From Edaphobacter sp. 4G125 (GTDB lineage: Bacteria; Acidobacteriota; Terriglobia; Terriglobales; Acidobacteriaceae): a stretch of 64,000 nucleotides of DNA. Made by a program: the position numbers and the translations under genes. Below, piece by piece: positions 1-64,000 of the stretch. How positions within the stretch are numbered: the stretch's first letter is position 1; every line of letters begins with the position of its first letter. The notes below the pieces were generated by a model. The model worked only from the letters and a program-made list of their open reading frames with translations, was not told the origin of the DNA and did no database searches. Location of the stretch: NCBI RefSeq assembly GCF_014274685.1, contig NZ_CP060393.1, positions 2,415,501 through 2,479,500 of the forward strand, read 5' to 3'.

Positions 1-33
1 CGAGTCTCTCCCTCTATGTTCGTGCCCAAGGTG

Positions 34-3000
34 TCATAAATAAGCTTCATTGGCGTCGTCCTCCTGCCGAGTGAGCGGCGGATCATTGCGATGCATGAAG
101 GCAAAAAATGTTGGTACAAAAGTTAGCGTTCCAAAGGTTGCCAGTAATAAGCCGCCAATCACAGCGCGGCCCAGGGGAGCGTTCTGCTCTCCGCCGTCTC
201 CCAGTCCCAGCGCCATTGGAACCATGCCAATAATCATGGCGAGTGCCGTCATAATGACCGGACGGAATCGGGTGAAGCCTGCGGCCAGAGCCGCCTCGGT
301 AGAGTTCATCCCTTCTTCCATCTGTTCCTTGGCAAAGCTGACCACAAGAATGGAGTTGGCTGTTGCTACGCCGACGCACATGATGGATCCGGTTAGAGCC
401 GGAACGCTGATATGAGTTCCGGTCAAAAAGAGCATCCACACAATGCCTGCAAGCGCTCCGGGCAGAGCAACGATGATGATGAAAGGATCAAGCCAGCTTT
501 GGAAGTTGACCACGATCAGGGCATACACCAGAACGATGGAAAAGAGCAGTCCACCGATGAGACCGACGAACGAAGTGCGCATCGTTTCAATCTGGCCACG
601 AACGTAGACCTCTGTGCCACGGGGAAGCTTTGACTTACTGTCCTCAACGATCTTGTCGAGCTTACGAGCTACGGTTGCCAGATCTGTTCCGTCAACCGCG
701 CCGTAGATGTCGATCACAGGACGGGCGTTATAGTGGCTGACTGTGCCTTGCTCCACGCCCCGTTCAATCGAAGCCAGGTTACCCAGAATCTGCGGAGGGG
801 TACTTCCTGTGGAGGTAATCGGGAAGTTCTGAAGCTCCTGCAGGTTCTTTACGTCGTATTGTGGAGTCTGTACGACGATGTTGTAGCTGACATTATTTTG
901 CGGATTGAGGAAGAAACCTGGCGACGTCTGAAAGCTGCCACTCAGCGCAACCAGAAGATTACCTGCGACATCCCGCTGGCTATAGCCCACCTGCTGGGCT
1001 CGTGTGCGATCGACATTGACTTCCCACTTTGGCAGGTTGAATGGTTGTTGAATACGCAGATCCGTAGTTCCCGCGATATGGCTGATCTGTTCCATCATTC
1101 CCTCAGCCAGTTCACGGTTCTTCTCCAGCTCTTGCCCCACAAACTGAATGTCGATCTGTGCAGGCAGACCAAAGTTCAGGATCTGGCTGACCATGTCTGT
1201 CGGCAGATAGTAGAACTGCGTTCCCGGGAATTGCGTGGTGAGCTTATCTCGTAACAGGCGCATATACTCAGCGGTTGGCCGATGCCCTTCGTTGAGAGAT
1301 ACGAGGATATCCGCGTCTCCCGTACCTACCGGAGCAGAGTTGGAATAGGAAAGATTGATACCGGAGTAGGGAAGACCAACATTGTCGATGATGGTTCCTA
1401 GTTCGGCAGCAGGAATCTCTTTACGGATGACCGCTTCAATGCGATCGCAAAGTGCGGCGGTATCTTCGATTCGGGTTCCTGTATGCGCTCGCACATGCAA
1501 CTTGAATTGGCCACCATCAACAGAAGGGAAGAAGTCCTGCCCCAACCATGGATAAAGAAGTCCGATGGACAAAACCCAGAAAGCCACAATGGCCAACAAG
1601 AACACGGTTCTGTGGTGCAAACAGAGATTCAAAACTCCGTAGTACCAATTGCGTAGCTTTTCAAAGTAGTGCTCAAAGAGGAGTTGGAAACGAACAAAAG
1701 GGTTCCGGCTCTTCCGGGCTCTTTCTGCGCTGTCGTGCTCATGGCCTTTTAACAGGTACTTCGCCATCGTGGGCACGATGGTTCGAGAGAGAAAGTAAGA
1801 GGCCAGCATGGCGAAGACTACGGCTTCCGCCAGAGGAACAAAGAGATACCGCGCGACTCCTCCCAGAAAGAACATGGGAACGAAGACGATACAGATGGAG
1901 AGCGTAGAGACAAAGGCTGGGACAGCAATCTGAGCGGCACCATCCAGAATGGCCTGCTCGACTTCTTTGCCCTCTTCAAGGTTGCGGTTAATATTTTCGA
2001 TCTCAACCGTCGCATCATCCACCAGAATTCCCACGGCAAGCGCAAGGCCACCGAGAGTCATGATGTTGATTGTTTCGCCCAGTGCCGAGAGCATAAGAAG
2101 CGAACAAAGGACCGAAAGAGGAATCGAGATTGCGATGATAACGGTCGAGCGCCAACTTCCAAGGAAGACCAGGATCATTGCAGCAGTCAGACAGGCTGCA
2201 ATCAGAGCTTCTCGAACGACTCCACTGATTGCGGCCCGAACAAAAACAGATTGGTCGGCGATGGGGCGCATCTGCAACGCAGGTGGAAGCTGAGCCGCGA
2301 TCAAGGGTAGCTGCGCCCGCACCTTGGAGATAATATCGAGCGTCGAAGCATTACCGACCTTCAGCAGCGTCAACAACGAAGCGCGTTGGCCATCTACACG
2401 AACGATATTGGTCTGGGGCGGGAAGCCATCGCGGACGTTTCCAATGTCGTGGACATAAATCGTCGCACCGTTGACGGTTTTGATGGGCAGATTATTCAGT
2501 GCTTCAATCGTGGTGGGTGCACTGTTGGTTTCGACTTGATACTCATAATCTCCTATTTTCGCAACGCCAGAAGGCAGAATAATATTCTGCGCATTGATGG
2601 CATTCACGACATCCGAAGCCGAAAGACCAAACGCTTGTAGTTTCTGGGTGTCGATATCCACCATGACCTGGCGCTGCTTTCCGCCATAAGGCCATGGCAT
2701 AGCAGCACCTTGTACGGTTGCCAGCTGAGTTCGAATGAAATTCGTACCAAAGTCGTTGAGCTGTTGTTCATTCAGGCCCTTACCAGAGAGTCCCAGTTGC
2801 AAAATCGGGACGCTGGATGCGCTGTACTGAATGATCAGTGGAGGAGTGGTTCCCTGCGGATATTGACGGATTGCCGTCTGGGCAACAGCGGTAACCTGTG
2901 CGACGGCCTGAGAGATATTGACCCGCGGCTGAAAGTAGATTTTGATGACGGACACGCCATTCAGCGTTTGCGACTCGGTGTGTTCAATGTCGTTGACCGT

Positions 3001-3219
3001 CGTTGTCAGATTTCGCTCGAACGGAAGTACGATGCGATAACTCAGCTGCTCAGGAGATAGGCCGGCATAACCCCAGACCACAGAGACGACCGGAATATTG
3101 ATATTCGGAAAGATGTCGACAGGCGTTCGAAGTACCGCGAGAGGACCCACAATAAAAAGAAGCAGCGACATTACAACAAAGGTGTATGGTCTTCTGAGCG
3201 CAAGTCGGACAATCCACAT
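34..3219 (-). CDS. RND-family efflux transporter permease (HAE1/AcrB-MdtB type)
   Basis: Inner-membrane proton-driven pump of 1061 residues, the usual length for AcrB/CzcA-type permeases. It begins with the family-typical amphipathic N-terminus (MWIVRLALRRPYTFVV) followed by the first membrane helix. A large periplasmic porter domain, a block of helices around residues 340-480 containing GGLALAVGILVDDATVEIEN (the TM4 region with the proton-relay Asp pair), a second periplasmic half and a closing helix block then follow. Such pumps work with a periplasmic adaptor and an outer-membrane TolC-like channel; neither is visible here, but the bases just left of the stop contain a GA-rich Shine-Dalgarno-like stretch, so a partner gene may begin just outside the window. 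The TetR gene upstream on the same strand is the likely local repressor. Substrate cannot be told from sequence. Confidence 0.95.
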   Translation of the reverse strand: MWIVRLALRRPYTFVVMSLLLFIVGPLAVLRTPVDIFPNINIPVVSVVWGYAGLSPEQLSYRIVLPFERNLTTTVNDIEHTESQTLNGVSVIKIYFQPRVNISQAVAQVTAVAQTAIRQYPQGTTPPLIIQYSASSVPILQLGLSGKGLNEQQLNDFGTNFIRTQLATVQGAAMPWPYGGKQRQVMVDIDTQKLQAFGLSASDVVNAINAQNIILPSGVAKIGDYEYQVETNSAPTTIEALNNLPIKTVNGATIYVHDIGNVRDGFPPQTNIVRVDGQRASLLTLLKVGNASTLDIISKVRAQLPLIAAQLPPALQMRPIADQSVFVRAAISGVVREALIAACLTAAMILVFLGSWRSTVIIAISIPLSVLCSLLMLSALGETINIMTLGGLALAVGILVDDATVEIENINRNLEEGKEVEQAILDGAAQIAVPAFVSTLSICIVFVPMFFLGGVARYLFVPLAEAVVFAMLASYFLSRTIVPTMAKYLLKGHEHDSAERARKSRNPFVRFQLLFEHYFEKLRNWYYGVLNLCLHHRTVFLLAIVAFWVLSIGLLYPWLGQDFFPSVDGGQFKLHVRAHTGTRIEDTAALCDRIEAVIRKEIPAAELGTIIDNVGLPYSGINLSYSNSAPVGTGDADILVSLNEGHRPTAEYMRLLRDKLTTQFPGTQFYYLPTDMVSQILNFGLPAQIDIQFVGQELEKNRELAEGMMEQISHIAGTTDLRIQQPFNLPKWEVNVDRTRAQQVGYSQRDVAGNLLVALSGSFQTSPGFFLNPQNNVSYNIVVQTPQYDVKNLQELQNFPITSTGSTPPQILGNLASIERGVEQGTVSHYNARPVIDIYGAVDGTDLATVARKLDKIVEDSKSKLPRGTEVYVRGQIETMRTSFVGLIGGLLFSIVLVYALIVVNFQSWLDPFIIIVALPGALAGIVWMLFLTGTHISVPALTGSIMCVGVATANSILVVSFAKEQMEEGMNSTEAALAAGFTRFRPVIMTALAMIIGMVPMALGLGDGGEQNAPLGRAVIGGLLLATFGTLTFVPTFFAFMHRNDPPLTRQEDDANEAYL

Positions 3220-3351
3220 TGGAACTCCAGTTGAAAAAACTTCCAGGAGCTGACACGGTGATCAGCATAAGGATGCGCACCTCAGAGAGGCAGAACGTTT
3301 AGCAGTGAATACTAGACAAACAGTTTAGTATTTTTGACGTTTCAAATTGCG

Positions 3352-4017
3352 TCAAAGATTCATGGTTGTGCGCTTACCGCCTACAACATTTCGATTTTCG
3401 ATCTGCGATAAGTCTATATGTTGGAGTCCTTTGAATACCGCTCTCACCATCGTTGCAGCTTCTTCATTGCTTAAAGAGCCGTGTCCCACAAGCAGCCGGA
3501 AGATCATCGGACCATAAATCAGATCGAGAACAATCTCAGAATCGACCTCTCCGCGTACCTCGCCTCGTTGGACCCCCCGCTCCCACATGATTCGTGCGGC
3601 GTCTCGCCGGGCATAGAGAAACCGCTCCCGAAATTGCTTCAGAAACTCCGGGTCGCTCTGTCCTTCTGCAATGAATTGACTGAAAATCTTTCCCAGGGGA
3701 GAAAGATAAAACGCAATAACCAACTGCATCTGCAGAATAAAATCCTGTTCGGCCGAGCCCGTATCCGGAGGAACTCCTACCCGCTCGGTCATGACTCCGA
3801 GAAATGCGTCGAGCGCAACCAGACTCTTATTCGGCCACCATTTGTAGATTGTGGCTTTGCTGACCCCTGCTTTTGCAGCAATTGCATCCGCACTGACCTT
3901 GCGGAGCGGTTTACGTTGCAACAGGTACAGAGTCGCCTTCAAAATCGCCGATTCTGCCTCGACGCTACGATGCCGTCCACGTCCTTTGGGTTGAACTGCT
4001 GCGCTATGGGGAGACAT
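3352..4017 (-). CDS. TetR/AcrR-family transcriptional regulator
   Basis: A 221-residue protein with an N-terminal helix-turn-helix typical of TetR regulators (residues about 20-65: AILKATLYLL, then VSADAIAAKAGVSKATIYKWW) and a helical ligand-binding C-terminal domain of the TetR_C type. It lies 132 bp upstream of the RND pump on the same strand, the standard layout of a drug-pump repressor and its target. The inferred role is ligand-relieved repression of the pump and of itself. The ligand is unknown. The gene ends the left flank of the putative integrative element; its start is 65 bp from the left tRNA-Ser copy. Confidence 0.9.
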   Translation of the reverse strand: MSPHSAAVQPKGRGRHRSVEAESAILKATLYLLQRKPLRKVSADAIAAKAGVSKATIYKWWPNKSLVALDAFLGVMTERVGVPPDTGSAEQDFILQMQLVIAFYLSPLGKIFSQFIAEGQSDPEFLKQFRERFLYARRDAARIMWERGVQRGEVRGEVDSEIVLDLIYGPMIFRLLVGHGSLSNEEAATMVRAVFKGLQHIDLSQIENRNVVGGKRTTMNL

Positions 4018-4080
4018 GCCTTGGCCCCGCTCCTAAAGAAAAGCCTCAACTTCGCTATGCAATTTGTAGGGAAAGAAGAG

Positions 4081-4172
4081 GATGGCGGAGAGACAGGGAT
4101 TCGAACCCTGGATACCTTGCGGTATACACGCTTTCCAAGCGTGCGCCTTCAGCCACTCGGCCATCTCTCCAC
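4081..4172. repeat. Left 92-bp direct repeat (putative attachment site)
   Basis: Identical over 92 bp to 22821-22912, with different bases immediately outside both ends. It covers the complete tRNA-Ser gene plus 2 bp on each side, so the crossover can lie anywhere in the tRNA and both junctions keep a functional tRNA. Confidence 0.8.
4083..4170 (-). tRNA. tRNA-Ser (anticodon GGA), left copy
   Basis: Read on the minus strand the gene is 88 nt, with acceptor stem GGAGAGA pairing with TCTCTCC, a class II long variable arm, the anticodon GGA in a CTTGGAAAG loop, T-arm GGTTCGAATCC, and an encoded 3' CCA. The sequence equals the copy at 22823-22910. It is divergent from the recombinase gene, so its promoter lies in the short gap before 4231; a TAAACT hexamer near 4186 could be its -10 box. 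Confidence 0.95.
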
Positions 4173-4230
4173 ATATCAATAGTTTACATGAGATTGCTCC
4201 CAGCGAATACACACGTTAAGGAGAACTCAC

Positions 4231-5088
4231 ATGAATCGCACTGAACTATTTATACGAGAACGACGCTATCTTCTCAATGTCTCCGAACATACCGTCCGGT
4301 GGTACACCTGCGCTCTAAAATGGCTTCCCTCTGAATCACCCGCACAAGACGAACTAAAAGATGTCGTAATGGCAATGCGGCAAAAGGGTCTGAAAGAGAG
4401 CGGATGCAATGCCGCAATCAGAGCCATCAACGCATATCTCCACTGGAGCAGCGGCACAGAGCGGAAGTGTGGGGCCGGATGCTGTCATCCACGAATACAA
4501 CCACTCAAAGAGCCACAGATTGTTTTACCGACGTTCTCGGAAGAGCAAGTCAAACGACTGATCGCCTGGAAGCCGAAAGCCCGAGACTTCTACGAGCGCC
4601 GTTTACATCTTCTGATTTTGACGCTGTTCGACCTTGGCTCGCGCATCAGCGAGGCTCTGGGGTTGCGGGTCTCTGATATCAATCTTGACGACCTTCTCGC
4701 CACATTGAACGGGAAGGGAAGAAAGCAGCGAATTGTCCCGTTCTCTTTTGTGCTTCGGCGGGCGCTGCACAGATTTATCCACGACTTCGGGCTCAAAGCG
4801 GGCAATTTAATCTTTGGGAACAGGGAAGGTGTGCAGATGAGCCGTGTTGTCGCTCTTCGTCAGGTCAAGGCACTTTGCAAGCGTCTTGGCTTTGAAGCTC
4901 CGTGCCGGACTCTTCACAGCTTCCGGCATCTGTTCGCTGTGAATTACCTTCGGCGCGGTGGCAGTCTCTTCCATTTACAGAAGACTCTTGGCCATACCTC
5001 GCTGGAGATGTGCAGGAGGTACGCCAACCTCGTGACGACGGATCTCCAGGCTGTACACGAGCGTGTGACCCTTCTAAGGGCTTTCTAA
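4231..5088 (+). CDS. Tyrosine recombinase/integrase
   Basis: A 285-residue site-specific recombinase of the XerC/XerD/phage integrase family. An N-terminal SAM-like core-binding domain (about residues 5-75) is followed by the catalytic domain. All catalytic residues are visible: Arg138 (GSRISEALGL), Lys162 or 165 (GKGRKQRIVP), His229 and Arg232 (HSFRHLFA), His255 (LGHTSLEM) and Tyr264 (RRYANLV). It starts at an ATG after GGAGAACTCAC and lies 60 bp from the left tRNA-Ser, pointing into the element, as expected for an integrase that uses the tRNA gene as attachment site. It is shorter than classical lambda-type integrases and closer to Xer-like enzymes. The pair of cysteine-containing segments at residues 80-86 is unusual. 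Confidence 0.93.
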   Translation: MNRTELFIRERRYLLNVSEHTVRWYTCALKWLPSESPAQDELKDVVMAMRQKGLKESGCNAAIRAINAYLHWSSGTERKCGAGCCHPRIQPLKEPQIVLPTFSEEQVKRLIAWKPKARDFYERRLHLLILTLFDLGSRISEALGLRVSDINLDDLLATLNGKGRKQRIVPFSFVLRRALHRFIHDFGLKAGNLIFGNREGVQMSRVVALRQVKALCKRLGFEAPCRTLHSFRHLFAVNYLRRGGSLFHLQKTLGHTSLEMCRRYANLVTTDLQAVHERVTLLRAF

Positions 5089-5116
5089 AACCCCAAGTAG
5101 GGGTATAGCCAAGGGT

Positions 5117-5146
5117 GTTTAGCGGTGCCTGTACGGGCCGCTAAAC
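5117..5146 (+). terminator. Hairpin after the integrase gene
   Basis: A perfect 9-bp inverted repeat (GTTTAGCGG and CCGCTAAAC) with a 12-nt loop, 28 bp after the integrase stop codon. There is no strong T-run, so it may be a weak terminator or a protein-binding palindrome. Confidence 0.45.
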
Positions 5147-5448
5147 GCGATTAATGGTAGTCTCTCGCAACTATGAACACTCACTATTGCGGAAACTGCG
5201 GACGACAATTTGGCTTCGAGGGAATCCCTAGCCCTTGCCATGCCGGGCCATTGCACCCTTTGGATGTCACAGTGGACATTTTGGGGCTTAGGTCACTTAA
5301 AGTTAACGACTTATCAATTAGATTCTTGTCAAAGTGTCGACTTTTCAATAATTGCTTGTGTGTGTAAATTTAGCTGCGGCGGAGGGCTATTACGAGATCG
5401 TCCCCAAGATTTGACCCGCCCCTCCCCCCACAAGCTCACGAGATCGCA

Positions 5449-5608
5449 TGATGATGACAGTCCTTATATACACACTGTCATCATCAATATATTGAGAGTA
5501 GAAGTGTTTGCTTTGTCCTCGTGGAATTAATAACTTAGCTCCCCAAAAATCGGTTCTGTCGTTGACAGTGACGGAGCATAATTTCACCCTGTCCCTGTCA
5601 ACGACAGA
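5449..5608. repeat. Two adjacent perfect inverted repeats with a shared TGACAG/CTGTCA core
   Basis: The first palindrome is TGATGATGACAG (5449-5460) against CTGTCATCATCA (5475-5486). The second is TCTGTCGTTGACAG (5555-5568) against CTGTCAACGACAGA (5595-5608). Both arms carry TGACAG or its complement. They lie in the 527-bp gap between the convergent integrase and primase-helicase genes. They could be transcription terminators, iteron-like binding sites of a replication origin, or recombinase accessory sites. The rest of the gap (5147-5448) shows no convincing gene; a 64-codon frame at 5173 with a CxxC start is noted but not accepted. Confidence 0.6.
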
Positions 5609-5615
5609 CACCGTT

Positions 5616-7403
5616 TTATGCTGCCGTCAAACCGCTTTGAAGTTCAGACGCCGATAGATAGTAATTACCGTCTGTTCGCACGACACTTCCCCTAGCAACT
5701 GCCCAGTCCCGCCAACGGTAGTAGGTTTTCTCCGCCCCTAATGCCCGTGTATACCGAATAGGTGTGCCGTCTCCGAAGATAGACCTAATCTGAGCGTGCA
5801 TCTTCAGCAGCGCAGGAGACCCAACATCCGAGTTTGTCCCGCTGTCTTCTGGTTCTTCCACCTGCGTGAACCGCCCGTCCACCCAGTCAAAAAACATCTT
5901 TTCTGGTGAGCTGTTGCGAGGCATCACCCAGCAAACGCGGGGCGATTTGAGATCCTTCTCATCGTGGTAGCTCAACGCGACGATTGTTTCTGTCTTGCGT
6001 GCCAAAGCCGCACTTCCGAATAGAACGTCTCGTCCGTGATAGCGATCCGGCCCTTTCTGTTTCGGTGCACCCACAGAACCAAGTACGGCGACGTTGTATT
6101 TCTGTGCCACGGCGATGATGCTGCTTAGAACTGCCTGGACAACCGCCGCCTTGTTCATATCGGGAATCCATAGGTCAAGACCCTCGATGAACCAAGCTTC
6201 AGCCCCTGGATGTTCTTCGATGGCCGCCTGTAAGACCTCACCGATGTCCGCCGACTTCTGAGAGAGGCTGAGAGGCACCAGTCGAGTTGCCGATTCCTCG
6301 GTCAAGCCAAGCGCCTTGATGGTTCTCCGCGTCGCCTTCTTCGATCTGTCGTGAAGAACGACCCTGTACTCCCGTGGCTTCGTCTTGTGGCCAAAAACCT
6401 CCTCGCCGCGTCGGATCTTTTCAAGCATCGGCATGACGAAGCTGGTTTTGCCTACACCTGACGAGCCTCCGATGAGTGAGACTTCACCCTTCGGAAACCA
6501 GCCCTCCGCACCGTCATTAGGTTCGACAAGAAACTCCGTCTCGCCATCTTCATCCATCGTGTCCGACTGCTCGAATACGACAACCGATTCTTTGGCAACA
6601 GCAAGCACCGCCCGTGTAATCGTGCTGCCTCGGTAGTAGTCGCGCTCCCACTTTTCGCGGTATAGTCCAGATTCCCGAAACGCTTCGTCAATTTTGAACG
6701 CATCACACCTGTGTTTCTTTGCCAGAATGACGCACAGAGCGAAGTCCGCTTTACTGTGGTCGTTATCGTAGTCGCTAGTGTCACCGGCCATGAGCTTTTG
6801 AAAGCGATCCTCTTCGCTCAATGAAATGGATACGGTCAGGCCGGTCTTCTTGAGCTTTGCTGCCTTTACACGATTGTATAGCTCGTTCAATTCGTCCGCA
6901 CGGTCTAGCAAGTTCGCAGGAGTCTTTCCGACGTGACGCCCCGTAAATGTGAGATATCGCGCCGAGTCGTATAGCTCGATAGCCTTGCAACCCGGAACCG
7001 GTTCTTTCGCGCCGGTACGTCCGCGAAGATCACCCAACACCAGAATGTGTACGCCGTCGCCAGAGGGACTGAACTCTGTATAAGAGTCCAGTCCGATGAC
7101 ATAATCACGAGATTCTGGTGTGAATAGTTTGGCCTCACGGTCGTAACATTTATCTATGTCCACGCCGGAAACGCGGATACCGTCAACCTCACCAAGCACT
7201 ATGCCGACGCCGTCGAATTTATGCCTGTGAGCGGATACTTCCTCGTGTATCTGCCACGACGCGGGGTTAGTTGAGTCAGCCCGTTTTCCATTCGCCTGAT
7301 AGGGAACTTTGGTTTCTTTGCCGTCGCGCGTCTCAAGCCGCCATAGAACCCAACGACGCTGCTTCTTGAGGTCTTCAATCGTGAGGCTATTGAGATTACT
7401 CAT
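5616..7403 (-). CDS. Primase-helicase (NrS-1 polymerase-like N-terminus plus RecA-like ATPase)
   Basis: A 595-residue replication protein. Residues 10-160 show the archaeo-eukaryotic primase-polymerase-like pattern seen in NrS-1-type polymerases: VLWR near the start, GIRVSGVDIDKC with Asp82 and Asp84, SPSGDGVHI and ELYDSARYLTFTGRH. Residues 215-270 resemble the helix bundle that follows in these proteins (SKADFALC, FRESGLYREKWERDYY). Residues 300-500 form a RecA/RepA-like ATPase with Walker A GGSSGVGKTS (312-321) and a Walker B-like WFIEGLDLW. It probably primes and unwinds element DNA, which suggests the element can replicate outside the chromosome. It overlaps the upstream small gene by 8 nt, so both are co-transcribed. 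The ATPase could also be a loader rather than a helicase. Confidence 0.8.
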   Translation of the reverse strand: MSNLNSLTIEDLKKQRRWVLWRLETRDGKETKVPYQANGKRADSTNPASWQIHEEVSAHRHKFDGVGIVLGEVDGIRVSGVDIDKCYDREAKLFTPESRDYVIGLDSYTEFSPSGDGVHILVLGDLRGRTGAKEPVPGCKAIELYDSARYLTFTGRHVGKTPANLLDRADELNELYNRVKAAKLKKTGLTVSISLSEEDRFQKLMAGDTSDYDNDHSKADFALCVILAKKHRCDAFKIDEAFRESGLYREKWERDYYRGSTITRAVLAVAKESVVVFEQSDTMDEDGETEFLVEPNDGAEGWFPKGEVSLIGGSSGVGKTSFVMPMLEKIRRGEEVFGHKTKPREYRVVLHDRSKKATRRTIKALGLTEESATRLVPLSLSQKSADIGEVLQAAIEEHPGAEAWFIEGLDLWIPDMNKAAVVQAVLSSIIAVAQKYNVAVLGSVGAPKQKGPDRYHGRDVLFGSAALARKTETIVALSYHDEKDLKSPRVCWVMPRNSSPEKMFFDWVDGRFTQVEEPEDSGTNSDVGSPALLKMHAQIRSIFGDGTPIRYTRALGAEKTYYRWRDWAVARGSVVRTDGNYYLSASELQSGLTAA

Positions 7404-7824
7404 GGCTCGCCGCCGTCCGCTTTGTCCGCCGAGCAGTGCGTTCTAAGCGCTCCAAATCTCTGACAGCTTCTAAATCACGGGCAGCCGTCCGATCCTCACC
7501 AGGTGCGAGGAACACCGCACCGACCGACAATCCATAGTTGTTAAACAAGAGAAATTCCGAACAGGTTTCCCCCTGTAATGACCCGCGAATCAGAGGGTTA
7601 ATGTGAACTACATCCTCCCACGGACCTAGTCCATTTATGGCTTGCTTGCGAATACTCGTTTTATGAGTTACCCAAGCAACGACGGGGCACTCCAAGACTT
7701 CTGCTTTGCCCTTACCACCGTCGCCGTTTCTAGTTGCGATCAGAACCCGCCATCCTTGGCCGGGTATCGTTTGGAAAATCTTGTGGTCACCGTTGAGCTG
7801 AATCATAGTGTGGAATAATTCCAT
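7396..7824 (-). CDS. Hypothetical protein co-transcribed with the primase-helicase
   Basis: A 142-residue protein that I do not recognise. It is soluble, with no signal peptide or membrane helix, and its C-terminal 35 residues are rich in Arg and Glu (RDLEAVRDLERLERTARR), likely a charged helix. The start ATG follows GAAAGGAA (good ribosome binding site). Its end overlaps the start of the primase-helicase by 8 nt, so translation is probably coupled and the protein may help replication or its control. No function is assigned. Confidence 0.7.
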   Translation of the reverse strand: MELFHTMIQLNGDHKIFQTIPGQGWRVLIATRNGDGGKGKAEVLECPVVAWVTHKTSIRKQAINGLGPWEDVVHINPLIRGSLQGETCSEFLLFNNYGLSVGAVFLAPGEDRTAARDLEAVRDLERLERTARRTKRTAASHE

Positions 7825-7966
7825 TTCCTTTCAGGTAGTGTTGGGGTTATGAGAGGCGTCCCTGAGAGGCAGCCCCACGTTAGAGAAAAGGTCTTCTGTA
7901 TGTGGCAAACAATAGATCGATCCGATTAGCGTTTATTCCCTCAATGCTTCGCTCAGAGGAGCGGGT

Positions 7967-10402
7967 TCATTTATTCATCCTTCTGACTTGCTGGTTGAAA
8001 TGCTTCGTCAGTGTCGCCGTGTGAGTCTTTAGTGTTCGTTCAATACCCGCGCTGTCGAGTGCCTGGAGGTTATAAACCGGGCGCACGTGAACTTGAACTG
8101 TTTGGCCACCGTTTTCAAAGCCGCCATTCCGGGCAACGTTGCGTAAACCGTCCATGACACCACCGGGGACGATACCCTCACCGGGGGTCAACATGGCGGG
8201 GACTATGTCACCACGTCCTACCCCCGGCACCATATCCGTGCCCTGATTGAAAGCCATCACAGCCGCGAAAGCAGAAGCGCCGAGAATTGGAGGCATAACA
8301 AGGTTTGCAGGAAAAGGAAACTTGGTCCCGGCAAGAAACATCTGACGAGCAGCGGCTGCTGCCTCATGTGGCTTTGTCATGTCCATCGCCATGATCGACA
8401 TCAGAGAGTTCTGAATCATCCCGCCTGCAACTTGGCTCGCTATGCTATTCATCACCGAGGCAAACGACTGTTGCCCTAAGAGAACGCTTGCAGTGCTTCG
8501 AGCGATGCCTTGTTCGAATTGCCTATAAGAATTCAGGACGCGATTGTTCCGCGCCATCGTCGCTTGGTTTTGGATAGCTGTCTTTTCGTTCTCGTGCTCT
8601 TTGATGAGCTGCAATTCTTTGTTTTGTAACGCCTGTAATTTGTTCTGATAGTCCTTGCCTGTCGTGTCCAACGCCTCAATCTGTGATCTCAACGCCTGTT
8701 GCTTGAGCTGAAATTCCTTCTCGGCCATCGCCAGCGATTCCGCAACGCGCTGCTGGTCCGTCATTCTCCGGGCAGAATCGAGCACGGCCATTTGTTGCCG
8801 CTCCGCCGCGACGGAAAGCTCTCCCATCTTCAGGGCGTTGTCGGCGGCTTCACGGCCTGCATCCGCCTTGAGCTTGGCCTCTTCGGAGGTCTTCTGCCGG
8901 ACGGTGTCTACCCGCTGCGTCAACAGTTGCCGGTAGTAGTCCGTTTCTTGAAGGTTTTTGGCTTGTGCGGCTTTGATAGCCGCGTCGATAGCTGCCAACC
9001 TCTCGGCGGAACCTTGGTCTGTAGCGTTGATCTTCTCCCGCTCGATTTGTTGAGCGCTGGCGAGGTCACGTTGGTTTTGCTCGATGTCCGCCCGTGCCCG
9101 GAGAGCTGCGACGGCTGCGGTATGTTGTGCCTCGATGTTGAGCTGTTGGTTTCGGAGTGCCTTGAGCTGATTCGTGTAATCCTTCCCGGATTTATCAAGC
9201 GCGGCAATCTCAGCGGCGTTGGCCTGGAGTTTGATGTCCATGTCCCGCTGCGAAAAAGCGAGATCACTGTCGAGGCGTTGGGCGACGCTGGCCTGTTGGA
9301 TTACGAGCCGAGCATCCGCGAAGCTCTTATCTGCTGCGAGCTGTGCCTGTGCGATAGCGAGCTGACTCTGTGCAGCATTACGGGCCGCTTCAGATGCTCG
9401 GGCGCTTGCTTCGTTGCCGGTTTGTTTCTTGGCGTTGTCGGAGTCGAGCTTCTTTATCTCGGCAATCTTGGCCTGTGCGGTTATCTGTCCGTTGAGTGCT
9501 TGCACGAGAACTTCTTGCGCCCGCATCTCTTTCTCGGTGTCACCCACCCCGGCAGCCTTCAACGTCGCAAGAGCTTTGTACTGTGAGACGTAATCCACCG
9601 ATGGCCCCATCAGACCGCCGCCTTGTCTGCTGTTCTTTAGCGCGGTCTGGGCATCGAGGATTTTTTGTGCGCTGTCGCGGGTTCCTGCGAGTAAATCCGA
9701 TGCTTCTTTGTCTTTACCCTGAGATAACAATGAGTCGTACTTCGTTTTGAATTGCTCGATAGCGTGAACCGCCCCGGCTGAGCCAATCCCAAGCGTGTAC
9801 CAATGGCCTTCCAACATCTTGAAGACGGGGTCTGCGGCCTTCGCGATGCTCTCGAACTCTTTGACGAGATCCTGCATCGAAGTGTGGTCGATAAGTTCGA
9901 GTTGTTTGTGCAACGCGCCGAGATGGCTATTTCGCAGTTCATCGGCACGAATGCCCGATTGCAGAAGCCTTTGGTCCAGAGTGTTGAAAGACTCCTGAAC
10001 ATCCGTCCCGAACTTTGTTGTCGCGTTGCCGAGCTTTTCTTGCTCTTCCCGCCATTCACGGATTTTGTTAGCGACTTCAACGGCAACGGCTGTAACAGCA
10101 GCTATGCCCGCGATGGTCACAGCAAAGGGTAAGGCCGCCATCACAATGGCCGTGTGCTGGAACTCACGGACGAGGTCAGCGATAGCCATCGCATGAGCAC
10201 CCCGGATGGTGTTGTCAACAAGACCGATGGCCGAACGGACATTGAGGCCCGCCGCTGCAACACCTTCGCCGCCCTCGCGGGCTGAATTGCGTATGTCGCT
10301 GAACGCACTACGGGCTGACCTTGCGGCCTCTCCCATGCCAGAGACGAAAGTCGCCGTCTTGGTTTGGAGGTCTACAGAAAGAACCCATACCGGAGGAGCC
10401 AT
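7967..10402 (-). CDS. Phage tail tape-measure-like protein
   Basis: An 811-residue protein with the build of a short tape-measure protein. The N-terminal part resembles the start of these proteins (WVLSVDLQTKTATFVSGMGEA), followed by hydrophobic segments around residues 75-110. Long coiled-coil stretches rich in Ala, Gln, Glu and Lys span about 290-640, with a repeating LQALQNKELQL / LKALRNQQLNI motif near residues 420 and 600. The C-terminal block (PAMLTPGEGIVPGGVMDGLRN) is the usual tape-measure tail segment. The start ATG follows AAAGGTGG. In phages this protein sets tail length and is ejected into the host membrane. No other tail, capsid, portal or terminase gene was recognised nearby, so it is either a remnant or was kept for another use. 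Confidence 0.75.
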   Translation of the reverse strand: MAPPVWVLSVDLQTKTATFVSGMGEAARSARSAFSDIRNSAREGGEGVAAAGLNVRSAIGLVDNTIRGAHAMAIADLVREFQHTAIVMAALPFAVTIAGIAAVTAVAVEVANKIREWREEQEKLGNATTKFGTDVQESFNTLDQRLLQSGIRADELRNSHLGALHKQLELIDHTSMQDLVKEFESIAKAADPVFKMLEGHWYTLGIGSAGAVHAIEQFKTKYDSLLSQGKDKEASDLLAGTRDSAQKILDAQTALKNSRQGGGLMGPSVDYVSQYKALATLKAAGVGDTEKEMRAQEVLVQALNGQITAQAKIAEIKKLDSDNAKKQTGNEASARASEAARNAAQSQLAIAQAQLAADKSFADARLVIQQASVAQRLDSDLAFSQRDMDIKLQANAAEIAALDKSGKDYTNQLKALRNQQLNIEAQHTAAVAALRARADIEQNQRDLASAQQIEREKINATDQGSAERLAAIDAAIKAAQAKNLQETDYYRQLLTQRVDTVRQKTSEEAKLKADAGREAADNALKMGELSVAAERQQMAVLDSARRMTDQQRVAESLAMAEKEFQLKQQALRSQIEALDTTGKDYQNKLQALQNKELQLIKEHENEKTAIQNQATMARNNRVLNSYRQFEQGIARSTASVLLGQQSFASVMNSIASQVAGGMIQNSLMSIMAMDMTKPHEAAAAARQMFLAGTKFPFPANLVMPPILGASAFAAVMAFNQGTDMVPGVGRGDIVPAMLTPGEGIVPGGVMDGLRNVARNGGFENGGQTVQVHVRPVYNLQALDSAGIERTLKTHTATLTKHFNQQVRRMNK

Positions 10403-10505
10403 TATTTACCACCTTTCGGGGTTTGAGGGGTGATGGTGAGAAAGACCCCGCCCTATCCCGAGTCGGTAGGACAAGGGGACAGGGAATAGGGCAGGGGATC
10501 GTGTT

Positions 10506-10802
10506 TTATGTGTTGGCTGGTTGAGCCTCGATGTAGCGGCGATGGGCCATCCCAATAGCGAACGCAACATCTTCAGCGAGTGATTTGGGCATCTCGATTA
10601 CAGGAGCACCGTCGAGGATTCCGGCTATGGCCAAACACTCAAGGCCACGAGCTGTGACATCGGCCTGGACTTCGGGAGTCATAGGAATTGCCATGACTTC
10701 GAGGTCGGAGCCATCCCCGTCCCGCGCCATCACCGCAACGGGATGCCGTCCCCGCTCAATAATGGCCTGGACTTTAGCGAAGTCGAAGATGCCGATTAGC
10801 AT
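10506..10802 (-). CDS. Small hypothetical protein upstream of the tape-measure-like gene
   Basis: A 98-residue acidic protein without signal peptide or membrane helices (MLIGIFDFAKVQAIIERG at the start). The ATG follows GAGGGG. Its place directly before the tape-measure-like gene is where tail phages keep tail-assembly chaperones or tail-tube partners, but I see no sequence motif that proves this. Spacing to the next gene is 103 bp. Confidence 0.6.
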   Translation of the reverse strand: MLIGIFDFAKVQAIIERGRHPVAVMARDGDGSDLEVMAIPMTPEVQADVTARGLECLAIAGILDGAPVIEMPKSLAEDVAFAIGMAHRRYIEAQPANT

Positions 10803-10832
10803 TGCCCCTCCGCTCCCGTATCGTGTATCGCC

Positions 10833-11141
10833 CTATGCATGGCCGCGCTCCCGAGCCATGCTGTTGTTCCAGCGCCTATCGGATGCAGCTCGGCGAAGGT
10901 CTTCGGGTCTGCAACGTGCTTCGAAGTATTCCGAGAGGGTAGCGACCGATGCTCTTGACGGCGGCGGGATCTTGCAAGATACAAGAAGCTGTCCCTTGGC
11001 TGGCTTTGGCGTGGGGAGCAGGTGAAAAGCGTGATAACTGCGTATGGCCTTCAGAGAGAGGTGTGGCTTCTGTCCGCGACGGATGGCGCGGAGTGAAAGT
11101 GCAGCGAGGGCTTCTGAGATACAGGCGGGGTGATCTAACAT
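10833..11141 (-). CDS. Small hypothetical protein, first gene of the tape-measure group
   Basis: A 102-residue basic protein (start MLDHPACISEALAALSLRAI) accepted because of its strong ribosome binding site (AAAGGAGA, 5 nt before the ATG) and its position 30 bp before the next gene on the same strand. It is rich in Arg, Lys and Pro; no domain was recognised. Competing frames overlap it, but none has a comparable translation signal. Confidence 0.5.
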   Translation of the reverse strand: MLDHPACISEALAALSLRAIRRGQKPHLSLKAIRSYHAFHLLPTPKPAKGQLLVSCKIPPPSRASVATLSEYFEARCRPEDLRRAASDRRWNNSMARERGHA

Positions 11142-11569
11142 AGGGTCTCCTTTGGGGGTAGGGGACCGCTCGACTCACCTTGATATGATGAAGGGAGCCG
11201 AACGAATCCATTCGCGTGGGTTGGTCTTTGGCTTAGGCGTCGTTTGGGCCAGAATCCCTTGCGACGCCATTCTTTTCTGTTGGCTCAATTCAAGCCGTTT
11301 CTAAATACCTCCAGCCGAAACTAATTGTCGAGCTGTTTAGTGCTCGCTAACCAAATGCAGTGAACCCTGTGCCGCCAACGGCCCGGACCTCACTCACCGT
11401 CATGGGTGGACCACCCTACTTCAAACGAACAATATTGCCGATCTTTAGATGATGCATTTCTTTCCCCTTCATCTACAATTGCGAGGGTATTATTGCCCTA
11501 TCTTATTGTCAACCGTAAAATTAAAAATAAACGGATATTTTTATTTATTCGTTAGAGCGGATAATAGCA
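11142..11569. other. Intergenic region between divergent genes, AT-rich at its right end
   Basis: The gap separates the minus-strand tape-measure group from the plus-strand zinc-finger gene and should hold both promoters. Bases 11505-11555 are strikingly AT-rich for this genome, with AAAAATAAA and TTTTTATTT tracts around CGGATA, which could be a promoter or operator. No gene is supported in it. Confidence 0.4.
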
Positions 11570-12433
11570 ATGGAAGTCACAATTCTCTATCAAGGCGAAG
11601 TTAGCGAACTCGGTTATCAGTGGACGACTCGCGAAAAAGATAAGGAGCCGCAGTTGGCGGCCCTTGTTGAAGAAGGGTGCATGCTTAGACGTGCCGATGT
11701 TCAACCGGGCAGCTTCTTGACCTTCGCGGACACCGAGCCGACTAGAGATGGAATACTGCGATTTGCCACTGAGTATGGCCACCAGCTCATTGATTTCGAC
11801 TCTGTTGAAAGTCGTGTTAAGAATGGGCAGCAGGGAGTTTGGGGATACGGTTCGAAGCTTCGGACATGGCAACAGGCTATTGCGGATGTACGCGAGGCGG
11901 TCAATCTTTGGCAGAACGTCAGAGCTAGAGATGTCGAAAAGCTGAAAGAGGTTATCAAGTGGCAAGAAAACAAGGACCGAAGCAAATACGTTATCTATGA
12001 AGGAAAGAATCGATGGAGCGTTGTGGCGCACTCTGCTTCGCTCATGAGCGGTGTCGAATATTCGGGGTTCCGGGAAGGTGAGATTTTATTACCGGCGCGA
12101 TATGCACTCCAGCGCCTCATAAATGATCGACTTGAAACTCTGAATATTGCTCCTCACCTGACTATGGTTCGGAATGGTCAAACTGAACTCGGGCAACGTG
12201 TCTTATTTCAGCCCTCGAATCTACTGGCCGCAATGTGGCTCCGATTTGCCGAGGTTGTCGCAGGCGATTGGGACATGAGAAAGTGTGCTACTACTGGTTG
12301 CGGAAGATACTTCCCTATAACACCGGGAGCGCCAGGAGCGCGCCGGGCGGACTCAATAACATGTAGCGATAGGTGTAGGCAGCGGCTCAAACAGGAAAGC
12401 GATCAACGGCGAGCGGGGAAGGCAACAAAATAA
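11570..12433 (+). CDS. CGNR-type zinc-finger protein
   Basis: A 287-residue protein whose C-terminal 50 residues form a zinc finger of the CGNR/ABATE type: KCATTGCGRYF, then a basic linker with RRADSITCS, then DRCRQRL, giving four Cys ligands and an Arg-rich tail. The N-terminal 220 residues are unrecognised and contain an acidic, helical middle (about 95-150). CGNR proteins are usually predicted nucleic-acid-binding regulators. It is the only plus-strand gene between the integrase and the right tRNA, with its own AT-rich promoter region, so it looks like separately acquired cargo or an element regulator. Confidence 0.7.
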   Translation: MEVTILYQGEVSELGYQWTTREKDKEPQLAALVEEGCMLRRADVQPGSFLTFADTEPTRDGILRFATEYGHQLIDFDSVESRVKNGQQGVWGYGSKLRTWQQAIADVREAVNLWQNVRARDVEKLKEVIKWQENKDRSKYVIYEGKNRWSVVAHSASLMSGVEYSGFREGEILLPARYALQRLINDRLETLNIAPHLTMVRNGQTELGQRVLFQPSNLLAAMWLRFAEVVAGDWDMRKCATTGCGRYFPITPGAPGARRADSITCSDRCRQRLKQESDQRRAGKATK

Positions 12434-12761
12434 AACACAATGAACAAACGCCGCTATCGCAGCATTCGGATACCACGCCACGTCTATGAGCGGGTGAGGC
12501 GACGATATCAGGTCCAATAGTCGCCGCAACTCCTGGTGATGGCCACGGACGCTGCAAGGCGCACCTCGAAGAGACAGCCGTGCTGCCATCATCCGAAGTG
12601 GAAAACAAAAATCATCACGAAAAAGAAGGCGATCAGATACGCCAGCACCCAGTCGAACCTGCGCCTGCCGCATCGCCAGCGACATCGAGCCCAATTCCAA
12701 CTCAACCTTGGCTTTACATAAAGTTGACCTGGAATTCCTGCCGTTACTTGAGGCAACACCC
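12434..12761 (-). other. Gap with a probable relic of a small membrane protein
   Basis: There is no intact gene. On the minus strand, one frame ending at a stop at 12589-12591 reads CGRRRFDWVLAYLIAFFFVMIF near its end. This resembles the C-terminal helix of the 68-residue membrane protein after the RHS gene (WQKYDFWIILIILYVVMF). No good start codon is present, so it looks like the remains of a cassette partner gene. Confidence 0.35.
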
Positions 12762-13182
12762 TTACCAAATAGAACCGACAATTTTTCGACGCAAGAGGGT
12801 GAGTTCAATCGGATCCTCGTCTGACGACTTCTCAGTTACTTTTTCGATACCAGGGCGGGAGTCAAGTAAGAATTTGTAACGACACAGCAAGTTTCTACCC
12901 TCGATTCGAACAACGATACCTCCCGCATTTCTCCACAAAGTTACGGAACAGATTGAGTCCCAAGGGACATATTTGATCTCTGTAAGACGGCGATATCTCA
13001 AAACCGTCCTTGTCCAAGCTCGCCAAGTATGGATGCTTGTTCTCATCTACGCCCAAAATACCGGCGATGCTGAACTGGTTTGCTATTTGCGAAGCGCATT
13101 GAAGGATTTTGATAGCACGACTGGAGTTATTTGGGGCAATACCAAATGCACTAGCGTTGAACCTCGTCATACAAATATTCAT
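12762..13182 (-). pseudogene. Frameshifted RHS C-terminal cassette (cassette E)
   Basis: The first frame starts at 13182 and reads SAFGIAPNN, then LQCASQIANQFSIAGILG. This matches the RHS tip junction (GIAPSNQN, then TCAANFADKYSIAGGLH). It stays protein-like to about DKDGFEI and then degenerates. Another frame takes over with LTEIKYVPWDSICSVTLW and continues to a stop at 12762-12764. The simplest reading is one cassette of about 130 residues broken by a frameshift near 12975-13000. The alternative is two overlapping genes, a short tip and an 94-residue partner starting at 13046. The junction box GTTATTTGGGGC lies at 13126-13137. Confidence 0.55.
13126..13137 (-). repeat. Cassette junction box, copy 5 (GTTATTTGGGGC)
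   Basis: Exact 12-bp box on the + strand, read on the minus strand as GCCCCAAATAAC and encoding A-P-N-N in cassette E. Confidence 0.75.
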
Positions 13183-13191
13183 GGTTTTCCG

Positions 13192-13728
13192 CTATTGCTT
13201 CATCTTTTCCAAGAACGTGAGCGGCCTAACGAATAGGATTACTTGCCCGGGCCGTGGCGAGGCTGTGACTTTGCCGCATGTGTTTGCCGACGCATATCCG
13301 TGGTCAAGAACTTCCTTTGTGCTGAAGTTCTTGAGGGCTAGCCAAGAGCGGTTTCCGCCTGCTCCGCACAACACGTAGGGAGCATTGATTCGGAAGGACG
13401 CATCGTATTTCACAACGGGATGCTTCTCGACGATAGTGCCGTGGCCCGTCGAGATGGAGATGTTCTCCTCGTTCGGATTCAGCGTGAGTTGTAGTCGAGC
13501 AACGCCGTGGTCGTCCGTGGGTATCGCGATTGCTTCCTTGCGCTCTCCGCCAACCCAGACATTCACGTAGGCGGAAGTTCCAACCATAGGGCGTCCGTTT
13601 CTACCGTCCACCAACTTGATTTCGAGCGTTTGAGCCGCAAGTGACATCACAGACATGGCCAGCAAAACTGTTACAAGCAGGTTGAGCCTTCTAAAGCAGA
13701 AGGATACTTGACGGTTCCCGATCAGCAT
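13192..13728 (-). CDS. Exported protein of cassette D (putative partner of the upstream tip)
   Basis: A 178-residue protein with an N-terminal signal peptide or anchor (about residues 14-32, LNLLVTVLLAMSVMSLAAQ). It has a carboxypeptidase-regulatory/Ig-like beta domain (LEIKLVDGRNGRPMVGTSAYV) and two Cys residues in the C-terminal half that could form a disulfide. Its start overlaps the end of the preceding tip gene by 7 nt, indicating translational coupling. In this locus every tip-like gene is followed by such an overlapping partner. Here the partner is periplasmic or exported rather than a multi-helix membrane protein, so if it is an immunity protein it would act outside the cytoplasm. No known immunity family was recognised. 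Confidence 0.6.
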   Translation of the reverse strand: MLIGNRQVSFCFRRLNLLVTVLLAMSVMSLAAQTLEIKLVDGRNGRPMVGTSAYVNVWVGGERKEAIAIPTDDHGVARLQLTLNPNEENISISTGHGTIVEKHPVVKYDASFRINAPYVLCGAGGNRSWLALKNFSTKEVLDHGYASANTCGKVTASPRPGQVILFVRPLTFLEKMKQ

Positions 13729-14168
13729 TTGGGGTATCCTCCCACCTGCGTCATGTTCAGAAGCCAGTGGGCGAAAGCACCAATCGGATTGTATGGAAAG
13801 CCGGAATCGATGTGGAACGTCCCCTGGTTAGGTCCAAATTGTAGCGTCTGTGGGCTGTCTAGCTCGTCGCCGCCCACAACATGAAGGGTCGGCCCAAAGC
13901 CGATGGCGTATGTCCACCAGTGAACCGGGTAGTAGCCCGTGGATACGCCAGCCGTTGAGCCGTTGATGTTCAGATTCAACGTACCTTGACCTGGACCCGC
14001 TCCCGTCGAGAAATTGAAAGTGTTTGTGACATTCGCATTTGTATAGTTCGTCCCAAACTGATTATTGGTAGCGTTCAGAATTGTCTGCTGACAAGCTGTT
14101 AGCTGATTTCCGTTATTTGGGGCTACTGCTGTTTTCAAAGAACTTTTCGGCAATATAAATACACCCAT
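13722..14168 (-). CDS. Displaced RHS C-terminal cassette D
   Basis: A 148-residue protein opening with a short leader and the junction motif AVAPNNGNQLTAC, followed by a new tip domain. The tip contains NQFGTNYTNANVTNTFNF, a Gly/Asn-rich beta region and an aromatic/His segment (PVHWWTYAIGFGPTLHV, FHIDSGFPYNPIGAFAHWL), ending in a Cys. The conserved His, Asp and Trp residues could form an active site, but none of the known toxin motifs was identified. It has no signal peptide, so it is unlikely to be exported on its own and would need to be joined to the RHS core. It overlaps the upstream membrane gene by 56 nt and the downstream exported gene by 7 nt. Confidence 0.6.
   Translation of the reverse strand: MGVFILPKSSLKTAVAPNNGNQLTACQQTILNATNNQFGTNYTNANVTNTFNFSTGAGPGQGTLNLNINGSTAGVSTGYYPVHWWTYAIGFGPTLHVVGGDELDSPQTLQFGPNQGTFHIDSGFPYNPIGAFAHWLLNMTQVGGYPKC
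14112..14123 (-). repeat. Cassette junction box, copy 4 (GTTATTTGGGGC)
   Basis: Exact copy of the 12-bp box; on the minus strand it encodes A-P-N-N in cassette D. It overlaps the stop codon area of the upstream membrane gene. Confidence 0.75.
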
Positions 14169-14496
14169 AGGCCATCAGAAATCCCGGTATGACAAAGGCC
14201 ATCGCGCCGATTCCGGTTAGATATTGATTCGACCATGGCATGAGGAATACAAGTGGCAGTTGTAATGCCGACCCTATACATAGAGCGATCCAGAACCACC
14301 ACTTTCCTTTGAGTTCCCAGCGAGTCTTGGCGGCAACCATCAGCGCAACAGTGCAGGCACCGATTCCCCAAGCCGCATTACTGCTCGTATGCTGCTTCGC
14401 TATCGAAGAAATAATCACGGCGACCAAGAAAATCAGCACCATGAACGAAAAAGGATAGAGGTCTTTCTTCTCTTGATTCTTCTCTTGGCTAGCCAC
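14113..14496 (-). CDS. Small membrane protein of cassette C (paralog 3, putative immunity protein)
   Basis: About 127 residues with four predicted helices. The signature region reads RWELKGKWWFWIALCIG, then LPLVFLMPWSNQY, then AMAFVIPGFLMAYGCIYIAEKF. It is paralogous to the proteins at 14553-14930 and 15671-16066, which share the W...WFW...LH.PL....PW layout. I place the start at GTG 14496, because that makes it overlap the end of a decayed tip (stop at 14489-14491) in the same way the other two pairs overlap. A longer start at ATG 14541 would run into that relic. The intact membrane gene with a lost tip partner fits an orphan immunity gene. Confidence 0.55.
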   Translation of the reverse strand: MASQEKNQEKKDLYPFSFMVLIFLVAVIISSIAKQHTSSNAAWGIGACTVALMVAAKTRWELKGKWWFWIALCIGSALQLPLVFLMPWSNQYLTGIGAMAFVIPGFLMAYGCIYIAEKFFENSSSPK

Positions 14497-14552
14497 CGAT
14501 TCCCGCCTTACACGCCTGATATTTGTCGAGAGCGTACACATATCCACTTCGA
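14489..14552 (-). pseudogene. Tail relic of a lost RHS tip (cassette C)
   Basis: Directly after the stop of the upstream membrane gene, the minus strand reads DRSGYVYALDKYQACKAGIGG and then stops. The YQACKAG ending matches the end of the tip at 14912-15643 (LYQACLAGH). Only the last 20 or so codons of this cassette remain, followed by its membrane partner. Confidence 0.45.
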
Positions 14553-14930
14553 TCAAGCTCTCTCCGCCACCTTCTCGACAAGCTTGAAACATCCGAAATA
14601 GATGCCGAAATCCAGCAACCCAAAAGGAACGAAAGCTGGGCCGCCGATTGTGGTGTAAACGTTTGGCCACGGAACGTACAGAACCAGCAGTACATGTAGG
14701 ACAACCAGAACAGCGGCTGTCATCCAGAACCAGAGAAACCTTCGCTTTTCCCAGAAGATCTGAACAGTGATAACGAGCGCTGTTGCGAAGAACCACGCCG
14801 CTAGCGCCCTGCCTGGAGAATTACGTAAGAAAAACCAAATCGGGGCTGTACAGACAGGCGGAAGAAGCGCCGACAGTTTCGATGAGACACTCTCAATTTC
14901 ACTAGGCATGATCAGTGCCCCGCCAAGCAT
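14553..14930 (-). CDS. Small membrane protein of cassette B (paralog 2, putative immunity protein)
   Basis: A 125-residue protein with about four membrane helices. The conserved block reads EKRRFLWFWMTAAVLVVLHV, then LLVLYVPWPNVYTTIGG, then a final helix ending FKLVEKVAERA. It is paralogous to the proteins at 14113-14496 and 15671-16066. Its start overlaps the end of the preceding tip gene by 19 nt. The order tip-then-membrane-protein, repeated three times with overlapping frames, is why I suggest immunity. No named family is recognised and a structural role cannot be ruled out. Confidence 0.65.
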   Translation of the reverse strand: MLGGALIMPSEIESVSSKLSALLPPVCTAPIWFFLRNSPGRALAAWFFATALVITVQIFWEKRRFLWFWMTAAVLVVLHVLLVLYVPWPNVYTTIGGPAFVPFGLLDFGIYFGCFKLVEKVAERA

Positions 14931-15643
14931 GCTTGGTACAAACTCGACGCGTTTATCAAGTCAGCACCCAATGCAAAAGCACTGAGACCTCTGCCAAACC
15001 GTGTCAGCGTCGTTGCGGTCGCTTTCCATCCCACTTCGGCAGCTCCTGCTGTTATCGCCGAGACTTGAGCGCCAGTAGCGTTTTCCAGAGTGTAGGAGAC
15101 GCTACCGTTGTAAGCGCTGTAGGCGGCTGATGCTAAGCCGACAGTCACCTGAGCTATGACTATGCCTTCACCAGCACCAGAGGCAAAGCTAAGAGCAGTT
15201 CCAGCGACATCAAGGCCGATTCCAACTCCGACCTTGATTTTGCATTGTGTCGCCCTAGGATTTTGCGTTGGGTTATTTGTGCCGTTATTTGGGGCATAGA
15301 CAGTAGTTGCAGACCCGATGGTTTCAGCGACTCCAGACAGCCATGCTCCTGCCGTCGCGGCAGCCGCTTCACTAAACCCCAAAAGGGTTGCACCCGTTTC
15401 ACTATAAACGCCTATATAAGGAGCAGTAGCCTTTAGACTGGCCATCAATTTGTTTCCAGTTCCTTTTAGGTTCCCAATTGCTGTCGCAGTCGCATGTACT
15501 GCGGCTTGCGTAGCCCTGGCAAATTGATCGCATCCCCTCTTAGGAGATGGTCCGAGCATCCCAATGCCGGGGACAAAGACATATACGTTATTTGCAGCAA
15601 GTCCAAATGCACTAACGTCGAACGTCGTCGTACATCTATCCAT
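14912..15643 (-). CDS. Displaced RHS C-terminal cassette B, apparently a double cassette
   Basis: A 243-residue protein with two junction motifs. The first is near the start (DVSAFGLAANN, a worn box) and the second is near residues 117-126 (TVYAPNNGTNNPTQNP), where the DNA carries the exact 12-bp box with a near-copy directly abutting it. The first half (residues 15-110) and the second half (from APNNGTNN on) therefore look like two tips joined end to end. The second tip is Gly/Ala-rich with a hydrophobic stretch around residues 140-175 and ends in LYQACLAGH. No toxin motif was recognised. The leader upstream of the first box is similar at DNA level to that of cassette E. It is followed by an overlapping membrane gene. 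Confidence 0.6.
   Translation of the reverse strand: MDRCTTTFDVSAFGLAANNVYVFVPGIGMLGPSPKRGCDQFARATQAAVHATATAIGNLKGTGNKLMASLKATAPYIGVYSETGATLLGFSEAAAATAGAWLSGVAETIGSATTVYAPNNGTNNPTQNPRATQCKIKVGVGIGLDVAGTALSFASGAGEGIVIAQVTVGLASAAYSAYNGSVSYTLENATGAQVSAITAGAAEVGWKATATTLTRFGRGLSAFALGADLINASSLYQACLAGH
15284..15295 (-). repeat. Cassette junction box, copy 3 (GTTATTTGGGGC)
   Basis: Exact copy inside the cassette B gene. A near-copy (GTTATTTGTGCC, 15272-15283) directly abuts it, so two 12-bp units stand in tandem. Confidence 0.75.
15587..15598 (-). repeat. Degenerate cassette junction box (GTTATTTGCAGC)
   Basis: Two mismatches to the box; encodes A-A-N-N at the start of cassette B. The flanking DNA (CAAATGCACTA then CGTCGAAC) is shared with cassette E. 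Confidence 0.6.
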
Positions 15644-15670
15644 TTCCGTCGTACCGTCATAGAAGTGCTG

Positions 15671-16066
15671 TCATCTTTCAGTGGTCTTCGGTTCTCCCAT
15701 GAACTTTCCGATTATCGAGAGAACCCAAAGCATTATGAATAAATCGGCTATGCCGATTGGGATTATCGCTAAGGCTGGAACCCACTTGGTCGTCCACGGA
15801 ACGAACAAGATCAACGGGACATGAAGAGCTGCAAAAACGATCATCGTGACCCAAAACCACACATGCCGTTTCAGCCTCCACCTCATTGTGATTGCGATAA
15901 CCACCATCGCTGCCGAGATCATGGTCGGACGAGCGAGAGCCAACTGTCCGAAATGATCGAATAAGATCAGCACTGCTAGGGCACCCAGAATTACACAGAG
16001 TACCCCCCACCACGGCAGGCGCATCTTTCTATCGTCTGCGGTAATTACTTTGTCTAAGGATGACAT
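15671..16066 (-). CDS. Small membrane protein of cassette A (paralog 1, putative immunity protein)
   Basis: A 131-residue protein with about four helices. After a short charged N-terminus (MSSLDKVITADDRKMRLPWW) come two helices and the shared block MRWRLKRHVWFWVTMIVF, then LHVPLILFVPWTTKW, then a last helix ending SIIGKFMGEPKTTER. It is clearly related to the proteins at 14553-14930 and 14113-14496. It overlaps the preceding tip gene by 13 nt. Being encoded right after a tip and coupled to it suggests protection against that tip, acting in the inner membrane. This is inference from layout only. Confidence 0.65.
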   Translation of the reverse strand: MSSLDKVITADDRKMRLPWWGVLCVILGALAVLILFDHFGQLALARPTMISAAMVVIAITMRWRLKRHVWFWVTMIVFAALHVPLILFVPWTTKWVPALAIIPIGIADLFIMLWVLSIIGKFMGEPKTTER

Positions 16067-16500
16067 CCGGCCACCGCCTTATAGGTTCCGTACAAATCTT
16101 CAGCTACCGAAATGCCGGAAATAACTTGCCCAACAACCGGCGCAGCCTTTAGAAGACCCGCCCCAATCGCCGTCGCTCCGGTAAGCGTCTGAGCACCACT
16201 AAGCGAAAAGGCTCCTTCTGATCCTGAAATATCGGAACCCGCATTCGCAGTAGAGATCAGTGCTGTCCCAAATTGGACTCGCTCAAGAATCTTGTTTCCG
16301 TTAGAAACAGCAGCGGCTCCATGCCAAAGACTAAACGCGGAAGCGACAGCGCCACCTTCAGGAAGCAGCCCTACCGCATCAAGAGCAGTACTGGCAGCAC
16401 CTTTGGCGAGTGCGCTTTGGATGCAGGGATTCTTGTACCAGGGAGTGTTATTTGGGGCGATAAATTCCGCCCGAAATGAGCAGCTTTCTTTCACATACAT
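16054..16500 (-). CDS. Displaced RHS C-terminal cassette A
   Basis: A 148-residue protein starting 7 nt after the small membrane gene that follows the RHS gene. The leader MYVKESCSFRAEF leads into the junction motif IAPNNTPWYKNPCIQ. The tip is Ala/Gly-rich with hydrophobic stretches and ends GISVAEDLYGTYKAVAGCHP. That end resembles the RHS protein's own last residues (GIAKFIYDAASYGVGLVHCHN): a helix with Asp, Tyr and a final Cys-His. This similarity at both ends is the best evidence that it is an alternative tip for the RHS core. It has no signal peptide and no recognised toxin domain. Confidence 0.6.
   Translation of the reverse strand: MYVKESCSFRAEFIAPNNTPWYKNPCIQSALAKGAASTALDAVGLLPEGGAVASAFSLWHGAAAVSNGNKILERVQFGTALISTANAGSDISGSEGAFSLSGAQTLTGATAIGAGLLKAAPVVGQVISGISVAEDLYGTYKAVAGCHP
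16447..16458 (-). repeat. Cassette junction box, copy 2 (GTTATTTGGGGC)
   Basis: Exact copy of the box in cassette A; encodes A-P-N-N on the minus strand. Confidence 0.75.
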
Positions 16501-16507
16501 AACAATC

Positions 16508-16714
16508 TCAAAGTTTGTGCTCGACCATTGCGGCTGTAAACATCACGACGTAGAGAATGATCAAAATGATCCAAAAATCATACTTCTGCCACAGTGCCAA
16601 ACGTGGCGTAGATCGTCCCCGCATCATCATTAACGTCCAGCCCCGCGTCATAAGCCAAGTCAATACTGCCAAGCAAGGAGGAGCGAACAGGAGAAGCCAG
16701 ATAATTGAATGCAT
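16508..16714 (-). CDS. 68-residue membrane protein directly after the RHS gene (candidate cognate immunity protein)
   Basis: Two predicted helices (about residues 4-22 and 46-63) joined by a basic loop (MMMRGRSTPRLALWQKYDFW), ending MVEHKL. The ATG at 16714 follows AGGAG, and that ribosome binding site overlaps the RHS stop codon (8-nt gap), so translation is coupled to the RHS protein. By position it is the natural partner of the current RHS tip. It is not obviously related to the three paralogous four-helix proteins, but a decayed relative seems to lie at 12589-12720. Function is inferred from place and size. Confidence 0.65.
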   Translation of the reverse strand: MHSIIWLLLFAPPCLAVLTWLMTRGWTLMMMRGRSTPRLALWQKYDFWIILIILYVVMFTAAMVEHKL

Positions 16715-16722
16715 GACGTCTC

Positions 16723-19700
16723 CTAATTGTGGCAATGAACCAGACCGACTCCATAAGAGGCAGCGTCGTAGATGAATTTGGCTATTCCGACTCCCGAAGC
16801 AAATTCCGCAGCGTCGATTCCGGTTGAGGCGAGACTGGCCGCGCCATTCAGTCCTTGCAGCGTCTGCCCGGCACCGGTCACGGCAGAGAAAGCACCCCCC
16901 GCAATCGCTCCTGTAGTCAGATCGGAGGCAGAAGCACCCCAAACACCGCTACCTCCGGGAATGCCCTGGAGAGGCCCAGCCATGAGGCTCTGCCCCATGT
17001 TGTAGAAGACGCTATGACCTCCAGCAGCACCGCTGCCGAAGCTGGAGATTAAATTTGTGGCTCCGCTGAAGGCGTTCCCGCCAAGTGCATTGGTGATGAA
17101 TCCACCTACGCCGCTGTTGCCGATACCAAGGGCATGTAGGCCGCCCGCGATGCTGTATTTATCTGCAAAATTGGCTGCACAGGTAGCGATGTTCTGGTTA
17201 CTTGGGGCAATACCACCGCCACCCGGAATCCCATACTGTTCATCTCCTCCCGTCGCCCCAGGCATTCCAGTACCCGGAGCGACGGGATCTGACCAACCGT
17301 CTGTGACATTCACCGTACAGTTAGAGGCCGAAGTCATACAGTTATTCGGGTCTTTACTCGTGGGATCTTCCACTACCCAAAAACCACCAGCTCGGGAACA
17401 GGAGTTCGCATCTCCAGGCTGTATATTCTGATTCGGCGCTCCGCTCATATCGCAGTAGTCCAAACCCAATGGGTCTACAAAGCCCAACGGATTGTTGCTC
17501 GCATAAGCATATCGATTGAAGCTCTGGGGATTCATGAAGTCATAACTTCCGCTGTAGGGATCTGGACTCATCCATCGGCCTTGTGTGGAGGAATACTGCC
17601 GGAACTGAGCGTGCTCTGTACCGGATTCTGAGTCCTTGTCCAGTTGGGCGAAGTGGAGATTGTCGAGTCCGTCACCTGCTGGATCGTTTTCATTGGGACT
17701 GTAACCATCCCCCCAAGGCAGAGACGAATAGGTCGACGCGACAGTCCCGGTATAGTTCGTGCGCATTCGCTCCGTCCCAATCAGATCCTTATGCTCGAAG
17801 TAGGTTTGGCCGTTCTGGGCGCGATAGGCTATCTGTTGTCCGTCCCAATAGATTCGGCCTTCATTGCCGAAGTTGCTCGGCTCCAGCCAGCTTGATAGGC
17901 GACGACCGGCATAGTCATACAGATACTCGTAGGTTGCGGTTGCATTCTGTGTGCGCACTCTGCGATCCATTGCGTCATAAACATATTGTCCTGTCGTTCC
18001 GCTATCAACCTGGAGTATCTTGCCTTCCGCATCGTAGGTATAGGAATGGAAACCATCATTGGTCATATCGCCTGCCGCATCGTAGCCAAAGCCGTTGATG
18101 TGGTTGGTAGTGGCATCGAATGAGTATGACGGGGCAGGCCCTCCCTGAGGCGAGGTTTGCTGCCAACGATTGCCATAACGGTCGTAGGAATAGGTTCCAT
18201 AGACGGTACCAAAGGAATCGTTTACGACGACGCGATTGACCTCATCGTATTGGTAATCATGGCAGCCCATTATTGATTCACATTGCCAACTCAAGTGATT
18301 GCCACTCATTGAACCTGTCGCCAAGAAAACTGTACTAGCGTTCGCGTTCCCACAATCCACTTGCGTCGAACCATTATTGCAAAACCAGTTTCCGACATAA
18401 CGTCCCATCGCATCGTAGGTACGCAGAACACTCAAACCGTTACCCAACGTGTAGCTAGTAGGGCCGAACGGCCCATTGACCACATTTGAGACAAGATTCG
18501 GTGGGTTATAGGTATCGGTATAGTTGAGATTGGTAATCGAAGTGACCTCACCTGCTGGCGATCTTCCGTAAGCGATCTGCCCACTTGCGCCGTCGAATTC
18601 ACTTGTTAGATTTCCAGCCAGATCATAGCCGAACTGAAGAGCAGGTCGACTCTCTTGTGAGGAAGTCCCACATATCGAGGGAGCGCATTGCCACATTGCG
18701 GTTACCCGACCCATCGCATCATAGGCGAATAGACCCCGCGTCAGCGTTGAACCGGAGCCCGAAGCCATATCAACCAGACGCCCCTTGAGATTGGCTGGGC
18801 TTTGGGTCCACTGCATCTGCGAATTGACCGCGTCATAGTCAAATTGCTTATTTGGCGTAAGGCCATCATCGTAACTGATCGACACCACGCGACCAACTTT
18901 ATCGTACTGCGTTGTAGTGTTGGTCTTCGTGTTTGAATCACCCTGATTGGCCTTGGGCTTTGTGCGCGTTACTTGCAACCCCGTGCTGTTATAGACATAG
19001 GTGTACGTCGTCTCTCCACGTTCAGGCTCCTTCGTATAAATCGTTCGACCGAGCGAATCCGTTTGAAAGATGCGTTGCTGAACTCCCTGTGTGATTGTTG
19101 TCTTGTGGTTGGAGAGATCGTAAGCGTACGTCGTTAAATAACCTGTTCCAGCGATATCTAATCCGCAGTTCTGTGGAGAGTCACCCTGATACGAGACACC
19201 GGAACCTTCGCAGACTGCCGTGATTCTGCCCAAAGCATCGTACTGTGTGATCTTCTGAACGCCATTAACGTCGGTTACTTTGACTGCGCGAGAGTTGTAC
19301 TGATATGTCGTATTGCCATCGGGTGTGTTGATATTGGTAACTCGCCCCAGAGCATCATAGGTGTATGTCGTTCCAGTGCCGGAACATTGCTTTGCCGTGC
19401 TCCAAGCGGTGCCTTGGTAAACTATGGGTTGAAAGTGAAGTCTACCCGTAACGTCATAGCAATAGTCGACCTGATACCAGGGACTACTCGTTTGCCCATT
19501 CAGTACAACCTTGCGGTCTACACGACCATAGAGATCGTACAAAACGCTCGTATTTGCGCTCGTGCTCGCATTGAGAGCCGTAATCGCATTCGCTCCACTC
19601 TGAGGCCCCCAGGCACTGGGATAGTAGTTGTAGATGGTGCTGCCTCCGTCAATCGTATTGATCTGTTTGAGCCGCAGGAGTTTGTCATATTGGGTATATT

Positions 19701-21573
19701 GCACCATCGGCGTGCCGGTATTATTCGCATCTGATGCCGATAGTTGAATGCCTGAAGCAACATCATAGCTTGCTGTTGTTGGAAGCGAGACTCCGCTGGA
19801 CGGTGTAGGCGGTGTTACCTGCGTCGTAAAGCCTTGGGTCGAGTCGTATGAGTATTGGGTTGTGCCGTTCGGGTCAGTCGTGCTTACAGGGACCCCCGTA
19901 TCGTAGTAGTTAGCAGAGGTATTCTGCCAAGTGTTCGTAGTATTGATCCAGGTATAAGACGATGTCTGATTCCCTCGGGCACTTGAAACCGGATTATGTT
20001 GTGGAATGCCGGAAGTTGTGGTCAGTGAGCCCTGATCATAGTTATATGTTGTCTTTGAAGTCAGATGGCTGCCCCCATCATTGATGGTGATGCTCGATAT
20101 TCGGCCCGGGGCAACATAGGAATAGCTCGTTGACTTAAGCAGCGCACCACCATAGTTGTAAACCCATTCACTATTCAAAAATCCATTTGTACTGTAAGCA
20201 TCAGTCGTTTTCTTTTGAGCACCGCCGTTGTAGCTAATGGTGACGTCTTTTTGCGTAATCGGTGTGGCAATTGCTACACCATTACAGCTGGAGATATTGT
20301 TATAGCAAGTCAAGACATCTGCCAGGACTGGGCCTGAAGTATTACCGCTGTGTACCGTGTGCTGCGTCTCGTAGTACAAACCACCTGAATTGGTGAAGAT
20401 GTAGGATGTCTGATTTCCGGCTTCATCCTGCAATGTCGTCGTAGAGCCATTGGTGCTCGCGCCACGGTCATACGATCTTGTTCCATCCGAGGTCACTCGA
20501 TGGAGTGAACCTGGTGTTCCATCCGCATTCATCCCGTTACCATTGCAACCACCCGTGTATTGATAGCTAATCGTTCCACCCGTTGGCAGAGTGACGGAGG
20601 CAAGACGACCTGTCACGGACCCACTGTATCCAGGAGTACTCTCGTAATTGAATTGATAGAACGTTCCATCCGCGAGCGTGATCCTGTCCACAAGGTCGTT
20701 TTGGAGTGGTCCGTATTCTCCGATATTTGGGCAACCGAAATTTGTCTGCACCGTATAGGTGTGGTACGACATCGAGGCGGTCGCAGTTGTGTTTGAGTCA
20801 GACTGACGAGCAACATTGTAGGTAAATGTGCGCGGACTGGACGCGTTACCATTGCCTCCAATCGTTAGCGCCGTTGTGCCCAGAGTGTCCGTAAACGTCC
20901 CGTTCCCATTGTTGTTGATCGTGTTTCCATTGCTGTCAGTAATACTGCTGGGAACTGCCGATGACGGGTTTTCTGGGGCACCAATTTTGAAACCGTTGCG
21001 ACCGTAAACATACCCATCCGGCACTCCATCGGCAACATTCAAGTAATAGCCCGACCCATCCTTCGTTGATCCATCACCGGTTGCGACTGGAGGATTAGTG
21101 TTGTCAAAACCACAATATGTATCTTTAAAGTTGAATTGATGGTTTCTTCCATAAGGGTCGTGGTAAACCCAATTCCCAAATATGGTGGCGCGAATCGAGT
21201 TTCCATTGTCTACGCACTTATTTCCGAACAATGTATCAAAGGTGACATAGCCCGCATATAAGGCCCCACTGACCTGTCCTCTGAACCCAAACCCATCCCC
21301 TGGCACCCAACTCTGACTCGTTGAGACCAAGGCGGGCGCCCAATGCAGACCGTCATAAACCATGCGGTAATCAAAGTTCAATCCTCGCCCCGGCTTGCGC
21401 ACAAGAGGAATCTCGAAGTGAATATTGAGATTACCGATATTGATCGTGTCAAAACCGCGACTATCGAAAGAACCCCAAGTATAGAGACCCGTTCCAGGGT
21501 TGCTTTGCGCTTTGGCAGAAAGACTGAAAATGATCAGAAGAACAACGATGGCAAACGCATGTGCTCGCTGCAT
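16723..21573 (-). CDS. RHS/YD-repeat protein with Sec signal peptide and variable C-terminal tip
   Basis: A 1616-residue protein. Residues 1-22 form a signal peptide (ending FSLSAKAQ). Many YD/RHS repeats follow (patterns such as YDALGRVTNI, YDAMGRVTAM, YDLAGNLTS) across about 350-1330. The RHS core ends with RWMSPDPYSGSYDFMNPQSF and NRYAYASNNPLGFVDPLGL (to residue 1371). Next comes a Cys-containing Gly/Pro-rich linker, then the junction motif GGGIAPSNQN (about 1452-1461), then a Gly/Ala-rich tip of about 155 residues ending VHCHN. RHS cores form a shell that holds a C-terminal effector. Sec export, rather than a VgrG/PAAR type VI context, suggests the protein is anchored or released at the cell surface. 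Same operon: exported protein upstream (24-bp gap), membrane protein downstream. Confidence 0.93.
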   Translation of the reverse strand: MQRAHAFAIVVLLIIFSLSAKAQSNPGTGLYTWGSFDSRGFDTINIGNLNIHFEIPLVRKPGRGLNFDYRMVYDGLHWAPALVSTSQSWVPGDGFGFRGQVSGALYAGYVTFDTLFGNKCVDNGNSIRATIFGNWVYHDPYGRNHQFNFKDTYCGFDNTNPPVATGDGSTKDGSGYYLNVADGVPDGYVYGRNGFKIGAPENPSSAVPSSITDSNGNTINNNGNGTFTDTLGTTALTIGGNGNASSPRTFTYNVARQSDSNTTATASMSYHTYTVQTNFGCPNIGEYGPLQNDLVDRITLADGTFYQFNYESTPGYSGSVTGRLASVTLPTGGTISYQYTGGCNGNGMNADGTPGSLHRVTSDGTRSYDRGASTNGSTTTLQDEAGNQTSYIFTNSGGLYYETQHTVHSGNTSGPVLADVLTCYNNISSCNGVAIATPITQKDVTISYNGGAQKKTTDAYSTNGFLNSEWVYNYGGALLKSTSYSYVAPGRISSITINDGGSHLTSKTTYNYDQGSLTTTSGIPQHNPVSSARGNQTSSYTWINTTNTWQNTSANYYDTGVPVSTTDPNGTTQYSYDSTQGFTTQVTPPTPSSGVSLPTTASYDVASGIQLSASDANNTGTPMVQYTQYDKLLRLKQINTIDGGSTIYNYYPSAWGPQSGANAITALNASTSANTSVLYDLYGRVDRKVVLNGQTSSPWYQVDYCYDVTGRLHFQPIVYQGTAWSTAKQCSGTGTTYTYDALGRVTNINTPDGNTTYQYNSRAVKVTDVNGVQKITQYDALGRITAVCEGSGVSYQGDSPQNCGLDIAGTGYLTTYAYDLSNHKTTITQGVQQRIFQTDSLGRTIYTKEPERGETTYTYVYNSTGLQVTRTKPKANQGDSNTKTNTTTQYDKVGRVVSISYDDGLTPNKQFDYDAVNSQMQWTQSPANLKGRLVDMASGSGSTLTRGLFAYDAMGRVTAMWQCAPSICGTSSQESRPALQFGYDLAGNLTSEFDGASGQIAYGRSPAGEVTSITNLNYTDTYNPPNLVSNVVNGPFGPTSYTLGNGLSVLRTYDAMGRYVGNWFCNNGSTQVDCGNANASTVFLATGSMSGNHLSWQCESIMGCHDYQYDEVNRVVVNDSFGTVYGTYSYDRYGNRWQQTSPQGGPAPSYSFDATTNHINGFGYDAAGDMTNDGFHSYTYDAEGKILQVDSGTTGQYVYDAMDRRVRTQNATATYEYLYDYAGRRLSSWLEPSNFGNEGRIYWDGQQIAYRAQNGQTYFEHKDLIGTERMRTNYTGTVASTYSSLPWGDGYSPNENDPAGDGLDNLHFAQLDKDSESGTEHAQFRQYSSTQGRWMSPDPYSGSYDFMNPQSFNRYAYASNNPLGFVDPLGLDYCDMSGAPNQNIQPGDANSCSRAGGFWVVEDPTSKDPNNCMTSASNCTVNVTDGWSDPVAPGTGMPGATGGDEQYGIPGGGGIAPSNQNIATCAANFADKYSIAGGLHALGIGNSGVGGFITNALGGNAFSGATNLISSFGSGAAGGHSVFYNMGQSLMAGPLQGIPGGSGVWGASASDLTTGAIAGGAFSAVTGAGQTLQGLNGAASLASTGIDAAEFASGVGIAKFIYDAASYGVGLVHCHN
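17197..17208 (-). repeat. Cassette junction box, copy 1, in the RHS gene (GTTACTTGGGGC)
   Basis: One mismatch to the other boxes. It marks the core/tip boundary of the RHS gene and encodes A-P-S-N. Confidence 0.75.
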
Positions 21574-21597
21574 AACGTCCTCAAGGCAGATAGAAAT

Positions 21598-22386
21598 TTA
21601 GGAAATAACCGCAGAATCGATATCGATACTCAACTGAAGAGAGCCATTGATATACCGCTCGATATGCATGGGAATCTCGACACCCGAGACATTCTGGTAT
21701 TTGCTGTATCTAACTTCGACCTGAATGTTTGCGAATGAGTTTTGATCCGGATGAATCGTGTATTTCAGGCTGGAGGGAAGTGCTGTTGCAGGATCGAGCG
21801 TGAGATCGGTCTGGCTCCATTTCTGCATCCGGGAGTAGAGATCCGCAACAACGGGCCGCGAAGATGCTACCTTTGAATTAAACGTCACTTGATGACGCAG
21901 ATGGGTCTCATCGATAGACTGCACACTGAGCATCGATGGCTGACCGCTACCCTGCAAAGCGAGCTGCGGCAAGAACCATATTGTAGCTGTCCAGCAGTTG
22001 GCCACGCTCACATCATGCTCAACGCCATCTTTGCCAGACCACGTGCATGTCCTGTCCTCGGCAATCGCAGACTGACTCTCGATCCGGGTTCCATTGCTGA
22101 GGTCGAACTCGGCTTTGTTTTCGCCGTTGACATTGGCAGTGAGCTTTGCCGGGCCGCTGTCCTTGGTAGAACCTGCCGTCCATTCCGCTCTGCCTGTCAT
22201 CTCGACAGAAGTCACCGGCTTACCAGCCGAGAACGCTTGGTTAGCGCGGGACACAATGGCGTTGGAATCTGGAGCAGGTGACTGCGCAATGGCAGTCTGA
22301 CTCAGGGCTATACCGACAAGCCCTACAAAAACGGCTTTCCTGACCTCAGAACTGAGGCCTCTTGATCTACCAAAGCAGATAAACAT
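21598..22386 (-). CDS. Exported protein upstream of the RHS gene
   Basis: 262 residues from ATG 22386, which follows GAGAGGG. The N-terminus carries a signal peptide (about residues 17-36, VFVGLVGIALSQTAIAQ). The mature protein is predominantly beta (repeated TCTWSGKDGVEHDV and YSRMQKWSQTDLTLDP patterns) and resembles periplasmic proteins that sit in the envelope as open beta-barrels, but I do not recognise a named family. Only 24 bp separate it from the RHS gene, so they form one transcription unit. It could help the RHS protein across or onto the outer membrane. A frame upstream of 22386 exists but lacks a signal peptide-like start. Confidence 0.75.
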   Translation of the reverse strand: MFICFGRSRGLSSEVRKAVFVGLVGIALSQTAIAQSPAPDSNAIVSRANQAFSAGKPVTSVEMTGRAEWTAGSTKDSGPAKLTANVNGENKAEFDLSNGTRIESQSAIAEDRTCTWSGKDGVEHDVSVANCWTATIWFLPQLALQGSGQPSMLSVQSIDETHLRHQVTFNSKVASSRPVVADLYSRMQKWSQTDLTLDPATALPSSLKYTIHPDQNSFANIQVEVRYSKYQNVSGVEIPMHIERYINGSLQLSIDIDSAVIS

Positions 22387-22820
22387 CGTACAGTCCCTCT
22401 CGCAGTAAAGGACCTGGGAAGACTTCAAAAATATAGATCGAACTTTGTTTTGTGAGTGCTTCCGTAAAGTAAGCCCAACCAAGATTTGCGTCAACACAAT
22501 TCTTCGGTTACCCAAAAATCGTCGGTAGAGCGGGAATTGCCCTCAAAAGCGAGAACGCCGAGATTGCCGTTCTCATATATTAGACCTCATTTTCTTTCTC
22601 GGTTCGCAATCGGGGAAGGGAATAGAGACGCTTTATCGGAAACCCGTGAGTCGCAAGATTCCCGATCTGCCAACGTTCAAAACCTCATGGCCCTGAAGAC
22701 TGAGGGCGATGACACTTAACGAGAAAAGTCATCTCAAAATCAACTCTCAGGAGTACACACGCCTTGAATGTTGTAGAATTTCGTCGGGAGCAGTCGCTCA
22801 ACCTAACCTATTGATTCTTT
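22387..22820. other. Intergenic region upstream of the RHS operon, right end of the element
   Basis: This should hold the single promoter for the long minus-strand RHS operon. It contains an inverted repeat (GAGAACG at 22551-22557, CGTTCTC at 22568-22574) and otherwise no supported gene. The element boundary lies at its right edge. Confidence 0.4.
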
Positions 22821-22912
22821 GATGGCGGAGAGACAGGGATTCGAACCCTGGATACCTTGCGGTATACACGCTTTCCAAGCGTGCGCCTTCAGCCACTCGG
22901 CCATCTCTCCAC
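22821..22912. repeat. Right 92-bp direct repeat (putative attachment site)
   Basis: Identical to 4081-4172; flanking bases differ on both sides. Confidence 0.8.
22823..22910 (-). tRNA. tRNA-Ser (anticodon GGA), right copy
   Basis: The same 88-nt sequence as the copy at 4083-4170, with class II variable arm, anticodon GGA and encoded CCA. The element lies downstream of its 3' end, the usual side for tRNA-directed insertion, so this may be the resident chromosomal copy and the left one the copy carried by the element. Confidence 0.95.
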
Positions 22913-22955
22913 TTCTGTGCAGCTTTTTTGAGACTAACACACCGTGAAGATGGAT

Positions 22956-24650
22956 TCACGGCGATTGAGTCGGAATGTCCTGCTTGAGGTTCATATTCGC
23001 GCGCAGATCCAGCGGAATACCCTGTGTGAGGTAACGTTGCAGCGTCATCGGATCTTTCCAGTTGACATCCCACCCATGATCGATTGCCGCAAGAATGTAA
23101 GGCCCGGGAATGACGTTGTTCAGGTGAAAGCTTCCGTCAGTATTGGATTGATCGCGAACCAGAACCGCAAAGGAAGCAGGATCGTCGAGGCCCGCAGGAA
23201 CCAACAACACCATCGCACCCACTACGGGTTTGCCGTCGCCTGTGGTCGCAACCCCGCTCACAGAGGCATACCCATTCGAGGTATGTAATGCCAAAACTAT
23301 ATCTCCTGTACCAACGGTGATTTGCCGTCCTTTCACCTCTGCGCCTTTTGCCGTGATGCCCGTCAAAAAACTATTCCCTCTTCCTGCCACGAAGACCTCA
23401 TAGCGTCCTGGGGGAACTTGCAGCGTCACGGATTGTGACGACTGCTCCGATGAACCGCGACGCAAGCTGCCCTCAAAGGACGAGAACCGTCTGCCGCTCT
23501 CGAGGCTCCTCAAGACGACTCCGAATGAGTGATCCTCATCGGAGTCCAGGTTCACCGTAATGTTTGCGACACCTGTCGCCGCGCTGGCGAGGTCAACAGT
23601 TCGCGTCGCACCTGCCGCGATCTCGACGATCTCGCTCTGCGATGTTCTATCTGGTCCCGGAAAGCGCACACGATAGAGACCAGGAGCAAGCCCTCCTATA
23701 TCCATTTTCCCCTGGGAGATTCTGCCTCCGGGCATCGCCTGTACCATGCCTTGGCCCCCGGCTCCGTTATCGATGCGCTCAAAGACCGGGAAGGTTGGCG
23801 CTGGACGCCCGTTGATTGTAGAAGAGGACTGAGGAAGCTCAAGCTGTAGATGAATCGCTGGAATCGGCACAAGATGAAAGTCGGCCGTGCGGCTGTCCGC
23901 CGGTTTCAGCGAGAACACCTCTGCCTGCGCAGGATCATCGACTCCAGGGAACCACGTCACCTGGTAGGTGACATCCAGCGATGGATCGGGAGGAGCTTCA
24001 TTGGACGTGTCATTGTATCTTCGTGATTGGCTTGCCATGCTATACCAGGGGCGCGCATTGACCAGGACGCGATAATCTCCCGGAGCAAGGCCGGCGAACT
24101 CATATATCCCTCGATCATCGGTCTGCACACTCATCCTTGCCTGAAATGGTTGCTCCTTCCGGTCTGGTGAAGTGGAAGCACGATGCTGCAAGGTGACCCG
24201 CGCATCTCGCACGGGCTCTCCTGCTTCGTCGATGACGGTTCCTGTTATCTCTGCTTCAGGAGGAAGAGAAAACTGAAGACGAGTGGACGGATTTGCGGCA
24301 GACAGCACAACGGCAGAAGAGTAGTTATCGTGCTCCTCATACGCTTGGGTTACAAATCCACTGGCGCTTGCGGTCAGACGCCATGCCCCCGCCGAAGGAA
24401 GTGTCAGCGCGAATCTTCCCTGATCGTCCGTGTCGGTTGCGATGCCGGTTCGGGGATTGAAAGTGCTGTTCATTCTCCTCTCAGTTATCGCGGGGCTGGC
24501 ATCGAGGTGAGCATAGGCCACTGGAGCCTTATTCAGGCTGTTGACGACCACTCCTGTGATTCGAAACCCTGAAGGAGCGGCGGACTCGCCAGTCATGGGT
24601 AGAGTACAGAGCACGGTAAACAGAGAAACGGCAAGAAGGCTCTTCCTCAT
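22956..24650 (-). CDS. Exported protein with carboxypeptidase-regulatory-like repeats
   Basis: A 564-residue protein with a signal peptide (MRKSLLAVSLFTVLCTLPMT...). It carries several beta-sandwich carboxypeptidase-regulatory-like domains: about residues 28-100 (FRITGVVVNSLNKAPVAYAH), 130-200 (AEITGTVIDEAGEPVRDARV) and 450-540 (GYASVSGVATTGDGKPVVGA). These domains are common in secreted acidobacterial proteins and are probably binding or structural modules; no catalytic domain is visible. The start overlaps the stop of the paralogous upstream gene (ATGA), so the two are co-translated. The right tRNA-Ser lies 45 bp after its end. Confidence 0.85.
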   Translation of the reverse strand: MRKSLLAVSLFTVLCTLPMTGESAAPSGFRITGVVVNSLNKAPVAYAHLDASPAITERRMNSTFNPRTGIATDTDDQGRFALTLPSAGAWRLTASASGFVTQAYEEHDNYSSAVVLSAANPSTRLQFSLPPEAEITGTVIDEAGEPVRDARVTLQHRASTSPDRKEQPFQARMSVQTDDRGIYEFAGLAPGDYRVLVNARPWYSMASQSRRYNDTSNEAPPDPSLDVTYQVTWFPGVDDPAQAEVFSLKPADSRTADFHLVPIPAIHLQLELPQSSSTINGRPAPTFPVFERIDNGAGGQGMVQAMPGGRISQGKMDIGGLAPGLYRVRFPGPDRTSQSEIVEIAAGATRTVDLASAATGVANITVNLDSDEDHSFGVVLRSLESGRRFSSFEGSLRRGSSEQSSQSVTLQVPPGRYEVFVAGRGNSFLTGITAKGAEVKGRQITVGTGDIVLALHTSNGYASVSGVATTGDGKPVVGAMVLLVPAGLDDPASFAVLVRDQSNTDGSFHLNNVIPGPYILAAIDHGWDVNWKDPMTLQRYLTQGIPLDLRANMNLKQDIPTQSP

Positions 24651-26257
24651 GGATGAAGCTCCGTATCAGGAACGCTCTCGAGATCCAGCATGGCTTTATT
24701 TCCAGAAGTGATGGTGACCTGTCGCACATAGGTGTTGAATTGCGCCAACGCATTGGGTGCGCGGTAATCAGCAGAATGACGACTCTCAAAAGCGACGACA
24801 TCATAACTGCCAGGGGGCAGGGAAGAGAGATTAAAACTGCCATCTGTTCCGCTGTGGATCGAGTAGACTGGCACCGCGCTCTGTCCCGAGGGAACCGCAT
24901 AAACCCATCCCGAAACGGGCGATCCCTTTTGCCGGACCAATCCTTGAAGTCCTCCAGTCTGATTGCTTACCGTCACGATGATTGGGACGCTCCCGGCTCC
25001 TCCCGCTGACACTGTTAGATCCTGTTGCAATAGATTGGAAGTTCCACACGTAATCGACTTCACATACCATGAGCCGCTATTCCGGGCATTGAATCGGTAG
25101 GTGCCCGGGGTGAGCCGGAATACTGCCCCTTGATTGCCGTTCATGACAGGCATAGAAAACGTCGACCCGGTGGGATAAGCCGCCCGTTGTACGTTTTCCA
25201 TCCATAAGCCAAGCTGCTGCGGCCCCGGCGGCGTCTTATCGGACGTAGTGTCCCCATCGACGACCACCTGAATAGGGATCGGAGCGACGGGAGCCAGATG
25301 CAACGCGACCTCGGAGTTATTGTCCTCTCCGACAGTGACTGTAGCCTCTCCATACTCCACACCGTCTCTGCGATTGAGAGTGGCCAGTAAGGTAAAGGTC
25401 CCGCTGGGAAGACCGATCTGCATTCCTTCGGGCCCGCCTCCTCGAGTCACGTTGACCGGAAAGACCGCGCCGTTGCTTGATCGTGCGAGCAGCATCGGGA
25501 AACCGCGTTCCGGCGAGGTATCCAGCATCACTTTCACTGTGTGGGACGGGCTGACGGTAGCGTGAAGCTCCAGTCTTTGCTCTGTACCACTGCTCATATG
25601 GAGACTGTCTGCTGTCTCAGAGACTCCCGGCGAGGGATATGAGATCGGAAGTGCCATCTGGGAGTTTCCACGAAGACGCGCGAAGGGGGTTGAGGTGATG
25701 CGATAGTCTCCGGGAGGGACGGCCAGACGAAACTCTCCATGAGAGTTCGTCATGCTGTTCTTGACTGGGAGCCACTGACTACCCGAATCGTTATAGCTCC
25801 TACGAAGCGCGCTGACGAAGATCTGGGGCAGCGGAGTTCCGTCCTGAGTCGTCAACGTCCCCGTAATCAGAGCCTCAGGATAAAGTCGAGCGACGACGGG
25901 TTGGGCCATCTGATCGGCACGAAGGGGCATTGAGGAGCCCGTCTCCTGGCCGAAGTAGTACCCAGGCTTCTGGACCTCCAGGACAGCAGAAGAGGGCGGC
26001 GTAAATTGCGTGAACTCAAATCTACCCAGATGGTCGGTCAACATGGCGCGGTCGTTGATCCGTACGAGGGCTCGAGAGATCGGAATCCCGTTCGTGGCAT
26101 TCACGACGACCCCTGAAACTGTAATCGGTCCTGAGGAAGGTGAGGTGAGCGCAGCACCGGATCCCATTTGCATCGCAGCAACGGGACATATGCCAGCAAA
26201 TGCCACTACCAGCAGAGGGAACGCAGCCCGGAGCTTCAATGTATTTCCGATCAACAC
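24647..26257 (-). CDS. Exported protein with carboxypeptidase-regulatory-like repeats, paralog
   Basis: About 536 residues. I place the start at GTG 26257, which gives a clean signal peptide (LKLRAAFPLLVVAFAGICPVAA). A longer version from TTG 26320 has an uncharacteristic N-terminus, and neither start has a clear ribosome binding site. The domains are similar in order to those of the downstream gene: ITVSGVVVNATNGIPISRAL near the start, ALITGTLTTQDGTPLPQIFV in the middle and GGLQGLVRQKGSPVSGWVY near the end. The two overlap by 4 nt and look like a duplicated pair working together in the envelope. No enzymatic motif is seen. Confidence 0.8.
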   Translation of the reverse strand: MLIGNTLKLRAAFPLLVVAFAGICPVAAMQMGSGAALTSPSSGPITVSGVVVNATNGIPISRALVRINDRAMLTDHLGRFEFTQFTPPSSAVLEVQKPGYYFGQETGSSMPLRADQMAQPVVARLYPEALITGTLTTQDGTPLPQIFVSALRRSYNDSGSQWLPVKNSMTNSHGEFRLAVPPGDYRITSTPFARLRGNSQMALPISYPSPGVSETADSLHMSSGTEQRLELHATVSPSHTVKVMLDTSPERGFPMLLARSSNGAVFPVNVTRGGGPEGMQIGLPSGTFTLLATLNRRDGVEYGEATVTVGEDNNSEVALHLAPVAPIPIQVVVDGDTTSDKTPPGPQQLGLWMENVQRAAYPTGSTFSMPVMNGNQGAVFRLTPGTYRFNARNSGSWYVKSITCGTSNLLQQDLTVSAGGAGSVPIIVTVSNQTGGLQGLVRQKGSPVSGWVYAVPSGQSAVPVYSIHSGTDGSFNLSSLPPGSYDVVAFESRHSADYRAPNALAQFNTYVRQVTITSGNKAMLDLESVPDTELHP

Positions 26258-26601
26258 AGGAGGAACTCTTGCGAGATAAGACGTTTTCCAACGATCACTT
26301 GTGAGACTCCGAGACGCCAAGAAAGGGATCTAAAGCCGGATGTTTCAATAGCGTTTTTATGTCCGATAACACATATTATGTATACTTACGCGTTTGCTCT
26401 GCTTGACGGGGCGCTGAGTTGTTATTTTTGTAATTAGAATCCAATAGAATCGACCTTGGTCTCCGGATCATCGTAGAACTCTACGACCTTTATTCTGTCG
26501 CAGGTCTGGAGATGCTTCTCTGCTGTCTCAGGTAAACCACAACCAGCAGTCCGGACGAGATGCGCCGTACCCGGTTAGGACAAGACGACGCCAGGATTGC
26601 T
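26258..26601. other. Intergenic region between divergent genes
   Basis: This 344-bp gap separates the exported-protein operon from the SMR transporter and should carry promoters for both. The stretch 26360-26440 is AT-rich. I looked for a guanidine riboswitch before the transporter and did not find a convincing one. Confidence 0.4.
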
Positions 26602-26925
26602 ATGTCCAAAAATTGGGTTTTGCTCATTATCGCGGGTCTGTTCGAAGTCTGCTGGTCAGTTGGATTGAAATACACCGATGGTTTTACCCGGTTGCGCCCG
26701 ACTATCTTCACGATAACGACTCTTTGCATCAGTATGTTTCTTTTAGCCAAGGCCAGCCAGGGACTTCCTATTGGAACCGCCTACGGAGTCTGGGTCGGAA
26801 TTGGAGCCACTGGTGCAGCACTTTTGGGGATTCTGCTCTTCGATGAGCCTGCATCGCCTGCGCGCCTCGGTTTTCTGGCCTTACTATTGTTTTCTATTAT
26901 CGGACTCAAGCTCACCAGCCACTAA
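26602..26925 (+). CDS. sugE: SMR-family transporter, SugE/Gdx type
   Basis: 107 residues from ATG 26602 (start [20 protein letters not shown]), the usual SMR length. An in-frame upstream ATG would add 14 charged residues. It has four helices and the key Glu of helix 1 (Glu13 in AGLFEVCW). The sequence pattern ([39 protein letters not shown]) matches the SugE/Gdx branch, whose members export guanidinium as antiparallel dimers, rather than the EmrE branch. The gene stands alone, with no guanidine-metabolism neighbours. Assignment to the branch is from motif memory. Confidence 0.85.
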
Positions 26926-26976
26926 ACCTCTTTTGGTAGTATCGGTTTTGAGGATCTCTCCCTCCCCATCTTCCTC

Positions 26977-28134
26977 ATGAGAATTGTTCAGGCTGTCTTT
27001 GGCGTCTTCCATCATTTTGAACTCGCGCGCGAGCTCGAACGCCGCGGACATCTTTCGGTAATCTATTCCACCTTCCCCTGGAAAAGACTCCAGCGGGAAG
27101 GTGTACCTCACTCCAAGGTTGAGACCTTTCCCTGGCTCCACACGACAGAGTTCCTTCTGCAGAAGTACCGCATAGGAAATCGCTGGCTCTCCGATCAATT
27201 CGGATACAGCAATGCGCTCGCCTTCGATGATTGGACGTTGCGAAGAATCCCCGCCTGCGACGTCTTTATCGCAATCTCCGGGGCTGGCTTGAAAACCGGC
27301 CGCAAGATCCAGCAACAAGGCGGAGTGTTCATCTGCGATCGAGGTTCTTCTCACCAACGCTATCAGGAGCAGATTGTCTCCGACGAATACCGTCGCTGGG
27401 GTGTCGATGCTCCGGTCAGCGACGAGCGTGACACCATCCGAGAAGAAAAGATCTACGAGACAGCCGATTTGATTACGGTCCCCTCCGGCTTTGCGGCTCG
27501 GTCGTTTGTCGAGATGGGCGTTCCTGCGGGAAAGATCAGGACCATCCCTCTCGGTGTTCGGCTGGAGAAGTTCCAGCCGGCAGGTGAGCACTCTCGTGAG
27601 ACCTTCGACGTCCTGTTTGCCGGCTCAGTCAGCCTTCGCAAGGGAGTTCCCTATCTGCTGGAGGCTTTTTCAAAACTCAAGCATCCTCACAAGAGGCTCC
27701 GGTTCGTAGGCTCCATCAGTAATGAGATTCGTCCGATCCTGGAGCGCATGCCGAAGGAGAATGTAGAGTTTCTTGGAGCTGTTCCGCAACCTCAGCTTGC
27801 AGCATGGATGCAAAAGAGCCATGTCCTGGTTCTACCCAGCATTGAAGACGGTTTCGGGATGGTGCTGAGTCAGGCCATGGCCACGGGGTGCCCGGTTATT
27901 GCTTCAACTAATACTGGAGGTCCAGACGTCCTTACAGATGATAAAGAAGGGTTTATCGTTCCTATTCGTGATGTCGAAACCCTGACTGACAGGATGCAGC
28001 AGCTTGTCGACGATCCCGACCTGCGTCAACGGATGAGCGAAGCCTCGATCCGGCGGGTGAAGTCTCTCGGTGGCTGGACAGACTACGGCGATCAGTGGGA
28101 GAGGTTGCTCCGCGAGGTCACAGGCAAAGCCTAG
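26977..28134 (+). CDS. Glycosyltransferase family 4 protein
   Basis: A 385-residue GT-B fold glycosyltransferase. The N-terminal acceptor domain (1-190) begins [20 protein letters not shown]. The C-terminal GT4 domain has [36 protein letters not shown] and the nucleotide-sugar binding stretch [20 protein letters not shown] with the EX7E pattern. It probably adds a sugar to an envelope or exopolysaccharide acceptor; the sugar is unknown. It is separated by 51 bp from the SMR gene. Its stop codon overlaps the stop of the convergent thiS gene. Confidence 0.88.
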
Positions 28135-28352
28135 CCAATCCCGCCGCCGACAAAATGTACAACCTCAAGTTTGTCGCCTTCGGCCAGATGTGTAGCAGCC
28201 CAGGCTGTTCTGGGAACGATCTCGCCGTTATGCTCGACCGCAACCCGGTCTCCTTTGAGTCCGAGTTCTTTGACCAGGTCTTCAAGACTGGCGGACGGAG
28301 CAAGTTCGGAAAATGCACGGGACTGACCATTCAGAACAAGGGTTAGAGGCAT
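28131..28352 (-). CDS. thiS: Sulfur carrier protein ThiS with a two-residue C-terminal extension
   Basis: A 73-residue ubiquitin-like protein (start [14 protein letters not shown]; conserved VVHFVGGG at the end). ThiS is adenylated and thiocarboxylated on its terminal Gly and donates sulfur for the thiazole of thiamine. Here the coding sequence continues Ile-Gly after GGG before the stop, so the usual free Gly-Gly end is not present. Either the last Gly serves, or the tail is trimmed, as is known for QbsE. It lies 31 bp downstream of thiD on the same strand, which supports the thiamine role. Confidence 0.85.
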
Positions 28353-28383
28353 ACCTCTTTAAGGTAGCAAAGCCGCAGCTCCC

Positions 28384-29190
28384 TCAGCGAAGAGGCCAAA
28401 GATGGTTCAGTGGCCCCTTGCCGTAACCGAGTAGAACGGCACGGCGAATGGCTTCTGCTACATATTCCTTTGCTCCCTTTGTCGCTTCCAATGGCGCTTC
28501 GCCCCGAACCAACCTGCTGAGTAAGGCGCTCGAAAATGCGCAGCCCGTCCCGTGAGTAGAGTTGCTGTCGATCCGCTCGCCAACAATCCAATGTTGCTCC
28601 CCTTCGGCTGTCAGCAGAAGATCGTCCGGTTGATCCAGATGACCTCCCGTAGCCACGATATTCAACTTCGGACAGTTTTTCGCTAACGCCTGTGCTGCCG
28701 AAACCATCTCTTGCTGGTTTGTAACTTTCAGCCCAGAGAGAAGAGCTAGCTCGTCCAGGTTGGGGGTCACCCAGTTTACGAGCGGCAGGAGGCGTTCTCG
28801 GAGGAGGGCAAGCCCTCCCGGGGACAGCAGTTCCCTGCCTGAGCTGGAACGCAAAACAGGATCCAGCACGATCGGCGCGACTGGAGAAAGCGACCGCAAA
28901 CGCTCCAGGTAGTCTGCTACTACAGATACGATCTCCAGGGTCGCCAGCATTCCCAGTTTCACTCCAGCAGGAGGAAGATCGGAATGGAGGCAATCGAGCG
29001 TCTCGCGCAGCAGATCGGGAGAAACAGGCTGGCTGTTTCGTACTCCCAACGTCGATTGGACCGTCAAGCTGGTGATTGCAGAGGTCCCAAACAAGCCGTG
29101 CGCGGCGAAGACCATCAGGTCTGCGGTGATTCCTGCTCCGGAGGAGGGGTCAAACCCAGCGATGGAAAGAACAGTCTGCATAGGACACAA
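28384..29190 (-). CDS. thiD: Hydroxymethylpyrimidine/phosphomethylpyrimidine kinase ThiD
   Basis: A 268-residue ribokinase-fold enzyme that phosphorylates HMP and HMP-P in thiamine biosynthesis. Visible motifs are SIAGFDPSSGAGITADL at the N-terminus, the substrate site GTSAITSLTVQST, VLDPVLRSSSGREL, TPNLDELALL, and the catalytic anion hole and Cys in THGTGCAFSS. The length fits the family (about 265-270). A start two codons downstream (MQTVLS) is also possible. It is followed by thiS. No TPP riboswitch was seen upstream in 29191-29449. Confidence 0.92.
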   Translation of the reverse strand: MCPMQTVLSIAGFDPSSGAGITADLMVFAAHGLFGTSAITSLTVQSTLGVRNSQPVSPDLLRETLDCLHSDLPPAGVKLGMLATLEIVSVVADYLERLRSLSPVAPIVLDPVLRSSSGRELLSPGGLALLRERLLPLVNWVTPNLDELALLSGLKVTNQQEMVSAAQALAKNCPKLNIVATGGHLDQPDDLLLTAEGEQHWIVGERIDSNSTHGTGCAFSSALLSRLVRGEAPLEATKGAKEYVAEAIRRAVLLGYGKGPLNHLWPLR

Positions 29191-29449
29191 TCCGGGTCTC
29201 CCTGCCTGAAATCCGGGGCAAAAAGCCTTTTTTTATAATTTCTCAAATTTTTTGTGTTTCTGTCAGATCCGGTCCAGAGAGAGCGGATTTGACCCAGAAG
29301 TGGGAGATTTAAGGCCGAATATCGAATTGGCAACTCCGATCTTCTTTAGCACACTCTAATTATTATCTGCAACTAAATTTTACAGCTAAGTGTATGGTGT
29401 TGATTGACTTAGCAACGTTTTCCCCGGGACAATGTTAACAGGAGGTGCC

Positions 29450-29977
29450 ATGAAGATCATTCCTGCGAAGCTGCGAGATGCTGTTGTCTCACCCCGGCGT
29501 GGGCTTGTTATCGTGACACTGCTTTCGGCGTTGGGAATCACAGCGTCGGCGAGCGATCCTTCTGTACCTGTGAAGGACACCGTAAAGGGTCCAGAACAGC
29601 AGCAAGGAAAAGGACGTCACTGGTTTCAAGTCGGTGTGGCGTCGTGGTACGGACACTACTTCCAGGGCAAGAAGACCGCCAACGGGGAGTCCTACGATAT
29701 GAATGGACTCACCTGTGCGCACCGGAGTCTTCCCCTCGGGAGCTGGATCCGTGTAACCAACCTGAAGAACCGCAAGTCTGTGTTCGTTCGGGTCAATGAC
29801 CGGGGGCCTGTTCCCGAGAATCGCATCGTCGATCTCTCGTATGGAGCAGCCAAGGCGGTCGGGATCAGCGGAATTGCCAAGGTGAAGCTGGAAACACTTC
29901 GTCCTGGCGATCCGGAGATGGCCCGACAGCTGATTGCCCAGCTCCAGATGCCGGTCGCGGTCGGACAGGGAATCTAA
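29450..29977 (+). CDS. rlpA: RlpA-like septal ring lytic transglycosylase family protein
   Basis: 175 residues from ATG 29450, which follows a near-perfect AGGAGGT; the in-frame ATG at 29432 is rejected for lack of a site. A signal peptide (about residues 15-35, LVIVTLLSALGITASAS) precedes a double-psi beta-barrel domain: GVASWYGHYFQGKKTANGES, LTCAHRSLPLGSWIRVTNL, FVRVNDRGPVPENRIVDLS. RlpA proteins cleave or bind denuded peptidoglycan in the periplasm. No SPOR domain is present, so this is the short form. It stands alone on the plus strand. Confidence 0.88.
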   Translation: MKIIPAKLRDAVVSPRRGLVIVTLLSALGITASASDPSVPVKDTVKGPEQQQGKGRHWFQVGVASWYGHYFQGKKTANGESYDMNGLTCAHRSLPLGSWIRVTNLKNRKSVFVRVNDRGPVPENRIVDLSYGAAKAVGISGIAKVKLETLRPGDPEMARQLIAQLQMPVAVGQGI

Positions 29978-30055
29978 TTCCCTTTCTTCGCCCGTTCCAC
30001 AGCTTCAGTCGAGCGCGCTTCTGCCTCGGAAGAAAACCTCAGCTAGACTGAAGCT

Positions 30056-30799
30056 GTGAAAACTCCTACAAACAATGCCTTTTTCTCCGCTGATCCGCGG
30101 GACCGGTTTGCCGTTGCGCTGGATGTTCCAGATGCGAAAGCTGCGCTCGGCCTGGTCGATCGCCTGGAAGACAGCTGCCGCTGGCTGAAGGTCGGTATGG
30201 AGCTGTACTACGCCGCGGGCAACTCTCTTGTCGAGAGCCTGCAGAAACGCGACTTCCGCATCTTTCTCGATCTAAAACTTCACGATATTCCGAACACCGT
30301 GGCTGGGGCCGTTCGATCAGTAGCTGGCCTAGGGGCGGAGCTGCTGACCGTGCATGGAGGAGGGGGCGGAGCGATGCTGCGGGCAGCGGCCGAGGCCGCA
30401 GAGCAGCTTCCCCAGGCTCCCCGGCTGATCGCTGTGACGGTGCTGACCAGCATGGACCGGGGAGAGCTTACTTCGGTTGGAGTCTCGGCTTCTCCGGCGG
30501 AGCAAGCCCTGCGACTGGCACACCTGGCAAAGAACTGTGGCATCGATGGCATGGTCTGTTCGCCTGAGGAGGCTGCGTCTCTTCGAAGCGAGATCGGTCC
30601 TGAGGCGATTCTTGTCGTTCCGGGGATTCGCCCTGCAGGGTCCGCAGTGGACGATCAGCGGCGGGTTGCGAGTCCAGGCGAGGCGATCTCGCGGGGTGCT
30701 TCCCTGTTGGTGGTGGGGCGCCCGATCACACGAGCAGAAGACCCAGCTAAAGCAGCTCGTGCGATTGTGGATGAGATTGCTGCGGCGAGAACGGTTTGA
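30056..30799 (+). CDS. pyrF: Orotidine 5'-phosphate decarboxylase
   Basis: A 247-residue TIM-barrel enzyme of the last step of UMP synthesis. The catalytic Asp-Lys-Asp set is visible in FLDLKLHDIPNTV (preceded by LKVGMELYY). LVVPGIRPAGSA and the phosphate-binding GASLLVVGRPITRA near the C-terminus complete the active site. The start is a GTG at 30056 (family-like start; AGACTGAAG before it is a weak site). The length matches group I bacterial PyrF. It is a single gene, with no pyrimidine neighbours here. Confidence 0.93.
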   Translation: MKTPTNNAFFSADPRDRFAVALDVPDAKAALGLVDRLEDSCRWLKVGMELYYAAGNSLVESLQKRDFRIFLDLKLHDIPNTVAGAVRSVAGLGAELLTVHGGGGGAMLRAAAEAAEQLPQAPRLIAVTVLTSMDRGELTSVGVSASPAEQALRLAHLAKNCGIDGMVCSPEEAASLRSEIGPEAILVVPGIRPAGSAVDDQRRVASPGEAISRGASLLVVGRPITRAEDPAKAARAIVDEIAAARTV

Positions 30800-31373
30800 A
30801 GTCCGCATCTTGAAAATGGGTTGGTCCGCATGTTCTCACTGCTGGTGTGGGTGGAGGGGGTACCCGCATCTGTTGTGGTTTGGGCATTGAGGTTTTGCAG
30901 GACGAGTGGTTTGGTGTCAGTGGGGAGATCGCAGGCGGGTGGTGTGGTGGTAGTAGCAGAAGTGCTCGCTGCGGAGTGAGGCGGAGCCGCAGCGTCGTTC
31001 GATGGCGTGGTCGGTCATGGGTGTCCCTCCCCCTGGGTGTTTTGTTGCAAAGTATTCGAAAGAGATGGCTTAGGTTCGTACTTCGGTGGTGATGCCCTAT
31101 GTATGGGGTACCCGGTTGGTTGGCGGGCGGCAATCTCCGGCAGAGTTTAAATGCGAAAGCCCGGCCAGGGGCCGGGCTTCTTGTTCCCTGATTTAACAGT
31201 AGCAGGGCGTGTCAAGTTTTTGAGAGGGAAAAGTGAACGAAAGGCGCGTGGGCATTGGGGATTTCGCAGTGCAGAGGTTATGGATTGGGGGGAAAGGAAA
31301 ATATTGATGCCCGCGCAGGATACGCTAAAACAGCGTCCTGTACGGGCATCGAGGTCAGAGTGTGTTGGCTTGA
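30800..31373. other. Long gene-free gap after pyrF
   Basis: 574 bp without a supported gene. The plus strand is unusually G/T-rich (many GGTGGTGT-like runs around 30840-30960). The decamer GGGGTACCCG occurs near 30857 and again near 31107. A strong hairpin lies at 31157-31179. It could hide a structured RNA, but I recognise none. Confidence 0.35.
31157..31179. terminator. Strong GC-rich hairpin
   Basis: AAGCCCGGCC and GGCCGGGCTT form a perfect 10-bp stem with a 3-nt loop. It sits between the convergent pyrF and the amidinotransferase-fold gene; CTTCTTGTT follows on the plus strand, so it likely stops transcription. Confidence 0.6.
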
Positions 31374-32276
31374 TTAAGGGTGGGCCGGAAGTCCGTGAGT
31401 TACCCGAGAGTCGCTGAGGCGGAGGGCAAGAGCTTTCGCTGATCCTCCACCACGGATAAATTCGCTCAGGTTCAGCTCCGTGACGTTGTAGCCCAAGTTC
31501 ATCAGGCGATTGGCGAGATCAGTCCCCATCGTCCCCATAATGATCTCCCGCCCCAGGTTGATGACGTTGCAGGCGAAGCGAGCAGCTTCGGCTTCGGTGA
31601 CGACAATGCGCATCTCCGGGGCAAAGGCTTCTTCAATACGGGCCAGCGAGGGCTTGTCGAATGCCTTGGGGAAATACAGCAGGTGACCTTCCGAGAGCGG
31701 AGCGAAACAGGTGTCGAGATGGTAGAAGCGCGGGTCGACGAGGTGCAGTGAGCTGACGCCGACGTGCCAGGCATCGGCGACATGGCGATGGCTCTGAAGG
31801 CAGGTGCGGACGCCGTGCGCGGCCCAAAGATGGTCACCAGCGGCATTAAAGAGCGCGTCCCCTTCTCCTTCAAAGGATGTCTCACGAGGCGTCTGCCAGA
31901 GGAGGAAACCTGCGGATTCGAACCAGCGGCGCAGGTGCTTTTCTTCGGCCTGGCGCTGAGGGTGGGCAAAACTGGAGAGAGCCACAACGCCGTGCTGAAC
32001 GAGGGCGGTGTGTCCGACGAAGACCATGTCGGGCAGGCCCTTCTGCGCAGGAATCAGTCTCACATCGGCCAAACGCTGAAGGTGGCTGTGAAGCTCCTTC
32101 CATTGCGCATAGGCAAGGTCGCGGGAGGGACGATGCAGATTGCCGGCCATCCACGGATTGATGACGTAATCGACGTCATACCACTCCGGTGGACACATCA
32201 AGTACGTTGGTCTGTCAAAGTGCGGAAGAGAGGCTAGGTTACGAGAAGATGAATCAGGTGCTGAAATGGTGCTCAT
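31374..32276 (-). CDS. Amidinotransferase/DDAH-fold protein lacking the catalytic Cys
   Basis: 300 residues from ATG 32276 (a TTG at 32336 would add 20). The pentein fold of dimethylarginine dimethylaminohydrolases and arginine deiminases is recognisable: PTYLMCPPEWYDVDYVINPW at the start, LPDMVFVGHTAL, the substrate motif FEGEGDALF, the His segment FYHLDTCFAPL, and the C-terminal loop FIRGGGSAKALALRL. In active relatives this loop ends with the nucleophilic Cys (GGG..xCL.L); here the codon is GCT (Ala). The protein is therefore probably not a hydrolase of the classical type and may be a binding protein. The hairpin at 31157-31179 lies beyond its end. Confidence 0.8.
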   Translation of the reverse strand: MSTISAPDSSSRNLASLPHFDRPTYLMCPPEWYDVDYVINPWMAGNLHRPSRDLAYAQWKELHSHLQRLADVRLIPAQKGLPDMVFVGHTALVQHGVVALSSFAHPQRQAEEKHLRRWFESAGFLLWQTPRETSFEGEGDALFNAAGDHLWAAHGVRTCLQSHRHVADAWHVGVSSLHLVDPRFYHLDTCFAPLSEGHLLYFPKAFDKPSLARIEEAFAPEMRIVVTEAEAARFACNVINLGREIIMGTMGTDLANRLMNLGYNVTELNLSEFIRGGGSAKALALRLSDSRVTHGLPAHP

Positions 32277-32478
32277 ATCGAGGGTGGTCCCTACTTTCCG
32301 GACTTGAGTCTGCCCGGAGGAAGCGACAGTCGTCAAGTAAGGCGACTGTTATTTTTTGTACAACTTTGATTCCCTATGCTTTCCAGGGAACCCCGTCAAA
32401 CACAGATTGGACGGTTTGGGTCCTGGAAAGTTTGTTCTGAGATAGGGTGTTCGGGTCGGTTCACTGACCGGACAAGAA

Positions 32479-32504
32479 AAAAGAGCCCCGTGTAGGGCCC
32501 TTTT
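32479..32504 (-). terminator. Rho-independent terminator of the small zinc-ribbon gene
   Basis: AAAAGAGCCC and GGGCCCTTTT form a 10-bp stem with one mismatch and a 6-nt loop. On the minus strand the hairpin is followed by a T-run. It sits 17 bp past the stop codon at 32522. Confidence 0.75.
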
Positions 32505-32521
32505 CCTGCCTTTTCAACGAA

Positions 32522-32701
32522 CTAGAGCTTTTCGAAGAACTCACAGGCCGAGCAGGAGATATAGACTCCGCCGGGAACTCCGCGTTCGCGGTCCTTGACG
32601 CGCTTTACGATACGGGTGGGTTTGGAGCACTTGGGGCAATCGGTGCTCTTCTGTGTGTCCATGACCTTCTTACGGTCGCCTGTTTTGGCAATCTTCGCCA
32701 T
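32522..32701 (-). CDS. Small zinc-ribbon protein (59 residues)
   Basis: This short gene reads MAKIAKTGDRKKVMDTQKS, then DCPKCSKPTRIVKRV, and ends YISCSACEFFEKL. Two CxxC pairs (CPKC and CSAC) form a zinc ribbon on a basic protein, which suggests nucleic-acid or ribosome binding. The ATG follows AGGAGAG and a clear terminator lies after the stop, so it is a genuine monocistronic gene. I do not know a named family. It is not L33 or L32: the ribbon layout is different. Confidence 0.75.
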   Translation of the reverse strand: MAKIAKTGDRKKVMDTQKSTDCPKCSKPTRIVKRVKDRERGVPGGVYISCSACEFFEKL

Positions 32702-32881
32702 AATCTTGCTCTCCTGGTACGAATGTTTCGGCTCGCGCGCTGGGATGCGTGATGCTGGATTCGAGCATCGATCAACATCCGGAACTTCTCAGGGATTGTC
32801 CGGGCAAGGCCGCGGTAAAAATCGAAGAAGAAGAACTGCGGTTGTGGCTCTTATGATTTTACAACGTTGCCGGTTCTATGA

Positions 32882-34081
32882 CTACGGGGTGGAACCAAGG
32901 TGTGGAGCCTGGGGACGGGTGGGGTCCTGAGGCTGGTTGTTGGGCTGCGCTGTCGTGGGTGGATCCATCTGGCTATTCGGGTCGGCTGGAGAGCCGGGAG
33001 CGGCTGGAATCGGTTGACGATCCGCGGACCGGCTGGCGTTCTTGTCGGAAGGATATTGGACTTTGCCCTGCGAATGAGCTGGAGAAGAGGATTCTCCTGG
33101 AAGACGTAGCGTCGGAGGGGGAGGCGCGGCACTTTCGTCCCCATCCTTTCCGGGGGTACGATCACCCATGGCAATCTGGCGGGTGTTCGCCGGCATCTCG
33201 CCATCTTCAAGTTCGTTCTTATCATGAATCTGGAGAGGCTTACCCATCTCCGCGATCTTCACGAGGGTTACGCGATCGCCAACGAAACGGACAAACTTAA
33301 CTGTCTGCGGGACATGACCGTAGATCCACTCCTCATAACGCGGTCCGTTGGGATCTTCTCCCTGCTGCTCTCGCAATTTATTTTCCGGAGCTCCTAAGGC
33401 TGCCAGAACCATGCGATGGTTCATGCCGACGAGGACATCATGTGCAGCGATGGCATTGCGAAGTCGAGGAGGGAGTGTGTCGGCATAGGCTTGTTCGCCG
33501 GATTTGACGCCAAAATCAATCACCGGTTCGAGGAGCGCCTTAATCTCAGGTGCAGAGATGTCGGGGATGCCGCCGGGAAAGACAAGATTGATTCTGGATC
33601 CCATTGGCCGTTCGCCCGTAGTCGCTGTGACAGGGTTGTCATTGAACGAAACATGGCTAAGGAAGCGGTGTTTCGCGTAGGGACCGCCGTTGAGGTCGAG
33701 GATAATCTGATCGCCTTTGACGGTGAGAGCGGTGATGACAATGCGATCTCCGACCCCGGCAGCCTGGCCTTTCTGGTAGATCATCTGGCGATATTTATCG
33801 CCCCCTGGTGAGAGGTCTCCGTTTGCCTTCAGGCTGAAGACGCCGATGGGGATCGGACGGTGAGCAAATCCCTGCTCGGCCTCGAGGTTCCGGACGAGCT
33901 CTCGACGCCCACGTTCATTGAGCTTCTCGGAGGAGAGAGGAATATTTGTGGGGGTAAATGAAGTGGAGATATCGGCGGTCGCCGTCTTTTCTCCAACAAC
34001 AAAGACCTGCGACTGAAGGGCCGGGACGGAAAGGAGAATACATCCTGCGAGGAGAATCCATCTGTGCGTGCGGGTGGCCAT
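32882..34081 (-). CDS. Exported hypothetical protein with Pro-rich C-terminus
   Basis: A 399-residue protein with a signal peptide (about residues 7-24, WILLAGCILLSVPALQSQ). A folded domain spans about 25-270 (VKGDQIILDLNGGPYAKHRFLSHV is one conserved-looking stretch, and HDVLVGMNHRMVLAALGAPE another that resembles SmpA/OmlA-like turn motifs). It ends with a low-complexity tail rich in Pro, Ser, Asp and Gln (about 300-399). It probably acts in the periplasm or outer envelope. No family name is assigned. It lies upstream of the zinc-ribbon gene on the same strand but 180 bp away. Confidence 0.75.
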   Translation of the reverse strand: MATRTHRWILLAGCILLSVPALQSQVFVVGEKTATADISTSFTPTNIPLSSEKLNERGRRELVRNLEAEQGFAHRPIPIGVFSLKANGDLSPGGDKYRQMIYQKGQAAGVGDRIVITALTVKGDQIILDLNGGPYAKHRFLSHVSFNDNPVTATTGERPMGSRINLVFPGGIPDISAPEIKALLEPVIDFGVKSGEQAYADTLPPRLRNAIAAHDVLVGMNHRMVLAALGAPENKLREQQGEDPNGPRYEEWIYGHVPQTVKFVRFVGDRVTLVKIAEMGKPLQIHDKNELEDGEMPANTRQIAMGDRTPGKDGDESAAPPPPTLRLPGESSSPAHSQGKVQYPSDKNASRSADRQPIPAAPGSPADPNSQMDPPTTAQPNNQPQDPTRPQAPHLGSTP

Positions 34082-34156
34082 GGCAGCACCTCAGATACAG
34101 ATAACTTTGCGCCTTTTGATTCTATTTTGGCAAGAGGTGGGGACAAATCAAACGAT

Positions 34157-35194
34157 TCAGGCGTCGGGAGGATCTCCCGCGGAACGACCCTGCGGAGAAG
34201 TCGGGAGAATCTGAACAAGGTCAGGAGGCCGATTCTGCTGAGCCTGCTCCATGGCAACATGAGCCGCCGGGGGTTTGGCTTCCATCGGATAGCCGCCCGG
34301 AATAATGGGGGGATGAGTATAGTTCCAGGCATAGTCGCGAGTGATACGGACAAGCACAATAAGCCCCGCGAGGAGTGCAAGCGCGCTAAGCCAAGCGGCT
34401 TCGGGGCCGTAGCTTCCGCCAGTGAGCCAGAGCGGCCCTGAGGCGATGGTTTGAATGAGCACAGAAAAATCTTGGCTTCCGCTGACGGGAAGGCCAAAGA
34501 GAACTCCCATACTGGCCATCCATGCAAAACGCATTCCCCAAGCAAGCCAAAGGCCATGGGTCCTGAACCAGGCGACTGAGAAAACGATCCCGGCCCACAC
34601 CGCAATATAGGTCGCAGGTGAGGTGGCTCCATTGGCGATGGCTTGAGCTACGCCATAGAGCACGGAAAGGATGATGGTCGCCATGACTGGACCGACGATT
34701 TCCACCATGCATCGAAAGGGATATCCGCGGAAGATGACCTCGATGATGAGCGAAGAAACCAGCAGTGCGAGAAGAGCGAGGGTGCAATAAAGGAGAGTTC
34801 CGGGCTGGGTCCAGAACGTGACGTAGAGATGGCCGGTGAGGGCCAGGGGAAGAACGGTGATGAGAACCATTCCCCAGCCAAGAGCTGCTCCTAAGAGCCA
34901 TTCTCTTTTCCATGTGGATCGGTTTGGAAGACCAAGAATCCCGCGGGCGGAAGAGCGATGTCGCGCAAGCGTCTCGAGCACCGAGAACCCGACAACGAGC
35001 AGGAAGAGAAAGATGAGCGACCGCAGAAGCGGGAGTACAGCATCGATATTGAAGCGATTAGTGAGGCCACGGGCAGAGCTGGTAGCGAGCAGCCGCGACG
35101 AGGCCACCCACGCAAGTGCGGCGATAAAACGCACCAGCTGGAGGGTTCGTCCGGTGCGCGGTTGCGAGATGTCAGGGGCGGAGACGGACGACAA
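34157..35194 (-). CDS. CPBP-family membrane protein, catalytic residues missing
   Basis: A 345-residue membrane protein with about eight helices and a charged C-terminal tail. The core matches the CPBP/Abi intramembrane protease family, but the active-site positions are changed. EExxxR appears as IEVIFRG (first Glu is Ile), the second-motif His appears as Gln (LYGVAQ), and the third-motif His and the following Asn are Arg and Met (GMRFAWMAS). It is therefore likely a non-proteolytic member, perhaps a scaffold or binding protein. It lies 16 bp downstream of accA on the same strand, so it is probably in the same transcript. Confidence 0.8.
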   Translation of the reverse strand: MSSVSAPDISQPRTGRTLQLVRFIAALAWVASSRLLATSSARGLTNRFNIDAVLPLLRSLIFLFLLVVGFSVLETLARHRSSARGILGLPNRSTWKREWLLGAALGWGMVLITVLPLALTGHLYVTFWTQPGTLLYCTLALLALLVSSLIIEVIFRGYPFRCMVEIVGPVMATIILSVLYGVAQAIANGATSPATYIAVWAGIVFSVAWFRTHGLWLAWGMRFAWMASMGVLFGLPVSGSQDFSVLIQTIASGPLWLTGGSYGPEAAWLSALALLAGLIVLVRITRDYAWNYTHPPIIPGGYPMEAKPPAAHVAMEQAQQNRPPDLVQILPTSPQGRSAGDPPDA

Positions 35195-35210
35195 CAGATG
35201 GACTCCGGAG

Positions 35211-36098
35211 TTATGCGCTGGTCGCTACGGTCTGATCGGATTCACTGGTATAGAACTGAGCGATGTTGCGGAATTTTCTATAGCGTTCTTCGAGGAGCTG
35301 ACCGGCAGACAAGCTGCGCAATGCAGCAAGATGGAACTGCAACCGTTCATCGACGGTCGCGAAGATCGCTGCGGGATCGGTATGTGCTCCCTCTGGAGGT
35401 TCTGCGAGCACCTCATCAACACAGCCGAGCGCCTGCACGTCCGCTGCGGTGTACTTCAGCGCAGCCGCGGCCTGCTGTTTTTTGTTCGCGTCCTTCCACA
35501 TGATGGAGGCGCAGCCTTCGGGAGAGATGACGGAGTAGATCGCGTTCTCCAGCATGAGGACACGGTCGGCAAGTGCAAGCGCAATTGCACCCCCTGAGCC
35601 GCCTTCACCAGTAATGGTGGCGATCGTGGGAACCCGGAGGCGGGACATCTCGAGCAGGTTTCTCGCAATGGCTTCGCTCTGTCCGCGCTCTTCTGCGCCG
35701 ATGCCGGGATACGCGCCAGCCAGATCGATGAAGGTAAAGATGGGGCGAGAGAATTTTTCGGCGATCTTCATCGCGCGAAGAGCTTTGCGATAGCCTTCGG
35801 GATCGGGCGAACCGAATTTGCGGGCGACACGCTCCTTGAGGGTACGGCCTTTCAGGTTGCCGATGACCATAACCGGCTCACCATGAAACCAGGCCGTGCC
35901 ACAGGACATTGCCTGATCGTCACCAAAAGCCCGATCACCGTGAATCTCGCTAAAGCCTGTAAAGATCGCCTGAATAAAGTCCATAGGATAGGGACGTTGC
36001 GGATTTCGTGCCAACTCTGTCCTGACCCAAGCTTCTGGAACCGGAGGAGGAGCGGCTGGGATGCCATGCGTTGCTCTGCCTGCTTCTTTTTCGGCCAT
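35211..36098 (-). CDS. accA: Acetyl-CoA carboxylase carboxyltransferase subunit alpha
   Basis: 295 residues from ATG 36098, which follows GAGGAAG; a longer frame from 36131 lacks a site. The protein transfers the carboxyl group from biotin to acetyl-CoA in the first step of fatty-acid synthesis, together with AccD (not in this window). Visible motifs are RPYPMDFIQAIFTGFSEIHG, IGNLKGRTLKERVARKFG, FIDLAGAYPGIGAEERGQSE and the oxyanion-hole stretch TGEGGSGGAIALALAD, with VISPEGCASIMW after it. The length fits the short (non-plant) form. The CPBP-like gene follows 16 bp later. Confidence 0.94.
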   Translation of the reverse strand: MAEKEAGRATHGIPAAPPPVPEAWVRTELARNPQRPYPMDFIQAIFTGFSEIHGDRAFGDDQAMSCGTAWFHGEPVMVIGNLKGRTLKERVARKFGSPDPEGYRKALRAMKIAEKFSRPIFTFIDLAGAYPGIGAEERGQSEAIARNLLEMSRLRVPTIATITGEGGSGGAIALALADRVLMLENAIYSVISPEGCASIMWKDANKKQQAAAALKYTAADVQALGCVDEVLAEPPEGAHTDPAAIFATVDERLQFHLAALRSLSAGQLLEERYRKFRNIAQFYTSESDQTVATSA

Positions 36099-36233
36099 AT
36101 CTTCCTCTTGATTGTATGCGATCCATGACAATAGTGCCCGGTTGCCTGTTCAGGGCAAAACAACGGACGTATCCCGGATAGAGTAAGTGCGAAACGCGCG
36201 GGGTCCGGTGCTGTCAGAATCTCTGCGCCTGAG

Positions 36234-36362
36234 GGCTTCAGGGTCTGCAAGATGCAAATGCAGGTCCCTTCAGGACAGGCTCTTCGCTCAGGATGACACC
36301 CTAAATAAGGGGAGTTCTCGACTTCGCTGCCGTCTGATGACGCCAACTTGCTCGGAATGACA
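36234..36362. repeat. Dispersed intergenic repeat (CTCAGGATGACA family)
   Basis: The accA-dnaE gap holds GATGCAAATGCAGGTCCCTT, then CTTCGCTCAGGATGACA (core 36287-36298) and a diverged second core CTCGGAATGACA (36351-36362). The same core recurs at 41844-41855 and, with one change, at 47519-47530. Such repeats are frequent between genes in Terriglobia. They look non-coding; no gene is present in the gap. Confidence 0.55.
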
Positions 36363-36383
36363 TATCAGGTGAGTCGGGTCAGG

Positions 36384-39300
36384 TTACTCGATAACGCGGA
36401 CACTTCCCTGACCCACCAGTTCTTCGACGCGATCGATGAAGAGACGGTCGGCGGCCACTGTGACACCATTGGGTTCGAGTACGGCGCAGAACTCGCCCGG
36501 CTCTTCGAGGTCGAGAAGAAGTTTGCCCTTTCCGGGTGCGGCGATCAGGATGTCGTGAAGCTTTTCGAGCAGAGCTGCGTCAGGGTTGTGGAGTGGAACT
36601 TTGATGCGAAGAGCCTCGGGAAGCTTGATCTTGACGTCTTCGAGTGCCTGAATATTGGAGATGGCAAGTTTGGGGGCCGAGTCTTCTTCGCCACGCAGGA
36701 CACCGCGAATCATTACCGGAACTTCAATCTTGAGTTTTTCTGCCAGCTTTTCGTAGGACTGAGGAAACGCAATCAATTCGATTTTTCCAGTCGTGTCTTC
36801 GAGCGTGGCTTGCGCGTAGAGTTCGCCGGAGCGCTTAGACTTTGCGACCTTCAAGCCGGTAATCACACCGGCTATTTGAATTTCGTTTTGTGGCTGCTCG
36901 TCGCGGCCTCTGCGGAAAACCTGCGGTTCTGGCTTCATCTCACACGCAGTGGCTGCCTCGACGACCTTGAGGTTTCGCAGCTTTTCCCGGTACTTGTCCA
37001 TCGGGTGACCGGAGACGAAGAAGCCCAGAACTTCTTTTTCGTTCTGCAGGCGGGTGTGTTCATCCCACTCGGGGACGTTGGGCAAAGCCTGGTGGTCATT
37101 GGAGGAAGCGGAAGGGTCGGAATCGAAGATTCCAAACAAGCCATGCTGGCCGGCGGCAGCATCTTTTTGGGCCTTCTGTGCCTGTTCAATCGCCCTGTCG
37201 AGTGCGGCAGTCGTTTGAGCGCGAGGGCCGAAGCTGTCCATTGCGCCAGCCTTGATGAGCGATTCGAGGACACGCTTGTTGAGCTTACTGAGATCAACCT
37301 TTTCGCAGAACTCCCAGAGGCTAGCAAAACCCTGGTTCCCTTCCTGGCGGAGTTCGGCACGCGCCGTGAGGATGGACTCGATGGCGTTATGACCGACGTT
37401 CTTGATGGCGGCGAGGCCGAAACCGATGGCTTTGCCGTTCTCCGTGAAGCTGGGAGTGAAGTTAGCATCGGAGAATTGCACGTTGGGCGGAACGACGGGA
37501 ATGTTCATCTCGCGGCATTCGCCGATGTACTTGACGACGTTTTCGGGCTTGGAGGTTTCACTCGTGAGCAGGGCGGCCATGAACTCGACCGGGTAGTGCG
37601 TCTTGAGCCAGGCGGTGTGGTACGCGAGCAGAGCGTAGGCAGCCGAGTGTGATTTGTTGAAGCCATAGCCTGCGAACTGCTCCATCAGGTCGAAGAGCTG
37701 ACCGGCTTTGGTTTTGTCGAATTTGAGCCCGACGGCACCTGCCATGAAGAGGTCGCGCTGCTTGGCCATCTCTTCGGCAATCTTTTTCCCCATCGCGCGA
37801 CGGAGGAGATCGGCTCCTCCAAGCGAGTAGCCGCCGATGGCGGAGCTGATCTGCATGACCTGCTCCTGATAGACGATGACACCGAGGGTCTCTTTGAGGA
37901 TGGGCTCCAGCTCATCGAACATGTATTCGACAGCGCGACGTCCCCATTTGCGCTCGATGAAGTCGTCGATCATGCCGCCCTGAATCGGGCCAGGGCGGTA
38001 GAGAGCATTAAGAGCGGTGAGGTCTTCGACAGTGGTGGGCTTGTAACGGCGGAGCACATCGCGCATGCCGCCAGATTCAAACTGGAAGATGCCTGAGGTA
38101 AGTGCGCGATGGAAGACCTGTTCGTAGGTCTTCTCGTCGTCGAGCGGAACCTTTGCCATGTCAACGTCTGCACCTGTGGTCTGCTTGATCAACTTGAGGC
38201 AGTCGTCGATAACGGTGAGAGTAGTCAGCCCAAGGAAGTCCATCTTGAGCAGGCCCATTTTTTCGACGGCCTTCATGTCATAGGCCGTGACGGTTGCTTC
38301 GTCCTTGGTGCGAGTGACGGGGACAAGCTCAGTGAGGGGCTTGGGAGCGATGACCACACCGGCAGCGTGAACACCAGCACCACGTACAAGGCCTTCGAGG
38401 CGCATGGCCGTGTCGATGAGCTCTTTGATCTTGGGATCGCTATCGTAAGCGGTGGCGAGAGGCCCGCCATCTTTGAGAGCCGCGCCGATGGTGATACCGA
38501 TCGTGGCCGGGATCATCTTGGCGATGCGGTCGACTTCACCATACGGCATCTCAAGAGCACGGCCTACGTCCTTGATTGCGGCTTTCGCCGCCATCGTGTT
38601 GAAGGTAATGATCTGCGCGACCTGATCGTTGCCGTACTTGCGTTTGACGTACTCGATGACCTCGCCACGACGGTTCATGCAGAAGTCGATATCGATATCG
38701 GGCATGGACACGCGTTCAGGATTGAGGAAGCGCTCAAAGAGAAGCTCGTTCTGAAGAGGATCGATATCGGTGATCTCCATGACGTAGGCAACGAGAGAGC
38801 CGGCGGCGGAACCACGACCCGGTCCAACGGGAATTCCCTGCTCTTTGGCATACCGGATGAAGTCCCACACAATCATGAAGTAGCCTGGGAACTTCATCTG
38901 CTTGATGCAGTCCAGCTCGCGATTGAGGCGTTCTTCGTAGTCGGCGATGGTCTTGCGAAGTTTTCCGGTCTCGCGAAGGTGCGCGACGGCAGTATCAAGA
39001 CGCTTGCGAAGGCCTTCCCGGCAGACCTGCTCGAAATAGCTATCGAGGGTGTGGCCTTCGGGCACGGGGAACTCAGGGAAGGGATTATCGACCTTGTTCA
39101 GCTTGAGGTTGCAGCGGTCTATGAACTGCATGGTGCGAGTACAGACTTCAGGGTTGTCGGCGAAAAGACGATGCATCTCGTCGGCCGACTTAATGTAGAA
39201 CTCCTGAGTATCGAACTTGAACCGATTGGGATCGTTCATGCTTCCCGCGGTCTGGACGCAGAGAAGGATCTCGTGTGCGCGAGAGTCATCGTTGGCGACG

Positions 39301-39920
39301 TAGTGGCTGTCGTTGGTCGCGATGAGAGGGATTCCGAGTTCCTTCTCCATACGGTAGAGGGCTTCGCGAACCGGCTTATCGGGTTCGAGGCCGTGGTCCT
39401 GTACTTCGAGGAAGAAGTTTCCTTTGCCGAACATGTCTTCGAACATGCCGGCGGTCTTCTTGGCGTCGTCGTACTTCCCTGCCATCAGATGCTGGTTGAG
39501 TTCGCCTGCAAGGCAACCGGAGAAGGCGATGAGCCCCTTGGTATGGTGGGAGAGAAATTCCTTAGAGACACGAGGTTTGCGGTAGAAGCCGTGAAGGGCG
39601 GCCTCGCTGGTGAGGCGGACAAGATTCCGGTAGCCCTCCTCATTTTCGGCCAGCACCAGAAAATGGTTGTATCCACCGGACATTTCGCGGTGGTCCGCAG
39701 TCTCGGATAGATAGAGTTCACATCCGAGGATGGGCTTGATGTCCTTCTTCTTCATGGCATCGAAGAAGTGAACGGCGCCAAAGATATTGCCGTGATCGGT
39801 CATGGCGGCGGCCTTCTGACCGATCTTGCTCAGATGACTGGCGAGTTTATCGACGTCGCACGCGCCATCGAGGAGAGAGTAATCCGTGTGCAGATGGAGG
39901 TGGGTAAATTCGGCAGCCAT
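36384..39920 (-). CDS. dnaE: DNA polymerase III subunit alpha
   Basis: The replicative polymerase, 1178 residues. The PHP domain comes first (FTHLHLHTDYSLLDGACDV). The palm and fingers region contains the catalytic Asp cluster PDIDIDFCMNRRGEV, with GPGRGSAAGSLVAYV before it and GGMIDDFIERKWGR after. Helix-hairpin-helix and OB-fold domains (IAGVITGLKVAKSKRSGELY) and a C-terminal tau/beta-binding region follow. The length fits the DnaE1 type. Two long antisense frames within it are shadows. A 17-bp palindrome lies 14 bp before its start codon. Confidence 0.96.
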   Translation of the reverse strand: MAAEFTHLHLHTDYSLLDGACDVDKLASHLSKIGQKAAAMTDHGNIFGAVHFFDAMKKKDIKPILGCELYLSETADHREMSGGYNHFLVLAENEEGYRNLVRLTSEAALHGFYRKPRVSKEFLSHHTKGLIAFSGCLAGELNQHLMAGKYDDAKKTAGMFEDMFGKGNFFLEVQDHGLEPDKPVREALYRMEKELGIPLIATNDSHYVANDDSRAHEILLCVQTAGSMNDPNRFKFDTQEFYIKSADEMHRLFADNPEVCTRTMQFIDRCNLKLNKVDNPFPEFPVPEGHTLDSYFEQVCREGLRKRLDTAVAHLRETGKLRKTIADYEERLNRELDCIKQMKFPGYFMIVWDFIRYAKEQGIPVGPGRGSAAGSLVAYVMEITDIDPLQNELLFERFLNPERVSMPDIDIDFCMNRRGEVIEYVKRKYGNDQVAQIITFNTMAAKAAIKDVGRALEMPYGEVDRIAKMIPATIGITIGAALKDGGPLATAYDSDPKIKELIDTAMRLEGLVRGAGVHAAGVVIAPKPLTELVPVTRTKDEATVTAYDMKAVEKMGLLKMDFLGLTTLTVIDDCLKLIKQTTGADVDMAKVPLDDEKTYEQVFHRALTSGIFQFESGGMRDVLRRYKPTTVEDLTALNALYRPGPIQGGMIDDFIERKWGRRAVEYMFDELEPILKETLGVIVYQEQVMQISSAIGGYSLGGADLLRRAMGKKIAEEMAKQRDLFMAGAVGLKFDKTKAGQLFDLMEQFAGYGFNKSHSAAYALLAYHTAWLKTHYPVEFMAALLTSETSKPENVVKYIGECREMNIPVVPPNVQFSDANFTPSFTENGKAIGFGLAAIKNVGHNAIESILTARAELRQEGNQGFASLWEFCEKVDLSKLNKRVLESLIKAGAMDSFGPRAQTTAALDRAIEQAQKAQKDAAAGQHGLFGIFDSDPSASSNDHQALPNVPEWDEHTRLQNEKEVLGFFVSGHPMDKYREKLRNLKVVEAATACEMKPEPQVFRRGRDEQPQNEIQIAGVITGLKVAKSKRSGELYAQATLEDTTGKIELIAFPQSYEKLAEKLKIEVPVMIRGVLRGEEDSAPKLAISNIQALEDVKIKLPEALRIKVPLHNPDAALLEKLHDILIAAPGKGKLLLDLEEPGEFCAVLEPNGVTVAADRLFIDRVEELVGQGSVRVIE

Positions 39921-39933
39921 GCTTCTATGTTAA

Positions 39934-39950
39934 GCCCGTTTGAAACGGGC
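39934..39950. promoter_or_regulatory. Perfect palindrome upstream of dnaE
   Basis: GCCCGTTT-G-AAACGGGC, an 8-bp-arm palindrome with one central base, 13 bp upstream of the dnaE start. Possible operator or part of a promoter region. Confidence 0.4.
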
Positions 39951-40023
39951 CGCCGATGAGGAAAACGAGGGCGAAATTAGCAGGTATCGTTCTGGGTTCA
40001 ACACGGGATGACGACACCATCGC

Positions 40024-41058
40024 TCAGCTAACGAGACTGGTGGCGAGGTTGTAGTACAGATCAACGGATTCGAGGAGTTCTTTCTTGGCGATCCTCTCAT
40101 CTGGGGTGTGGGCGACGTGGATCGAGCCGGGACCTAAGAGGAAGGGTTCCCCCCAGGCGGTGAGAGATGGAATATCGGTGGTGAATTTTGCCACCATCGT
40201 GGGAAGGTCGCCAACTTTGCGCATCTTCACGAAGGGCAGATCGAGGGAGAAGGACACGTCTGCACGATCGCCGACGACGTTCAAGATATTCTGACGAATC
40301 TCTTCGGACGGACCAACGAGCCGGATCAGGAGATGGGCCTCGGCTTTATCGGCAATTACGTTCGGAGCGCGTCCCCCCTCAACCAAGCCGATGTTGAGCG
40401 TAGAAGGACCGATCTCAGGCTCGGCCGGGAGAGGCATGGCCAGGACATCATGCAGCGCCTCGATGAGTTTGTTGATGGCGGATTCTCCAAGTTCGGGATA
40501 GGCGGAGTGGGCCATCCTTCCTTTTGCGCGGAGTTCCACACGCAAGGCACCCTTGGAGGCAAGCGCGAGGCGATTCTCAGTGGGCTCGCCATTGATAAGG
40601 AACTTCGACCCTTTGGGATGGAGGTTGGCTTCTTTGGCACCTGCGGAGTCGCGCTCTTCTCCAACAACAAAGAGCAGGCCGACTTTAACCCCGGCTTCGC
40701 GAAGGCGTTCGGCCGCGGCAATCTGAGCAGCAATAATGCCTTTTGCATCGCAGGTCCCGCGTCCGTAGAGAAACTCTTCATCTTCGCTGGAAGCGAAATA
40801 CGGTGGGACAGTGTCCATGTGTGTGGACAACACCACGTCCGGCGTGACGCCGGACAGTGCGGCATAGACATTGAATCGCTCACCATCCCCTGCTCCCGGC
40901 GTCAGAACGCGATCGGGTTGCGAAACCGGCATGCGCTCCACCTGATAACGCTCGCGCTCGAGAAAGGCATGGAGGAAGGCTCCTGCACGGCCCTCGTGAT
41001 AGGTGGTGGATTCGATGTCGACAAGCTGCCGGGTGAGTTGAATGGGATCGACGGGCAT
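40024..41058 (-). CDS. M20-family metallopeptidase (ArgE/DapE type)
   Basis: A 344-residue zinc amidohydrolase. Metal ligands and catalytic residues are visible: STHMDTVPP (first His and Asp), YGRGTCDAKG (bridging Asp), VVGEERDSAG (catalytic Glu pair), INGEPTENRLALASKG, and the late His in IHVAHTPDERI. A dimerisation lid lies at about 165-275 (HSAYPELGESAINKLIEAL). The family includes acetylornithine deacetylase, succinyl-diaminopimelate desuccinylase and aminoacylases; the exact substrate cannot be fixed. The 5' end overlaps the neighbouring divergent region, where the hydrolase gene at 41117 begins. Confidence 0.88.
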   Translation of the reverse strand: MPVDPIQLTRQLVDIESTTYHEGRAGAFLHAFLERERYQVERMPVSQPDRVLTPGAGDGERFNVYAALSGVTPDVVLSTHMDTVPPYFASSEDEEFLYGRGTCDAKGIIAAQIAAAERLREAGVKVGLLFVVGEERDSAGAKEANLHPKGSKFLINGEPTENRLALASKGALRVELRAKGRMAHSAYPELGESAINKLIEALHDVLAMPLPAEPEIGPSTLNIGLVEGGRAPNVIADKAEAHLLIRLVGPSEEIRQNILNVVGDRADVSFSLDLPFVKMRKVGDLPTMVAKFTTDIPSLTAWGEPFLLGPGSIHVAHTPDERIAKKELLESVDLYYNLATSLVS

Positions 41059-41116
41059 AAGTTATTCAAGGATACGACACTGTCCTCGATACACTGGAGA
41101 ACGAGCGATAAATACG

Positions 41117-41803
41117 ATGATCTCTTCTCAAGCACCTGTAATCCAATCCATTGATGATCTCCGTGGAAGTGCAGGCAAATTGGAGGCCGTGCTGAATAGC
41201 GGCAGCGCAGATGCACGTTTTGCTGCGATGGTTTGTCATCCACACCCATTGGGTGGAGGGACGATGCATAACAAGGTCGTCTATCACGCGATGAAGGTCT
41301 TCTCCGGACTGGGTCTTCCGGTGCTGAGATTCAACTTTCGCGGTGTAGGTTTGAGCGAAGGGATCCATGATCATGGACGAGGAGAACTGGAGGATGCACG
41401 TGCCGCGTTGGACTGGCTGGATGCTACTGTTCATCTTCCTGTCCTGATGACCGGGTTTTCGTTTGGGTCTTTTATTGGGCTGCAAGCAGGATGCGGCGAT
41501 CCTCGTGTGAGGGGGCTTGTAGGTTTAGGGGTTCCTTATCGCGCGGAGGGTCGGAGTTATACATATGAATTTCTCGAAAAATGCACCCAACCAAAGCTCT
41601 TTATCAGTGGGACGGAGGATCAATTTGGTCCTCGTGCACAGGTTGAACCGATGCTGACTCGGGCAGCCGATCCGAAGAGGATTGTATGGATTGAAGGTGC
41701 GGAGCACTTCTTTCAAGGAACACCGAACTTTCCCGGAGCCAAATTGAACCAGATGCAGGATGCAATGCGGGAATGGCTGAAAGAAGAGTTCGGACTGGGA
41801 TAA
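41117..41803 (+). CDS. Alpha/beta hydrolase
   Basis: 228 residues from ATG 41117 (a frame reaching back to 41042 overlaps the divergent peptidase start and is not favoured). It is an alpha/beta-hydrolase of the dienelactone/YfhR-like kind: MVCHPHPLGGGTMHNKVVYH near the start (oxyanion region), RFNFRGVGLSEG, nucleophile elbow MTGFSFGSF (Ser in GFSFG), Asp in ISGTEDQFGP and His in GAEHFFQGT. It is cytosolic, with no signal peptide. Substrate unknown. The gene probably shares a short divergent promoter with the peptidase. Confidence 0.85.
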   Translation: MISSQAPVIQSIDDLRGSAGKLEAVLNSGSADARFAAMVCHPHPLGGGTMHNKVVYHAMKVFSGLGLPVLRFNFRGVGLSEGIHDHGRGELEDARAALDWLDATVHLPVLMTGFSFGSFIGLQAGCGDPRVRGLVGLGVPYRAEGRSYTYEFLEKCTQPKLFISGTEDQFGPRAQVEPMLTRAADPKRIVWIEGAEHFFQGTPNFPGAKLNQMQDAMREWLKEEFGLG

Positions 41804-41843
41804 CGAAAACCGCAAATCCGTTGACCTCGTTGTTGCAAAGGCT

Positions 41844-41855
41844 CTCAGGATGACA
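41844..41855. repeat. Dispersed repeat core (CTCAGGATGACA)
   Basis: An exact copy of the core found at 36287-36298, in the short gap between two convergent hydrolase genes. Confidence 0.5.
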
Positions 41856-41890
41856 CTTTTAAGATGTCAAATTTGAGTTTGTCGATAAGC

Positions 41891-42754
41891 CTAACGTTGC
41901 GGCAGAGGTGCCGTGAGCCACTCTTTCATGGCGCTATTGCAGGCTTCGGGCATCTCTTCGAAAGGGATGTGACCGACTCCAGGCAGAACGATCAGGTTTG
42001 AGCGCCGCAGCTTTTTTCTGAGTTTTGTGGCGGAGGCCAAACCAACAGCCCGATCGCGATCTCCCCAGACCAACAGGACGGGTTTTTCAGCAAGAAGTGT
42101 GAGAGATTCGCGCAGCTCCTTCATGTCAGTTGACCATCCATGAACAATGCTGAGAACGTGATCGATCGTTCCGGGAATGTGAAGACCTTCCGTATAACCA
42201 TCGAGCGCCTCTTGCGGAACCCGCGCGGGGTTTCCATACATTCGGCTGAGCGCCGTGGCTTTGAGCGTTCGTGGAAGCCAGGGAATCTGACGCGCAAACC
42301 ACATTCCGAACCGTGTCTGATAGAAGGCGATCAGTTGTTTTCCTAAATCACAATACGGATTCGCCGGAGCGAAGAGCACCAATCGACGGACACGATGCGG
42401 ATGGCGTGCCGCGAGCATCATGGCAACTGCGCCGCCATGGGAGTGCCCTGCTATATCGGAGGTTTCGAGCCCCAGAGCATCCATACACGCGGCAATTCGG
42501 TCTGCGGTTGCTTCAAGGCTCGAATCGAGTCCTCGAATACGTTCGGATTCCCCCATATTGAGGAGGTCCACCGCATACACTTCAGCATGTTGTGCCAGAA
42601 AATGAATGTTCTGCTGCCAGTTTTTGGCTGAGCCAACGAGTCCATGTAAGAGAAGGAGAGGGGTGCCTGAGCCAGCTCGATGAAAATGGAGACGGGCCCC
42701 ATTTACAGAGACATACCCTTCCTGGACCTCGACTTCAGAACGCATGAACCCCAT
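41891..42754 (-). CDS. Alpha/beta hydrolase (lipase/epoxide hydrolase-like)
   Basis: A 287-residue alpha/beta-hydrolase with a complete triad: GHSHGGA (nucleophile Ser), VWGDRDRAV (Asp) and GVGHIPFEEM (His). The oxyanion segment LLLLHGLVGSAKNW and the motif VDLLNMGES are typical. A cap domain of about 70 residues lies between strands 6 and 7. It has no signal peptide, so it is cytosolic. Candidates are esterases, C-C hydrolases or peptidases; none can be chosen. It stands alone, divergent from the histidine kinase. Confidence 0.87.
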   Translation of the reverse strand: MGFMRSEVEVQEGYVSVNGARLHFHRAGSGTPLLLLHGLVGSAKNWQQNIHFLAQHAEVYAVDLLNMGESERIRGLDSSLEATADRIAACMDALGLETSDIAGHSHGGAVAMMLAARHPHRVRRLVLFAPANPYCDLGKQLIAFYQTRFGMWFARQIPWLPRTLKATALSRMYGNPARVPQEALDGYTEGLHIPGTIDHVLSIVHGWSTDMKELRESLTLLAEKPVLLVWGDRDRAVGLASATKLRKKLRRSNLIVLPGVGHIPFEEMPEACNSAMKEWLTAPLPQR

Positions 42755-42945
42755 CGACCTCTTCTTTTAATGTTACAGGAAGATTAAATTTCGAAGGTCG
42801 GTATTTTCAGCGCAAGTTTTGTGATGAATGGCGGAAGGTGATTTTTTGGCATTAGCTATCTCAAAATTATGAAAGGGGTTATGATTTTTCATATGTCGCG
42901 ATGGGCAGATTGGCGCAAATCGCTGCTCAATCACAGACGTAATGT

Positions 42946-42962
42946 TTGGCACGCTATGTGCT
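42946..42962 (+). promoter_or_regulatory. Candidate sigma54 (-24/-12) promoter before the kinase gene
   Basis: TTGGCACG-CTAT-GTGCT matches the TTGGCACG-N4-TTGCT consensus closely, with the invariant GG (42948-42949) and GC (42960-42961) at the exact ten-base spacing. The predicted start is near 42973, only about 9 bases before the ATG, so the leader would be very short. Confidence 0.5.
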
Positions 42963-42981
42963 CGACGTTGTTTAAGGTTCC

Positions 42982-45945
42982 ATGAAGAACGCTGCCCAAA
43001 CGCGTATTTTGGCGATCGCTCTTGCGATCGCGACCCTGGCGGCCTGCGCACTTGCATTAATCAATTTACAGCGGGAAAACGGTTTTGAAGTTCCGACGGA
43101 CGGAGTGACCTGGGTCGAAACTTCTGGGGGACTTCAAGCCCAGTATGTTCCTGCGGGGTCTCCGGGATTTCGCGCGGGTATTCGGAGCGGAGATTATCTT
43201 ACCGGGGTCAACGATCACCCGGTAAGCCAGATGCCAGCCTTAGTGCGGCAGATGTTTCGCAGCGGAATCTGGGCCCATGCGACGTACTCGATTTTGCGGC
43301 CAATTTCTCATAGCTCAGATTTGAAGAATGCGGCCCGGCTCGATATTCAGGTCATTCTGGAGCCGACGGACCGCTCGATCAATCAGGGACTTCGGTTTAT
43401 CGCTCTTGTTTATCTTTTCATCGGGCTTTACGTTTTATTTCGTCGATGGACTGCACCGAAGTCAACACACTTTTATGTCTTCTGCCTGGTGTCGTTTGTC
43501 CTGTACTCATTCAAGTACACCGGAGAACTGGATACCTTCGACTGGATTATCTATTGGGGCAATATTATTGCCGGCGCGTTGCAGCCGGCATTGTTCCTGC
43601 ATTTTGCTGTCAACTTCTCTGACGACTATCGGCAGCCCGCAAACCAGCTCGGTCGGCGCATCCTTTGTACGGCCCTCTATCTCCCAGGGATCTTCCTTAT
43701 TGGGTTGCAGTACTGGGCGCTACATTACTGGGCAGCAACGGGCATTCTCCGTCACAGACTGGATCAGATTTCGGTAGCATACCTCGCGTTTTACTATGTG
43801 ATCGCGGCCATTGTTTTCTGGATTCGTTATCGCACAACGGATTCTCCCCTCGAACGCCAGCAGTTGAAATGGCTGACGCGCGGCACCTTGTTAGCCGTAA
43901 CGCCGTTCACACTGGTTTCCGTTCCCTATCTCGCAGATGTCCATGTTCCCAGCTTGCTTACGAAGCTGGCCGGACTCTCGCTCGTCTTTCTGCCACTGAC
44001 ATTCAGCTGGGCGATTGTTCGTTACCGCCTGATGGACGTAGACCTTATCTTCAAACGCGGTGTTACATATACGCTTGCGACCGCGTCGCTTGTTGGACTT
44101 TACTTTGGTGTCGTAGCTGTAACGGCCGAGATGGTTCATGCGCGGTTGCCAAGCCTGCGGACCTGGGGGCTTTTGCTGGCCATCATCGTCACCGGTCTTA
44201 TCTTCGATCCGCTTAAGCGAGCAATTCAGGCCCGAGTGGATCGCATGTTCGATCAGCGGCGCTTTGACTATCGCGAGACTCTGATCGAGTTTGGCCGTGA
44301 TCTCAATTCGCAGACGGACCTTCGGGCGCTGCTGGATTCGATTGTCGAGCGTTTGCCTGAAGCTCTTCTGGTTACTCGCGTGGCGGTCTTTCTTGCACGC
44401 GAGGGCGAGAACCTTCGTTCAGGCCAGTCATTTGAGCTCGCGGCATCGCATGGTCTGATGAATCTTTCATCGGGCGAGCTGAATCCATTCGATCTTGGTT
44501 TTCTCGATTTTGATCGCCCTACAGCGAACAACCATATCTTTCTTGAGAATCCCCAGCAGGTTCTACGTCTGCCGGAGGTGCAGCGGCTCTCAGCTGCGCG
44601 CCTTGATCTGAACTATTACGTTCCTTGTCGGGTCGCGAACCGGGAGGGTTCTGGGACACGAACTGTAGCGGTGATCGGGCTTGGCAGGACGCATGATGGC
44701 GACTTTCTGTCGAGCGAAGAAATGGAAGTTCTGGAATCGTTGGCGGGCTATATTGGAATTGGAATTCAGAACGCCCAGCTCTATCGCAGGCTCGAACAGA
44801 AGATCACCGATTTTGAGCGACTCAAAGAATTCAATGAGAATATCGTCGAATCCATTAACATCGGCATCTTCGCGGTGGATCTGGAAGATCGGGTGGAGAG
44901 TTGGAATGCTCAAATGGAGGTCATGTTCGCAAAGCCACGCGCGGAGGCACTGCGTCAGCCCATTTCAGCGCTGTTCCCTGCTGATTTTGTCAGCCGGTTC
45001 AATTCGGTTCGCGAGGAACAAGGAACCCATACTCTCTATAAATTCCGTCTAGTTCTTCCGACAGGAGAGTCCCGCGTCGCCAATATCGCGATTGCCCCAT
45101 TGGTCACTCGTAACTTCGTTACGATTGGCCGCATCATCCTGGTCGATGACATCACAGATCGCATCCAGATGGAGGCGCAGCTGACTCAGTCCGAGAAGCT
45201 TTCTTCCATTGGCCTGCTGGCCGCGGGCGTTGCCCACGAAGTCAATACGCCGCTGGCGGTCATTTCAAGCTATGCCCAGATGCTCACGAAGCATATGCGG
45301 GATGATGAACGGCTGGCTCCGGTGCTAGAAAAGATTACGCAGCAAACGTTCAGGGCATCAGAGATCGTCAACGGCTTGTTGAATTTCTCCCGTACCAGCG
45401 GGAGCGAATTTACGAATGTCGATCTGAACGAACTTTTGCGGGATACTCTTGTTCTACTTGAACACCAGCTCAAGACAGCGCAGATTCGGGTGGAGACTAA
45501 CTTTGATCCTCAATTGCCTCCGATTCATGGAAATCGCGGCAAGCTTCAGCAGGTGGTGTTGAACCTGATGCTGAATGCCAAGGATGCCATGTTCGGCCTT
45601 CCAAATTCGACGCTACGCATCGCTACTTTCCGCGGTACAGGCCGTGTTTTAGTGCGTATTCAAGATACGGGCAGTGGCATTGAACGAGAGCATCTAAATC
45701 GTATCTACGATCCTTTCTTTACAACCAAAACCAAACCACAGGAAGGTGGACACAAAGGAACTGGACTGGGATTGGCTGTGACCTACGGTATCATGCAAGA
45801 ACATGCAGGCAAGATCCATGTTGAGAGCGAAGTCGGTGTTGGAACGGCTTTTCAATTAGAGTTCCCGGTCTCGGCCGGAAGAGTACTGACGCCTCCGATC
45901 GTCGCTGCCATACAGGAATCCGACAGGAAAACCATTCATGCCTGA
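42982..45945 (+). CDS. Sensor histidine kinase (PDZ, multi-helix membrane domain, GAF, PAS, HisKA, HATPase)
   Basis: A 987-residue kinase. An N-terminal helix (8-28) leads into a periplasmic PDZ domain (about 45-115, GSPGFRAGIRSGDYLTGVND). About eight helices follow (135-410), then a GAF domain (about 440-600), a PAS domain (about 620-745) and a HisKA domain with phospho-acceptor His752 (LLAAGVAHEVNTPLAVISSY). The ATPase domain carries the N-box LNLMLNAKDAM, G1 QDTGSGIE and G2 GHKGTGLGLAV. It overlaps the sigma54 response regulator gene by 8 nt, so it is its partner. A PDZ in front of the membrane block suggests it senses a peptide or unfolded protein. Confidence 0.9.
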   Translation: MKNAAQTRILAIALAIATLAACALALINLQRENGFEVPTDGVTWVETSGGLQAQYVPAGSPGFRAGIRSGDYLTGVNDHPVSQMPALVRQMFRSGIWAHATYSILRPISHSSDLKNAARLDIQVILEPTDRSINQGLRFIALVYLFIGLYVLFRRWTAPKSTHFYVFCLVSFVLYSFKYTGELDTFDWIIYWGNIIAGALQPALFLHFAVNFSDDYRQPANQLGRRILCTALYLPGIFLIGLQYWALHYWAATGILRHRLDQISVAYLAFYYVIAAIVFWIRYRTTDSPLERQQLKWLTRGTLLAVTPFTLVSVPYLADVHVPSLLTKLAGLSLVFLPLTFSWAIVRYRLMDVDLIFKRGVTYTLATASLVGLYFGVVAVTAEMVHARLPSLRTWGLLLAIIVTGLIFDPLKRAIQARVDRMFDQRRFDYRETLIEFGRDLNSQTDLRALLDSIVERLPEALLVTRVAVFLAREGENLRSGQSFELAASHGLMNLSSGELNPFDLGFLDFDRPTANNHIFLENPQQVLRLPEVQRLSAARLDLNYYVPCRVANREGSGTRTVAVIGLGRTHDGDFLSSEEMEVLESLAGYIGIGIQNAQLYRRLEQKITDFERLKEFNENIVESINIGIFAVDLEDRVESWNAQMEVMFAKPRAEALRQPISALFPADFVSRFNSVREEQGTHTLYKFRLVLPTGESRVANIAIAPLVTRNFVTIGRIILVDDITDRIQMEAQLTQSEKLSSIGLLAAGVAHEVNTPLAVISSYAQMLTKHMRDDERLAPVLEKITQQTFRASEIVNGLLNFSRTSGSEFTNVDLNELLRDTLVLLEHQLKTAQIRVETNFDPQLPPIHGNRGKLQQVVLNLMLNAKDAMFGLPNSTLRIATFRGTGRVLVRIQDTGSGIEREHLNRIYDPFFTTKTKPQEGGHKGTGLGLAVTYGIMQEHAGKIHVESEVGVGTAFQLEFPVSAGRVLTPPIVAAIQESDRKTIHA

Positions 45946-47386
45946 AATAAGCACAGAGACTATTACAGAAACCACTGATTCTCGTCCTGCAAGTCGCATT
46001 GCTGGAAGTCCACGCATTCTGATCATCGATGATGAGGTAGCGATCCGTGAGTCTCTTGAGACGATGTTGGCGCTCGAAGGTTTCACCGTGGTGCTGGCCA
46101 CGGAAGGCACATCCGGAATGGAGCAGCTTGCCAAGAACCAGTTTGATTTGCTGCTACTCGATCTGGCTCTTCCAGGCGAGAGTGGAATGGACCTGCTGCC
46201 GCGCATCGTAGAGATGTATCCAACGCTTCCCGTCATCATGATTACCGCCTTTGGGACAATGGGAAATGTCGTTGAGGCCATTCGTGCGGGCGCAGAAAAT
46301 TTCGTTCAGAAGCCGTGGGACAATGAGAAGCTTCTGGCAGATATCCGGACAGCAATCGCGCGTCATCGTGCTGAAGAAGAGGTTATCCAGCTCAAGCGCA
46401 CGTTGAAGCAACGATATAACTTCGAAAATATTGTCGGCAAAAGCGAGCCGATGCTAAAGCTGTTTGATCTGATTGCTCAGGTTGCTCCCAGCCGGTCGAC
46501 GATCCTCATCCAAGGAGAGAGTGGAACTGGAAAGGAATTAATCGCAAAGGCGATTCATTCCAATTCTCCTCGTCGTGAGCGTCCGTTCGTTCCTGTGAAT
46601 ACTGGCGCAGTTCCATCGGAGCTACTGGAATCTACGCTCTTCGGCCACGTCAAAGGAGCGTTTACCTCTGCGATATCTGCTAAAAAAGGGCTCTTTGAAG
46701 TCGCGAATGGCGGCACACTCTTTCTCGATGAGATCGGCACTATGACGATGGACATGCAGGCGAAGATCCTTCGTGTTTTGCAGGATCGCCGGTTTATGCA
46801 TCTCGGAGGAACACAGGAGATTCAGGTTGATGTACGCATTATTGCTGCAACAAACGTGAACCTGCAGGATGCAGTGCGGGCGGGTCGTTTTCGCGAAGAT
46901 CTGTTCTATCGCCTGAATGTGATTACGCTCGAACTTCCTTCTCTTCGCTCGCGTCGCGAAGATATTCCGCTGCTCGCAACGCATTTTCTGAAGCTGTATG
47001 CCGCGGAAAATGGGATGGAGGAGCGCTCTCTTTCTCCCGAGGCCCTGCGTGTACTGATGGAGTATGAATGGCCTGGAAATGTTCGCGAACTGGAAAACGC
47101 GATGGAACGCGGAGTAGTTCTTTCAACGGATAAGACGATCCACCCGGAACTTCTTCCTGCCCAACTGACGGGAAATACTTACACCGCAAATATCCTGGAG
47201 CAGCAGCCGAATGCTTCCCTATTCGACCTGATGGAAGAGATCGAGCGCCGCATCATCGCGGATCGGCTTGAACGTTGCCAATGGAACCAGACCGAAGCGG
47301 CGGAATATTTCCGTATTCCTCTTTCGACTTTGAATCAGAAGATCAAACGTCTGAACGTCGAGATCAAGAAGCGAAATCGAGAATAA
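45938..47386 (+). CDS. Sigma54-dependent response regulator (NtrC family)
   Basis: A 482-residue three-domain activator. The receiver domain (23-140) has DD31-32, phospho-acceptor Asp75 (LLLLDLALPG) and Lys125. The AAA+ domain (165-390) has Walker A GESGTGKE (193-200), Walker B GGTLFLDEIG and the sigma54-contact loop GAFTSA (240-245), where the family consensus is GAFTGA. A Fis-type DNA-binding domain closes the protein (about 435-480, WNQTEAAEYFRIPLSTLNQK). Its start overlaps the kinase end by 8 nt. A candidate sigma54 promoter before the kinase suggests self-activation. Confidence 0.93.
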   Translation: MPEISTETITETTDSRPASRIAGSPRILIIDDEVAIRESLETMLALEGFTVVLATEGTSGMEQLAKNQFDLLLLDLALPGESGMDLLPRIVEMYPTLPVIMITAFGTMGNVVEAIRAGAENFVQKPWDNEKLLADIRTAIARHRAEEEVIQLKRTLKQRYNFENIVGKSEPMLKLFDLIAQVAPSRSTILIQGESGTGKELIAKAIHSNSPRRERPFVPVNTGAVPSELLESTLFGHVKGAFTSAISAKKGLFEVANGGTLFLDEIGTMTMDMQAKILRVLQDRRFMHLGGTQEIQVDVRIIAATNVNLQDAVRAGRFREDLFYRLNVITLELPSLRSRREDIPLLATHFLKLYAAENGMEERSLSPEALRVLMEYEWPGNVRELENAMERGVVLSTDKTIHPELLPAQLTGNTYTANILEQQPNASLFDLMEEIERRIIADRLERCQWNQTEAAEYFRIPLSTLNQKIKRLNVEIKKRNRE

Positions 47387-47399
47387 GCCATCCACGAAG

Positions 47400-47535
47400 A
47401 GCCTACCCAGCATTCCTGTGTGCGTGAAAAATGCGGGGATCTCTCCGCTCGTCTAACGCTCGGTCGAAATGACATGGGATGAGGACAATACAGGGATTCT
47501 TCACGGAGCGATGCTCCGCTCAGAATGACAAGCAC
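47400..47535. repeat. Dispersed intergenic repeat region
   Basis: The gap after the response regulator contains GTCGAAATGACATGGG, GGATTCTTCACGGAG and CTCCGCTCAGAATGACAAGC (core 47519-47530). These are diverged copies of the CTCAGGATGACA repeat. No gene lies in it. Confidence 0.5.
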
Positions 47536-47539
47536 TTTC

Positions 47540-48613
47540 TCAAGGTTGGATAACGATCTTCATAGAGTCCGGCTGCGGGTTGGAGGCCATCTCTATCGCA
47601 GCAACTGCATCTTCAATGGAGAAACGATGTGAGATCAGTTGCGTAAGGTCGAAGTCCTTGGCATAACCATCGAGTACAAGCCGAGTGACCTCATCCTGGA
47701 TTGCGACAGATGCGCTATATGATCCCATCAAGGTCTTCTCATCCATACAGACAGCAGCTGGATCGAATGGAGCTTCGCCATGTTGGGTTGCAGCGAACAG
47801 CATGACACGTCCACCAGAACGGATTGCGTTCATAGCTACCTGAATTAAGGAATTTCCGCCAACGGCAACGAGAGCTACGTCCGCTCCGCGTCCTTCGGTA
47901 GCCGCTTTTGCGGCGGCCACGACGTCTCCACGCGCATCTAAGGGGTGATCTAACCCGAATTTGGCGGCGATGGCGTGACGCTCCGGGTAGAGATCGCTCG
48001 TTAGCACAGTGGCTCCGGTTCTACGAGCCAGTGCCGCAAGAAGAATCCCAATGGGTCCCTGACCAATTACTAACACCGTTTCATCGGGCTGTAGCTTGAG
48101 GAGATCGATTGCTTTGTAGCATGTGTTTACAGGCTCGATGAAGGATGCTTGCTCAAAGGAAACATCATCTGGAATTTTTACCAGTCCGCGACGAACGATC
48201 CAATCCATAACGCGGATATATTCCGCAAAGCCACCGCCGGAGGGCTCAAAGCCCGCTGTGCAACCGACTATCTTATATGTCTCGCATTGTGCGAACGTAT
48301 GTTTACGACAGTAGAAACATTCGCCGCAAGGGATGTGGTGATACGCCATGACACGATCTCCGATTTTGAAGCCGGAGACACCTTCTCCAATCGCGGCTAC
48401 GATGCCTGCCATTTCGTGTCCGAAGATTCGCGGGGCAGAGTGTGAGCCGGTGTGAATCTTTTTGAGGTCCGTTCCGCAGATTCCGCAAGTGTGAATTTTG
48501 ACAAGAACCTCGCCAGGACCAATCTCGGGAACAGGGACGGATTCTACACGTACATCGTTCACTCCGCGATAAACGGCGGCTCGCATCGTCTTTGGCAACT
48601 GGGTTTGTGTCAC
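47540..48613 (-). CDS. Zinc-dependent medium-chain alcohol dehydrogenase
   Basis: A 357-residue MDR-family dehydrogenase. The catalytic zinc site is CGICGTDLKKIH with FGHEMAG; the structural zinc cysteines lie in IPCGECFYCRKHTFAQC. The Rossmann domain begins VLVIGQGPIGILLAAL, and DLYPERHAIAAKFG follows. The layout resembles sorbitol/threonine dehydrogenases rather than classical ethanol dehydrogenases; the substrate is not fixed. It lies 23 bp after hpnG on the same strand, so it may belong to the hopanoid operon, but I know of no conserved hopanoid step for it. Confidence 0.88.
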   Translation of the reverse strand: MTQTQLPKTMRAAVYRGVNDVRVESVPVPEIGPGEVLVKIHTCGICGTDLKKIHTGSHSAPRIFGHEMAGIVAAIGEGVSGFKIGDRVMAYHHIPCGECFYCRKHTFAQCETYKIVGCTAGFEPSGGGFAEYIRVMDWIVRRGLVKIPDDVSFEQASFIEPVNTCYKAIDLLKLQPDETVLVIGQGPIGILLAALARRTGATVLTSDLYPERHAIAAKFGLDHPLDARGDVVAAAKAATEGRGADVALVAVGGNSLIQVAMNAIRSGGRVMLFAATQHGEAPFDPAAVCMDEKTLMGSYSASVAIQDEVTRLVLDGYAKDFDLTQLISHRFSIEDAVAAIEMASNPQPDSMKIVIQP

Positions 48614-48636
48614 GGATCTAAACGGCTCCTCTTCGT

Positions 48637-49326
48637 TTATTGGACATGTTTTGCAGCAAGAAATTGATTAATCTCTTTAGCCATCGCCTGGGCCGCTAGA
48701 GTGCTGTTTCTTCCAAGCTCCCAGAGAGGTCCCCAGAATTTAGGGTGCAGCGCAACATGGGATAGAAACGACGGCATTCGCATCTGTCCACGTGGGTCGA
48801 TGAACTCATTCAAGTCAGGCAGTTCTGCTTCCGATGCATCCGATACCGCCTTGAAACAAAAGAAGGGCACCTCTCGTATCAGGGCGAGACGAGCGATCGT
48901 TGCGGCTTCCATATCGACCAGTGCGGCTCCGTAGCTTTGGCGGAGCCTACCTTTCTCATTGGCATCTGCCACATGAGTCGCAGTCGCCAACGTGATTGGA
49001 TCGCCCTCTGCGGCGGAGAACCTTTCTCCGGTCCCCACGTCAATGACCCGAGAAGGGCGGTAGCATTGTCTCGTCTTAATGCTCTTATCCAGCGCGCCAG
49101 CCCATCCTACAGAGATCAGCAGATCGAGCTTCCCAAAGGATTCTGCTGCTGCCACACTCCGAATGGCCGCCTGCGCGCCCATGCCACCGCATACTGCAAC
49201 AAGATCGTTCTTGTTGCGAGAGGTCTTCCATAGAGTAAGACCCTTGCCCCCCAATGGCTGCTTCTTCCAACCACGGACTAAGGGCTTCAATTCGCCTGGC
49301 AACGCAGCGATAATTCCTATCCTCAT
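48637..49326 (-). CDS. hpnG: Hopanoid-associated phosphorylase (nucleoside phosphorylase superfamily)
   Basis: A 229-residue protein. The purine-nucleoside-phosphorylase fold is visible in MRIGIIAALPGELKPLVRGW, VAVCGGMGAQAAIRSV, LLISVGWAGAL and the substrate motif VDMEAATIARLALI. HpnG removes adenine from adenosylhopane to give ribosylhopane (or its phosphate) in bacteriohopanetetrol synthesis. The start overlaps the end of hpnA by 4 nt (ATGA), so the two are translated together. The hopanoid neighbours support this over a general MTA nucleosidase. Confidence 0.85.
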   Translation of the reverse strand: MRIGIIAALPGELKPLVRGWKKQPLGGKGLTLWKTSRNKNDLVAVCGGMGAQAAIRSVAAAESFGKLDLLISVGWAGALDKSIKTRQCYRPSRVIDVGTGERFSAAEGDPITLATATHVADANEKGRLRQSYGAALVDMEAATIARLALIREVPFFCFKAVSDASEAELPDLNEFIDPRGQMRMPSFLSHVALHPKFWGPLWELGRNSTLAAQAMAKEINQFLAAKHVQ

Positions 49327-50333
49327 AGCTGTGACCTGTCGAAGGCAGGAGCGTAACCATGCTTCACAAACCAGTCGATCGCAGAACGGAGCGCGTGATA
49401 GATCGGCAACACGCAGAAGCCAAGCTCGCGTTCGGCCCGCGCGGAGGAGGCGAACATCATCTTCTTCCCCATCCTGACAGCTTCAACGGTCGCTCGCGGC
49501 TCCTTTTTCAGGAGGCGTCCCGTAATCGTCTCATCGAAGAAGGCAAACCCCATCGCAACGGCGTGAGGAACTTTCTTCGTGGGCGAGGGCAAACCCGTGA
49601 TGGCGGACATGCGATCGAGAATCTGTTTCAGGGTGAGGTTCTCTCCTCCAAGGATGTAGCGCCTGCCCGGAGTTCCGTGGTCGAGAGCAGCAAGATGCAT
49701 ACGCGCAACTTCTGAGACATCGACAAGATTTAATCCCGTATCCACATAGGCGGGAAACTTACGATTGAGAAAATCAACGATGATTCTTCCTGTCGGAGTC
49801 GGCTTGATGTCGCCGGGGCCGATAGGAGTTGTCGGGTTGAGAATGATCACATGCTGACCAGCAGCTGCTGCCTTGACCGCCTCCTGCTCGGCAAGAAACT
49901 TTGATCGTTTGTAGTGGCCAATCATCTCTGCCAGAGAAACAGGAGTCTCTTCATCGACGACCGAACCATCGGATTTGAACCCCATGGTTGCGACGCTGGA
50001 GGTGTAGATGATGCGTCCGATTCCGCTCTTCTGAGCGAGTTTCAGAAGTTCTCGCGTTCCATCGACGTTGGCGGCATACATCTCCTGCGGGTCGCGGACC
50101 CACAGCCTATAGTCCGCTGCTACATGGACCAGAGCATCGCACCCCTGGAGCGCGGATTGAAATTCTTCCGGCCGCCGCAGATCTCCTGTGACGAGATCGG
50201 CATTCAAACCTTCCAGAGAATTGAGATTGCTGGTCTTACGCGTGAGGAGTCGAAGCTGAGCTCCTGCGGCGGCATACTGACGCGCCACATGCGATCCCAC
50301 AAAGCCAGTCGCTCCAGTAATAAATGCGCGCAC
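49323..50333 (-). CDS. hpnA: Hopanoid-associated sugar epimerase
   Basis: A 336-residue SDR-extended enzyme with the Rossmann motif MRAFITGATGFVGSHVARQY and the active-site Tyr-Lys (IGHYKRSKFLAEQ). IIYTSSVATMG precedes it and NPTTPIGPGDIKPTPTGRII follows. This matches HpnA of hopanoid clusters, proposed to act on the ribose-derived side chain or its glycosyl group. It sits between an unknown gene and hpnG, which it overlaps by 4 nt. Confidence 0.87.
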   Translation of the reverse strand: MRAFITGATGFVGSHVARQYAAAGAQLRLLTRKTSNLNSLEGLNADLVTGDLRRPEEFQSALQGCDALVHVAADYRLWVRDPQEMYAANVDGTRELLKLAQKSGIGRIIYTSSVATMGFKSDGSVVDEETPVSLAEMIGHYKRSKFLAEQEAVKAAAAGQHVIILNPTTPIGPGDIKPTPTGRIIVDFLNRKFPAYVDTGLNLVDVSEVARMHLAALDHGTPGRRYILGGENLTLKQILDRMSAITGLPSPTKKVPHAVAMGFAFFDETITGRLLKKEPRATVEAVRMGKKMMFASSARAERELGFCVLPIYHALRSAIDWFVKHGYAPAFDRSQL

Positions 50334-50379
50334 GTGCTATCTTTCCCCGGGTCGTCGGGTGCTTAGATTCGGAAAGAAT

Positions 50380-50826
50380 TTAGTCCAGCTTTTCTGGCTC
50401 AATCTGAATGTTTTTCTCGCCAGCAGCTTTCTTTTCCCAATATTTTTTTACCCAGGCTTCAAAGGTTTTTCCAGCTGCATTGTCGCGCCCTGTAAAGGCG
50501 AGTGCAGCGATATCCGCGTAGCTTATGTTGATCTTGTTACGGTCGTTGATTGGAATAACGCGAACAGACGAGTCTTCGAGCGAAGTTCCGGAACGACGAT
50601 CAAAGAGATAACCTTCTACCTTCGAACCATCCTTCCGGGTTATCGTGACATCGCCACGATAATCGAAGGCTTTTTCCAATGCCTCACGAATCTCTGCATC
50701 GGTCGCGAGGGCAGGAATCCAACCTTCAAGGTTCTCCTTTTCGCGACCTGCGATGGTTTCGAGTTCATCGGCATTGTGTTGCCGCAGCTGCTCAATCTTG
50801 AGATGCTCTTGTTGCTCTGTTGCCAT
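50380..50826 (-). CDS. Unknown protein in the hopanoid operon
   Basis: 148 residues from ATG 50826, 5 bp after the hpnH stop; AGGAG lies just before it, inside the hpnH end. The N-terminal 60 residues are helical and charged. Residues 65-125 form a compact beta domain (FDYRGDVTITRKDGSKVEGYLFDRR, VRVIPINDRNKINISYADIA). The C-terminus is a Lys/Glu-rich helix (KKYWEKKAAGEKNI). No signal peptide or membrane helix is seen. The family is not recognised. Its tight fit between hpnH and hpnA suggests a role in hopanoid side-chain making or in coordinating it. Confidence 0.75.
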   Translation of the reverse strand: MATEQQEHLKIEQLRQHNADELETIAGREKENLEGWIPALATDAEIREALEKAFDYRGDVTITRKDGSKVEGYLFDRRSGTSLEDSSVRVIPINDRNKINISYADIAALAFTGRDNAAGKTFEAWVKKYWEKKAAGEKNIQIEPEKLD

Positions 50827-50831
50827 CGTGC

Positions 50832-51965
50832 TTAATCTCCTGAAACCGGCTGAAGTTCGTCGCTGGATGAGCCCTGAATCTGTACCAGCGGATTGGTATG
50901 AGCAGTGGGTTTCCATTCATTCAACAGCTTCTGCGCATCTGCATCCGGATAGAGCGGCTTGAGCATAAACTTCTTCGCTGTCTCGATAAATCCACCGAGC
51001 GAACTGAAGGCATAATCAACTGCCGAAGCCTCGTGACCGGAATGAACCATGCAGTTGGCACACTGCGGATTGCCGCTCTTGGCGCCGTAGTTTTCCCAGT
51101 TGGTCGTCTCCATCAGCTCCTGGAAGGTATCGGCGTAGCCGTCCTGCAGCAGGTAGCATGGCTTCTGCCAACCGAAGATCGAGAAGGTCGGCATGCCCCA
51201 CGGTGTGCACTCAAAGTTCCGCTTACCCATTAGAAACTCGGAGAAGAGGGGATGCGTATTAAACTCCCACGACTTCTTGCGGTTCGAGAGAATCGCACGG
51301 AAGAGTCGTCGTGATTTTGCCTTGCCGAGGAAGTGGTTCTGGTCTGGGGCCTTGTCATAGGTATATCCCGGGGAGACCATCATGCTTTCGACACCGGCAG
51401 CCATCAACTGATCGAAGTGGCGACGCACGCTGTTCGGATCAGCACCATCAAAGAGTGTCGTGTTGGTGGTTACACGGAAGCCTGCGGCTACAGCAGCACG
51501 GATTCCTTCCATTGCGAGGTCGTATCCGCCTTCGCGGCATACCGAGAAGTCGTGATGTTCGCGTTCTCCATCAACGTGCACTGAGAAGGAGAGATACTTC
51601 GATGGCTTGAACAGGTGCAGCTTCTCTTTCAGCAGGAGCGCATTAGTGCACATGTACACATATTTTTTGCGCGCTACCAAGCCGGCTACGATCTCCGGCA
51701 TCTTCGGATGCAACAGAGGCTCACCACCGGGAATGGAAACCATCGGGGCCCCGCACTCTTCAACTGCCCGGAAGCACTCTTCGGGAGTCAGTTCTGCCTT
51801 AAGGATGTGCGCCGGATACTGAATCTTCCCACAGCCTGCGCAGGCGAGGTTGCAGCGAAAGAGCGGCTCCAGCATCAGCACCAAGGGATAACGTTTACGC
51901 CCCTTCAGCTTCTGCGTCAGTACATAACTTGCGACCGTCCATGCCTGTGAAACTGGTACTGCCAT
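50832..51965 (-). CDS. hpnH: Adenosyl-hopene transferase HpnH (radical SAM)
   Basis: A 377-residue radical-SAM enzyme that joins the 5'-deoxyadenosyl group to diploptene, the first step of C35 hopanoid side chains. The iron-sulfur motif is in PLFRCNLACAGCGKIQYP (CxxxCxxC). SIPGGEPLLHPKMPEIV follows, and the C-terminal domain contains more Cys residues (NPQCANCMVHSG). The length fits HpnH. It lies 29 bp downstream of shc in the same operon. Confidence 0.93.
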   Translation of the reverse strand: MAVPVSQAWTVASYVLTQKLKGRKRYPLVLMLEPLFRCNLACAGCGKIQYPAHILKAELTPEECFRAVEECGAPMVSIPGGEPLLHPKMPEIVAGLVARKKYVYMCTNALLLKEKLHLFKPSKYLSFSVHVDGEREHHDFSVCREGGYDLAMEGIRAAVAAGFRVTTNTTLFDGADPNSVRRHFDQLMAAGVESMMVSPGYTYDKAPDQNHFLGKAKSRRLFRAILSNRKKSWEFNTHPLFSEFLMGKRNFECTPWGMPTFSIFGWQKPCYLLQDGYADTFQELMETTNWENYGAKSGNPQCANCMVHSGHEASAVDYAFSSLGGFIETAKKFMLKPLYPDADAQKLLNEWKPTAHTNPLVQIQGSSSDELQPVSGD

Positions 51966-51994
51966 TCGGGGTTTCCTCCCAAAAAATCTATAGT

Positions 51995-54019
51995 TCAGCT
52001 AGCCTGTTCGGCTGCTTCACGCTCCATAGCGCGTTGGTATGTCGTTAGAGACAGCAAAGGAAAGTACTGCTTATACAGGTGGTATCCCAGATAAAACACT
52101 CGAGGGAATCCAGTACCGGTGTAATAGCTCTCCCCATTTCTTCCGGGCACAAGCTCGTCCCAGCTTCCATCTTCGTGCTGGCGCTCTGTCAGCCAGCGAA
52201 CTCCCTTGGCGACTGAATCAGAACGTGTGTCTCCGGCAGCGAGCAGTCCGAGAAGAGCCCACGCTGTCTGCGAAGGAGTACTGGGGCCGATCCCGCGCTG
52301 ATTGGGATCATCATAGGTTCCACAAGTCTCTCCCCATCCACCGTCGGCGTTCTGGACCGAACGAACCCACTCAGCAGCTTGCTGGATGGCCGGCTCGTGA
52401 TTCCAGATTCCCATCGCCTCCAGACCGCGGAGAACGAGGAAAGTACCGTAAAGGTAGTTCACTCCCCAACGGCCAAACCAGCTTCCATCAGGTTCCTGTT
52501 CCTTCAGGATGAACTGGATTGCCTTTTCAACTCTGGGATCTTTGCGCGTAAATCCATATTGCGCCAGCATCTCCAGCATTCGCCCCGTGATATCCACTGT
52601 TGGCGGGTCAAGCATGGCGTTATGGTCGGCAAATGGGATGTACTGGAAGATCATCTTTGTATTGTCTTTATCAAAGCTGGCCCAGCCGCCGTTTTTGCAC
52701 TGCATGGCCCAGATCCAGTTCAGGGCACGCTGGCAAACCTCGTATTGATAACGCTCTCGAGGATTATCGACACAATTCAGAGCAAGAAGAACCTGACCGG
52801 TATCATCGACATCCGGGTAGAACTCGTTGTTGAACTCGAAGTACCATCCACCGGGCTCAACGTTTCGAACCTTCTCTGCCCAGTCGCCTTTTGTCCGAAC
52901 CTCTTTGGAGAGAATCCAATCGGCCGCCTTCAGCATTCGGGGATCATTCCTGTCAACGCCAGCCTCTCCTAGGGCATACATCGCCTGTGCTGTATCCCAC
53001 ACCGGCGGGAAGCAGGGCTGCATCCGGAAGGTTGGGGTGGGATAGTCCAGCGTTCCTTCAGGGCAATCGATTCCTAGCTTTTCGAACTCGTCCATTGCGC
53101 GAATCAGCTGCGGATCATCAAAGGATCGACCGAGATATCGGAGCGCCACAATCGAGTTCAGCATGGCGGGGTAGATCGCGCCCAGGCCATCCGATTTCTC
53201 GAATCGCTCCAGCATCCATTTTTCGGCCTTTCGGATCGCAACTTTGCGCAGAGGGCGGATATGGACCCGTTCAAACCAGTGCGTTAACCGATCGAAGAAG
53301 AGAAAGAAGTTTCGCCAACTGATGGGGGTCTTCGTATCCCAACGCAGGTGCAGATTGGCATTCTGACGCCCTCCGACAAAAAGCTCGTCGATTCCCTGTT
53401 CCGGTGGGAGCTTTTTAAAAGGCTTTTTGGCGTAGATGATGGAGAGCGGGACGAGAATCCCACGAGACCAGGAAGAGATCTCGTAGATGTTGAAGTAGAA
53501 CCAGTTTGGAAAGAGTACGATCTCCGGCGGAATCGCGGGAACCGCGTCATAGTCGTACTGGCCTAACGCGCACAGATAAATCTTCGTGAACGTGTTGCAT
53601 TCAATTACTCCGCCATGCGCGAGGACCCATTCTCGCGCTTTGACCATCAAAGGATGATCTGCCGACCATCCCATTAATTTGAGCGCAAGGTACGACTTGA
53701 CTCCATAGTTGATATTGGAGGGGCCGCCGGGATAGAGACTCCATCCACCGTCTTCATTCTGGTGACGGAGGATCTCGTTCATGGCCCGCTGCATTTTGCC
53801 GGGATCCCCGGTGCCCAGCAACGTGTGCATGAAGATGTAGTCGGCTTCGAGCATGACGTCTGCTTCGAGTTCGCCACACCAATATCCATCGGGATGCTGC
53901 TGATCCAACAACCAATCCTTAGAGCGCCGAATACTATCGACGACCTGATCCAACCCAAGATCCAATCGACCAAAACGGGGCTGTGTCGGAGTTTGCGGGT
54001 TCCCTGAAGTTTTACTCAT
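51995..54019 (-). CDS. shc: Squalene-hopene cyclase
   Basis: A 674-residue class II triterpene cyclase that turns squalene into hopene. The catalytic DxDD is present as PDVDDTGQVLLAL. Several QW repeats are visible (QNEDGGWSLYPGG, QNADGGWGETCGTYDD, QHEDGSWDELVPGRN). The GTGFPRVFYLGYHLY C-terminal stretch is typical. It is a monotopic inner-membrane enzyme. The gene lies between ispH (43 bp) and hpnH (29 bp), so isoprenoid precursor supply and hopanoid formation are in one transcript. The family length is usual (630-720). Confidence 0.95.
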   Translation of the reverse strand: MSKTSGNPQTPTQPRFGRLDLGLDQVVDSIRRSKDWLLDQQHPDGYWCGELEADVMLEADYIFMHTLLGTGDPGKMQRAMNEILRHQNEDGGWSLYPGGPSNINYGVKSYLALKLMGWSADHPLMVKAREWVLAHGGVIECNTFTKIYLCALGQYDYDAVPAIPPEIVLFPNWFYFNIYEISSWSRGILVPLSIIYAKKPFKKLPPEQGIDELFVGGRQNANLHLRWDTKTPISWRNFFLFFDRLTHWFERVHIRPLRKVAIRKAEKWMLERFEKSDGLGAIYPAMLNSIVALRYLGRSFDDPQLIRAMDEFEKLGIDCPEGTLDYPTPTFRMQPCFPPVWDTAQAMYALGEAGVDRNDPRMLKAADWILSKEVRTKGDWAEKVRNVEPGGWYFEFNNEFYPDVDDTGQVLLALNCVDNPRERYQYEVCQRALNWIWAMQCKNGGWASFDKDNTKMIFQYIPFADHNAMLDPPTVDITGRMLEMLAQYGFTRKDPRVEKAIQFILKEQEPDGSWFGRWGVNYLYGTFLVLRGLEAMGIWNHEPAIQQAAEWVRSVQNADGGWGETCGTYDDPNQRGIGPSTPSQTAWALLGLLAAGDTRSDSVAKGVRWLTERQHEDGSWDELVPGRNGESYYTGTGFPRVFYLGYHLYKQYFPLLSLTTYQRAMEREAAEQAS

Positions 54020-54062
54020 CGACGACTCTCAAAAAGCGCGAGAAACGATTGATTGCAATCCC

Positions 54063-55076
54063 TTACTGCGCTGCCGGTGGAGCGGATGCAATCGCCTGAA
54101 CGATCTCAGGCGGAAGTCCAAAGCGAACATTTTCGGGCATGACCTCGACCTCTTCGACCGAGCTATATCCCCTCGCCTGGAGATAATTGACGACTTCCTG
54201 AACCAGAACTTCTGGAGCCGAAGCTCCGGCCGTGACTGCAACCGTGCTCACTCCTTCCAGCCAGGAGGGCTGAATATCTTCAGCTTTATCGATCAGGTAG
54301 GACTTTGTGCCTAGGTTCTGTGAAACCTCTACCAATCGGTTGGAGTTGGAACTGTTTCGCGAGCCAACGACGAGAACAACATCCGCCCCGTGAGCGACGT
54401 TCTTCACTGCCGTCTGGCGGTTTTCAGTTGCATAGCAGATGTCCTGAGCATGAGGTCCGACGATATTCGGGAACTTCTTCTTCAGAGCATCGATCATGTA
54501 TTTGGCTTCATCCAGTGAAAGCGTCGTCTGGGTAAGATAAGCCACTTTGTTTGGGTCGGGAACGACGAGCGCTTCGACCTCTTCGACGGTGGAAACCACC
54601 TGTGTAACTTCAGGAGCTTCGCCCTGGGTTCCCTCCACTTCCTCGTGATCCCGGTGGCCAACCAGAACCAGAGAGTAACCCTGCTTTGCGAATTTAATCG
54701 CCTCGACGTGCACCTTCGTAACCAGCGGACAGGTGGCGTCGACAACCTTCAGATTACGATCTTTCGCGCGCTGTCGTACGGCTGGAGAGACGCCGTGTGC
54801 TGAATAGATCACGCGGGCGCCCTCGGGCACCTCATCCAGCTCGTTAACGAAGATCGCTCCCTTCTTCGCTAGATCATCAACGACGTAGCTGTTATGTACG
54901 ATCTCCTTCCGAACATAGATCGGAGCGCCAAAGGTCTCTAGGGCGATTCGAACGATATCGATCGCGCGCACAACTCCTGCACAAAAGCCTCGGGGCTTGA
55001 GGAGGAGGACACGTTTGGTCGTTGTGGAAGGGCCGCTCTCGGTTACAACAACAGGGTCGAGGGTCGTAGTGGTCAC
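54063..55076 (-). CDS. ispH: 4-hydroxy-3-methylbut-2-enyl diphosphate reductase
   Basis: The last enzyme of the MEP isoprenoid pathway, 337 residues. The three cysteine ligands of the iron-sulfur cluster are in KPRGFCAGVVRAIDIV, VVDATCPLVTKVH and AQDICYATENRQTAV. The catalytic His and Glu are in YSAHGVSP and TGAS-like regions. It is the first gene of the hopanoid operon and 104 bp separate it from the metallothionein-like gene. The N-terminal 25 residues are extra relative to many IspH proteins, so a later start is possible, though none has a better site. Confidence 0.95.
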   Translation of the reverse strand: MTTTTLDPVVVTESGPSTTTKRVLLLKPRGFCAGVVRAIDIVRIALETFGAPIYVRKEIVHNSYVVDDLAKKGAIFVNELDEVPEGARVIYSAHGVSPAVRQRAKDRNLKVVDATCPLVTKVHVEAIKFAKQGYSLVLVGHRDHEEVEGTQGEAPEVTQVVSTVEEVEALVVPDPNKVAYLTQTTLSLDEAKYMIDALKKKFPNIVGPHAQDICYATENRQTAVKNVAHGADVVLVVGSRNSSNSNRLVEVSQNLGTKSYLIDKAEDIQPSWLEGVSTVAVTAGASAPEVLVQEVVNYLQARGYSSVEEVEVMPENVRFGLPPEIVQAIASAPPAAQ

Positions 55077-55180
55077 CTGATAAGTATACCGCGTTAAAGG
55101 GCAAGGTGCTGAGATGGAACCACATCTGATTCTGAGGTGATCTTTCTGAATCGATTACCCTTCCGTCTGTTGCGTGGATA

Positions 55181-55327
55181 TCAACCAGCGCAATCAGGAT
55201 GCCCACAATTACATTTCAGAGTCATAAACTTCCGCGAATCTTCACATTGGGAGGAGCAGTACTTGCTTCCCGGCTGAGCCATACAGCTGCAACCCTGCTT
55301 TGCACATTTCTGGGGAGTATTTGACAT
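55181..55327 (-). CDS. Metallothionein-like Cys-rich protein (48 residues)
   Basis: This short gene encodes MSNTPQKCAKQGCSCMAQPG, then KYCSSQCEDSRKFMTLKC, then NCGHPDCAG. It has eight Cys residues (8, 13, 15, 24, 28, 39, 41, 46) and one His in the pattern CxxxxCxC, YCSxxC, CxCGHxxxC. That pattern is typical of bacterial metallothioneins, which bind Zn, Cd or Cu in the cytosol. The ATG follows GGAGGG by 8 nt. A perfect 8-bp inverted repeat at 55339-55367 overlaps the leader and partly the ribosome binding site. No SmtB-type repressor gene is adjacent. Function is inferred from the Cys pattern. Confidence 0.8.
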   Translation of the reverse strand: MSNTPQKCAKQGCSCMAQPGSKYCSSQCEDSRKFMTLKCNCGHPDCAG

Positions 55328-55338
55328 AGCCAGATCCC

Positions 55339-55367
55339 TCCGAAGGACCTTTATTGGTACCTTCGGA
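55339..55367 (-). promoter_or_regulatory. Leader hairpin before the metallothionein-like gene
   Basis: TCCGAAGG and CCTTCGGA form a perfect 8-bp stem, extended by ACC/GGT with one bulged base. On the minus strand the 3' arm runs straight into the GGAGGG ribosome binding site. It may terminate recN transcription or control translation of the next gene. Confidence 0.45.
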
Positions 55368-55413
55368 TGCCCTTTCGGAGGAGAGGGATGTGCGAATAAA
55401 GAACGAGAAGGGT

Positions 55414-57105
55414 TTATCGGCTGGTTTGGAGCAGATGCTCGGCGTGCTTCAGACTGGTTTCGGTGAGATGTTCCCCGCTGAGCATCCGGGCAATTTCGCG
55501 AGCACGTTCGGTTTCTTCCATCTTGCGAATCCCGGTTTGAGTCCTTCCGCGCTTCTCTTCTTTCTCAATAAGGAAATGATGATCGGCAAATGCCGCAATT
55601 TGTGGAAGATGCGTAATGCACAACACCTGTTGCCCACGTGCGAGCGCCTTGAGCTTCTTCCCCACCGCTTCCGCAGCTCGGCCGCCGATGCCGATGTCAA
55701 TCTCGTCGAAGACGAGCGTTCGGGGAAGCAGGCTCTTTCTCTTGCGTGCAGGTCCCTGCTTCCCTTCCTCCACCGTGACCTTCAGGGCCAACAAGACCCG
55801 GGACATTTCGCCACCAGAAGCGATTTCGTCCAGCGGCTTGAGCGGCTCACCCGGGTTGGTGGCAATTCTATATTCGATCCGGTCCCAACCATGGGAAGTC
55901 CACGAGGGCTGATCCTGTTCAGGATTGACCGCTACCTCAAAGCGCGCGTTCATAGCCAGATCATTGATCTGGACAACGGCCAGCTTCTGTAAACGGCTAG
56001 CCGCCTCTTTGCGGAGATCTGTAACCTTCACTGCCGCTTCCTGATAATTCGCGGCGTCTTTTTGCAGCTTCGATCTTAACTTTGTGAGAACGGCATCCCG
56101 GTTTTCGACCTCTGACAGCTTTCGCATCGATTCGGCTCCGAAAGAGATGACTTCAGCGAGGGTCTGGCCATATTTGCGTTTGAGTCGATCGAGCGCCGCT
56201 AGTCGATCCTCGATCTCTTCCAATCGGCCAGGAGATGCATTCACGTTCTCAGCAAACTCTCGAACCTCTGCATTGATGTCTTCGACGGTAGCTTTCGCCG
56301 CAGTCAGTTGTTGCACTGCGCCGACAAAACGAGAATCGAACCTTGCAAGATCTTCCACATGCTTTAGAGCGGCTCCAAGTGTAGTTTCGGCCGAACTTTC
56401 ACTCTCATACAGCAGTTCATGCACGCTCATGGCTGCGGTATATAGCTTCTCGGAGTTCGCAAGCACTCTTTTTTCGGTTTCGAGTTGGGCATCCTCGTCC
56501 TCGGAGGTGAGCTGTGCTTGCTCAATCTCGTTTGCCTGAAATCGCCACAGGTCGGCCATACGCAGGCGATCCTGCTCGTCGGCCTCCAGCTCTGCCAGCT
56601 TCGTGGTTGTCTCTCGCCATGCGGCATGGGCCTCAGCAATAGCATCCGTCGATATCTCCGCAAAACGATCGAGCAACATCCGCTGTTGCGCCTGATCGAA
56701 GGCACCCATGGTTTCGCCTTGCGTGTGTATTAGCGCCAGTTCCGGAGCGAGTTGGCGAAGCACGCTGACGGTCGCGGGCTGATTGTTGATGAAGACCCTG
56801 CCCTTTCCGTTTGCAGCAATTTCGCGGCGAATGAGAATCACATCTGTTTCCGGATCAATGCCATTTGCTTCGAGAACCGACAAGGCCCCTGGGGTCATCT
56901 CGAAGACACAGGAAAGGACTGCTTTCTCCTCTCCGTGCCGAACCACATCAGAAGAAGCTTTGCCCCCGAGGAGCATCTGGAGAGCGTCGATCAGAATCGA
57001 CTTTCCGGCACCCGTCTCTCCTGTCATCAGGTTGAGCCCTGGCCCGAAAGAGGCGACCGTCCGGTCGATGACAGCATAGTTTTCTGCGCGCAATTCGAGC
57101 AGCAT
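55414..57105 (-). CDS. recN: DNA repair protein RecN
   Basis: 563 residues from ATG 57105 (MLLELRAENYAVID, the family start, after GAGAGGT); a longer frame from 57231 is not family-like. It is an SMC-like protein of double-strand break repair. Walker A is GETGAGKS and the Walker B region is RTLVFDEIDIGIGGRAAEAV. The coiled-coil arms lie between about 150 and 370. The signature IASGGEMSRVLLAL and VLCITHLPQIAAFADHHFLI come at the end. The gene is divergent from tolQ. Confidence 0.94.
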   Translation of the reverse strand: MLLELRAENYAVIDRTVASFGPGLNLMTGETGAGKSILIDALQMLLGGKASSDVVRHGEEKAVLSCVFEMTPGALSVLEANGIDPETDVILIRREIAANGKGRVFINNQPATVSVLRQLAPELALIHTQGETMGAFDQAQQRMLLDRFAEISTDAIAEAHAAWRETTTKLAELEADEQDRLRMADLWRFQANEIEQAQLTSEDEDAQLETEKRVLANSEKLYTAAMSVHELLYESESSAETTLGAALKHVEDLARFDSRFVGAVQQLTAAKATVEDINAEVREFAENVNASPGRLEEIEDRLAALDRLKRKYGQTLAEVISFGAESMRKLSEVENRDAVLTKLRSKLQKDAANYQEAAVKVTDLRKEAASRLQKLAVVQINDLAMNARFEVAVNPEQDQPSWTSHGWDRIEYRIATNPGEPLKPLDEIASGGEMSRVLLALKVTVEEGKQGPARKRKSLLPRTLVFDEIDIGIGGRAAEAVGKKLKALARGQQVLCITHLPQIAAFADHHFLIEKEEKRGRTQTGIRKMEETERAREIARMLSGEHLTETSLKHAEHLLQTSR

Positions 57106-57247
57106 ACCTCTCGGCCTCAAGGAAGGATGTACGCCGAGCATAGCAAAACCCGCAGTCCTGTGCTTACACACTGAGGAATCAAGATGATGCACCACGGAAG
57201 ATGCTCCCCGCTGCGCCAGTGCTTCGTCCAACGATTTACACTACCTG

Positions 57248-58072
57248 TTGGTGGACAAAATAACTATGGTCTGGACCTTAGCCCTCGCACTTCACTTCCT
57301 CCAGGAAGACGCAGCCGTTCCTCCCACTTCGACCAGTTCTTCCGCTCTTGCGGAGATGATTCACAACAGCGGCCCGGTCGCTTTTACGGTCCTGGTTCTT
57401 CTGCTGCTGGCGAGCATCTTTTCCTGGACGATCATGCTCTCGAAATGGTCGAGCTTCGGTAAGGCCGATAAACAGAGCAAGCGGTTTCTCCGCGCCTTTC
57501 GCAAATCGAGCCGGCTGAGCGAAGTTGCCACAGTTGCGGAACAGTTCCGCCCCAGCCCTCTGGTCTCGGTCTTCAACGAGATTCATGATGAATATCAACG
57601 CCAGAATGGCGGGCGCGGACTTCCGCGGAATGGTGTGGCGCTGGAACGGGCTGCTGCAACAGCCTCCAGCGAAGCCCTGACGATGATGGAGTCGCGCATG
57701 ACCTGGCTGGCGACGATCGCGGCAATTGCTCCCTTTATCGGGTTATTTGGAACCGTATGGGGAATCATCGATGCTTTTCATGGTCTGGGTACGGCCGGTG
57801 CAGCGACACTTCGGGCGGTGGCTCCTGGCATCTCTGAAGCTCTGATTACAACCGCCGCGGGTCTGGTGGTCGCGATTCCGGCTGTTATTGGTTACAACCA
57901 GCTGACGGCACGGCTCCGCGAGTTCGGTTCGCGCATGGACGATTTTGGCCGGGAGCTGCTGAATGCGATTGAAAATGCAGCGATGCTTTCACCAGGACAA
58001 GCGCCGCAGGCATCTGCTCCGACATACGCGCCAGTTGAGGAGCCGCAACCGCCCCGCCGGAGAGGCTTTTAG
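57248..58072 (+). CDS. tolQ: MotA/TolQ/ExbB proton channel protein
   Basis: 274 residues from GTG 57248; the ATG at 57263 is an alternative and neither has a strong site. It has three membrane helices: about 40-60 (PVAFTVLVLLLLASIFSWTI), 155-180 (TIAAIAPFIGLFGTVWGII) and 195-220 (GISEALITTAAGLVVAIPAV). The helix 2-3 pattern is the MotA/TolQ/ExbB signature, and the charged C-terminal tail is Pro/Gln-rich. It forms the proton channel of a Tol or Ton complex with the next gene. It is the first gene of tolQ-tolR-tolA-like. TolQ rather than ExbB is chosen because tolB and pal follow in the cluster. Confidence 0.92.
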   Translation: MVDKITMVWTLALALHFLQEDAAVPPTSTSSSALAEMIHNSGPVAFTVLVLLLLASIFSWTIMLSKWSSFGKADKQSKRFLRAFRKSSRLSEVATVAEQFRPSPLVSVFNEIHDEYQRQNGGRGLPRNGVALERAAATASSEALTMMESRMTWLATIAAIAPFIGLFGTVWGIIDAFHGLGTAGAATLRAVAPGISEALITTAAGLVVAIPAVIGYNQLTARLREFGSRMDDFGRELLNAIENAAMLSPGQAPQASAPTYAPVEEPQPPRRRGF

Positions 58073-58074
58073 TC

Positions 58075-58488
58075 ATGGCCTTCAATACGAAAGGACGTAC
58101 GCAGACTGCACTTGCGGAGATCAACATCACTCCGCTGGTGGATGTCGTCCTCGTGCTTCTGCTCATCTTTATGCTCACTGCGCCGGTGTTGCAGTCGGGG
58201 ATTGATGTTGCGATTCCAAAGACCCGCACCGTCAATCAGGTCACCGAAGATCGAATGGTGGTGACGATTGATCGCGACCAGAATGTGTTTCTGCAGGACA
58301 AGCCGGTGAACGTCAATGAGCTTCCTACAAGATTGCGCACCACTGGCAATGGCGATCCAGCGAAACGAGTGATCTACCTTCGCGCGGATGAGCGAGTTCC
58401 CTTTGGCGCATTTGCGTCTGTAATGGATGCGGTCAAGCAGGCAGGCATCACCAACATCAGCATTGTTACCCGTCCTATCGAGAAATAA
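58075..58488 (+). CDS. tolR: ExbD/TolR biopolymer transport protein
   Basis: 137 residues with one N-terminal membrane helix (about 22-40, PLVDVVLVLLLIFMLTAPVL) that carries the key Asp (VDVVL). A periplasmic domain follows. It couples proton flow through TolQ to movement of the TolA-like protein. Its start lies 2 bp after the tolQ stop, and the next gene starts 12 bp later, so the three are one operon. Confidence 0.92.
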   Translation: MAFNTKGRTQTALAEINITPLVDVVLVLLLIFMLTAPVLQSGIDVAIPKTRTVNQVTEDRMVVTIDRDQNVFLQDKPVNVNELPTRLRTTGNGDPAKRVIYLRADERVPFGAFASVMDAVKQAGITNISIVTRPIEK

Positions 58489-58500
58489 GCACGACGAATT

Positions 58501-59295
58501 ATGGCAGACCTGAGCTGGAATCCGGATGAATCGTTCGCAGAGGAAAACCTGCGCGGAAAATTTATCGGCTCGATTATTCTTCATGTCACGGTAGCCGCCA
58601 TGATTACCGGATTAGCTTGGCTCCACGATCGGGGCCATAACTGGGGCGAAAATGCAGAGACGGCCGGAGCGATTCAGGCCACCATGGTTGCTTCCCTTCC
58701 GCTGCCACCAAAGCAACGAGAACTTGATACGGGTGTTTTGACATCGGAAAATCCCAGTCCAGCACCTTTGATTGCTCCGGAGAAGACGGAACCGCCTCCA
58801 ATGCCTGAGGCTATTCCGATTCCGCAGAAGATAACGAAGCCCCCCAAGGTAGCGGAGAAGCCGACTCCTGCGCCTCCAAAACACCCGCAACCCACTCCTC
58901 CGCAGCCGAATAAGGCGGCAACGGGAGAGACAGCGGGCATCCGCATTCCACAGTCGACGCTTGAGCTTAAAAACGGAACGGCCTCAGCAATGGTGCAGGA
59001 CCGCACGTTTGGCGCCCGTTTCGCCTACTACGTCAACATTGTGAATCGAACCGTCGCGCAGAACTGGTTTGTCAGGGAAGCTGACCCGCGGGCCTCACTC
59101 GGCAAGAGTGTCGTCGTCGTCTTCGACATCAACCGAACGGGACAGCCATCGAATCCCCGCATCGAAACGCAGAGCGGCTCACCAACCCTCGATCAGTCCG
59201 CTGTTCGCGCTGTACAGCGCGTCGACAGCTTCGGTCCGCTTCCTGCCGGAGATCACATCACCGTCGAGTACACCTTTCATTACACGCAGCCCTGA
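58501..59295 (+). CDS. TonB/TolA-like energy transducer
   Basis: 264 residues. One N-terminal helix (about 20-40, FIGSIILHVTVAAMITGLAW) is followed by a long Pro/Lys-rich periplasmic linker (85-140, KPPKVAEKPTPAPPKHP) and a C-terminal TonB/TolA domain (about 175-262, NRTVAQNWFVREADP, SVVVVFDINRTGQPSNPRIE, VDSFGPLPAG). It links TolQR to the outer membrane through TolB/Pal. Its place in tolQR-X-tolB-pal makes TolA the best functional name, although the C-terminal fold looks TonB-like. Confidence 0.88.
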   Translation: MADLSWNPDESFAEENLRGKFIGSIILHVTVAAMITGLAWLHDRGHNWGENAETAGAIQATMVASLPLPPKQRELDTGVLTSENPSPAPLIAPEKTEPPPMPEAIPIPQKITKPPKVAEKPTPAPPKHPQPTPPQPNKAATGETAGIRIPQSTLELKNGTASAMVQDRTFGARFAYYVNIVNRTVAQNWFVREADPRASLGKSVVVVFDINRTGQPSNPRIETQSGSPTLDQSAVRAVQRVDSFGPLPAGDHITVEYTFHYTQP

Positions 59296-59301
59296 TCGAC
59301 A

Positions 59302-60654
59302 CTACTGCTTGATCACCGTTCCATCCGCGCGTCTGATCTCGCCCCATCCTCCATTCAATCCATTTCTGCTTTGAGTAAATGGAGCTTTCGCGGCTTCTTT
59401 CTCGTCGATCTCGATCCCCCATCCCGGAGTCTCGTTTACCCAGAAGTAGCCATCTCTCATCTCCGGGCATCCGTGGAAGATCTGCTTCGTCCGATCATTG
59501 AATGGCGTGTACTCCTGGATGCCGAAATTTGGACTCACAATGTCCAGCGTCACCTGCGCCATGTGTCCCACTGGTGAAACGTCTCCCGGGCCATGCCATG
59601 CTGTCTTCACTCCAAAGGTTTCTGCCAGAATTGCGACTTTTCGGGCCGGGGTCAGCCCTCCCATCTGCGACAGATGGCACCGGATATAGTCGATCAGCCT
59701 TCCTTCGATCAACGGCTGCCACTCATGTGGCGAGTTGAATAGCTCTCCCATGGCAATCGGAGTCGCGCAGTTATCGCGGATTTGCTTGAAATACGCGATA
59801 TCTTCAGGTGACAGCGGGTCCTCCACGAAAAACATATGGAACTTTTCTGCCTCTTTGCAGAACTGGACCGCCTGGTTCGGCGAGAGTCGCTCGTGAACAT
59901 CGTGCAGCAGGTTCACTTCCTCGCCTAGCTCCGTGCGGCATGTCTCCAGCATCTTCAGCGCCCGCCGCATATAGATCGCCGGTTCAAAGAACGGTTTGTC
60001 GTGCAAAGGCTTGTACGTTGTCTGGCTTCCACTCCTTGAGCCGTACCCTGCCATCCCCGGCACACCGATCTGTACCCGTACATTACGGAATCCCTGATCC
60101 ATGTACCCCTTGGCCGAGGCCACCACATCCTTGAAATCCGCGCCATCGGCGTGTGCGTATGTGTCCACCGCCTCGCGTACCTTGCCTCCCAAAAGCTGGT
60201 ACACCGGCATCCCGGCCTGACGTCCCTTAATGTCCCACAGAGCCTCATCGATCCCGCTGATCGCATTGTTCAGTACCGGTCCATTTTTCCAGTACGAACT
60301 GTCGTAGCAGGTCCACCAGATGTCCTCGATTCGGTCGGTTGTCTTTCCCATCAACAACGGTTTCAGATACCGATCGACCGCCGGCTTCACCAGGTCCGCT
60401 CTCTGCGTAAATGTCCCGCAACCGTAACCGTAGAGGCCATCCTGATCCGTCGTAATCTTCACGACGGTCAACCGAGATCCCGCCGGCTCGCACTCGATCA
60501 CACGAATGTCCTTAATCTTCGGAGCCGGCATCCCGCGCGTTGCTTTCTCCACCTGCGCCTCGGCCCTCTGGTCCATCGCGAGAAACGGAGCCGTCACACC
60601 ACACATGGTCGAGGCCGTGGCCATCTTCAAAAGATTCCGTCGGTTCATCGTCAT
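59302..60654 (-). CDS. Enolase-superfamily dehydratase (mandelate racemase/mannonate dehydratase-like) with Tat-type leader
   Basis: 450 residues. The N-terminus has a Tat-like leader (MNRRNLLKMATASTMCGVTA), then the mandelate-racemase N-domain and a barrel. Metal ligands and catalytic groups are visible in LLHDVHERLSP, FFVEDPLSPEDI, AMGELFNSPHEW and HGPGDVSPVGHMAQ. These motifs match the RspA/mannonate dehydratase (ManD) branch, which dehydrates sugar acids. The Tat signal is unusual for the family and suggests export. It is on the opposite strand to the surrounding tol-pal genes, divergent from the ThuA-like gene by 26 bp. Base use is richer in C than in the neighbours, hinting at separate acquisition. 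Confidence 0.85.
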   Translation of the reverse strand: MTMNRRNLLKMATASTMCGVTAPFLAMDQRAEAQVEKATRGMPAPKIKDIRVIECEPAGSRLTVVKITTDQDGLYGYGCGTFTQRADLVKPAVDRYLKPLLMGKTTDRIEDIWWTCYDSSYWKNGPVLNNAISGIDEALWDIKGRQAGMPVYQLLGGKVREAVDTYAHADGADFKDVVASAKGYMDQGFRNVRVQIGVPGMAGYGSRSGSQTTYKPLHDKPFFEPAIYMRRALKMLETCRTELGEEVNLLHDVHERLSPNQAVQFCKEAEKFHMFFVEDPLSPEDIAYFKQIRDNCATPIAMGELFNSPHEWQPLIEGRLIDYIRCHLSQMGGLTPARKVAILAETFGVKTAWHGPGDVSPVGHMAQVTLDIVSPNFGIQEYTPFNDRTKQIFHGCPEMRDGYFWVNETPGWGIEIDEKEAAKAPFTQSRNGLNGGWGEIRRADGTVIKQ

Positions 60655-60680
60655 AACATCAAGAAGATTACACTGCTGCA

Positions 60681-61466
60681 GTGCCCCTCTTCTCCAGAAT
60701 CACGCCTCTTCTCATCGCCCTTATTCTGGCCGCTCCTCTTCTCAGCCAACAGCCCAGAATCCTTGTCTATACCCGCAACTACACTCCCGACGGCAAGGGC
60801 TACGTCCATGACAACATCGCAACCAGTGTCGAAGCCATTCGCAGGATGGGAGCCGAAAGCCACTTCACTGTCGATACCTCTGATTCTCCTGATGTCTTCA
60901 CCGACGACAACCTCAAGCAATATGCCGCTCTCGTCTTCAGCAATAGCAACAACGAAGCCTTCACTACCGACGATCAGCGCGCCGCCTTCAGGCGTTACAT
61001 CCAATCCCATCACGGCTTCGTCGCCCTTCATTCCGGATCAGGCTCCGAGCGCTCCTGGCCCTACTATTGGCAGGTCGTTGGCGGCAAGTTTGTCGAGCAC
61101 CCCGTCCTTCAGACCTTCACCGTCCATGTGACCGATTCCGACTCTCCGATCACAAAAGGACTGGACGCCGACTTCGCCTGGACCGACGAGTGCTATTTCA
61201 CCGATCATCAGAGTCCCGACATTCATCCCCTCCTAACCACTGATCGCACCAAACTTCGAGGCCTCGACAAGATGCGCCGCTCGGATCCCAATACCTATCC
61301 CAATCCTCTCCCCCTTGCGTGGACTCAGACCTTCGACGGCAGCCGCGAGTTCTATCTCGCCCTTGGGCACCGCAAAGAGGATTACGCCAATCCCATCCTC
61401 TACAATCTCATTCGTCGCGGTATCCTCTGGTCTATCAACGCGCAATCGGCTTCCAGTCGCCCATAA
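60681..61466 (+). CDS. ThuA-like domain protein, exported
   Basis: 261 residues from GTG 60681 with a signal peptide (about 5-22, SRITPLLIALILAAPLLSQ). The ThuA-like (trehalose utilisation) fold is recognisable in RILVYTRNYTPDGKGYVHDN, LKQYAALVFSNSNNEAF, FVALHSGSGSERSWPYYWQV, DFAWTDECYF, and REFYLALGHRKEDYANPILY. These glutamine-amidotransferase-like proteins occur with sugar catabolism genes. It is divergent from the dehydratase gene, so the two may act on the same carbohydrate outside the cytoplasm. The pair interrupts the tol-pal cluster. Confidence 0.85.
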   Translation: MPLFSRITPLLIALILAAPLLSQQPRILVYTRNYTPDGKGYVHDNIATSVEAIRRMGAESHFTVDTSDSPDVFTDDNLKQYAALVFSNSNNEAFTTDDQRAAFRRYIQSHHGFVALHSGSGSERSWPYYWQVVGGKFVEHPVLQTFTVHVTDSDSPITKGLDADFAWTDECYFTDHQSPDIHPLLTTDRTKLRGLDKMRRSDPNTYPNPLPLAWTQTFDGSREFYLALGHRKEDYANPILYNLIRRGILWSINAQSASSRP

Positions 61467-61550
61467 AAACACGTTTCGGTACAAATATTGGTTCGCAATC
61501 TCACCCCGAAAATAACCTTCTGCACTCTCTTTGCGTCTACGATAAAAGAG

Positions 61551-62930
61551 ATGACAAAACGTCGCGTTCGTTCTCTGCTCAAAATTTTGCGTTTCGTCGG
61601 GCCTGTTGTTACTGCCTCCGCATGTCTTTTCTTCGCCACAGCCAGTCCCGCTATGGCGCAGGACTGGTTTAAGACGGAAACTTCCAGTGGCGTCTCCAAC
61701 ATTCGAATTGCAGCCGCGGACTTTAAGGCCGTTTCAGCCGATCCTCAAGCAGGCCCATTAAAGCAGACCTTCGATACCACCCTCTTTAACGATCTCTCGA
61801 ATGCCGGCATCTTCGACATGGTCTCCAAGAGCATGTTGCCTCAGGCTTCACCGGGTGCCCCGGGAGAGATCAACCTTGCACAATGGGCTGCGCCGCCTAC
61901 TTCTGCCGCCATGGTCACCTTTGGAGCCTTTGGGACCTCGGGTGGACGCATTACGGTGAATGGGTATCTTTTTGATGCGAAGAACACACAATTCCCCCAG
62001 GTGCTCTCGAAGCAGTACAACGAGGAAGCCTCTGAGGATATGGCTCGGCAGATCGCCCATCGGTTTGCCGATGAGATTATCTTCCGCCTCGGCGGCGGTA
62101 TTCCCGGCATCGCAGAGACCAAAATTTACTACGTGAAGGTTGCAGGCGGAAATAAAGAGATTTGGGCGATGGACTACGATGGAGCCAACCAGCACCAGAT
62201 CACCCATCTTGGTACGATCTCGATCTCTCCTCGTGTCTCGCCGGACAATAGTCGGATTGCCTTCTCTTCTCTGGGACGGGATGGTTTTCAGATCCGGATG
62301 TACTCTCTGCTGTTGAACCGGATGGTTAACTTCTCCTCCCTCGGGGGGACCAATCTTTCACCTGCCTGGTCACCTGACGGTCGTCAACTGGCCTTCTCCT
62401 CTTCTCGAACGGGAGATCCGGAGATCTACCTCACAGATTCCAACGGGGGCGGGATGAAGCGAATTACCAGCTTCCGTGGTCCCGACGTCTCCCCTGTCTT
62501 CAATCCGAAGACAGGATCGCAAATTGCCTGGATCAGCGGTCGCACAGGATTGCCGCAACTCTATATCATGGATGTCGATGGATCCGCTGTAACGCGTTTA
62601 ACCGATGGAGGTTATGCAACTTCCGTCTCCTGGTCTCCCAATGGTCAGTTCCTAGCATTCGCATGGAACCGCAAATATGGGCCAGGCGCGCCGGGCGGTC
62701 AAGATATCTATGTCATGGAAATTTCCACAAAGCGCTGGATCCAAGTTACGCATGATATCGGCCGTTGCGACTTTCCGTCATGGTCGCCAGATGGTCGCCA
62801 TATCGTGTTCGCGAACTCCCCGGACGGCCGTGCCTCGAGCACGCGTATCGTTTCCATGCTGGTCGATGGCACAGGGCGGCATAACCTGACTGGTCCTGGT
62901 GCTGATATGCCAAATTGGAGCTGGAAGTAA
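61551..62930 (+). CDS. tolB: Tol-Pal system protein TolB
   Basis: 459 residues from ATG 61551; an upstream TTG frame is not favoured. A signal peptide (cleavage after ATASPAMAQ, about residue 37) leads into an N-terminal D1 domain (40-185) and a six-bladed beta-propeller with PD40 repeats: ISPRVSPDNSRIAFSSL, LSPAWSPDGRQLAFSS, VSWSPNGQFLAF, PSWSPDGRHIVFANS. TolB binds Pal at the outer membrane and links it to the TolA-like protein. It lies 84 bp after the ThuA-like gene, and pal follows 90 bp later. Confidence 0.94.
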   Translation: MTKRRVRSLLKILRFVGPVVTASACLFFATASPAMAQDWFKTETSSGVSNIRIAAADFKAVSADPQAGPLKQTFDTTLFNDLSNAGIFDMVSKSMLPQASPGAPGEINLAQWAAPPTSAAMVTFGAFGTSGGRITVNGYLFDAKNTQFPQVLSKQYNEEASEDMARQIAHRFADEIIFRLGGGIPGIAETKIYYVKVAGGNKEIWAMDYDGANQHQITHLGTISISPRVSPDNSRIAFSSLGRDGFQIRMYSLLLNRMVNFSSLGGTNLSPAWSPDGRQLAFSSSRTGDPEIYLTDSNGGGMKRITSFRGPDVSPVFNPKTGSQIAWISGRTGLPQLYIMDVDGSAVTRLTDGGYATSVSWSPNGQFLAFAWNRKYGPGAPGGQDIYVMEISTKRWIQVTHDIGRCDFPSWSPDGRHIVFANSPDGRASSTRIVSMLVDGTGRHNLTGPGADMPNWSWK

Positions 62931-63020
62931 TCAGTTCCCTGCGAGATTCACTATAGATCTCACAGATAACCTGAACCTTCGTTGTATTGATTGATAGAAG
63001 AAAGAGCAGGAGAAATCTTC

Positions 63021-63782
63021 ATGAACGTATCATTCGCCCATTCTCGAAAAGCCCTGGTTATAGCAGCGGTCGTTGTCGCTTTAGGCGCAGTGACTGGATG
63101 CCACAAGAAAGAAAAACCGGTCAACCCAGCTTCACTGGGACCCATGCCGAGCTCTGCACCCGCTCCAACCGCCACCCTGACTGCTGATCCGGAAGCGATC
63201 GATGTGGGTCAGTCGGTTGTGCTGAATTGGCGGACACAAAACGCGACCTCCGTAACCATCGATGGCATTGGCGAAGTTCCTGTGAACGGTACCCAGACGG
63301 TGACGCCTTCCAGCTCTACCAACTTCCATCTCACGGCAAAGGGCGATGGAGGTACGACCGAGGCGAATGTTCGCGTTACGGTTCGGGTTCCGCAGGCTCC
63401 CTCGGCTAATTCAGGAGAAGGCGATATGGGATCTGAAGCTGCCTTTCACCAGAATGTGAAGGACATCTTCTTTGATTACGACAGCTACGATGTTCGTCCG
63501 GATGCGCAAGCCTCAATTCCAGCGGCTGCGTCTTATCTGAACGCGCACCCAGCCATCAAGGTCGTGATCGGCGGTTACTGCGACGAGCGTGGTTCGGCTG
63601 AGTACAACCTCGCGCTCGGTGAAAATCGCGCAAACTCTGCCAAGACTGCGTTGGTCAATGCTGGCGTCTCCGGATCGCGTATCCGCGTCATCAGCTATGG
63701 CAAGGAAAAGCAGTTCTGCACAGAGCAAAATGAGAGCTGCTGGCAGCAGAATCGTCGTGCTCAGTTCTCGCTTGATCGCTAA
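63021..63782 (+). CDS. pal: Peptidoglycan-associated lipoprotein Pal with an extra Ig-like domain
   Basis: 253 residues from ATG 63021 (AGGAG site 8 nt before). The lipobox AVTGC places the lipid anchor at Cys27. An Ig-like domain (about 50-130, ADPEAIDVGQSVVLNWRTQ, TTEANVRVTV) comes next. The OmpA/Pal peptidoglycan-binding domain (about 155-250) has DIFFDYDSYDVRP, GYCDERGSAEYNLALGENRA and the C-terminal NRRAQFSL. Classical Pal lacks the Ig-like part, which makes this protein about 80 residues longer. It tethers the outer membrane to peptidoglycan. Confidence 0.93.
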   Translation: MNVSFAHSRKALVIAAVVVALGAVTGCHKKEKPVNPASLGPMPSSAPAPTATLTADPEAIDVGQSVVLNWRTQNATSVTIDGIGEVPVNGTQTVTPSSSTNFHLTAKGDGGTTEANVRVTVRVPQAPSANSGEGDMGSEAAFHQNVKDIFFDYDSYDVRPDAQASIPAAASYLNAHPAIKVVIGGYCDERGSAEYNLALGENRANSAKTALVNAGVSGSRIRVISYGKEKQFCTEQNESCWQQNRRAQFSLDR

Positions 63783-63809
63783 ACATAAAGCTACCCGGCA
63801 ATTTCAATG

Positions 63810-63841
63810 GCCCTCGCGCAGCATTCAGGCTACGCGAGGGC
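63810..63841 (+). terminator. Hairpin after pal
   Basis: GCCCTCGCG and CGCGAGGGC form a perfect 9-bp stem with a further AGC/GCT pairing in the loop. It lies 27 bp after the pal stop. No T-run follows, so it may only attenuate transcription into the next gene. Confidence 0.5.
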
Positions 63842-63892
63842 TAAACTATAAATATCCCTCACACAATGAGGAGGTATAAGGCAGAAGCCGTC

Positions 63893-64000
63893 ATGAATAT
63901 CTCTAATTTCATTTCCCGACATTCCACTTCCCTGGCTTGCACGGTCTTTGCGGTATCGCTTCTCGTTCCATCCTCTCCTGCATTTGCCGTAAGCAAGGAG
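63893..64000 (+). CDS. Start of an exported protein, cut by the window end (possible CpoB/YbgF)
   Basis: Open for 36 codons to the window end. It encodes a clear signal peptide (NISNFISRHSTSLACTV, then SLLVPSSPAFA). The position after pal is where the Tol-Pal coordinator CpoB (YbgF) is usually found, but too little is visible to confirm. An in-frame ATG at 63866 is an alternative start; GAGGAGG lies between the two. Confidence 0.5.
   Translation, partial: MNISNFISRHSTSLACTVFAVSLLVPSSPAFAVSKE

Follow-up and report, generated by a model that had tools for sequence, protein, structure and literature searches.

The stretch of Edaphobacter sp. 4G125 DNA analyzed here (64,000 nucleotides [nt]; hereafter, the window) carries on its minus strand an open reading frame (ORF) of 48 codons that lies between recN and ispH, with all three genes running in the same direction and an 86-nt gap separating recN from the ORF (Table 1). 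Its product, MSNTPQKCAKQGCSCMAQPGSKYCSSQCEDSRKFMTLKCNCGHPDCAG, is 48 amino acids (aa) long and contains eight cysteines. We scanned ten neighboring ORFs (49.3 to 60.7 kb), which encode an epimerase, a 178-aa protein, a radical SAM/DUF3463 protein (which we take to be HpnH-like), a squalene-hopene cyclase, LytB/IspH, RecN, ExbB, ExbD, TonB, and a mandelate racemase-type enzyme; the 178-aa protein had no Pfam match at E ≤ 1e-5. A divergent smtB-type repressor, which is a trait of the smt operon, was absent among these ten ORFs, so that the original prediction of a gene with no metal-sensing repressor adjacent to it was borne out for this interval. The epimerase, radical SAM/DUF3463, and squalene-hopene cyclase genes (49323 to 54019, minus strand) adjoin ispH and look like a hopanoid gene cluster.

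Table 1. Positions of genes and of sequence and leader elements at the recN-ispH interval (window coordinates)
Feature	Position	Strand	Remarks
48-aa SmtA-like metallothionein ORF	55181..55327	minus	ATG 55327-55325, stop 55183-55181 (stop included)
Shine-Dalgarno GGAGGG	55336..55341	minus	basis: sequence
Box 1 of bipartite element, CACATCCC	55385..55392	minus	read as -35 box
Box 2 of bipartite element, GGCATCCGA	55363..55371	minus	read as -10 box
8-bp stem, TCCGAAGG...CCTTCGGA	55339..55367	minus	stem of the original prediction; 5' arm overlaps box 2; 8/8 pairs in 2/12
Short hairpin GGUCC-UUCGGAG-GGAUC	55333..55349	minus	5/5 pairs in 10/12 most similar leaders, with compensatory changes
recN, upstream neighbor, same direction	55414..57231	minus	synteny
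ispH (lytB), downstream neighbor, same direction	54063..55076	minus	synteny

At a threshold of E ≤ 0.001, the 48-aa protein has homologs in 55 of the 62 genus (Edaphobacter-like) genomes searched, and these usually lie between recN and ispH; 44 of the 55 genomes have a single match. Among genomes sampled more widely, homologs were found in 212 of 398 from the taxonomic family and, by profile search, in 45 of 297 from the phylum. The homologs of Edaphobacter modestus and E. aggregans are 94% and 85% identical to the window protein, respectively. More specifically, recN and ispH both flank the gene at 29 of the 35 loci L001 to L035 (in which three genomes appear twice); at the remaining six, the retrieved sequence lacked one or both flanks, in some cases because the contig ends. 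Outside the genus, 20 loci of the same family had both neighbors in 6 cases, recN only in 1, ispH only in 1, and neither in 12. One locus, L046 (1250 to 1644, plus strand), carries two metallothionein-like genes in tandem, ~90 nt apart, with the two-box element described below preceding the first only.

Alignment of 68 homologs revealed that C8, C13, C15, C24, C28, C39, C41, and H43 are invariant and that C46 is present in at least 90% of sequences; the pattern used for ORF extraction demanded the seven invariant cysteines and did not demand H43 or C46. Conservation of the Cys pattern in orthologs, on which the original prediction had been made to depend, thus holds across all 68 homologs, with seven of the cysteines demanded by the extraction itself. 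Every locus returned by the homology searches as a metallothionein match passed the seven-Cys pattern, except L036 and L037, the loci being the best-scoring matches rather than all matches. We left out L036 and L037 (not metallothioneins), duplicate upstream sequences, and second copies of the same genomes from two collections. At least eight cysteines were present in 47 of 48 distinct proteins, the exception being L004 with seven (L004:1501-1644), in which the last Cys is lost (the protein ends CGHPEWFH) and the short hairpin of Table 1 still has 5/5 pairs. Because homologs occur in 55 of the 62 genus genomes, His43 is invariant, and Cys46 is so widely retained, the 48-aa gene is real and more than a chance ORF.

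To which family does this protein belong? The top Pfam family for the window protein was PF02069 (Metallothio_Pro), at 11.1 bits versus a curated cut-off of 33, and a search of its own genome with PF02069 returned no matches. Of the 68 members, 51 matched PF02069 at E ≤ 1 (best E, 0.00063), and no NCBIfam family matches the window protein. The gene had been described as easy to overlook and is so indeed, falling below the Pfam cut-off and having no NCBIfam match, yet being present in the 212 family genomes noted above. The best PDB match of the homolog profile was SmtA (1jjd), which was weak (E, 0.16), and direct profile comparison with SmtA by hhalign gave a probability of 90%, an E-value of 1.6e-6, and 37% identity over 41 columns. 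Three stretches correspond in the alignment with Synechococcus SmtA (1JJD; PF02069): C-x4-C-x-C at the start, the YC-x3-C pair, and C-x-H-x2-C at the end. In contrast to SmtA, the window protein lacks the second Cys of SmtA's CAC, has an extra Cys (C39), scores below the Pfam cut-off, and has no smtB-type neighbor; presumably, SmtA's last Cys is also absent from it. Thus, the ligands and the SmtA profile alignment support the earlier assignment of a metallothionein-like protein with eight cysteines, in the form of an SmtA-like subfamily that lies below the Pfam cut-off, and the protein is most likely an intracellular Zn-binding one.

Judging from the SmtA alignment, Cys8, Cys13, Cys24, and Cys28 probably form a first, zinc-finger-like site, and Cys39, Cys41, His43, and Cys46 probably form a second, with Cys15 as an extra ligand. 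By analogy, C8, C13, C24, and C28 would take the role of the cysteines that form site A in SmtA. The zinc-finger fold of SmtA is reported to form upon filling of site A (PMC10612145). We also weighed whether the protein could instead be a small zinc finger of the YCSxxC treble-clef or FCS type with a structural or regulatory function, needing one or two Zn only for folding and exerting its effect through contacts with nucleic acids or proteins instead of storing metal. As to the GATA-like zinc-finger fold of SmtA-type metallothioneins, the AlphaFold model was middling (pLDDT 79.7, pTM 0.54); a fold search with it returned no match at E ≤ 0.001 and three at E ≤ 10, and a second comparison, with three chains only, gave nothing useful. 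An FCS zinc finger (2w0t) was among the three PDB fold matches, with a nonsignificant E of 8.9; the window protein shares the [YF]CSxxC knuckle of such fingers as its own YCSxxC motif; and 44 of the 55 genus genomes with a match carry the gene only once. However, eight cysteines plus a histidine in 48 residues exceed what one finger needs, the window protein having more cysteines than FCS-type fingers, and the SmtA alignment spans all of the metal-binding stretches. We consider a zinc finger of this kind unlikely and retain the assignment to an SmtA-like Zn-binding subfamily.

Upstream of the gene lies a conserved bipartite element with the consensus rCATCyy-N14-GCATCynA, the boxes being 21 bp apart. 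[ACG]CATC followed by GCATC at 20 to 22 bp was present in 34 of 48 distinct leaders (at 21 bp in 29 and at 22 bp in 5) and, within the genus, two boxes were present in 33 of 43 leaders. As CATC and GCATC were the search criterion, we judged conservation from the other columns. Among the 29 aligned leaders with 21-bp spacing, box 1 is followed by a pyrimidine in 29 and by a further pyrimidine in 28, and GCATC is followed by C or T in 27, with A as the third base in all 29; the bases between the boxes vary and are not conserved. A fixed-spacing pattern derived from these same leaders gave 11 matches in 21 genomes versus 1 for a reversed control, and 8 of the 11 precede this gene. Fourteen of the 48 leaders lack two boxes at 20 to 22 bp, 10 of these being within the genus, and among 20 further loci of other genera, two such boxes were found in 1 (L123). 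Four of these 14 leaders (L008, L013, L044, and L065) make up a separate upstream class, in which the motif GTACAAT is common to all, with GGCACTTCGGG after it in three. GCATC was also found 25 to 60 nt upstream of 9 of 25 metallothionein genes of other genera versus 4 of 41 window ORFs with a Shine-Dalgarno sequence, an enrichment that is suggestive only.

Box 2 starts 31 to 54 nt before the start codon. Because this distance is only 31 to 34 nt in six leaders, the simplest reading is that the two boxes represent the -35 and -10 boxes of a promoter belonging to the gene itself, separated by 16 bp and recognized by a non-housekeeping sigma factor. This bipartite promoter would then lie within the 86 nt that separate recN from the ORF and would probably be read by an alternative (ECF-type) sigma factor; the spacing of the motifs suggests a leader of ~20 to 40 nt. 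The main rival to this reading is that the boxes are a direct-repeat operator for an unlinked regulator, with CATCY recurring after 21 bp (two helical turns). In its favor, the box cores are near-identical direct repeats two helical turns apart, and the exact element has a single occurrence in its own genome. In contrast, the position of box 2 in the six leaders leaves little room for a downstream promoter, and a gap of 16 bp between boxes of 6 bases resembles that of a promoter. An operator thus appears possible but rather doubtful, and we continue with the promoter reading.

Searches for a regulon of the two-box element, by patterns and by a sequence model, yielded no second convincing target. 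The six other own-genome matches of the element's sequence model all overlap mechanical ORFs. The 19 sites inspected around other matches (from ~117 model and 3 pattern matches) all overlap a mechanical ORF of at least 60 codons on some strand, which counts as weak evidence in such a genome. Two of the 19 sites precede a long ORF, namely, L107 and L103. At L107, the ORF starts 5 nt after the site, which is too near for a promoter. At L103, in another genome of the genus, the two-box match lies 135 nt before a 302-aa ORF, making it a possible second target. Separately, GGAAC-N14-19-GCATCC has 33 matches in the window's own genome versus 12 for the reversed pattern, a hint that GCATCC may serve as an ECF -10 box there.

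A metallothionein of Pseudomonas fluorescens Q2-87 (PflQ2 MT) resembles the window gene in being a bacterial metallothionein without an adjacent metal-responsive regulator (PMC7387436). Two predicted promoters are reported 594 and 922 nt upstream of PflQ2 MT, of which the farther one is active and its activity rises in stationary phase (PMC7387436). Unlike in PflQ2 MT, the promoter-like element of the window gene starts less than 70 nt from the start codon.

The original prediction had focused on an 8-bp stem (arms at 55367-55360 and 55346-55339) that was said to end in the GGAGGG site and to be a possible terminator of recN or translational switch. The eight pairs are present, the 3' arm includes the first GGA of the GGAGGG site, and the region from 55300 to 55413 folds better than its own shuffles (z, -3.45; 0/200). 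This strong local fold favors a terminator or switch, as do the 8/8 pairs that L006 also displays. However, among the 12 most similar homologs, 8/8 pairs were found only in the window and L006, with 3 to 6 pairs in the other 10. Moreover, the terminator scan reports no site there, and the stem is not a terminator because no T-run follows it. The 5' arm also overlaps box 2, so that the stem would lie largely outside a transcript starting several bases after that box. We regard a recN terminator or switch as very improbable; the 8-bp stem seems to reflect a chance match between a promoter box and the ribosome site. The expectation of a hairpin conserved with compensatory changes therefore failed for the 8-bp stem (2/12) and was upheld for the shorter one (10/12, in the most similar homologs only).

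The short hairpin, a 5-bp stem closing a 6- to 8-nt loop that ends in GGAG, was defined after inspecting the same 12 leaders, which had been picked by a protein identity of at least 69% (next homolog, 58%). All 5 pairs were present in 10 leaders, whereas L041 had 4 and L040 had 3 (57/60 pairs in total). When 5' flanks were swapped among species, 50.6 ± 1.7 pairs were obtained and 57 was reached in a fraction of 0.0005 of 20,000 swaps, which ignore relatedness. Similarly, the same swap without L033 and L042 gave 41.0 ± 1.7 pairs versus 47/50 observed (fraction, 0.00025). Shuffled flanks gave 32.3 ± 3.1 pairs versus 57, with 0/5,000 reaching that value. Of 29 window ORFs with GGAG that were chosen mechanically, 1 had 5/5 pairs, as did 1.3% of 689 GGAG sites in the window. 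Compensatory changes are evident in the stem: pair 3 is U-A in six leaders and C-G in five; pair 2 is G-C, G-U, A-U, or C-G (G-G in L040); and pair 4 is C-G, U-A, or U-G, with L041 read in a shifted register. In a tree built from recN and ispH (14 loci; ispH alone for one), L004 and L006 are sisters, with a weak support of 0.524, and two doubly changed pairs distinguish them.

Predicted folds depended on the putative transcription start. When transcription was taken to begin 5 or 7 nt downstream of GCATCC, the leader formed AGGUCCUU-CGG-AGGGAUCU, the core of which is the short hairpin; at distances of 0 or 3 nt, another stem prevailed, which uses part of the 5' arm of the 8-bp stem. As the compensatory changes support, the leader of the window gene and of its most similar relatives would fold into the 5-bp hairpin and place the ribosome site's GGAG in the loop, and the hairpin may thereby moderate or gate the start of translation.

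We also considered that the short hairpin is a functionless by-product, in which upstream pyrimidines pair with GGAGGG by chance and ancestry. Several observations agree with this explanation, including that the hairpin was defined on the leaders in which it was counted and that the stem is broken in 2 of the 12 (L040 and L041). Ribosome-site pairing was 0.48 versus 0.60 in site-keeping shuffles, i.e., the site is not more paired, and leader energies were only slightly better than those of shuffles (mean z, -0.74). None of 35 more distant leaders with GGAG had 5/5 pairs, and the 12 leaders do not form a clade on the recN+ispH tree, in which two hairpin-less loci, L009 and L012, cluster with L002 and L041. 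The short hairpin, if it is a feature at all, is thus one that only the most similar homologs share. In contrast, changes on both sides in three of the five pairs, the low swap fraction, and the incidence of 10/12 leaders versus 1/29 window ORFs all argue against a by-product. We rate the by-product explanation as a serious contender that falls somewhat short of even chances, and the reading that we carry forward is that the short hairpin may tune translation.

CsrA is an obvious candidate reader of a GGA in a hairpin loop. We rejected it, as PF02599 was found in 0 of 62 genus genomes (and in 3 of 14 control genomes). In addition, no Rfam leader or riboswitch matched the interval from 54000 to 57500 of the window at the gathering score.

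Considered jointly, an intracellular SmtA-type Zn-binding protein, an alternative-sigma promoter of its own, and a 5-bp hairpin that moderates translation make up the account to which we give somewhat better than even credence. The gene itself, the conservation of its ligands and of the two-box element, and the compensatory changes in the hairpin are observed; the metal, the sigma factor, the start site, and any influence of the hairpin are predictions. In the open-licence literature, we found no paper on an Acidobacteria metallothionein like this one, its promoter, or its leader. The gene is mostly of a known kind, and what it adds is a metallothionein-like gene without an adjacent metalloregulator and with two small, testable putative control elements, namely, a GCATC-box promoter and a ribosome-site hairpin. 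A more far-reaching proposal, which we consider improbable at present, is that this metallothionein is run without an adjacent metal-sensing repressor by the combination of a dedicated alternative promoter and a covarying ribosome-site hairpin. In that case, the hairpin may be opened by metal, by the zinc-finger-like metallothionein itself, or by another RNA-binding protein, and the amount of the metal store would be set at the RNA level.
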